DNA from: Phycisphaerae bacterium
GTDB taxonomy: Bacteria; Planctomycetota; Phycisphaerae; UBA1845; UTPLA1
NCBI GenBank assembly: GCA_030432035.1
Contig: JAUIHO010000028.1
Location: forward strand, 1-33,432
Length of the DNA: 33,432 nt
Reading direction: 5' to 3'
Shown here: positions 1 to 33,432 of the stretch, piece after piece
Position numbering within the stretch: position 1 is the first letter of the stretch
Layout of the letters: every line of letters starts with the position of its first letter
Position numbers and translations under genes: made by a program
Notes under the pieces: model-generated
Told to the model about the DNA's origin: nothing
Seen by the model: the letters and a program-made list of their open reading frames with translations, nothing else
Database searches by the model: none

Positions 1-737
1 CCTTCAATCGGAGTTCCAAATTCAATTTCCGCATCCGTGGACGACTGAATAATCTGACCTGCGTTCTCAATACGCCTGCGTAGCGATAGCCGCCCCGACT
101 GCACCTCGAGAATGCCGGTGTTATTCAATGAATCGATTTCACTTATTCCTTGGCTTCGAATCGTTCCGGAATTGAAGATATCGCTTGAATCGTTTCCATC
201 GATCAGTTGACCATCCAACTCGATCACCCCGGTATTGTTTATCGTGGCCGCAAAAAACTTCAGTGAGCCGCCAGGAGGAACAAATTCGATAACGCCGCCA
301 TTATCCACATGGGCACCGCCACTCAAGGTTGACATAGGCATGACTGACGCAACCTCGATGCGACCGTTATTTGTGAGGGTGGGGCACGAGAGATTTTCTC
401 CAACGAAACGAAACGTGCCAGCTGGTTCAATCAACATCGAATTGATCTGAGTCGCCACCTGATCGACCGTTCCCGTGGGAATAATCACATCGTCACCAAC
501 GCCGGGAAATGCAACGTCCCCACAACCACTGCGCCCCCAATTGTTCAGCGACAGCGGCGTGTTGTTCCCGACATCGCAAATTTCACCTTCGCAGACACCA
601 AACCAGGTCGGGCTCGGACACTGCGGCGACCAAGTGAATACGTCGGCAGGAGCTAGCGATGCTCCGGCAGAAAATACAAACATGTAAATAATGCAGTTTC
701 TTATGCATCTGAATATTCGTCGACAAGACAAAGTCAT
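1..737 (-). CDS. Secreted repeat protein, N-terminal part (tandem paralogue of the 827-3781 gene)
   Basis: The reading frame is open from an ATG at 737 to the left edge with no stop, so about 245 N-terminal residues are present. AAAGG lies about 9 nt before the ATG. The protein opens with a short basic and hydrophobic signal-like segment (residues 1-31). A block starting DVFTWSPQCPSPTWF follows and matches the neighbouring gene at 52 of 53 residues, including four cysteines. After the block the sequence is divergent but of the same kind: Gly/Asn-rich turns with recurring NNTG or FNSG steps, as in parallel beta-helix surface proteins. It lies 89 bp downstream of its paralogue with no visible terminator, so the two are probably co-transcribed. 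Function is not recognised; a surface adhesin or matrix protein is an inference. Whether it also ends in a dockerin module lies outside the window. Confidence 0.8.
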   Translation of the reverse strand, partial: MTLSCRRIFRCIRNCIIYMFVFSAGASLAPADVFTWSPQCPSPTWFGVCEGEICDVGNNTPLSLNNWGRSGCGDVAFPGVGDDVIIPTGTVDQVATQINSMLIEPAGTFRFVGENLSCPTLTNNGRIEVASVMPMSTLSGGAHVDNGGVIEFVPPGGSLKFFAATINNTGVIELDGQLIDGNDSSDIFNSGTIRSQGISEIDSLNNTGILEVQSGRLSLRRRIENAGQIIQSSTDAEIEFGTPIE

Positions 738-826
738 ATCTACAACTACCTTTCACTACCGTTGCGACGACTAAGTTATGAGCGCCGACGCATACCGTGA
801 TTCACCAAAACGAACATCTAACGGAG

Positions 827-3781
827 TTAAGGCACCAACGCCTCTATAAACGCTGGAATATCCGCACCATTCAACGCATCATCCGCATTCATATCCGCAC
901 GGCCCGCATCGCAAATCGGAATCTCAAACGCATACGCATCGCGATCGATCAGCGCCGTGACGAAGCCTGTGATGTCGTCGGTATCCACCCTGCGGTCGCA
1001 ATTCATATCGCCTAGCAACTGTTGGCCATCGCCTGCAACGATGGTAATAGAGTGTGTGTTAAGGGTAGAGCTTTGTTCGATGGTCAGACCGGGCGGGAAG
1101 TTCACCAGCACCACATTATCAAATCGACCTTCCGCCGAACTCAAAGAGACGTTCAGAATCTCATAGGTCATCCCCGGCTGCGGCACAAAGCCGTCACGAA
1201 TAACCACGCGTAAAGCGCCCCAATCCTGAAGACCGCCGCCAGCGATGAACCCAAACTCACCGTTGACGGTAACCCGATCGAAATTCCCGCTTTCGGGCGG
1301 GCCTGCCAATTCGATTTCAAAGCCCGCCGTGGTGCCCGGCATGTTGCCGAGATAGCCGTTGACCGTCAGCTCGCCAATGGGCGAACCGGGTGTGATAACG
1401 CCGTTGTCATTTACGATGGCACCGTTAATGGTGCCACCGCCGCCAAGGGTGCCTCCGACCACTTCGAGGTCAAGTGATTGCTCTGCGGGATGACTTTCAA
1501 CAAACGTCACCTCGGCGCCTTCCGCCACTTCAAATTGGCCGCCCACAAGTTGCGACCTGAAGACCACCGGATTACCCGTTTCGACCACGAACCTTCCAGT
1601 ATTGCGCAATAGGCCAACTAAACTGTCACCGGTCGTGCGACATATAAATCGCCCGCTGTTAAAGACGCGAGTTGTCGCCCCTATACCAGTGCAACTCGAG
1701 CGATCCCCTGACAAGATAAACTCGCCGGTGTTCTCCAGTAATCCAGCCGTCGCAACGTTATAGACCAACCGATCTTCATTGGTCATGATGCCGTGGTTTC
1801 GGATTGGGACCATAAAGGTAGCAGTCGGCGGAAAGGCCCCGTGAGCGTCAATCGAAAAAGTGATCCTCCCATCGGGCCCATTTGTCAACGGCCCCAAGCT
1901 TGAAAAAATAGAGGACCCAGCGATCGACTCCCACCGAACGCCCTCCCCACCTACATTGAACTCAACCCCTCCGGCATCACTTTGAACCGGATGACCGAGT
2001 GGCAAAAGAAATTGACCGCCCGTCGCGACAAACCCGTTGATGACACCCCCAACCTTCACGATCCCCCCCGTAGAGGGATTCGCATCACCGACAAATACCG
2101 ACGCCCCCGGTTTGACATCAATAAAACCGGCCGCGGTACCGAAGAGCCCCTGCGTCACTTCAAACGGACCTTCGTCGATATTGGCAAGCCCCGAGTTGAT
2201 CAACCTAAACATGCTGCCGTTCAGATCACCTAGCTTGGTAAACACCCCTTCATTATTCATGTCCGACAAGGTCAGGTTCGATGCAGTCGCGTGCATGTTA
2301 TACACACCGGTATTTCTAAATTCGCCCGGATTGCTAAACGGCGTAAACAGAACGTTTCCACCATTGTGGTTGAACGTGCCCGCATTCAAAAAATTTACCA
2401 ACGACATCGAGGTCGGGGAAGTGCCATCCTTCACCCACGTACTGCCCACTCCGTTGGCAATGCCTTCATTGGGCGGCTGCCCGCCAAAAAAGCTAACGCC
2501 AACCACCGCACCATTGCCCGATGCGTTCATAGTGAATCCTTCTGGCGGAACGGTCACAGAAACCCCAAGAACCGAAAAGCTACCGTCGTTTCCTACGTTT
2601 AGTTGCCCGGCCAACGAGTTGGGTCGAACTTCAAGGGATGCGCCCGGGCTCACGTTTACCGTCGACGCGTTCGTTGCCGCCACGCCGCCGGTTACCACCA
2701 AACTCCCTTCTTCGACCCGCAATTCACCGGCCTGCAAGTCCAACTCGGAATCGAACATCACCGTCGATGGCGACACCTTGCGCATTTGACCGCTGTTGCG
2801 CGTGATATCTCCATCGATCGTTCCTTGCACGATCCGATACTCGCCGCGATTGTCGAAGTCGCTGCGCAGAGCCGGACTGTTGCGAAACGAGTCGTCGATG
2901 AAGAGGCCTTCGTTGATAAACGGTCCGAGCAACCCACCACCGTCTTCAGTGTTGTGCATGGTGCTCGTTGCCTTATTGACGAGCGTTGATCCGGGCTGAA
3001 CCTGAATCACGCCGCCCGTCATCTCCAGCCCGTTACCCCGGAAATCAAAGGTGCCGCCCGGTGCCAATACGGTCATGGCCGTTGTGAGCGTCGAGTTAGG
3101 GTCTTGAAACTGAAAGGCGCCGGCGACTTCGGCAACGAGATCGCCCGTAAAGCGGGTGGTGCCAAAGAATGATGCGGTGGTGCCAGCCGCCACCTGCATC
3201 GTGCCGCCGTTCACATCCAGATTGCCCGTCAATGCGAGTGAGCCCTGCTCCACATCGATATGCCCTGAATGCGTCAGGTCGCCGATTGCGACATCGCCGA
3301 TGCAGCGAATCAGCCCGCTGTTAAAAATGTCGGGATAATCTCCCGGCGACGGCAATATGGTCAGGTTGTCCCTCAGGGTAAGTTCTCCCCCGTTGGTGAA
3401 TGCGGTAAATTCAAACATCGTGCCAATCGGTTGATCCACGACACCATTCGCCCCGATCGACACCATCCCTACCGCAGTATCGACCAGCGAGACCATGCCG
3501 TCGTCGATCACGACATCGTCACCAACGCCGGGAAACGCAACATCCCCACAACCACTGCGTCCCCAATTGTTTAGTGACAGTGGCGTGCTGTTCCCGACAT
3601 CGCAAATCTCACCCTCGCATACACCAAACCATGTCGGGCTCGGACACTGCGGCGACCAAGTGAAGACATCGGCCATTGCGCGATCAACGGTCAACCCAAG
3701 GATCGCGAGGACGACGGCGTGAGCAGCTACTGAAACAAACATGTTCATCCGAAAATGAACAGACAAACGACTCGAATTCAT
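827..3781 (-). CDS. Large secreted repeat protein with C-terminal dockerin/EF-hand-like module
   Basis: The product is 984 aa from the ATG at 3781. That start has GGAG about 7 nt upstream and is preferred to an in-frame TTG at 3799. Residues 1-37 look like a signal peptide, with likely cleavage after AMA before DVFTW. Residues 38-90 are the four-cysteine block shared with the downstream paralogue. The long middle (about 90-900) is low in Cys and rich in Gly, Asn and Val, with recurrent steps such as NNEG, FNAG, FNSG and LENTG every 20-30 residues; this fits a beta-helix or autotransporter-like passenger. The C-terminus (about 924-984) has two EF-hand-like halves, GDMNCDRRVDTDD and ADMNADDALNGAD, resembling the type I dockerin-like modules common in Planctomycetota secreted proteins. 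Probably a calcium-binding surface or extracellular structural protein; ligand unknown. Confidence 0.85.
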   Translation of the reverse strand: MNSSRLSVHFRMNMFVSVAAHAVVLAILGLTVDRAMADVFTWSPQCPSPTWFGVCEGEICDVGNSTPLSLNNWGRSGCGDVAFPGVGDDVVIDDGMVSLVDTAVGMVSIGANGVVDQPIGTMFEFTAFTNGGELTLRDNLTILPSPGDYPDIFNSGLIRCIGDVAIGDLTHSGHIDVEQGSLALTGNLDVNGGTMQVAAGTTASFFGTTRFTGDLVAEVAGAFQFQDPNSTLTTAMTVLAPGGTFDFRGNGLEMTGGVIQVQPGSTLVNKATSTMHNTEDGGGLLGPFINEGLFIDDSFRNSPALRSDFDNRGEYRIVQGTIDGDITRNSGQMRKVSPSTVMFDSELDLQAGELRVEEGSLVVTGGVAATNASTVNVSPGASLEVRPNSLAGQLNVGNDGSFSVLGVSVTVPPEGFTMNASGNGAVVGVSFFGGQPPNEGIANGVGSTWVKDGTSPTSMSLVNFLNAGTFNHNGGNVLFTPFSNPGEFRNTGVYNMHATASNLTLSDMNNEGVFTKLGDLNGSMFRLINSGLANIDEGPFEVTQGLFGTAAGFIDVKPGASVFVGDANPSTGGIVKVGGVINGFVATGGQFLLPLGHPVQSDAGGVEFNVGGEGVRWESIAGSSIFSSLGPLTNGPDGRITFSIDAHGAFPPTATFMVPIRNHGIMTNEDRLVYNVATAGLLENTGEFILSGDRSSCTGIGATTRVFNSGRFICRTTGDSLVGLLRNTGRFVVETGNPVVFRSQLVGGQFEVAEGAEVTFVESHPAEQSLDLEVVGGTLGGGGTINGAIVNDNGVITPGSPIGELTVNGYLGNMPGTTAGFEIELAGPPESGNFDRVTVNGEFGFIAGGGLQDWGALRVVIRDGFVPQPGMTYEILNVSLSSAEGRFDNVVLVNFPPGLTIEQSSTLNTHSITIVAGDGQQLLGDMNCDRRVDTDDITGFVTALIDRDAYAFEIPICDAGRADMNADDALNGADIPAFIEALVP

Positions 3782-4102
3782 GGATGACTCCGATGCCAAT
3801 TTGCGGGACTACGTTCCGCTTCAATGTTTGGGATAACGCCTTCGCCGCGTAACGAGACTTCCCTTCCCAAGAATTCTAACCGGCTGGGCTGGTTAAAAAC
3901 AACATTTAACACGAAGGGCCACGTCAACGGGCATTTCACGATATAAACGGTCATTAAGGTGTCGTGAATCGGCCCGGTCAAAGTCAATCGATAGAAGAGT
4001 GAATTTCGGCGACGCAGGCTCGTCTGTTGGAGTGATTGAGATATCAGTTAGAGAGGTAACAATTTTTCGACCGCTGCAAACGATTGGTTCGCCCAACGTT
4101 TA
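3782..4102. other. Intergenic region between GDP-fucose synthase and the dockerin protein gene
   Basis: No credible gene lies here. The left part holds a candidate minus-strand promoter for the dockerin gene (3873-3902), overlapped by an imperfect dyad, TAACC-N9-GGTTA, at about 3877-3895. I see no intrinsic terminator after the GDP-fucose synthase stop at 4103. Confidence 0.5.
3873..3902 (-). promoter_or_regulatory. Candidate sigma-70-type promoter for the dockerin protein gene
   Basis: Read on the minus strand, TTGTTT (3902-3897) is followed after 18 nt by TAGAAT (3878-3873). The -10 matches the consensus at five of six positions and the -35 is weaker. The start codon is about 90 nt further on. 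Confidence 0.35.
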
Positions 4103-5044
4103 TTACGTCGTTTGTGTAAACCAATCCACCGTCCGGCGCATCCCTTCGTCTAAATCAACCACCGCTTCAAAACCAAACGCGGAATGCGCTCGCGTCGTAT
4201 CCAGCACGCGCCGCGGCTGGCCGTCGGGTTTGGTGGTATCCCATGCGATCGTGCCGGTAAAGCCCGTTGTCGCTTTGATCTTCTCGACCAAGTCGGCAAT
4301 CGTGATTTCACGGCCGGTGCCGATGTTGACGGGCTCGGGGTCGTTATAGTTTTGCGCCGCTGCCACGATCGCGCGGGCGCAGTCTTCGACGTAAAGGAAC
4401 TCGCGGCTGGCCTTGCCGGTGCCCCATACGGTCACGCTCGGCAGACCTTTGCGTTTCGCTTCGATGAAGCGGCGAATCAGCGCGGGGATGACATGACTTG
4501 TGGCTTCGTCGAAATTATCGCCGGGGCCATAAAGGTTTGCGGGTAACAAGTAGATTCCGTTTAGCCCATATTGCGCGCGATACGATTGCAGCATCACCAG
4601 CAACGCTTTTTTCGCCACACCATACGGTGCGTTGGTTTCTTCGGGGTAGCCCGACCACAAGTCAACTTCTCTAAACGGCACCGCCGTGTGTTTCGGATAC
4701 GAACACACGGTGCCGACCTGCACGAACTTTGCAATGTTGCTGCGCCGCGCGTGCTCGATCAGGTGCAGCCCCATCGCCATGTTCGCATAGAAAAAACGAC
4801 CGGGGTTTTCACGATTGGCGCCGATGCCGCCGACTTCGGCAGCAAGATGAATCACGACGGTCGGTTGCAACTCGGCATACAGACGCACGACCGCGGCTTC
4901 ATTCGTAAGGTCGTAGTCCTTGCGACGCGGCACGAGGATGTTCGTATCTGGCACACCCGCCGCGCGCAGTTGCTCGCAAACGACGGGGCCAAGAAAACCC
5001 GCTCCGCCAGTGACGAGAATGCGTTGTTGGGTAAGGTCGAGCAT
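4103..5044 (-). CDS. fcl: GDP-L-fucose synthase
   Basis: This 313-aa extended SDR enzyme has the family's usual length. It converts GDP-4-keto-6-deoxy-D-mannose to GDP-L-fucose with NADPH in the cytoplasm. VTGGAGFLG at 11-19 is the Rossmann dinucleotide loop. GTVCSYPK (111-118) corresponds to the Ser/Cys region of E. coli Fcl, with Thr112 and Cys114 as likely equivalents. Tyr141-x3-Lys145 is the catalytic pair. LLPANLYGPGDNF and SHVIPALIRRF are signatures of this family, and the His of SHVIPAL is the known acid/base candidate. The partner GDP-mannose 4,6-dehydratase is not in the window. The gene lies 139 bp downstream of the UDP-glucuronate epimerase gene. It has no Shine-Dalgarno, but CATAAT sits 8 nt before the ATG, so the transcript may be near-leaderless. 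Confidence 0.88.
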   Translation of the reverse strand: MLDLTQQRILVTGGAGFLGPVVCEQLRAAGVPDTNILVPRRKDYDLTNEAAVVRLYAELQPTVVIHLAAEVGGIGANRENPGRFFYANMAMGLHLIEHARRSNIAKFVQVGTVCSYPKHTAVPFREVDLWSGYPEETNAPYGVAKKALLVMLQSYRAQYGLNGIYLLPANLYGPGDNFDEATSHVIPALIRRFIEAKRKGLPSVTVWGTGKASREFLYVEDCARAIVAAAQNYNDPEPVNIGTGREITIADLVEKIKATTGFTGTIAWDTTKPDGQPRRVLDTTRAHSAFGFEAVVDLDEGMRRTVDWFTQTT

Positions 5045-5057
5045 GGGTGTTAATTAT

Positions 5058-5072
5058 GCGGCCACAGGCCGC
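5058..5072. repeat. Short intergenic hairpin (REP-like), GGCC-ACA-GGCC type
   Basis: GCGGCC and GGCCGC flank an ACA loop, in the 139-bp gap upstream of the GDP-fucose synthase gene. The same element recurs at 14074-14088 with a paired C-to-T and G-to-A change that keeps the stem. Both copies are flanked by AT and, after the stem, by a GCTC-containing tail. Confidence 0.6.
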
Positions 5073-5183
5073 GGCTCCGTCATCGCGTGTTTATGGACTC
5101 ATCGGTCAATCTACATCAAACGATGCACTCGACACTTTACGCGATGCTTTCGAAGCTATTTCGAAACGGATAATGTCGCCGCA

Positions 5184-6146
5184 TCAACACTGTGCCCGAT
5201 ACCACGCCACAAACTGCTCCAACCCTTCCGCCAAATGCGTCGAGGGTTCGTAACCCAATTCGGCGCGGGCCAGCGATACGTCGGCATACGTCTTGTTCAC
5301 ATCGCCCGGCGGTACCGGCTTGCGGTCGATGATCGCCTTCTTGCCCAGCGCTGCTTCGATTGACGAAATCAAATCGCTGAGCGAGACCGGCTCCGATTCG
5401 CCGAGATTGTAAATCGCGTAGCCCTCGCAGCGATCGATCGCTGCCACCACACCGCGGATGATGTCATCGATAAACGTATGATCGCGCATCATGCTGCCGT
5501 CGCCGAAGACCGGGATCGGCTTACCCTCTTCGATCAATCGCGTGAACTTATGAATCGCCAGATCGGGCCGCTGCCGCGCGCCGTACACGGTAAAGAACCG
5601 CAGGCACGTGATGTTCATCTTGAACAGATGGTGATACGTATGGCAGATCAACTCGCCCGCCTTCTTGGTGGCGGCGTAGGGCGAAATCGGATGATCGACC
5701 ACATCGCTTTCCGAAAACGGCACTTTCTCATTGTTGCCGTAAACGCTCGAACTGCTGGCGAAGATAAACGAACGCACATCGCGTTCGCGCGCGGCCTCCA
5801 ACATCACGTTGGTGCCGTTGACGTTGACGTCCTGATACAACAGCGGATCGGCAATCGACGGTCGCACACCCGCCCGCGCCGCCAAGTGCACAACGGCGTC
5901 GCATTCCTGCGGCAAGGCCGCCTTCACCATCCCGGCATCGCGAATGTCGCCTTCGACGAGTCGATAGTTATCGTTATTGAGACACGTTTCGATATTCCGG
6001 CGCTTGACGGCTTCGTCGTAAAACGGATCGAAGCTGTCGTAGGCAATCACGGCGTCGCCGCGTTCCAACAGCGCTTCGCACAGGTGCGACCCGATGAAAC
6101 CGGCCCCACCCGTTACGAAAATCGTCCGCGGACGTGCCCCGCTCAT
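5184..6146 (-). CDS. UDP-glucuronate 4-epimerase
   Basis: A 320-aa NAD-dependent extended SDR that interconverts UDP-glucuronate and UDP-galacturonate. VTGGAGFIGSH (11-21) is the NAD-binding loop. SSSSVYG (131-137) and Tyr157-x3-Lys161 are the catalytic elements. LRFFTVYGARQRPDLAI around 182-198 is the signature separating CapI/LpsL-type UDP-glucuronate 4-epimerases from GalE. Its ATG overlaps the stop of the UDP-glucose dehydrogenase gene by 4 bp (ATGA), which implies translational coupling. The two enzymes act in sequence: UDP-Glc to UDP-GlcA to UDP-GalA. The product most likely feeds capsule, exopolysaccharide or lipopolysaccharide synthesis; no glycosyltransferase is present here to show which. 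A decarboxylating or UDP-xylose-forming role is less likely given this motif. Confidence 0.88.
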   Translation of the reverse strand: MSGARPRTIFVTGGAGFIGSHLCEALLERGDAVIAYDSFDPFYDEAVKRRNIETCLNNDNYRLVEGDIRDAGMVKAALPQECDAVVHLAARAGVRPSIADPLLYQDVNVNGTNVMLEAARERDVRSFIFASSSSVYGNNEKVPFSESDVVDHPISPYAATKKAGELICHTYHHLFKMNITCLRFFTVYGARQRPDLAIHKFTRLIEEGKPIPVFGDGSMMRDHTFIDDIIRGVVAAIDRCEGYAIYNLGESEPVSLSDLISSIEAALGKKAIIDRKPVPPGDVNKTYADVSLARAELGYEPSTHLAEGLEQFVAWYRAQC

Positions 6147-7462
6147 TTTGGCGTCACCGAAGGTCGGCCGACGCTGTGGTATTCAATACCCTGCTTCGCA
6201 ACGAATGACGGGTCGTACAGATTACGGCCATCGAAAATCACGGGCTTGGCCAAGCCCGCCTTAATCTTGTCAAAGCTGGGCGTGCGAAACTCGGGCCAAT
6301 CGGTAAACACCACCAGCATGTCGGCACCTTGCACGGCGTCGTAGGCATTGTCGTGATAGCTAATGCCTTTATCGCCCAATTCGGCTTTGGTATTCGGCAT
6401 CGCTTCGGGGTCGTGTGCGCGAATCGTCGCCCCCTTATCGCGCAGCATTCGAATCACATCGATCGCCGGTGCTTCGCGGATGTCGTCGGTTCGCCCCTTA
6501 AACGCCAACCCCCACGCGGCAATCGTCGCGCCATGTAGCTTGTCGCCGAAGTATTCAACGATGCGTTCGGCAAAACCCTTCCGCTGCATGCGGTTGCGCT
6601 CTTGCACCGCTTCGGCCACCACAGCCGGTGCCCCGACTTCGCGGCCCATATACACAAACGCCGACACATCTTTCGGGAAACACGAGCCACCGTATCCCAC
6701 GCCGGGAAACAAGAACGGATGCCCAATGCGCGAATCGCTACCCACACCGATTCGCACCGTCTCAACGTCGGCACCATATTTTTCGCAAAGCGTGGCGACT
6801 TCGTTCATGAACGACACCTTCGTCGCCAATAGCGTGTTCGCCGCGTACTTCGTCATTTCGGCACTGGCCGGGTCCATCACCAACAATCGCTCGCGCTTCC
6901 GCATGAACGGTGCATAAAGTTGTTTGATGATTTCGACGACGGCGGGATTGTTCGTGCCGATCACCACGCGGTCGGGTTTGGTGAAGTCTTCAACCGCCGC
7001 GCCTTCTTTCATGAACTCGGGATTGCTGACCACATCGACGGGATGATCGGTCACAGCGGTGATCGCCGCTTCGACCTTCTTATGCGTGCCGACGGGAACA
7101 GTGCTCTTGGTCACGACGATGCGGTAACCGTCCATGGCTTTGCCGATAGCACCGGCAACGGCGATGACGGCGGAAAGATCGGCGCTGCCGTCATCATCCT
7201 GCGGCGTGCCGACGGCGATGAAGACCACCAGCGACTTGCGCACCGAGTCGTCCAGATCGGTCGTGAACTCGAGCCGCCCCGCTTTGACGCTGCGTTGAAT
7301 CACCTCGGCGAGACCGGGCTCGTAAATGGGCACTTCGCCCTTTTTCAGTCGTTCGACTTTGGACGCATCCTTGTCCACGCAGATCACGTGATTGCCACCG
7401 TCGGCAAAACACGTGCCCGCAACCAACCCGACGTAGCCGGTGCCGATGACACAAACGTTCAT
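6143..7462 (-). CDS. ugd: UDP-glucose 6-dehydrogenase
   Basis: A 439-aa enzyme oxidising UDP-glucose to UDP-glucuronate with two NAD+. The start at 7462 (MNVCVIGTGYVGLVAG) puts the Rossmann motif at the N-terminus as in the family, and AGGAG lies 11 nt upstream. The frame stays open further upstream, but the extra 61 residues would cross a hairpin repeat and have no family counterpart. NPEFMKEGAA (148-157), Lys205 with Asn209 in MTKYAANT, and the catalytic Cys261 in GVGYGGSCFPKD are all present, so it should be active. The C-terminal UDP-binding domain is complete (WGLAFKGRTDDIREAPA). It is the first gene of a probable operon with the UDP-glucuronate epimerase gene, whose start overlaps its stop. 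Confidence 0.93.
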   Translation of the reverse strand: MNVCVIGTGYVGLVAGTCFADGGNHVICVDKDASKVERLKKGEVPIYEPGLAEVIQRSVKAGRLEFTTDLDDSVRKSLVVFIAVGTPQDDDGSADLSAVIAVAGAIGKAMDGYRIVVTKSTVPVGTHKKVEAAITAVTDHPVDVVSNPEFMKEGAAVEDFTKPDRVVIGTNNPAVVEIIKQLYAPFMRKRERLLVMDPASAEMTKYAANTLLATKVSFMNEVATLCEKYGADVETVRIGVGSDSRIGHPFLFPGVGYGGSCFPKDVSAFVYMGREVGAPAVVAEAVQERNRMQRKGFAERIVEYFGDKLHGATIAAWGLAFKGRTDDIREAPAIDVIRMLRDKGATIRAHDPEAMPNTKAELGDKGISYHDNAYDAVQGADMLVVFTDWPEFRTPSFDKIKAGLAKPVIFDGRNLYDPSFVAKQGIEYHSVGRPSVTPK

Positions 7463-7501
7463 GCGGTTCAGTTCTCCTATCGCGCTCGGCGCTGCGAGGT
7501 T

Positions 7502-7521
7502 GAGCCTGCCGCTGCAGGCTC
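7502..7521. repeat. Short intergenic hairpin upstream of ugd
   Basis: GAGCCTGC and GCAGGCTC form a perfect 8-bp stem around a CGCT loop. It lies 40 bp before the ugd start in a 258-bp gap otherwise without a gene. It has the same design (perfect short stem, 3-4 nt loop, no T-tract) as the other intergenic hairpins in this window. Confidence 0.6.
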
Positions 7522-7720
7522 GTGATATTTCAAATTGCGATGATAGCTGTTGTGAATCGACGTGACCAGCGAAACGCGAGGCTGTGAAACGTGGATGATT
7601 CGCAAAATGCGGTCTTGTTGGGGCTACTGCGGCTAACGCGAGCACCCCACTCTTGAGCGAAGAATTCTAAAGCAAGGTGGATTTTGCGACGAATGCCTGA
7701 TGTGTTCGCCAACGCTCATC

Positions 7721-8110
7721 TCAACCGGCGACGGCGTACATCTGCAAGTCGGTTAGCTCAATAATCTCCAACGCCTTCTCGTGCGTCGCTTCCAACACCA
7801 CCGGCGGCGCGAAGCCTGCCCGAAACGCTTCCAACCACCGCGCCGCACACAGGCACCAACGGTCGCCATGCTTGAGACCGGCAAAGCCGTACATGGGGTT
7901 GGGCGTTGACAAATCGTTACCGCGCGACGCGCTGAATTCGAGAAACTCGCTCGTCACCTTAACGCAGACCGTGTGCGAACCCGCGTCGGTCGCATCAGTA
8001 TTGCAACAACCATCGCGGAAATACCCCGTCATCGGATCGGTCCCGCAAACAGCGAGCGGACCGCCGAGGACGTTTTTGGCTTCGGTTTTAGTTTGGGCGA
8101 ATTGGATCAT
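7721..8110 (-). CDS. DUF2237 family protein
   Basis: The product is 129 aa from the ATG at 8110. Almost the whole protein is the DUF2237 domain: NVLGGPLAVCGTDPMTGYFR, DGCCNTDATDAGSHTVC, FSASRGNDLSTP and GDRWCLCAARWLEA are characteristic conserved blocks. Six cysteines are present, several conserved across the family, which hints at metal or redox chemistry, but no activity is established. In-frame ATGs at 8137 and 8140 are alternatives. I prefer 8110 because the domain starts soon after it and TAAAAT stands 7 nt upstream, consistent with a leaderless message. No Shine-Dalgarno precedes any of these starts. The gene lies 59 bp downstream of the DUF4253 gene on the same strand. Confidence 0.85.
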   Translation of the reverse strand: MIQFAQTKTEAKNVLGGPLAVCGTDPMTGYFRDGCCNTDATDAGSHTVCVKVTSEFLEFSASRGNDLSTPNPMYGFAGLKHGDRWCLCAARWLEAFRAGFAPPVVLEATHEKALEIIELTDLQMYAVAG

Positions 8111-8169
8111 GGATTGGATTTTAGCAGCATCGCGCATCATTAAAAGAAACGACTTGTATTTGGCAAACG

Positions 8170-9075
8170 TTAATCCCAATAGAAGCGCCAAATCGTGCTG
8201 TTCATCGCATATGCCGCGACATCTTCCAGATTCGTCATTGTGCGACCATCCGGTAGCTCTTGGTCGAGCATCGTACAGCAAAAGGCAGTCATCTCTTGGG
8301 CAAGTTCGAGCGCGGCGCTTCGGTTGTTGGGAGGCGTCTCAACATAAAGTTCTATGCGATCAGACCAAAGGCCCAACACATCCGCCCCGTATTGGGCATG
8401 CCAATGTTTGGTGAACGCGATGAACTCTGCTGCCGACGGTTGGTTGCCGCCGAGTTGAAAGTTGGAAAGCGCTTCGCATCCGTCATAACCCGGCAAAAGC
8501 GCGATTGCCGGAACCATATCGATGTCGTCAGAGTAACCATCAATAAAGACGGACTGATGGCACGCCTGCGGCTGGTCCGGCCAAGCGCCGTGATACTTCA
8601 ACCCGTCATCACGATATCGCCCTTCAACCTCGGCCACGCGCTGCTCGATGCTGTATGAAATACCAGCCTGCAATCCCTCACGAGGATCACGGGCGAGAAA
8701 TGGCAGCCAATCGGGCAAGTCGTCTTTGTTATGACCAGCGTACAGTATTGGATATAAGCCGGACTCGGGCGCGTCGCGTCGTAACAATCGCCAGATACCC
8801 ATCGCGCGATCGGGCGCTACGGCGGCAAAATAGATACCTTCGCCAAACTCCGAAGGATCGAATGAACCGGCCACATGTGAATCGCCTGACAACTCAATAG
8901 GCATACCCTCGTGACTCACTACACTAAGGTTGACTCCGATCTCTCCAATGTTGTTTGGGTCGATGCCTACTCGCTCAAAAATCTCCATCACGGCATCACG
9001 ATTAGAGCGTTGATTCCGTGGCGGCGGATGGTGAAATGGCGGGCCATCAACAACACTCTTAGAGTTTGTAGCCAT
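8170..9075 (-). CDS. DUF4253 domain-containing protein
   Basis: The product is 301 aa from the ATG at 9075, which has AAAGG just upstream; an in-frame TTG at 9102 is a poorer start. The C-terminal third (about 215-301) matches the DUF4253 pattern: an aromatic stretch FTKHWHAQYGADVLGLWSD, then IELYVETPP, a Cys-containing helix, and the typical terminal W-x-F-Y-W-D (here WRFYWD). The N-terminal two thirds are not recognised; they are soluble and acidic with no signal peptide. DUF4253 proteins are often found among toxin-immunity or uncharacterised cytoplasmic proteins, but nothing here supports a specific role. It is followed by the DUF2237 gene and preceded by the aminoadipate semialdehyde dehydrogenase gene, 41 bp upstream. 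Confidence 0.75.
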   Translation of the reverse strand: MATNSKSVVDGPPFHHPPPRNQRSNRDAVMEIFERVGIDPNNIGEIGVNLSVVSHEGMPIELSGDSHVAGSFDPSEFGEGIYFAAVAPDRAMGIWRLLRRDAPESGLYPILYAGHNKDDLPDWLPFLARDPREGLQAGISYSIEQRVAEVEGRYRDDGLKYHGAWPDQPQACHQSVFIDGYSDDIDMVPAIALLPGYDGCEALSNFQLGGNQPSAAEFIAFTKHWHAQYGADVLGLWSDRIELYVETPPNNRSAALELAQEMTAFCCTMLDQELPDGRTMTNLEDVAAYAMNSTIWRFYWD

Positions 9076-9090
9076 CTGCCTTTGCCAACT

Positions 9091-9111
9091 TGCCATTCGC
9101 AATTCGAAATC
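9091..9111. repeat. Short stretch with 7-bp periodicity
   Basis: TGCCATT, CGCAATT and CGAAATC follow each other between the aldehyde dehydrogenase stop and the DUF4253 start. The words resemble the larger heptamer-periodic blocks at 14214-14395 and 14611-14652. On its own it is too short to be convincing. Confidence 0.3.
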
Positions 9112-9116
9112 CCCCC

Positions 9117-10688
9117 CTAATCCCCAAACTTAATCCCCTGCGCCAGCGGCAATTCCGTGCCCCAGTTGATCGTGTTCGTCTGTCGGCGCATGTAGGCCTT
9201 CCACGCGTCGCTGCCCGATTCGCGACCGCCGCCGGTCTCTTTTTCACCGCCGAACGCGCCACCAATTTCGGCGCCGCTCGTGCCGATGTTGACGTTGGCA
9301 ATGCCGCAGTCACTACCCGCCGCCGAGAGGAACATCTCGGCTTCGATCACGTGATGGCTGAAGATCGCGCTGCTGAGCCCTTGCGGCACACCGTTGTGAA
9401 TCGCGATCGCTTCCTTCGTTTCTTTTTCGAGCGTGGCGGCATCGGCGGGCTTGCTGCTGCTGCCGTAGCCCATCATGTAAAGAATCGGCGCGAAGGTTTC
9501 GTCCTGCACGATCTGATACTCGTTCTTGGCGTTGGCTATACACGGCGTGACGTAGCATCCACCGGGATAGTCGCCGCCGCTCAGCACTTCGCCACCGCAC
9601 AAGACCTCACCGCCGGCGGCCTTCACCTTTTCGATCGCACCTGTGAAGTCCTTGACCGCACCTTCGTCGATTAGCGGCCCCATCAGCGTGCCTTCCTTAA
9701 GCGGGTCGCCGATCTTCACTTGGCCGTAAGCCTTCACCAACCGATCCGTAAGCTCTTTTCGGATCGACTCGTGCGCGATGATGCGGCGCGTGCTGGTGCA
9801 GCGCTGACCAGCCGTGCCAACGGCACCAAACAGAATCGCGCGAATCGCCATGTCCATATCTGCGTAAGACGTGACGATGATCGCATTGTTACCGCCCAAT
9901 TCGAGAATCGTTTTGCCCAAGCGCTGATGCACGACTTCGCCGATGCGATAGCCCATGCGACACGAACCCGTCGCCGATACCAGCGGAATGTTGCGATCGT
10001 TAATCAGCTTCTCGCCGATGGTCGAACCGCGTCCGATGACGAGGCTAAAGATGGCCGGATCGACACCATTGGCCTTGCACACTTGTTGCGCGATCTTCGT
10101 CGTCGCAATCGCCGTCAACGGCGTCTTGCTCGATGGTTTCCAAAGCGTGCTGTTACCGCAGACCGCCGCCAGCGCCGAGTTCCACGACCACACGGCAACC
10201 GGGAAGTTAAACGCGCTGATCACACCCACCACACCGAGCGGATGCCACTGTTCGTACATACGGTGCGACGGTCGCTCCGAGTGCATCGTCAAACCGTAAA
10301 GCTGGCGCGACAGACCGACGGCAAAATCGCAGATGTCGATCATCTCCTGCACTTCGCCTTCACCCTCGGCGCGAATCTTGCCCATCTCCATCGTCACGAG
10401 CGCGCCGAGGTCGGCCTTGTGTTCGCGCAAAGCGTTGCCGAGTTGACGCACCAGTTCGCCGCGCTTCGGTGCCGGCACGCTGCGCCAGGTTTCAAACGCA
10501 CGCTGAGCGGCGGCCATCGTCTGGTCGTACTCGGCCTCAGTCGCTTGCGTGACGGAGGCAATCAACTCGCCGTTGATGGGGCTGAACGAATCGAGCTGCT
10601 TATCGCTGCCCATCCATTCGCCGTTAAAGACGCCGGGATTGACCTTTTCAATGCCCAAGCGATCGAGAATTGCCTGCGTTTCTGACAT
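9117..10688 (-). CDS. amaB: L-aminoadipate-semialdehyde / piperidine-6-carboxylate dehydrogenase (ALDH7 family)
   Basis: A 523-aa aldehyde dehydrogenase, close to the usual ALDH7 length. It oxidises 2-aminoadipate 6-semialdehyde (in equilibrium with piperidine-6-carboxylate) to 2-aminoadipate with NAD+. Catalytic features are intact: Asn161 in AFNFP, Lys184 in LWKPS, Glu263 in LELGGNN and the nucleophile Cys297 in GTAGQRCTSTRR. The tail, with INVNIGTSGAEIGGAFGGEK-like sequence and YMRRQTNTINW, is typical of the antiquitin/AmaB branch. AGGAG lies 8 nt before the ATG. The nearest upstream gene on this strand encodes L-lysine 6-transaminase, which makes exactly this substrate, so the assignment is well supported by context. 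A terminator between them suggests separate transcripts. Substrate preference within ALDH7 cannot be proven from sequence. Confidence 0.9.
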   Translation of the reverse strand: MSETQAILDRLGIEKVNPGVFNGEWMGSDKQLDSFSPINGELIASVTQATEAEYDQTMAAAQRAFETWRSVPAPKRGELVRQLGNALREHKADLGALVTMEMGKIRAEGEGEVQEMIDICDFAVGLSRQLYGLTMHSERPSHRMYEQWHPLGVVGVISAFNFPVAVWSWNSALAAVCGNSTLWKPSSKTPLTAIATTKIAQQVCKANGVDPAIFSLVIGRGSTIGEKLINDRNIPLVSATGSCRMGYRIGEVVHQRLGKTILELGGNNAIIVTSYADMDMAIRAILFGAVGTAGQRCTSTRRIIAHESIRKELTDRLVKAYGQVKIGDPLKEGTLMGPLIDEGAVKDFTGAIEKVKAAGGEVLCGGEVLSGGDYPGGCYVTPCIANAKNEYQIVQDETFAPILYMMGYGSSSKPADAATLEKETKEAIAIHNGVPQGLSSAIFSHHVIEAEMFLSAAGSDCGIANVNIGTSGAEIGGAFGGEKETGGGRESGSDAWKAYMRRQTNTINWGTELPLAQGIKFGD

Positions 10689-10892
10689 CGTGCTGCTCCT
10701 GAAAAGATGCGCGCGTTCTTGCTTTGCGCGTTAAGTTTGCGAATCGGTTCGACTTGGCGAAACGGCATGTTCCATGGCCAAGTGGGCACGCACCATCGAA
10801 CCGCTTCGTATTCGTCGAACGGTCGATGCGCATGCATATGGTATGTTCGGGCATCACCGATTAATTGGCAACGGCGCGCGGAATCAGGGGTT

Positions 10893-10998
10893 GCGAACCA
10901 GCATCTGCACTGCGGCACCGGTTTGCGAACCGGCGTCTGCGCTGCGGCACCGGTTTGCGAACCGCCATCTGCGCTGCGGCACCGGTTTGCAACCGGTG
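10893..10998. repeat. Three 32-bp tandem repeats with embedded CCGGTT/AACCGG hairpins
   Basis: Three contiguous 32-bp units start at 10893, 10925 and 10957. Each ends with GCGGCACCGGTTT, and they differ by only a few bases. At unit junctions CCGGTT and AACCGG pair around TGCG (10918-10933; the next junction is one pair shorter). The last copy runs into a longer perfect stem, CACCGGTT-TGC-AACCGGTG (10980-10998). There are no spacers, so this is not a CRISPR array. Confidence 0.85.
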
Positions 10999-11077
10999 TA
11001 ATCCCCGACTACCGATAGTAAGCGGTTAGCAATCAAAACCGGAACGAACCACGGTCACATTCGCCCTGCATTCAGGT

Positions 11078-11130
11078 AAAAAAAGAAGCGGCGTGCCCCC
11101 CCGAGCCGAAGCCAGGTCAGCGCACGCCGC
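11078..11130 (-). terminator. Rho-independent terminator of the lysine 6-transaminase transcript
   Basis: On the minus strand, GCGGCGTGC (11130-11122) pairs with GCACGCCGC (11096-11088). A 25-nt loop separates the arms and TTC followed by seven T comes after. It lies about 130 nt beyond the transaminase stop. Confidence 0.8.
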
Positions 11131-11258
11131 CTGAGGCAAACCGCCCCACCCATTGATGGCAGTTCACCCCATTTTGTTGATCACATACGCCCGTTATCGA
11201 TCGATTATTCCAATCTAATCGGGCGCGTGATCACCCCCTCCTCCAAGGTTTGCGTAAC

Positions 11259-12611
11259 TCAATATCCTTCCGCATGCACGCGACGGATTTGCTCGCGCAT
11301 CAGCCGCATCACTTCGTCGATCACTTCCTTCGTCGTATCCAGCACCGGTCGGAATCGAATCGACCGCGGACCGCTGCGTACGACGAGCAGGCCGACTTCA
11401 AAGCAGCCCTTCCAGAAGTGATCGCGGAACTTGCCGTCTTTCAGACTAAAGGCCTGCAACAAGCCCGAGCCGCGCGTCTCTTCGATCATGGGTTCTTCAT
11501 CGTGCAGCTTGCGAAGCTGCTCGCCGAAGTAGTCTCCCACGACCTTCGCATTCTCGATCAGGTTTTCCTGCTCGATGATGTTCAAGAAATGCTTGGACCG
11601 CACCATGTCGGTGTAGTTGCCGCCCCACGTGCTATTGATTCGGCTCGGCGTGCGAAACACGTTCTCCGGCACTTCGTCGAGCTTGGGCCCGGCCATCACG
11701 CCGCAGACCTGCGCCTTCTTACCAAAGCACACCAAATCGGGAATCGTGCACAGCGTTTCAAAAGCCCACCGTGCGCCGGTCACGCCCATGCCGCACTGCA
11801 CTTCATCAAAAATCAGCAGCAGTTCGTTTTCATCGCAAATGCGACGCAGCGTTTGCATCCATTCGTGGCGGAAGTGGCGATCGCCACCTTCGCCCTGAAT
11901 CGGTTCGAGCAAGATCGCGCAAATCTGGTGCGGTCGATCCGCAAGCGCCTTCATAATCTCGGCTTCGGCCTTCTTCTCGGCGGCTTCAGCGGCCTTGGTG
12001 CGCTCGGGTTCGTCCAACGAAAAATCGATGTGCGGCGTGCTTACGCGCGGCCAATCGAATTTCGCGTAGTACTTCACCTTGTTCGGGTCGGTGTTGGTCA
12101 CCGACATGGTGTAGCCCGTGCGACCGTGGAACGCATTTTCAAAGTGAAGGATTTGCGTGCCGATCTCACCGCGACCGGCGGCGATGTTCTTGCGCACCTT
12201 CCAGTCCATCGCGGCTTTCATCGCGTTTTCAACGGCGAGCGCGCCGCCTTCGATGAAGAAGTATCGCGGTAGTTGCGGTAAGCCCATCACGCGATCGAAC
12301 GTCTTCACAAACTCGGCCATTTGCACCGAGTAAACGTCCGAATTGGCGATCTTGATCATCGACGCGTCGGCCAATTCGTTGCGCACGTCTTCCTTATCGA
12401 AGTAGGGATGGTTAAAACCGATCGGCATCGACGCGTAAAAGCTGTACATGTCGATGATTTCACGATCGCCGTGGGCATCGTAAAGCGTGCAGCCCTTGCT
12501 GCGCTCGAGATCGATCACGATCTCGAAACCATCGACCAGAATATGTTTCTTCAGTTCATCGAGAACGACCGTCGGATCGATCCGCACGGGTTCGGCAACA
12601 TGAGACGACAT
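11259..12611 (-). CDS. lat: L-lysine 6-transaminase
   Basis: A 450-aa class III PLP-dependent aminotransferase. It moves the epsilon-amino group of L-lysine to 2-oxoglutarate, giving 2-aminoadipate 6-semialdehyde and glutamate. The family-specific blocks are complete: SFYASMPIGFNHP (57-69), FFIEGGALAVENAMKAA (118-134), FENAFHGRTGYTMSVTNT (157-174), EPIQGEGGDRHFR (236-248) and the PLP-ring Asp269 in IFDEVQCG. The Schiff-base lysine is in CFGKKAQVCGVMAG, most likely Lys298. These features separate LAT from ornithine or GABA aminotransferases. GGAG is about 13 nt upstream of the ATG, rather far, while TAAATA lies 6 nt upstream, so a leaderless start is possible. Paired with the downstream semialdehyde dehydrogenase it forms the first two steps of lysine degradation through 2-aminoadipate. 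Confidence 0.93.
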   Translation of the reverse strand: MSSHVAEPVRIDPTVVLDELKKHILVDGFEIVIDLERSKGCTLYDAHGDREIIDMYSFYASMPIGFNHPYFDKEDVRNELADASMIKIANSDVYSVQMAEFVKTFDRVMGLPQLPRYFFIEGGALAVENAMKAAMDWKVRKNIAAGRGEIGTQILHFENAFHGRTGYTMSVTNTDPNKVKYYAKFDWPRVSTPHIDFSLDEPERTKAAEAAEKKAEAEIMKALADRPHQICAILLEPIQGEGGDRHFRHEWMQTLRRICDENELLLIFDEVQCGMGVTGARWAFETLCTIPDLVCFGKKAQVCGVMAGPKLDEVPENVFRTPSRINSTWGGNYTDMVRSKHFLNIIEQENLIENAKVVGDYFGEQLRKLHDEEPMIEETRGSGLLQAFSLKDGKFRDHFWKGCFEVGLLVVRSGPRSIRFRPVLDTTKEVIDEVMRLMREQIRRVHAEGY

Positions 12612-13386
12612 AGCAGGTATTTACTCCAAGTTTCAATCGAGCCAATTGAACGATAGGTCATCGAGTTCATCGGCGAATCAAAATTCGCATATGAGGACCG
12701 ATCGAGTCCGCGAATGCCCAACGCTGATGTCCAATACCACAAAAATCGGACGAAACAAATGACATGTCGCGGGATAAGGCCGACCGGCGATTAAAAACCA
12801 TCGCCATCAGCCGAGACGGAAAGAACGCCGCCTCACTCGTTGAAGACTTTTGACATGAAATCGCAGCAACCAATCGACTGTTTTTCGCGCCGCTCAACGA
12901 GCGGTCGAACAATCTTGGTTGGCCTGAGCGTAAGAATTGAGATCATGTTCATTTAATGGTTGGCTCTCGAATAAAAGCCTTGCATCCTTTATCCTACCGA
13001 TTTTACCGAACCCAATTCTCGTTGGTCAAACACTTTTTTTCAAACGCGCATGTTGGCTGCGTCTATAGCGGCGATGCATTGGGCAACTCACCTCGATTAG
13101 ATAATAAGACGGTGAGAGGTTATCGCCGTGTGCAGCAACGCACACCGTGACGATGATGGCGATTCTCGGTAACGGCGCGATTCTCCAGGTATCGAACCTG
13201 AATTAGAGATTTATCTGCCGATGAAACAAGTCCGTTGAAAACGGTCAATTCCGCCGTCCACCTCGCGCAGACGCCCCTACGACTGAAGCAATCGTTATAA
13301 CCCCACCCTCTCGTCTTGATGGTGTGACGACCGGCGTGGAAGTTCAAGACCGATCGACGCCAACTCAACGACCGGTCGCTCACGGC
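12612..13386. other. 775-bp region without a recognisable gene
   Basis: Short reading frames exist on both strands but none has a start site, composition or motif that looks real. Visible structure: a hairpin CCGCTC-AAC-GAGCGG at 12890-12904, a direct repeat GCGATTCTC near 13159 and 13178, a T-arm-like stem-loop near 13185-13202 with no matching tRNA body, and the palindrome CGACCGGTCG near 13369. It may hold the promoter of the transaminase gene and possibly an unrecognised RNA. Confidence 0.5.
12890..12904. repeat. Short intergenic hairpin CCGCTC-AAC-GAGCGG
   Basis: A perfect 6-bp stem with a 3-nt loop and no T-tract on the exit side of either strand. It belongs by design to the set of intergenic hairpins in this window. 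Confidence 0.4.
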
Positions 13387-13950
13387 TCACCGCCCGTCGG
13401 TTTGAAGCACCAAATATGGAAACTGCCCCGGCTCATGCCGGACCGGATCGTTACCTAAAAGAAGTTCGACGTAGCGATCAACTTCCGTCAGCCAATCGAC
13501 CAACGCCACCCCCATAAACGCGCCATCGTCCGGCACGTCAACGTTGGCGAAGTGCCGTCGACTGCTGTCGTGCAGCCGGATGATCCCGTTTCGCTTGCCG
13601 AGAAACGCCTGCAGGTGCAGCGCCGACACTTGAATCGCCCCCTGCAAAAAACTGCGCTGCGACGACGGATTGGGCACCACGTGCCAAAGCCCCTCCCACG
13701 CCTCGTGCGCCTCCCACCAAAATCCATGGTTATAACAATCGACACCTTCCAAATACGCCTCGCTCTCCCACCATCGCTCCGGCGGCACGAACGGCACCGG
13801 CGGCTCACTCTCCCCCGGCGGCAAATAGCTATGCCCCTCCGGATGCGCCGTCGGATGCGGATGCCGACCCGGCACAAAGCGATAAGGCGCGAACGGTACG
13901 TCGCAATACCGCTGTGCGGACAGGGTAAGTTGATTCACGTGCTCGGGCAT
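13387..13950 (-). CDS. DUF309 family protein
   Basis: The product is 187 aa from the ATG at 13950. The start is placed before MPEHVNQLTL because the sequence after it (YRFVPGRHPHPTAHPEGHSY, residues 23-42) resembles the N-terminal segment seen in related proteins. TACATT sits 7 nt upstream and there is no Shine-Dalgarno, so a leaderless message is possible. The DUF309 core spans about 68-125: a helix CYNHGFWWEAHEAWEGLW with Glu80, His82 and Glu83, then FLQGAIQVSALHLQ and a Lys/Arg-Asn-Gly turn. DUF309 is a small all-helical family whose His/Glu helix resembles a metal or ligand site; its biochemical role is not established. It has no signal peptide and is presumably cytoplasmic. It is divergent from lpxI across the heptamer-repeat island. 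Confidence 0.82.
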   Translation of the reverse strand: MPEHVNQLTLSAQRYCDVPFAPYRFVPGRHPHPTAHPEGHSYLPPGESEPPVPFVPPERWWESEAYLEGVDCYNHGFWWEAHEAWEGLWHVVPNPSSQRSFLQGAIQVSALHLQAFLGKRNGIIRLHDSSRRHFANVDVPDDGAFMGVALVDWLTEVDRYVELLLGNDPVRHEPGQFPYLVLQTDGR

Positions 13951-14073
13951 GAACGAGAATGTAAGCGGGAATGTGGTGATGTACCATTTTGAGATTACGC
14001 GCAAATCCATAAGACACGTTTGCGTGATAGGTGAAACTTTAGGTAGGACGCGTTTATTAGCGCCGTCAATCAT

Positions 14074-14088
14074 GTGGCCACAGGCCAC
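14074..14088. repeat. Short intergenic hairpin, second copy of the GGCC-ACA-GGCC type
   Basis: GTGGCC and GGCCAC flank ACA. Compared with the copy at 5058-5072, C became T in the left arm and G became A in the right arm, so pairing is kept. The loop and the start of the flanks are conserved. Confidence 0.6.
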
Positions 14089-14213
14089 AGCTCTGAAGCG
14101 TCACCTCAAGGCTCGGCAACGCGCACACCGCCCCCGCATCAACGTCGCACGCTTTAATAAATCCTCAACCGCTTTTCGCGCACTGCCTTATGCCTCTTGC
14201 AATTGCCCATCTC

Positions 14214-14395
14214 CATCCTACGTCCTACGTATTACGTCTAACGTCTTACCTCATATCACATCCCTCACGTCTTATCCCTCATACCGAGGGTCACGCATCA
14301 CCGTTCACGGGTCGTGTGTCGTGGGTCGTGAGTCGTGAGTCGTGAGTCGTGGGGCATGGGGCATGGGGCATGCATGGTGCATCATGATTCATGAA
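14214..14395. repeat. Heptanucleotide-periodic repeat block (STRR-like)
   Basis: Cut every 7 bases from 14214, the block reads as a gliding series of related words. It starts with CATCCTA, CGTCCTA, CGTATTA, CGTCTAA and CGTCTTA. From 14291 it passes through TCACGCA, TCACCGT, TCACGGG, TCGTGTG, TCGTGGG, three TCGTGAG and TCGTGGG. Two GCATGGG, GCATGCA, TGGTGCA, TCATGAT and TCATGAA then close the block. The 7-bp register is kept across about 26 units while the word changes gradually. This is reminiscent of the short tandemly repeated heptamers described in cyanobacteria, but the word drift is unusual. Confidence 0.8.
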
Positions 14396-14610
14396 TCAAG
14401 CATTCCGTTAATCGCAATCTTTGATTCACACATCAAACTACCGCCTCTGAAATCTCAAATTTCAAATTTTTGATTGGCAGTTCGTGCAATGCCTCCAGGG
14501 ATTGACGTACTCACACAAATCCACCCCCGAATCCGCTCTCGATCAACTCGTGATTCCCCGCCCCATTTCCATTGCCCAAAAAACCCTCTGCACATCAGTC
14601 GCCGCACTTA

Positions 14611-14652
14611 GAATTTTGCATTTTTCATTTCGCATTTTGCATTTTGCCATTC
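14611..14652. repeat. AT-rich heptamer-periodic block
   Basis: Six consecutive 7-mers: GAATTTT, GCATTTT, TCATTTC, GCATTTT, GCATTTT, GCCATTC. A related run AATCTCA, AATTTCA, AATTTTT, GATTGGC lies at 14451-14478. Both sit in the same intergenic island as the 14214-14395 block. Confidence 0.75.
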
Positions 14653-14690
14653 ACTTTTCCGCCCATCGCTAATCGCAATTCCCTCTCCCC

Positions 14691-14718
14691 TTCGCAAGGC
14701 CGCTCTCCAAAGTACAAT
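14691..14718 (+). promoter_or_regulatory. Candidate promoter of lpxI (near-leaderless)
   Basis: TTCGCA (14691-14696) and TACAAT (14713-14718) are 16 nt apart. Transcription would start about 14725, just before the ATG at 14727, which has no Shine-Dalgarno. Confidence 0.45.
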
Positions 14719-14726
14719 CCAAAACA

Positions 14727-15596
14727 ATGACCGACGCCCAAATCACTTCGAACCACCCCCTCGGCCTCATCGCCGGTGAAGGCCAATTCCCCATCATGGT
14801 CGCCCGCGGCGCCAAGCGGGCCGGTCGTCAGGTGGTGGTCGTCGGCCTCAAACACAACTACGACCCCATCCTCGAATCACTCGCCGACCGCTTCTACGAA
14901 GCCGGTGTCGCGCGCCTGGGTCGCTGGACGCGCTGCTTGGTTCGCGAAGGCGTCCGCGAAGTCGTCATGGCCGGTCGCGTGCGCAAGAGCAGACCGATGG
15001 GCATGTCGCGCTTGGGTCTGATGTTGGCCTATCGTCCCGATTGGGCTAGCCTGCGCGTCTGGTTCAAAAAGGCGCGCGACCGCCGCAACGACAGCCTCTT
15101 TCTGGCCGTCGTCGAACACATGCGCGAACGAGGAATCGACTTCGTGGATTCAACCCAATACTGCCCGGAAGCCATGGCAGACGTCGGCACGCTCACGCCC
15201 AACCGCCTCTCACCGCGCGGCGAAGCAGACCTCGCCTTTGGTCTGCCGCTCGTCCGCGAACTCGGCCGCCTCGACATCGGTCAGGCCATTGCCGTCAAAG
15301 ACAAAGACATCATCGCCGTCGAAGCCATCGAAGGGACCGACCGCATGATCGAGCGTGCGGGCGACCTCTGCCCCGGCGGCGGTTGGCTGTTGATCAAATT
15401 GGGCAAACCCAACCAGGACATGCGGTTCGACGTTCCCACGATTGGCCCCAACACCATCGAAAAACTGGCCAAACACAAGGCCGGTGGCCTTGCTATCGAA
15501 GCGGGCAAGACGCTCATCATCGAGCGCGAAAAGACGCTGCAACTCGCCAAAGCCAACGGCATTCCCGTCGTCGGCGTCGAGGTCGCGGCGACCTAA
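14727..15596 (+). CDS. lpxI: UDP-2,3-diacylglucosamine pyrophosphatase LpxI
   Basis: A 289-aa protein of the LpxI family (formerly DUF1009), of normal length. It cleaves UDP-2,3-diacylglucosamine to lipid X and UMP, the fourth step of lipid A synthesis, replacing LpxH. The N-terminal domain opens with LGLIAGEGQFP (12-22). The C-terminal catalytic domain has the diagnostic AVKDKDIIAVEAIEGTD (189-205), whose Asp205 aligns with the catalytic Asp of Caulobacter LpxI, then KPNQDMRFDVPTIGPNTI and GLAIEAGKTLI. Its presence implies a lipopolysaccharide-bearing outer membrane, which fits Planctomycetota. It stands alone on the plus strand; lpxA, lpxB and lpxD, often neighbours of lpxI, are not here. 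Confidence 0.95.
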   Translation: MTDAQITSNHPLGLIAGEGQFPIMVARGAKRAGRQVVVVGLKHNYDPILESLADRFYEAGVARLGRWTRCLVREGVREVVMAGRVRKSRPMGMSRLGLMLAYRPDWASLRVWFKKARDRRNDSLFLAVVEHMRERGIDFVDSTQYCPEAMADVGTLTPNRLSPRGEADLAFGLPLVRELGRLDIGQAIAVKDKDIIAVEAIEGTDRMIERAGDLCPGGGWLLIKLGKPNQDMRFDVPTIGPNTIEKLAKHKAGGLAIEAGKTLIIEREKTLQLAKANGIPVVGVEVAAT

Positions 15597-15843
15597 TCGA
15601 TGCCGACCGGTGGCATTACCAAACTTGCAACTGTTTCAGCCCGATCGCACCCCCGTGACGTCTTGCTTCGTCCGAATAAAATGTGAAGTGACGTCGGCAG
15701 CAAATCACAGGTGACCCCATTCCACTCGTAGGACGACATAAACGACAGAAGCTGTCATGCCGTCGGGCTGGCGGTCCGCCTAGGTTATCGGAGCGAAGCA
15801 AACGCGCTTCGGTGTTTCGCTCTTTCAGCGCAGGAGGCGCAGT

Positions 15844-16785
15844 ATGAAACTCGCTTTGGTCACCGGCGGTGCCGGCTTTATTGGCTCTCATCTGGTGGAT
15901 GGACTACTGGAGGCGGGCTATGCCGTGCGCGTGATTGACGACTTCAGCTCGGGCAATCGCGCCAACATCGCACACCATGGCGACAAGATCGACGTCGTCG
16001 AAGGCAGCATCATCGATGCCGACACGTGCCAACGCGTTTGCCAAGGCGTCGACGTGATTTTCCACCAAGCCGCCGTGCCCTCTGTACCGCGATCGATCGA
16101 CCAGCCTTATCCGAGCCACGCGGCCAACATCGACGGCACCTTCGGCTTGCTCATGGCCGCGCGCGACGCCGGCGTGCGCCGCGTCGTCTATGCCGCCAGC
16201 AGTTCGGCCTATGGTGAAACGCAGGTGCAGCCCAAGGTCGAATCGATGGCGAGCCAACCGCTGAGCCCCTACGCCGTGCAAAAACTCACCGGCGAGCATT
16301 ACTGCAACGTCTTCGCGACGTGCTTTGGCTTGTCGACCATCGCCTTGCGATACTTCAACGTCTTCGGCCCACGACAAAATCCGAAAAGCCAATACGCCGC
16401 CGCTATTCCGGCGTTTATTACCGCCATTCATGAGAACCGACCGCCGACCGTGTACGGCGACGGCGAGCAAACGCGCGATTTCACCTTTATTCGCAACGTG
16501 GTGAGCGCCAACCTGAAAGCCGCGTCCGCCGGCGACGCGGCATCCGGCCAAGTGATGAACATCGCCTGCGGCACTGCCATCAGCGTCAATCGCATTATCG
16601 CCATGATCAACGAAGCGCTGGGCAAGCACGTACAGCCCGAATATGTGCCGCAGCGCGCGGGCGACATCAAACATTCGTTAGCCGATATATCCAAAGCACA
16701 ACAGCTCATCGGGTACGAACCCAGCGTGAGCATCGAAGATGGCCTGAACGAGACGATTCGCTGGTACACCCAGCGCGGAGCATAA
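15844..16785 (+). CDS. NAD-dependent sugar-nucleotide epimerase (WbpP/GalE type)
   Basis: A 313-aa extended SDR. VTGGAGFIGSH (6-16) binds NAD; SSSAYGE (119-125) and Tyr143-x3-Lys147 form the active site. LRYFNVFGPRQNPKSQYAA and the following IPAF segment, together with VYGDGEQTRDFTFI, resemble WbpP-like UDP-GlcNAc/GlcNAcA C4-epimerases and short bacterial GalE proteins. The substrate could be UDP-Glc, UDP-GlcNAc or a uronic acid form and cannot be settled here. AGGAGG lies 7 nt before the ATG, the strongest ribosome site of the middle region. The alpha-glucan phosphorylase gene starts 7 bp after the stop, so the two are very likely one operon. Upstream is a 247-bp gap without a gene. Confidence 0.85.
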   Translation: MKLALVTGGAGFIGSHLVDGLLEAGYAVRVIDDFSSGNRANIAHHGDKIDVVEGSIIDADTCQRVCQGVDVIFHQAAVPSVPRSIDQPYPSHAANIDGTFGLLMAARDAGVRRVVYAASSSAYGETQVQPKVESMASQPLSPYAVQKLTGEHYCNVFATCFGLSTIALRYFNVFGPRQNPKSQYAAAIPAFITAIHENRPPTVYGDGEQTRDFTFIRNVVSANLKAASAGDAASGQVMNIACGTAISVNRIIAMINEALGKHVQPEYVPQRAGDIKHSLADISKAQQLIGYEPSVSIEDGLNETIRWYTQRGA

Positions 16786-16792
16786 ATCACTG

Positions 16793-19345
16793 ATGTTGAA
16801 ACTGCGTACCTACACCGTCGTGCCTGCGATTCCAGACGCCCTCGCCCCCCTGCGCGAGCTGGCGCACAACCTGTGGTATAGCTGGAACGAACCCGCGCGC
16901 GAGTTGTTTCGTCGGCTCGATCCGGATTTGTGGGACGACGTAACCGGCAACCCGGTACGGCTGCTCGCACACGTCTCACAGTCGCGGCTCGAACAAGCCG
17001 CGCGCGACTCGGGCTATCTGGCCGCACTCGAGCGCACCATGGATTTGTACAACCATTACATGACGCGCGAAAGCTGGTTCGACGCCAAGTTCCCCAGCTT
17101 GAAAGACGAGCGCATCGCATACTTCTCGATGGAGTTCGGCCTGCACGAAGCGTTGCCGATTTACTCCGGCGGTCTCGGCATCCTGGCTGGCGATCACCTA
17201 AAGAGCGCCAGCGACTTGGGCATTCCGTTGGTCGGCGTCGGCCTGCTCTACCGCGATGGATACTTTCAGCAGCGCTTGGCCACCGACGGTTGGCAGCTCG
17301 AAGATTACCCCGCGCTCGACTTCTTCCAGGCGCCGTTGCATCAGGAATTCGGCCCCGACGGCAAGCAGCCGACCATCGAAGTTCAGATCGGAACGCGTAC
17401 CGTCAAGGCCCAGGTCTGGCGTGCGCAAGTCGGTCGCGTGCCGCTCTATCTGCTCGACGCGGACATGGCCGAAAACTCACCCGACGATCGCGCGCTGACC
17501 TCGCGCCTATATGCCGGTGACGAAGAGATGCGCATCCGGCAAGAGGTCTTGCTCGGTATCGGTGGCATCCGCGCGCTCGACGCGATCAACAAACGACCGA
17601 CGGTTTGCCATATGAACGAAGGCCACGCGGCGTTTCTGGCTGTCGAGCGCATCCGTCAGGTGATGACGGAACACAAACTCGACTTCGGTGAAGCGCGCGA
17701 AGCCGTGATGACGAGCAACGTCTTCACGACACACACGCCCGTGCCCGCCGGCATCGACCACTTCCCGCGCGCGTTGCTGGAAAAGTACATCGAACCCTAC
17801 GTTCGCACCTTGAACCTTTCGATGGATGAATTCGAAGCGCTCGGCAAGATTCAGGCAGATAACGCGGCCGAGAAATTCTCGATGGCCGTTCTGGCCTTAC
17901 GACTGGCCGGCGCTGCCAACGGCGTCAGCGCCTTACATGGCCACGTGTCTCGCAAGATGTGGCACAACGTATGGCCCGGCGCGCCGAAGGAAGAAGTGCC
18001 GATCGCGAGCGTGACCAACGGCATTCATACCGAAACGTGGATCGCGCCGGAAATGGCGCACCTGCTCGACAGCTACCTCGGCACCGGCCGCGCCGACAGC
18101 GTGGACGATCCGCATACATGGGAACGCGTTGACGACATCCCCGATGTCGAACTGTGGCGCGTGCACGAACGACGTCGCTTGGCACTCGTTGCTTTTGCTC
18201 GACGACGCCTGCGCGACCAGTTGCGTCGCCGCGCCGCGCCGCCGGCGGAGATCAAAGCCGCCGAAGAATGTCTCGACCCCGAAGCGCTGACCATCGGCTT
18301 CGCCCGTCGCTTCGCCCCCTACAAACGCGGTGACCTCATCTTCCGCGACCCCACCCGCCTGTTGAAAATTCTCGGCAGCACCGATCGCCCCGTGCAGATC
18401 ATCTTCTCCGGCAAGGCGCACCCGCGCGATGACAACGGCAAAGAGATCATTAAGAACATCCTCGGATACGTGAATCGCCCCGAGTTCCGTCGGCGCGTCG
18501 TCTTCATCGAAAACTACGACATGACGGTCGGTCGCATGTTGGTGCAGGGCGTTGATGTCTGGCTCAACAATCCGATCAAACCGCGCGAAGCATCCGGCAC
18601 GAGTGGCATGAAAGTTTGCCCCAACGGCGGCTTAAACTTCTCCGTGCTCGACGGTTGGTGGCCAGAAGCCTACGACGGTGAAAACGGTTGGGCGATCGAC
18701 GAACCACCTTACGACGATCCGGGTTTCCGCGATCACATCACCGGCGAGACCATTTACGACATGCTGGAAAAAGAGATCGTGCCGCTGTTTTACGATCGCG
18801 GTGCCGATCAATTGCCACGTCGTTGGATCAGCCGCATGAAAAACTCCATGGCGACGGTCTCGCCGCGCTTCTCAACGGCGCGCATGTTGAAGGAGTACGC
18901 CAAGCTGCTTTACGTGCCGACGGCCGAACGTCGCCGCGCGCTGCATGAAAACACGTACGACCGCGCCAAGCGCTTGTCGCATTGGAAGCGCGACCTCGCG
19001 CAGAAGTGGAACGCCGTGCGCGTCGAAGAAGTGCAGAAGCGCGCCGAAGACGAAGTGCGCGTCGGCAGCGAGATTGCGATTCGGGCACGCGTGAACCTCG
19101 GCGATATCAGCGCCGATAGCGTGTCGGTTGAGCTGTACGGCGGCCCGTTGGGACCGCACGGCGATCTCGTCGAAGGCCGCAGCCGCACGATGACCTGCGA
19201 CCAGCCCGCCGACGGTCACGGCTTTTGGTACGAAGGTGCATTGCCCTGCGAACGCAGCGGCCGGCACGGTTATGCCGTCCGCGTGTTGCCCAAGCATGGC
19301 GACCTGCCGCACCGGTTCGACACTGGCCTAATCTATTGGGGTTAG
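16793..19345 (+). CDS. glgP: Alpha-glucan (glycogen/maltodextrin) phosphorylase, GT35
   Basis: An 850-aa enzyme of the GT35 branch that starts with a DUF3417-type N-terminal domain (about 1-115, LRELAHNLWYSWN). It releases glucose 1-phosphate from storage alpha-glucan using phosphate and PLP. Recognisable blocks: YFSMEFGLHEALPIYSGGLG near 110-130, GVGLLYRDGYFQQ, HMNEGHAAF around 270, TTHTPVPAGIDHF, ASVTNGIHTETW, RRFAPYKRGDL, and ASGTSGMKVCPNGG carrying the PLP lysine, Lys607. The C-terminal 150 residues form the beta-rich tail seen in this branch. There is no Shine-Dalgarno; translation probably couples to the epimerase 7 bp upstream. Pairing with a sugar-nucleotide epimerase suggests a link between glucan breakdown and hexose interconversion, but that is an inference. 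Confidence 0.93.
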   Translation: MLKLRTYTVVPAIPDALAPLRELAHNLWYSWNEPARELFRRLDPDLWDDVTGNPVRLLAHVSQSRLEQAARDSGYLAALERTMDLYNHYMTRESWFDAKFPSLKDERIAYFSMEFGLHEALPIYSGGLGILAGDHLKSASDLGIPLVGVGLLYRDGYFQQRLATDGWQLEDYPALDFFQAPLHQEFGPDGKQPTIEVQIGTRTVKAQVWRAQVGRVPLYLLDADMAENSPDDRALTSRLYAGDEEMRIRQEVLLGIGGIRALDAINKRPTVCHMNEGHAAFLAVERIRQVMTEHKLDFGEAREAVMTSNVFTTHTPVPAGIDHFPRALLEKYIEPYVRTLNLSMDEFEALGKIQADNAAEKFSMAVLALRLAGAANGVSALHGHVSRKMWHNVWPGAPKEEVPIASVTNGIHTETWIAPEMAHLLDSYLGTGRADSVDDPHTWERVDDIPDVELWRVHERRRLALVAFARRRLRDQLRRRAAPPAEIKAAEECLDPEALTIGFARRFAPYKRGDLIFRDPTRLLKILGSTDRPVQIIFSGKAHPRDDNGKEIIKNILGYVNRPEFRRRVVFIENYDMTVGRMLVQGVDVWLNNPIKPREASGTSGMKVCPNGGLNFSVLDGWWPEAYDGENGWAIDEPPYDDPGFRDHITGETIYDMLEKEIVPLFYDRGADQLPRRWISRMKNSMATVSPRFSTARMLKEYAKLLYVPTAERRRALHENTYDRAKRLSHWKRDLAQKWNAVRVEEVQKRAEDEVRVGSEIAIRARVNLGDISADSVSVELYGGPLGPHGDLVEGRSRTMTCDQPADGHGFWYEGALPCERSGRHGYAVRVLPKHGDLPHRFDTGLIYWG

Positions 19346-19648
19346 GCGATTCGGGTTTGCGTGAGGGCGTTCTAACCGCATCGTTTTGAAGCGGTATGAA
19401 CCCTTGCGCAAAAAAACCGAGTCCATTATCGGTGAGATCCTCGTCAACCAAAGGTTGCTGCTCATCGCGCAGTCGGCTGGCCCGACTCGGCGCATTGGGG
19501 CTTGTAATCGGCATCGCCGTTGGCTATTCGGGTATCCAACCGCTGCAATCTTCGCAGTAGATTCGGTCCGTCATTTCACATACCTGTATCCGGCCTGTTG
19601 TCACATCGACCGCGCGAAATCTCTCACCCGCTCGCGGTTCATTTCGTA

Positions 19649-19676
19649 TTGTCGGTCATCGCGCTCGCGCTACAAT
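19649..19676 (+). promoter_or_regulatory. Candidate sigma-70 promoter of katG
   Basis: TTGTCG (19649-19654) and TACAAT (19671-19676) are separated by 16 nt. A start near 19683 would give a leader of about 110 nt that includes the 19742-19768 hairpin. I saw no clear OxyR or Fur site. Confidence 0.45.
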
Positions 19677-19741
19677 CCCTTCCGGGTGGTGCGCGACGTT
19701 CGCCCGCGCAACCCCTATTCATTCGCAACTGTTTCATTAGA

Positions 19742-19768
19742 CGAAGCGATGCCCCCGGCATCGCTTCG
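19742..19768. repeat. Perfect 12-bp hairpin in the katG leader
   Basis: CGAAGCGATGCC and GGCATCGCTTCG pair perfectly around CCC. The stem ends 14 nt before the AGGAGG of katG. There is no T-tract, so it is not a standard terminator. It could be a REP-like intergenic element that landed in the leader, or an mRNA stability or translation-control element. Confidence 0.75.
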
Positions 19769-19784
19769 CAAAGCCAAACGTTAG

Positions 19785-22151
<2,367 letters not shown>

Positions 22152-22193
22152 GGCAAACCTCGTGTAAAGTTGCACCTGATATGTATGAAAAAG

Positions 22194-22222
22194 AGCGGCG
22201 TCATAGCGACGCCGCTTTTTTT
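22194..22222. terminator. Rho-independent terminator of katG, probably bidirectional
   Basis: AGCGGCGTC and GACGCCGCT form a 9-bp stem around ATAGC, followed by seven T on the plus strand. On the minus strand the exit side reads CTTTTTC, so it can also stop the convergent lipoprotein transcript that ends at 22299. Confidence 0.88.
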
Positions 22223-22298
22223 ATTGATTGGGGAATTTGGCAATGTGAATTTTACATTCCCCGTTAATCGCTATTGCGTGGTTAAATCACGCGACGCC
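22223..22298. repeat. Weak 7-bp-periodic AT-rich stretch between katG and the lipoprotein gene
   Basis: From about 22226 the words GATTGGG, GAATTTG, GCAATGT, GAATTTT, ACATTCC, CCGTTAA and TCGCTAT follow in a 7-bp register. GATTGG and CGTTAATCGC also occur in the 14400-14480 island. Confidence 0.35.
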
Positions 22299-23120
22299 TT
22301 ACGGCCGCTTCATCGTCTTTAACATTGCCATAAAGGCATCGCGGTTCGCGTCCATGGTCGGTGCTGGGCCTACGCCTTTAAAGAACCACTTACCGTCGGG
22401 CGTTTCGACGATCGCGCCGAGCAAGCGATAGGCTTCGTCCGTCGGGCCCGCTTGTTTGGGGCGGGACATCATATCGGAGTAACGCCCCTTCACGTCGATC
22501 GTCGTGACCGTCAGACCGTTGGCTTCCATCTTCTCGATCGCGACGGCATCATCGTCGACCGGCTGGCCGTCGTCGGTCGTGAACATCCCCTTCCACCGGG
22601 CAAGGTTGTCTTCCACGCCGCCGCCCTGACCGGGGCCGAAGTAATAGACGATCATCTGGGCGGCGTCGCCATCTTCCGTTGCGCTGGGGATATCGAACTC
22701 GGCGGCACGGAACATGCGCGACGGCGGGTTCTTTTTCCAACCTGCGGGTGCCTCGTATTCCAACGGCGGCAGGTTCGCATTGGGCTGTTGCGGGCCGCCG
22801 GATGCCGGCGGATGACCGGCGGGCAGTGCCGGATTTCCTTGCGCTTTGCGCGCGCCGCGGCCCATGTCGATCGGCGGGTGGCCGGGCGGTAAGGCGTCGG
22901 TGCCGGCTGCAGGTTGCACGGCGGTCTTCTTGTTGCCGCTGAGAAACTCCTTCAGCGCTTCTTCGTCATCCGCCTTATTCTGTTTCGAGGCCGTGGCGGG
23001 TTTCTTCGTGTCTCTCGCGGTCGCTTCCGACGGTGTGGGCTTCGGGCCTTCTTCGCGACAGCCCGTTAGGGCCAACGCGCTGCAAAGCAAAAGACTCGTT
23101 AAAAACGAATTGACTTTCAT
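22299..23120 (-). CDS. Lipoprotein with two LPxGHPP motifs, unknown function
   Basis: The product is 273 aa from the ATG at 23120, with AAAGG about 9 nt upstream; an ATG at 23129 directly abuts that site and is less likely. A lipoprotein signal peptide ends in LALTGC, predicting a lipidated Cys about residue 21. A Lys/Ala/Pro-rich, probably disordered linker follows and contains two related motifs, ALPPGHPPIDMG and ALPAGHPPASGG. The folded C-terminal domain (about 125-273) is not recognised. It contains GWKKNPPSRMFRAAEF, a Gly-rich FGPGQGGGVEDNLARW segment and a GKWFFKGVGP strand; the style recalls small planctomycete proteins that bind or protect an effector at the membrane, but that is weak. 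It lies 125 bp downstream of the 20-heme cytochrome gene on the same strand and could be the last gene of that transcript. Confidence 0.75.
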   Translation of the reverse strand: MKVNSFLTSLLLCSALALTGCREEGPKPTPSEATARDTKKPATASKQNKADDEEALKEFLSGNKKTAVQPAAGTDALPPGHPPIDMGRGARKAQGNPALPAGHPPASGGPQQPNANLPPLEYEAPAGWKKNPPSRMFRAAEFDIPSATEDGDAAQMIVYYFGPGQGGGVEDNLARWKGMFTTDDGQPVDDDAVAIEKMEANGLTVTTIDVKGRYSDMMSRPKQAGPTDEAYRLLGAIVETPDGKWFFKGVGPAPTMDANRDAFMAMLKTMKRP

Positions 23121-23245
23121 TGGAATCATCCTTTCAGAGATCGTTGCAATTAGACGATTGTCCTCTTTGATCGATCGAGGAGTTCGTCGTGTTGTGTGAA
23201 ACGTCCAACCGATTCAGGCCGGTTGAGATACCGACGCATCGGCGC

Positions 23246-26200
23246 TTACGGCGCGAGGTTGCTGCTCCCTAAACGGCTGCTTGCCAACGAACCGCCGCGC
23301 TTGTCGGGATCGTGAAAGTATAGGAAGCGGCGCAGCGCGTCCATGCCGTGACAAGTCGAGCATACGTTGGGTGCGTTAAACGGGCGTAACATTAAGCGCT
23401 GTGCCCGCCGTTCGGCGTCGCTCAATCCAGCCAGCTTTTGCTGGCCATCCTCTGGGATCTGGCCGTGCGGCGCGTGACAGGTGCGACAGGTGATATTCCC
23501 CGTGTCGGAGCGTTCACCTTTTGCATCGAACAGCGGCAAATAGCCCGCGGAATCGGGCTGATTAACTTGCCGCATCGGCACGACCGGGTGCGACGCCACG
23601 CGTGCCGGTGAAGCGGGCCCACCACTGCGATGGCAACTGGTGCATCTTGCATCGTTGCCCGACATCGTTTTCGGATCACCCACGTCGGCAGTTGCCCACC
23701 ATTCGCGCGGCGCCATCAGACGATCGTCCACCAACGCCGGGTTGGCGTGTACCGAATGGCACGGCAAGCACGAATCGGCATCGAGACCGGCATGCGTTAA
23801 CGCCGCTGCGCCGTGCCCGGTATAAGCAACGGCACTCATGTCGGTATGACATTTGAAACACAAACTGGTCGCCGTGGCATTGGCATCCACCCGCAACAAC
23901 GAACCCGCGCGGCTCGGCGGCGCGTGCGGATCGTGACAAGTGCGACAGCCGATCGTCTCGCCTGCGATATCGCGGTGGGTCGGTAGCCCGTGCGCCACTT
24001 GCTGAACCTTCACGCTGCGCGGATGCATCATGGCCATATGACTCGTCGCATCCCAATCGGCATCGGTATGACAGGCAATGCACACATCATCGCCCATCGG
24101 CCCCGTGCGACCGCAGGGTTCCACGCGCATCCCTTGCTGTTTGGTCGTGCTGTGCGGTCGGTGACAAGATAGACAGCGATCGTCGGTAAAAGCGGCGAGT
24201 TCGGGCCAAGCACTACGATTGCGCGACGCGTCGTGACCGCCGCCGACCAATTGCGCCTGATCGGCATGGCAATCCGAACAGATCTCGGCAGGTTGACCGC
24301 GCATGAAATGGTCGAACGCATTGGTATGCGGATCGTGGCAGTCGAGACACGAGTCGCCGGGATGGTTGCGCTCGCCCAACAGTTTACTGCTCGCGCACCG
24401 ATCGGCCTGATGACACGTGATGCACTGGCCCGCCTTGTCGAATGTGAACGTTTCTGGCGTACGGGCGGTTTGATGGAACATATGACAACTGCTACACGGA
24501 CCGCCCGACGTCGGCGTGACGCCGGCTTGATTCGCCACGTTTGGACGCGAGCGGCGTAGGTCATGCGTTGTCTGCGTCACGGCTTGCATGTCGGTATGAC
24601 AACCGATGCACAACGCGCCGTCGGCCATATCCACCGGCAGCAAGTTCTGTTTGCCTTTGGCGTGATGCATATCATGACACGAGAGGCAAATCAGTTGATC
24701 GTTCTCACCCAAACGCATGCCAAGCTTCGTAACGGCTTGCTGTTGTTGTGCATTTAAATTCGGCGTTAACGGGTGCGACGCGTGCATACCATCTGCAAAT
24801 GACTCGGGGCTAAGCGCAGCGTGGCAAGTCGTGCACAACGTGTTTTTAGTAGCAGGCAGCACCAGCAGGTTTTCGTATGGCGAACCGTGAGACGTGTGGC
24901 ATACGACGCAGGTGACTTCGGTCGTATCTCGTTCCAAGCGTGCGCCGGCGGCCACAAGCTCCGCGGGAACATCCACCTTCATCGAACCCAACGGGTGCGA
25001 GCCATGCGCGATGCCACCGTGGCTCGGCGCGTGGCAACTGACGCACAGCGAACCTACAGATTGGTCGGTCCGCAGAAAGACCGTGTTGGCGAAGTCGGCG
25101 TTGAATTGCCCGGAGGTATGTGCCGAGTGACATGTGCGGCATTTGATCGTGCCATTCACTAACGGCAACGCGTCGGAAACCTTCATGTCGGCGGGCGGTT
25201 CGATACCGGTGCGGTGACCGTGATCCTGCCAGACGCGGGCGCGAGAATCGCCAACAGAACCGTCATGGCAACTAAGGCACATCTTGCTGCGGCTAACGAT
25301 GGGGTCGTCTTTTATCTCTGGCAGCGGGTCGACCAGCGTCTTGCCCGCCGTGTCGTTATAACTTTCAAACCATTCGATATGACAGATCGTGCAACTGCGC
25401 GCCCGGCGACCTACCAATTGCGGACGCGGCCCCGAATGCGTATCGCGAACGGGAGCCGGCTCGGTTTCGCGCGTAATATCGATTTTCCGAACGCGATTGG
25501 CTTGTAATTCCGTCACATAAAGTTGCCCGTCGGCGTCGAAATCGATCCCCATGCAATGGTCGAAACGCATAACCTTGCCGTCGGCGTTACGAAGCGCATC
25601 CAGATACTGACCGTCGGTGCGGAAGATTTGAATGGCGCCGAGCGTTGCGTCGGCAACCCAAGCCAAGCCCTCGCCATCGATCGCGATGCCTGTCGGCCGA
25701 TAGAGTTCTCCGAATTCGATCCCGTAGCGCGAAATGGTGCGTCGCGGCGCGCCGTCTGCGGAGAAGATACTAATACGCGCGTTGATAGATTCGACGACGT
25801 ACGCGTCGCCCCGCTCGTCGAACGCCAACGTCAATGGATAGTTAAGCTGCCCGACCGATTCGCCGTAGCGTCCGACAACCGTCTGCGCCTTTGAGGCCAG
25901 ATTGACACGCAATAAGCGGTGATGATCGTTGTCGACCAACCACGCATTGGCTCCACTCGCGTCGATCGCGACATCGGTAATATCGACGAATGTATTTTTG
26001 CCTGAGGGCGGCGGCGCGACATCCATGCCGAGCGAACCATCGGGCATGCGTTGTATCGCCCGACCGTTGCCTGTATCTGCGATCCACAGCGACCCCGACG
26101 GCCCCACCGTCACGCCGACCGGTCGCGATAGCGTGTACGCGCCGACTTGCTCGATGACCTCGGCAAATCTTCCATCAGCATCAAACACAACAACACGGTC

Positions 26201-26389
26201 GTTGACGCCGTCGGCGACGAACACCCTGCCATCGGGCCCAACCGCGACATCGGTGGGCATGCGCATCGGCGAAGTAACGCCCTGCTTGTATTCCACCGAC
26301 ACCTTGCCGACGAACGGTGTACCTTGACCGTAGGCCGTCGCTATTGGGCAGGCCATCAGGATGAACAAGAGCAGTGGGCGCGACATCAT
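23246..26389 (-). CDS. NHL-propeller fused to a 20-heme c-type cytochrome
   Basis: The product is 1047 aa. A signal peptide (1-21, ending TAYG-QG) directs export. Residues about 44-306 contain six NHL repeats (such as PTDVAVGPDGRVFVAD, PVGVTVGPSGSLWIAD and PTGIAIDGEGLAWVAD), enough for a complete six-bladed beta-propeller. From residue 333 to 1014 there are 20 CxxCH motifs, many in the doubled-CxxCH pattern, where a CxxCH-x-x-H is followed about 30-40 residues later by another CxxCH. Additional histidines (DPH, SVH, PPH) are probable distal ligands. There is no C-terminal membrane segment. The gene starts 3 bp after the triheme gene's stop, so it is the third cistron of an electron-transfer operon. 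The propeller may dock to a partner, a surface or a polysaccharide; its ligand is unknown. The ATG at 26386 is an equally possible start. Confidence 0.92.
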   Translation of the reverse strand: MMSRPLLLFILMACPIATAYGQGTPFVGKVSVEYKQGVTSPMRMPTDVAVGPDGRVFVADGVNDRVVVFDADGRFAEVIEQVGAYTLSRPVGVTVGPSGSLWIADTGNGRAIQRMPDGSLGMDVAPPPSGKNTFVDITDVAIDASGANAWLVDNDHHRLLRVNLASKAQTVVGRYGESVGQLNYPLTLAFDERGDAYVVESINARISIFSADGAPRRTISRYGIEFGELYRPTGIAIDGEGLAWVADATLGAIQIFRTDGQYLDALRNADGKVMRFDHCMGIDFDADGQLYVTELQANRVRKIDITRETEPAPVRDTHSGPRPQLVGRRARSCTICHIEWFESYNDTAGKTLVDPLPEIKDDPIVSRSKMCLSCHDGSVGDSRARVWQDHGHRTGIEPPADMKVSDALPLVNGTIKCRTCHSAHTSGQFNADFANTVFLRTDQSVGSLCVSCHAPSHGGIAHGSHPLGSMKVDVPAELVAAGARLERDTTEVTCVVCHTSHGSPYENLLVLPATKNTLCTTCHAALSPESFADGMHASHPLTPNLNAQQQQAVTKLGMRLGENDQLICLSCHDMHHAKGKQNLLPVDMADGALCIGCHTDMQAVTQTTHDLRRSRPNVANQAGVTPTSGGPCSSCHMFHQTARTPETFTFDKAGQCITCHQADRCASSKLLGERNHPGDSCLDCHDPHTNAFDHFMRGQPAEICSDCHADQAQLVGGGHDASRNRSAWPELAAFTDDRCLSCHRPHSTTKQQGMRVEPCGRTGPMGDDVCIACHTDADWDATSHMAMMHPRSVKVQQVAHGLPTHRDIAGETIGCRTCHDPHAPPSRAGSLLRVDANATATSLCFKCHTDMSAVAYTGHGAAALTHAGLDADSCLPCHSVHANPALVDDRLMAPREWWATADVGDPKTMSGNDARCTSCHRSGGPASPARVASHPVVPMRQVNQPDSAGYLPLFDAKGERSDTGNITCRTCHAPHGQIPEDGQQKLAGLSDAERRAQRLMLRPFNAPNVCSTCHGMDALRRFLYFHDPDKRGGSLASSRLGSSNLAP

Positions 26390-26392
26390 CGA

Positions 26393-27505
26393 TCAGTTAT
26401 CAGATTTGGGCGTGATGAATTGCGGCATCTCAAACGGTCGCCCCGCATCGATATTCTCAATCATCTCGAAAACGATCGGATCGCTCAACGCGTCGATACG
26501 AGCGGTCGGATACCCCAACTGCGACAAGGGCACCAACGAGGCGTCGGCGCTGTGGCACTCGGTACATCGGTACGCACTGTCGCGGCGCAGCGGATGAATT
26601 TTTTCAAGCAGTTGGTCGCGTTGTTCAGGTGCGAGATCGTCACCCTGTGCAAGGAATTTAGCCACGTCATCGGAAGTATCGGGATGGGCGAGAATCGGCA
26701 CACCGTCTTCCGCCTTCAACGCCAACTTCGCGCCGTATTCACCGCGGAAATATCGCGGAATAATCGTCTGCGTTTCATCGAGCAACCGTTGATAGGCCTT
26801 ACTGCCGGGGCGCACGGCCTCAAAGTGCTCGACCAGTTGCTCCAAGGCGCTCGCGTTGGGTAAGTCCTTGGACGTGCGCTGAATGAGCGCAACCAATTCC
26901 CGATGTTGTTCCTTTAAGGCGCTCGCTTCAGTATCTTCACGATTGATTTCGGTAAGCCGTTGACACAGTCTGAGAATTGCCGGGGGTGCTTGAGCCGCGC
27001 CCGTATCCAAATCGTACCACGTCATCTTCAGCGGATGATCATCCGTTGCCATATGACACACGCCGCAATGAATGCTGGTGGCATGCATGTTGAGGAAGGC
27101 GCGGACGGCCTTATTTTTTGAATGCGGCAACGGCCCATGACAACCGCTGCGCGAACAATCGTTGAAACGGTCCGGCTCAATCCAACTATCGACGCGGTGG
27201 TAATGCGCGGGCGGCACGCGCGGCGTTTCCGCAGCGGTAATCGCTTTCCAATCGGCGCGCTCGGTGGCCAGCAATTCGGGCTCCATACGTCTCGGAATCC
27301 CGACAATCTGCTCCGGCGTTTGCGTCGGGACCAACAAGGAGCGCACGAGGTATCGAATCGACAGGAACGTTAGCCAGCAAATAAACAGCAGCAGCGCCAG
27401 CCCGTACAACCGCGGGATCGCAACGCGGATCATCCGCGCCGTACCGCGCAAGCCGCGCCAAACCAGGTCGACGAGTGAGTGGATGGAAAACTTCGATTTC
27501 GTCAT
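26393..27505 (-). CDS. Membrane-anchored triheme c-type cytochrome
   Basis: The product is 370 aa. A single N-terminal transmembrane segment (about 33-58, LYGLALLLFICWLTFLSI) follows a basic N-terminus, so the body should lie in the periplasm, anchored to the inner membrane. Haem sites: an atypical CX4CH at 117-123 (CSRSGCH), CxxCH at 147-151 (CGVCH) and CxxCH at 314-318 (CTECH). Between the second and third sites is about 160 residues of helical, charged sequence without haem motifs. It does not match NapC/NirT closely. It lies 6 bp after the stop of the cytochrome b561 fusion gene and 3 bp before the 20-heme gene, so it probably relays electrons between them. It has no Shine-Dalgarno; translation is presumably coupled. 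Confidence 0.85.
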   Translation of the reverse strand: MTKSKFSIHSLVDLVWRGLRGTARMIRVAIPRLYGLALLLFICWLTFLSIRYLVRSLLVPTQTPEQIVGIPRRMEPELLATERADWKAITAAETPRVPPAHYHRVDSWIEPDRFNDCSRSGCHGPLPHSKNKAVRAFLNMHATSIHCGVCHMATDDHPLKMTWYDLDTGAAQAPPAILRLCQRLTEINREDTEASALKEQHRELVALIQRTSKDLPNASALEQLVEHFEAVRPGSKAYQRLLDETQTIIPRYFRGEYGAKLALKAEDGVPILAHPDTSDDVAKFLAQGDDLAPEQRDQLLEKIHPLRRDSAYRCTECHSADASLVPLSQLGYPTARIDALSDPIVFEMIENIDAGRPFEMPQFITPKSDN

Positions 27506-27511
27506 TGCGTG

Positions 27512-29407
27512 TTACGTTGCCGCTTTGGTGATACCCAATTCTGACGCCACTTCGTCGACCAATTCGCTGTGTTCCTCGGCCAACTTGTCCACCGGCGTTT
27601 CGCCACTAAGCGTGGCACGCGACAGCGGAAACACCTTCGGCGCAAAGACCACGTTATATATGTGCAAGATACCCACATGAATCACCGCCAAAAAGGCTTC
27701 ATACGTATGGGCGATGGTTGCCAGATTCAATGCACGACCGCTAAAGAACTGCGAACTCAATTGCATGCCCCACAGCAAGATGCCGGTGATGCCGAGCAAC
27801 ACCGTCCCCCAAAACACGCCCAGATACTCGAACTTCTCCGTCGGGCTGAAGCGACCAAACGTGGGACGATCTTTTTTTAGAAACAGCAGGTACAGCAACA
27901 AGTGCAGCGTCTTCTTAGCATCTTCGACCGTTATCCACATCGGCATGTCGTTCCAAGTTTGCCACGCGCCGGGCCGCGTGCCGTCTGCCCGTGGTGTACG
28001 CCATTTGCGCCAGAAGTCGAGCAAAACCACCACCACGTGCTGCGCAAAGCCCACGATCAGCACCACACCGCTCCAATGGTGAATGTGCCGGGCGAGGCTG
28101 AGCCCGCCAAACATGTTGATCAACGCCGAGGCCCAATCGCGATCGGCAAACTTCATCGGAAATCCGGTCAACACCAATAGCGTAAACGATATCGCCAGCA
28201 GCCAATGCTCGATGCGCTGCTTCACCGTAAAGCGGGTAAGTCTGCGTCGTCCTTCCGGCGTGGCCAACACGCGCCGCGCGAGCGCTTTTTCCTCGTCGGC
28301 ATCGTGGTGGCCGCGGCCAATTATAATCTGCACCAAATCGAGCAAGACCAACAACGCCGCCGGCCCGAATGTCAATAACGTCGCAATGATAAAGAAGGCT
28401 GCCAGCAGGAACTCGGCAGAGCCGCCCGCTGTGGGGATATCGAGATGCACCGCCGTCGAAGCGATTTGCAAATCCGCCCCCGGATGACATTGCACGCTAC
28501 GGCAAGAATCGGCGACATGCGCCACATTGACAGACGAATTCGGATTCTCCGGCCCCAACATCAGGTGGGCGTTTTCGCCCGGCATGACGTGGCAAGACAA
28601 ACAATCGGCTGTCGAGTTATCGCCCAAGAGCGCCGCTTTGCCGTGGAAGCTACGCACAAAGCTCGCAACGGCGTCGGACATGTCGTGTTGTTCGTTGATG
28701 AGCGGATCGCTATGGCAAACCGCACAGACTTGCGCCATATCGAGCGAAGGACGGGCCGGTTGCAAGCGCGATGCGATATGGTTGACGTAATATCGAATAT
28801 CGATGGGAACCGTTTGCGAGTGGCAACTATCGCAACGATCAAACGTGCGATTGTTGACGTGTGACATGCCGGGGATCACCGCGATCGGATCGCGGAACAT
28901 CGGTTCGTCGTGACAGTAAAGACAGTTGGATTGCCCATCATGCAACAACGGCCCGCCGGTAAAGTTGAGGTCGTTCAGAACCTTGGACGAGTGAGCGCTG
29001 TCATCGAGCGAGCGCGCCGCCGACTCGTGACTAAATATTCGCTCGAGACCGCCGGGGTCGCTCAGGTGACACGTTTGCGTGCAGTTCACCGGCGTCGTGG
29101 GCTGGTGTGGAACGACGCTGACTTCGGACGCGGTATGACAATCGGTGCATGCCAATCGTGCGTGCGGCCCTTTGGCATGGTGGCCGTACTCGGGATCGAC
29201 AAAGTAAAGTTTGAATTCGTCGGATTCCCGATCGACGCGCCCCAGCCCACGGTACTGGTGGCACATCAGACAATTGTCGGGATCGTCGGCATACACAAAC
29301 CCAGCACATGCCAGAATAGCAACACAAATCAACCGCCCCGCAAGTCGCTCACGGATTCGCCTCGAAGCCATGTTGCGGAAGCCGTATGCAACAAGGCCAT
29401 TTCGCAT
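27512..29407 (-). CDS. Octaheme cytochrome c / cytochrome b561-like fusion (CbcL-like layout)
   Basis: The product is 631 aa from the ATG at 29407, chosen because GAGGGG lies just upstream; an ATG at 29452 extends it by 15 residues without a better site. Residues about 13-40 form the export signal. The periplasmic part (46-308) holds eight haem sites: six CxxCH, one CX3CH at 109-114 (CTQTCH) and one CX4CH at 302-308 (CRSVQCH). A first transmembrane segment (about 332-365) is followed by a cytochrome b561/HydB-type domain (395-590) with four more segments. Its histidines, in IEHWLLAISF, RHIHHWSG, FAQHVVV and VIHVGILHIYN, can hold two b haems. The order multiheme c then membrane b matches Geobacter CbcL, an inner-membrane quinol oxidoreductase. 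By analogy it would exchange electrons with the quinone pool. First gene of the operon. Confidence 0.9.
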   Translation of the reverse strand: MRNGLVAYGFRNMASRRIRERLAGRLICVAILACAGFVYADDPDNCLMCHQYRGLGRVDRESDEFKLYFVDPEYGHHAKGPHARLACTDCHTASEVSVVPHQPTTPVNCTQTCHLSDPGGLERIFSHESAARSLDDSAHSSKVLNDLNFTGGPLLHDGQSNCLYCHDEPMFRDPIAVIPGMSHVNNRTFDRCDSCHSQTVPIDIRYYVNHIASRLQPARPSLDMAQVCAVCHSDPLINEQHDMSDAVASFVRSFHGKAALLGDNSTADCLSCHVMPGENAHLMLGPENPNSSVNVAHVADSCRSVQCHPGADLQIASTAVHLDIPTAGGSAEFLLAAFFIIATLLTFGPAALLVLLDLVQIIIGRGHHDADEEKALARRVLATPEGRRRLTRFTVKQRIEHWLLAISFTLLVLTGFPMKFADRDWASALINMFGGLSLARHIHHWSGVVLIVGFAQHVVVVLLDFWRKWRTPRADGTRPGAWQTWNDMPMWITVEDAKKTLHLLLYLLFLKKDRPTFGRFSPTEKFEYLGVFWGTVLLGITGILLWGMQLSSQFFSGRALNLATIAHTYEAFLAVIHVGILHIYNVVFAPKVFPLSRATLSGETPVDKLAEEHSELVDEVASELGITKAAT

Positions 29408-29532
29408 GCGCCCCTCTTCGGAATTACTGATCGTCGCGTTACGGTCGGTCATGTCTGGGTCATCGGAAGAAACGTTCCCTTACTGCAACCGCGATCTTAT
29501 CCCGGAAACGGTTGCCTGACTAACCGAATGAG

Positions 29533-29569
29533 GCGAGTAATTCACCACAATCCGCGGGGAATTACCCGC
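29533..29569. promoter_or_regulatory. Inverted repeat upstream of the leftward cytochrome operon
   Basis: GCGAGTAATTC and GAATTACCCGC are an 11-bp dyad with one mismatch and a 15-nt spacer. It lies 126 bp before the start of the octaheme gene and could be an operator. There is no T-tract. Confidence 0.4.
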
Positions 29570-29774
29570 TGATGGTCGCCATTCAGATGACGTCAGTTGC
29601 GATGGCCCAGAATATTTTTTCTGCACTGAAGTAATGCAGAAAAGCCTCGCGCCGAGAAGTCCATTCATTGCTCACCGAAAACCTACACAACTACGCCGGA
29701 TATTCGCGGCTAAATCAGCACCTGTGGAGAGTCTATCGCCGCCCCCAAGAAAACAGCCGACCAAACCGACGACC

Positions 29775-29800
29775 CTCTGTGGAATTATCCTGTCACAGAG
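29775..29800. promoter_or_regulatory. Candidate upstream activator site for the sigma-54 promoter
   Basis: CTCTGTG and CACAGAG form a perfect 7-bp dyad with a 12-nt spacer. Its centre is about 120 bp before the predicted start site at about 29907, the usual distance for a sigma-54 activator binding site. Confidence 0.45.
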
Positions 29801-29879
29801 AATTTTCCCGCAGCAAAACCTCGCACTTCAGCCAGCCAGTTTGGCTCGTCGTTATGAGTTGTGCGTTTAAAGACAAGCA

Positions 29880-29896
29880 TTGGCACGACGTTTGCA
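29880..29896 (+). promoter_or_regulatory. Sigma-54 (RpoN) promoter of the nonaheme cytochrome gene
   Basis: TTGGCACG-ACGT-TTGCA matches the published consensus YTGGCACGrNNNTTGCW at every specified position. The invariant GG (29882-29883) and GC (29894-29895) are exactly 10 nt apart. Transcription would start near 29907, giving a leader of about 247 nt before the ATG at 30154. Confidence 0.75.
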
Positions 29897-30153
29897 CCGT
29901 CGCATCAACATGCAACCGCAGCAGAGTTACAATCCATGTCGCACCAAACACATGCGAATAAAACCGCAACGAAAAAATCGCATAACAAGTTGCGATTACG
30001 GCTTGTCAATTCGCATTGAAGTTGGTGAAATGAAACTCAGAAAACATCGGGAACTTCGATGATTCGTTCGGCCAACAACAACACATCTCTCTCGCGTTTC
30101 GAAACGCATGCAGTCGCGCTCAACGCGCACCGAAAGGACTGGTGGAGGTAGTC

Positions 30154-31590
30154 ATGAACACTTCACGGAAGACATTCATATCAAAACATGCCACGGCGTT
30201 CTCTTTGCTGGCAGTCATGGTCGTTACGTTCGGCATGATCGGTGCCGAGTGTCCGCTGGGCACGCAGATGCCGACGCCCACTGGTAACGACGGCTTGACC
30301 GGTCGCTTCGTCGGCTCCGAGCGATGTGCCGAGTGTCACTCGAACATTCACGACAACTGGATGTCGACGCTGCACAGCGGTGCGTTGGAAACGTTGGAAG
30401 CAATCGGCCAAGGTGAGAACGATACTTGTCTCGCCTGTCACACGGTCGGTTTCGGTGAAGAAGGCGGATTCGTCGATCGTGCAACGACCAACGCCTTGGC
30501 TGGCGTCGGTTGCGAAGCGTGTCACGGCCCGTCGGGTGACCACGCCAACAACGTTGCCGACGAAAGCTTGCGACCGCCGAAAAACATCGCGGCGAGCATT
30601 TGTGGCGACTGTCATACCGGCGAGCGACATCCAAACTTCGAAGAATGGGAAATGTCAGGCCATGCAGCCAAGAGCATCTCAGATCGCTTTGAGGCTGGCG
30701 GTTTCTACTTGAATTCTTGCGGCAAATGTCACTCGGGCGATTTCTATTACATGGCAATCCTCGATGGCCAAACAGTAGAAAATGACGCCCTGATGGGTGT
30801 GGCAGTGGCCGATCAAAATGGTATCACTTGTGCCGTCTGCCACGATCCGCACCAACGCACAGGCAACTTCGCAGTCGAGCCGGATGACGGTCGCGATTAT
30901 CAATTGCGATTCCCCGAGGTGGCCAGCCCGATTCCGACCAATACGATCGACGCAACCACCAACGCCGCTCGATTCAACATCTGCGGTCAGTGCCACCATG
31001 GACGCGGTCGGACGTGGGAAGCCACTGATCGCGGCCCGCACCACAGCGTTCAGTCGAACATTTTCGTCGGCGAAATGGCAATGCCGGATGCAGACGATGA
31101 AGTCACGCCGCTGGTACCGAGCACTTTCTCTGTGCACGCATTGGCAACCGAACAGTGTGCCACGTGCCATATGTACCGTCAGGATTTCCAAGATGAATTT
31201 GCACCGGCGATCGCTGGTCACAGCATGGTGGTCAACAACGCCGGGTGTGCTGCAAGTGGTTGTCACCCGACGGTCGACGCTGCTGTCGCAGCACAGGCGA
31301 CGCTGCAAACCGAAATCGAGGATCGCCTCGAAGATATCACGACGCGTTTGAACGGGTTCTCGATGACCTACACCGAAGGCGGCGCCTTAAGTGGTGCGGA
31401 AGCTTGGGAATACTCGGCTACTGGTGGTCCGTCCGAGGCCGACCAAGATGAGATGCCCGACAACATCAAGAAGATTCGCTTCTTGTTGAGGTACATCGAA
31501 GGTGACGGCAGCCTTGGCATTCACAATCCGGACTATGTCCGCCGTATGCTAGACGAAGCCGAAGACCTGCTCGATGCTGAGTCGCTCTAG
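30154..31590 (+). CDS. Exported nonaheme c-type cytochrome (cytochrome c554-like)
   Basis: The product is 478 aa from the ATG at 30154, with GGAGG 5 nt upstream. An N-terminal signal (about 12-31) ends in MIGAEC; Cys33 resembles a lipidation site but Glu at -1 is not lipobox-like, so a lipoprotein fate is doubtful. Nine haem sites: eight CxxCH from residue 58 (CAECH, CLACH, CEACH, CGDCH, CGKCH, CAVCH, CGQCH, CATCH) and one CX4CH (CAASGCH). The arrangement CxxCH, MSTLHSGA, CLACHTVG, CEACHGPSGDH resembles the cytochrome c554-type fold. The last roughly 110 residues lack haem motifs and look helical. It is followed by an intrinsic terminator and preceded by the sigma-54 promoter. It is likely a periplasmic or surface electron carrier or terminal reductase; the substrate is unknown. 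Confidence 0.9.
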   Translation: MNTSRKTFISKHATAFSLLAVMVVTFGMIGAECPLGTQMPTPTGNDGLTGRFVGSERCAECHSNIHDNWMSTLHSGALETLEAIGQGENDTCLACHTVGFGEEGGFVDRATTNALAGVGCEACHGPSGDHANNVADESLRPPKNIAASICGDCHTGERHPNFEEWEMSGHAAKSISDRFEAGGFYLNSCGKCHSGDFYYMAILDGQTVENDALMGVAVADQNGITCAVCHDPHQRTGNFAVEPDDGRDYQLRFPEVASPIPTNTIDATTNAARFNICGQCHHGRGRTWEATDRGPHHSVQSNIFVGEMAMPDADDEVTPLVPSTFSVHALATEQCATCHMYRQDFQDEFAPAIAGHSMVVNNAGCAASGCHPTVDAAVAAQATLQTEIEDRLEDITTRLNGFSMTYTEGGALSGAEAWEYSATGGPSEADQDEMPDNIKKIRFLLRYIEGDGSLGIHNPDYVRRMLDEAEDLLDAESL

Positions 31591-31630
31591 GCGGCAGCCT
31601 TCGGGCATTCGCCCGATTCGTTGAATTCTC

Positions 31631-31667
31631 GAAGCGCGTTTTCACACGAAAGCGCGCTTCTTTTTTT
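31631..31667 (+). terminator. Rho-independent terminator of the nonaheme cytochrome gene
   Basis: GAAGCGCGTTTTC pairs with GAAAGCGCGCTTC (13 bp, one T-G wobble) around ACAC, followed by seven T. The T-tract directly abuts the promoter of the next gene. Confidence 0.9.
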
Positions 31668-31675
31668 GCTATACT
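31667..31675 (+). promoter_or_regulatory. Extended -10 promoter of the heptaheme cytochrome gene
   Basis: TGCTATACT is an extended -10 element (TGn plus TATACT) immediately after the terminator T-tract. The start would be near 31682, about 6 nt before the ATG at 31688, so the leader is extremely short. A clear -35 is not visible. Confidence 0.5.
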
Positions 31676-31687
31676 CTCGATGAAGCC

Positions 31688-33046
31688 ATGAACCAACCAA
31701 CGCCTTTAAAAAACTCGGTCACGCAAAATAGACAACTTGTTCGGCCTCGAATTTGGGTCGGTGCGGGTATGTCGATCATAGGATGTTTGTTCGGCGGCTT
31801 CGTGATGACGGGGGCACAGTGCGATACGCTTTCACCCACCGGCTCGTTCGGGATTTACTTCAATTCGACCGACCCGACCAATGACGACGCGACGTACATC
31901 GGTTCCGCCGCATGTAATTCCTGTCACCCGGGTTATGCGGCAGACCACCTTCTGCACGGTCATGCGTCCGCGCTCACGGGCATCGAAGGCCAACCACCAG
32001 CCTACCCCGCTGAAGCGTCGCAGGCCGGTGTGCCGAACGCACCGAATGGGTTTGACTTCAACGACATCGCCTATGTCATCGGCGGTCACAACAAAGGTGC
32101 CTTGTTCGTCGACACCGATGGTTTCCTACTAACGACGGGTGAGACCGGCGCACTGGCACAGTGGAATCTCGACTTCCCTGCCAACGGCACGGCAGCCGGC
32201 TTCGCCGAGTTCGCCGCCGACCAAGTCGATCCGCTTTCGTTCGACTTCGTTCAGTTCGCCGCGTTAACGACTGGCCCCCAAGCGCAGGATTCCGAGAACC
32301 CCAGCTTTCAAGACAACCGCCCCGGCATGGCGGGCACCTTCGCCGAGGCCGGCGTGCAATGCGAAGCCTGCCACGGCCCCGGTTCCAACCACGCGCCGAA
32401 TCCCGGTGCGCGCAATCTCTTCGTCGACCCGACAGGCGCGAACTCGTGCAACCAATGTCACGTGCAACCATTCGGCTCCGATGGTGCGACGATCCCCGCG
32501 TCCGATGGCTTCATCGCGCCGCAAGCGCAATACGCCGAGATGCGTGCCAGCGGCGGCCATGCCGAGTTTCGTTGTACGTTCTGCCACGACCCGCACGTTT
32601 CAACGACGTACGACCGTCCGAACGCCATTCGCAACGAATGCACGGCTTGCCATACCGATATCAACATGGCATTGCACGACGGGATGGTCTTCACGCGCGG
32701 CGACTACGTTGAGGAACTCTCGTGCGTGAGTTGCCACATGCCTTTTGCCGGCAAGCGATTCTCATCGGCAAACGCGGACGTCGTCGGCGATCTCGGGCGA
32801 ATGGGTGATACACGCTCTCACATATTCCGCATCAACACCGACGAAGCGACGTTTGACGCGATGTTCAACGAAGCGGGTAACGAAGTGGCGCGCGACGAGT
32901 TGGATCGCGCCGCCGTCACGCTCGATTTCGTCTGCGCCCGCTGTCACAACGGCATCGGCGCCTTCAACATCAGCTTGGAAGGACTTTCGGGCGTTGCGGT
33001 CCGCATGCATGGAAACCTTGCGACGGACGAGGACGCGGCGCCGTAG
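31688..33046 (+). CDS. Exported heptaheme c-type cytochrome
   Basis: The product is 452 aa. No Shine-Dalgarno precedes the ATG, consistent with a near-leaderless message from the TATACT element. An export signal (about 20-44) ends in MTGAQC, a sequence close to the MIGAEC of the preceding cytochrome. Seven CxxCH motifs are spread over the protein: CNSCH at 76-80, then CEACH, CNQCH, CTFCH, CTACH, CVSCH and CARCH. Between the first and second haem is about 140 residues without haem motifs, including a segment (YVIGGHNKGALFVDTDGFLL) also typical of multihaem proteins in this style. CEACHGPGSNHAPN parallels CEACHGPSGDHANN in the neighbour, so the two are probably distant paralogues. Partner and substrate unknown. 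Confidence 0.88.
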   Translation: MNQPTPLKNSVTQNRQLVRPRIWVGAGMSIIGCLFGGFVMTGAQCDTLSPTGSFGIYFNSTDPTNDDATYIGSAACNSCHPGYAADHLLHGHASALTGIEGQPPAYPAEASQAGVPNAPNGFDFNDIAYVIGGHNKGALFVDTDGFLLTTGETGALAQWNLDFPANGTAAGFAEFAADQVDPLSFDFVQFAALTTGPQAQDSENPSFQDNRPGMAGTFAEAGVQCEACHGPGSNHAPNPGARNLFVDPTGANSCNQCHVQPFGSDGATIPASDGFIAPQAQYAEMRASGGHAEFRCTFCHDPHVSTTYDRPNAIRNECTACHTDINMALHDGMVFTRGDYVEELSCVSCHMPFAGKRFSSANADVVGDLGRMGDTRSHIFRINTDEATFDAMFNEAGNEVARDELDRAAVTLDFVCARCHNGIGAFNISLEGLSGVAVRMHGNLATDEDAAP

Positions 33047-33168
33047 CTATGACATTTAGCTTGTCGCCCTATTCAACTTCTCGGATCAACAGCCCGCATG
33101 AATTAGGCAATCGTTTTAACGCAACGAGACGACTTGTTCTCCTTATCCCGGAGGGATCAAAGGACAAT

Positions 33169-33193
33169 AGCCCCCCACATCGTGGGGGGGGCT
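33169..33193. repeat. Short intergenic hairpin CCCCCCAC-ATC-GTGGGGGG
   Basis: A perfect 8-bp stem (33171-33178 with 33182-33189) around ATC, plus two further pairs after a two-G bulge. It lies in the gap between the convergent heptaheme cytochrome and CPBP protease genes. There is no T-tract. Confidence 0.55.
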
Positions 33194-33213
33194 GCAGGTT
33201 CGCTCCATTGCCG

Positions 33214-33432
33214 TCACATCTCCCCCGCACCCAGCAACGTAAACACAACCGTTCTCAAATTAAATATCGCATGAATCAAAATCGGTAACACCAGCGAGCC
33301 CGACTTCACGTAGGCATATCCCAGAATAATGCCGAACAAGGTCAATGAAGGAACCGTCTGCGGCACGTTGTAATGAATCATGCCGAACAACAATGCCGTC
33401 AAAACGATCCCTCGCCACGATGACCGAAGCCC
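33214..33432 (-). CDS. CPBP family intramembrane metalloprotease, C-terminal fragment
   Basis: The last 72 codons of a gene entering from the right edge; the frame is open to 33432. The segment LLFGMIHYNVPQTVPSLTLF followed by GIILGYAYVKSGSLVLPILI and HAIFN matches the C-terminal half of CPBP (CAAX protease/bacteriocin-processing) proteins. The His of FGMIH and the His-x3-Asn of HAIFN are expected active-site residues. Two hydrophobic segments are visible. The EExxxR motif would lie outside the window. In such proteins the role ranges from prenyl-protein processing to bacteriocin immunity, so no specific function is assigned. It is convergent with the heptaheme cytochrome gene. Confidence 0.85.
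   Translation of the reverse strand, partial: GLRSSWRGIVLTALLFGMIHYNVPQTVPSLTLFGIILGYAYVKSGSLVLPILIHAIFNLRTVVFTLLGAGEM

Follow-up and report, generated by a model that had tools for sequence, protein, structure and literature searches.

The cytochrome cluster

The window, meaning the whole 33,432-nucleotide stretch of DNA analysed here, comes from the 5.1-Mb genome of a Phycisphaerae bacterium and carries two divergent operons of multiheme cytochromes separated by a gap of 701 bp. The plus-strand gene next to the gap (30154..31590) encodes a nine-heme c-type cytochrome of 478 aa, starts with ATG at 30154 and is preceded by GGAGG at 30144-30148. The term nonaheme used in the original prediction holds if a CX4CH site, which is invariant across 22 orthologues, is counted beside the eight CXXCH motifs, but fails on CXXCH alone. 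A conserved neighbour on the same strand encodes a second multiheme cytochrome with seven CXXCH motifs (31688..33046). Between the two genes lies a strong intrinsic terminator on the plus strand (31631..31660) with a 13-bp stem and T7, which suggests either attenuation or a separate promoter for the second gene; its end and the ATG of that gene are 27 nt apart.

The minus-strand operon encodes a multiheme cytochrome fused to a cytochrome b561-type membrane domain (27512..29452), a small multiheme protein (26393..27505) and an NHL-propeller protein with 20 CXXCH motifs (23246..26389), the latter two being conserved with the cluster, and also contains a possible lipoprotein. The cluster is kept in Phycisphaerae-like Planctomycetota, the nearest named genome being the planctomycete MAG ECT2AJA-110-A (CP030884). 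Multiheme cytochromes are numerous in uncultured planctomycetes, and we know of no roles assigned to them. Elsewhere in the window, at 3-3799 on the minus strand, two adjacent secreted-type proteins have near-identical N-terminal starts (ADVFTWSPQCPSPTWFGVCEGEICDVGN...) and are likely a tandem duplication; one of them ends with a dockerin-like DMNCD...DADM region.

The sigma-54 box and its conservation

The gap holds a sigma-54 -24/-12 box, TTGGCACG-ACGT-TTGCA, at 29880..29896 on the plus strand, where TTGGCACGACGTTTGCA agrees with the sigma-54 consensus at 13/13 positions and has exact GG-N10-GC spacing. The original prediction had the sequence and coordinates of this full-consensus box right, as well as its orientation and its setting in a non-coding divergent region, between the minus-strand gene at 27512-29452 and the plus-strand ATG at 30154. 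Its estimate of about 0.002 chance matches in the window for TTGGCACG-N4-TTGCW (TTGGCACGN4TTGCW), counted on both strands, comes out at the same value with the real base composition. The box is the sole zero-mismatch match to TGGCACGNNNNTTGCW within the whole window and is an ordinary member of the -24/-12 class, differing from it in nothing. From sigma-54 promoter geometry, transcription is predicted to start at 29907 on the plus strand, 12 nt after the GC of the -12 element, which would give a 5' leader of 247 nt (29907..30153). The leader is strongly conserved with the sister genome G002 over 29934-30153, reaching 95-100% over 30050-30169, and is far better conserved than the promoter DNA. 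Within it, the sister retains both the start and the stop of a short frame at 29936-30019 (MSHQTHANK...). An Rfam search of the window and three relatives gave no match, and the predicted fold of the leader has nothing unusual (z -0.62).

Across the genome TTGGCACGN4TTGCW is present three times against 0.31 expected: in the window, 5' of flgB (contig C289) and 5' of a groES/groEL pair (contig C231). The C289 match is 140 bp upstream of flgB and adjoins a gene for a flagellar-type enhancer-binding protein (bEBP); a position upstream of flgB is typical for sigma-54. On C231 of G000 a 13/13 box, TTGGCACGAACGTTGCT, lies at L186 5681-5697, about 620 bp upstream of groES/groEL. The looser pattern TGGCACN5TTGCW shows no enrichment genome-wide, with seven matches against eight for the reversed control, so that the motif alone proves little and single matches have to be judged by their conservation.

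Conservation was assessed in 30 orthologues, one per genome (48-88% identity, plus the window itself), by scanning up to 600 bp upstream on the coding strand for boxes with GG-N10-GC, with 300 rounds of dinucleotide shuffles as the null. Boxes matching at least 11/13 positions occur in 9/30 orthologues against 0.26 expected (shuffle maximum 2 in 300 rounds), and at least 10/13 in 13 of the 30 against 1.8 expected, the orthologues not being independent of each other. The expectation in the original prediction that the box is conserved upstream of orthologues is thus borne out well above chance, but not for every member: about half of the orthologues are without a convincing box, including that of G001, the third species of the genus. 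The reverse strands of a wider set of 48 yield zero boxes at 11 or more positions, and verrucomicrobial and other distant cytochrome homologues have no box above controls. Among genomes of the same family, a box of at least 9/13 stands before the orthologue or the leading paralogue in 10/11 (G000, G002, G003, G004, G007, G009, G010, G014, G015 and G016); that of G010 matches at 9/13 and that of G016 precedes the leading paralogue. The sister G002 has its box, TCGGCATGAATCTTGCA, at the same distance although the surrounding DNA is only 35-42% identical, and conservation spans three families, far above shuffles. The box very probably acts as a true sigma-54 promoter of the nine-heme cytochrome gene. 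The literature searched contained no description of a planctomycete multiheme cytochrome under sigma-54 control.

A probable palindromic enhancer

An EM de novo search of the 220 bp upstream of 15 orthologue boxes returns a palindrome, TGCGgAAatTTcCGCA (TGCGgaa-tt-ttcCGCA; LL 58-72 against 27-36 in shuffles), which sits 54-178 bp upstream of the boxes, as expected of an enhancer. The same 16-mer, TGCGgaAatTtcCGCA, emerges when 41 regions upstream of globin-kinase operons are searched de novo and independently, without any cytochrome sequences (LL 88.7 against 28-30 in shuffles). The matrix trained on kinase regions gives the cytochrome regions a score of 161.5 against 84.8 +/- 10.7, with 0/500 shuffles as high, and 129.7 against 67.2 +/- 9.6 when one region per genus is used. 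The cytochrome regions also outscore 109 control intergenic regions (p = 3e-5, or 4e-4 with one per genus), and three of the best four controls are the cytochrome cluster's own. In both the kinase and the cytochrome sets TGCG-N8-CGCA is enriched solely at the N8 spacing (11 against 0.9 and 4 against 0.1), and the same spacing count recovers the sigma-54 box (GCA-N7-TGC) 38 times against 6.8 in the kinase regions. Composites of enhancer and box exceed their reversed-pattern controls (35 against 15, 38 against 12 and 33 against 8), counts that are flattered because the reversed pattern also strips the sigma-54 box enrichment. A hand-made palindrome, TGYGGAAWWTTCCRCA, scored against its consensus, was significant in few genomes only and was replaced by the de novo search. 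When two mismatches were allowed, the palindrome was not enriched in the bacterium's own genome, where it scored 50 strand-hits and the reversed control 80.

In the window the proposed enhancer site (UAS) is AGAGAATTTTCCCGCA at 29797..29812, an imperfect copy of TGCGgaa-tt-ttcCGCA 83 bp upstream of the box. Over 29496-29933 a single run of at least 9 nt is identical with G002, and the site overlaps this 18-nt block (29798-29815). Taken alone, this proximal site scores low against the matrix from the kinase regions (7.7 bits; per-region P = 0.07). A second UAS-like site, TGTGGAATTATCCTGT at 29778..29793, is 19 bp from the first, and tandem sites 20-21 bp apart are also found in G009 and G010. 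Within the intergenic region the matrix gives its highest score, 10.7 bits, to CGGGGAATTACCCGCT (29555..29570), a weak and uncertain UAS-like site 325 bp upstream of the box. The enhancer that accompanies sigma-54 promoters is present in the orthologue set, and its copy in the window is imperfect and conserved in the sister.

The globin-coupled kinase and its bEBP

The genome contains one rpoN, a gene present in 94/101 genomes of the order, and eight bEBP genes with strong PF00158 matches, so that both checks proposed in the original prediction, for rpoN and for sigma-54 activators, come out in its favour. In G042 the search for composites found a perfect palindrome together with a box at the 5' end of the gene for a globin-coupled kinase, which directed attention to this kinase. 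In the bacterium's own genome a soluble globin-coupled histidine kinase is encoded on contig C184 (810-2024), directly followed by a bEBP of the NtrC family (2024-3382), which possesses a receiver, an AAA+ sigma-54 interaction domain and a Fis-type HTH. The sigma-54 contact loop reads GAFTDA, a GAFTGA variant, in 39/39 bEBP orthologues that are partners of globin kinases. Protoglobin matches are present in 79/101 relatives, and the bEBP stands directly behind the globin kinase in 38/40 relatives examined. The kinase occurs in 15/15 box-positive and 9/15 box-negative genomes (Fisher p = 0.017), an association to which genome completeness may contribute and in which box-negative genomes with the kinase exist. 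Upstream of the bacterium's own kinase operon there is a weak palindrome only (9.9 bits).

Since the palindrome is common to the kinase/bEBP operon and the cytochrome promoters, this pair is the candidate activator, and it is rather likely that it activates the cytochrome genes. The original prediction of an activator sensing a specific signal is right in outline, with the shared palindrome pointing to the globin-coupled pair. Two further bEBPs were considered and set aside: one on C275, with its own downstream box, has no enhancer palindrome there, and one in G036, found through a composite site (L138/L190), shows about 40% identity to several of the bacterium's own bEBPs and has no clear orthologue. 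In the L190 cluster (G036 contig C117) a Cache-domain kinase and a bEBP are joined by Hdr-like genes and by a receiver protein that has a GcvH-like stretch; a sigma-54 box and an enhancer-like palindrome lie within the cluster.

The strongest competitor accepts the sigma-54 cytochrome promoter and assigns it to another of the eight bEBPs, such as that on C82, a GAF-domain protein with a recognition helix (SRDNLRYR) similar to that of the C184 protein (SRDQLRYR); the imperfect enhancer in the window also favours such an assignment. It is nevertheless unlikely, because the independent motif search places the palindrome upstream of the globin-kinase/bEBP operon itself and bEBPs commonly autoregulate, whereas the 13 kb surrounding the C82 gene hold no palindrome of at least 12/14. 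A lesser chance is given to the palindrome being the site of a regulator other than a bEBP, either a repressor or an FNR-like protein, that co-occurs with sigma-54 respiratory promoters, as 16-bp palindromes are typical of many regulators and the distance to the box varies between 54 and 178 bp; yet this variable distance, the tandem copies 20-21 bp apart and the location at a bEBP operon are all enhancer traits, and a repressor site would be expected closer to the transcription start. The least probable reading treats the box as fortuitous or vestigial and has the gene transcribed from a sigma-70-type promoter, e.g. the 9/12 site TCAACA-17-TACAAT (29905-29933) that overlaps the predicted start. 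In its favour, looser box patterns are no commoner than the reversed pattern and the box is missing in about half of the orthologues. Against it stand the conservation of the box across three families and in the diverged DNA of the sister, the linked enhancer motif, a frequency of sigma-70-like sites close to that of shuffled sequence (2 against 1.1) and the absence of the named site from the sister alignment.

Proposed mechanism and regulon

The whole analysis is computational, and by this means the box, its conservation, the presence of rpoN and bEBPs and the shared enhancer motif are observed. The best explanation as a whole, which we consider probable, is a sigma-54 promoter for the cytochrome that is switched by the globin-kinase/bEBP pair of C184. 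It is proposed that RpoN-polymerase would form a closed complex on the -24/-12 elements at 29880-29896, while an NtrC-type bEBP would occupy the palindromic enhancer some 80-100 bp upstream (29797-29812 and 29778-29793) and, with ATP, open the promoter for transcription from near 29907. The bEBP would most likely be that of C184 2024-3382, directly 3' of the soluble globin-coupled histidine kinase. This operon may itself be autoregulated, since in relatives it is preceded by the same enhancer and by sigma-54 boxes, which there also precede genes for hydrogenase maturation and 2-oxoacid:ferredoxin oxidoreductase. The cytochromes would in this case be induced on demand, as the original prediction supposed.

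The globin domain of the C184 kinase aligns with that of AfGcHK over 155 residues (E 1e-25), is followed by HisKA/HATPase domains and keeps Tyr and His at the AfGcHK positions, which we take to be the distal Tyr and the proximal haem-ligand His. Because this protoglobin domain resembles that of an oxygen sensor, the signal is on balance more likely oxygen than not, and these bacteria may make the nine-heme cytochrome in response to it.

Further candidate members of the regulon lie behind composites of enhancer and box in relatives. They include HypF/HypD genes (G010, G001 and G008), citrate synthase (G091), a gene for a CBS-domain protein divergent from the kinase and, in G013, a POR-type 2-oxoacid oxidoreductase with genes of oxidase type farther downstream; G016 also has a COX1-type gene, its box being 1.8 kb away. 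Two others are named from resemblance of sequence alone, a malic enzyme in G007 and in G056 a ResB-like protein. Near the kinase in the bacterium's own genome, a pyruvate:ferredoxin oxidoreductase gene on C184 carries a 12/13 box and, 72 bp upstream of the box, the enhancer-like CGCGGAAAACCCCGCA (L176 9823-9926). Some composites stand before unrelated secreted proteins or within genes, so that the list is one of candidates. There is an even prospect that an order-wide regulon exists in which a haem-globin kinase and its bEBP, acting through the new enhancer TGCGgaa-tt-ttcCGCA and sigma-54, let oxygen switch multiheme cytochromes, hydrogenase maturation, ferredoxin-linked oxidoreductases and terminal oxidase genes. 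If the link between the pair and the cytochromes is true, one conserved cytochrome cluster gains a named sensor, activator, enhancer and promoter, with oxygen as the suggested signal, and globin-kinase/sigma-54 control, seen in Myxococcus, extends to a second phylum with electron-transfer cytochromes as target. With enhancer and box as a motif pair, the regulon can be predicted for about 80 genomes.

Comparison with known systems

In Myxococcus xanthus the protoglobin kinase NmpU and the NtrC-like NmpR control an oxygen-utilisation regulon via sigma-54; the NmpRSTU system is autoregulated, a CBS-domain gene, a hemerythrin and a terminal oxidase are among its genes, and planctomycetes have been published as carrying NmpU/NmpT homologues (PMC6211767; PMC11841059). 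The planctomycete system described here is similar in its predicted combination of a protoglobin-domain kinase with an NtrC-like response regulator on sigma-54 promoters, in its apparent autoregulation, in the CBS-domain protein and hemerythrin genes nearby and in a candidate respiratory regulon that includes a terminal oxidase, a likeness in how the two systems would work. It differs in that kinase and bEBP are neighbours within a single operon and perhaps a direct pair, in that the targets include multiheme cytochromes and in its enhancer, which is TGCGgaa-tt-ttcCGCA as opposed to the NmpR consensus GCGCA-N5-TGCGC. The NmpR form was tried as the enhancer and rejected (GCA-N5-TGC 13 against 6.9 in kinase regions and 2 against 1.5 in cytochrome regions), the enriched form being TGCG-N8-CGCA. 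Given the different enhancer and a likeness of predicted working, the planctomycete system is not classed as NmpRSTU.

For NmpR, activity under hypoxia by way of a reciprocal kinase is reported (PMC6211767; PMC11841059), and for AfGcHK of Anaeromyxobacter sp. Fw109-5 (PDB 5ohe) activity with O2 (PMC8697598). By analogy with AfGcHK, which is more active with O2 bound, induction in air is predicted unless the polarity differs; set against the hypoxic action of NmpR, a direct kinase-bEBP pair may therefore respond in either direction, to low or to high oxygen. The planctomycete kinase shares with AfGcHK the architecture of a soluble protein with an N-terminal protoglobin domain followed by HisKA and HATPase, and differs from it in that its partner is the NtrC-type bEBP of the same operon.
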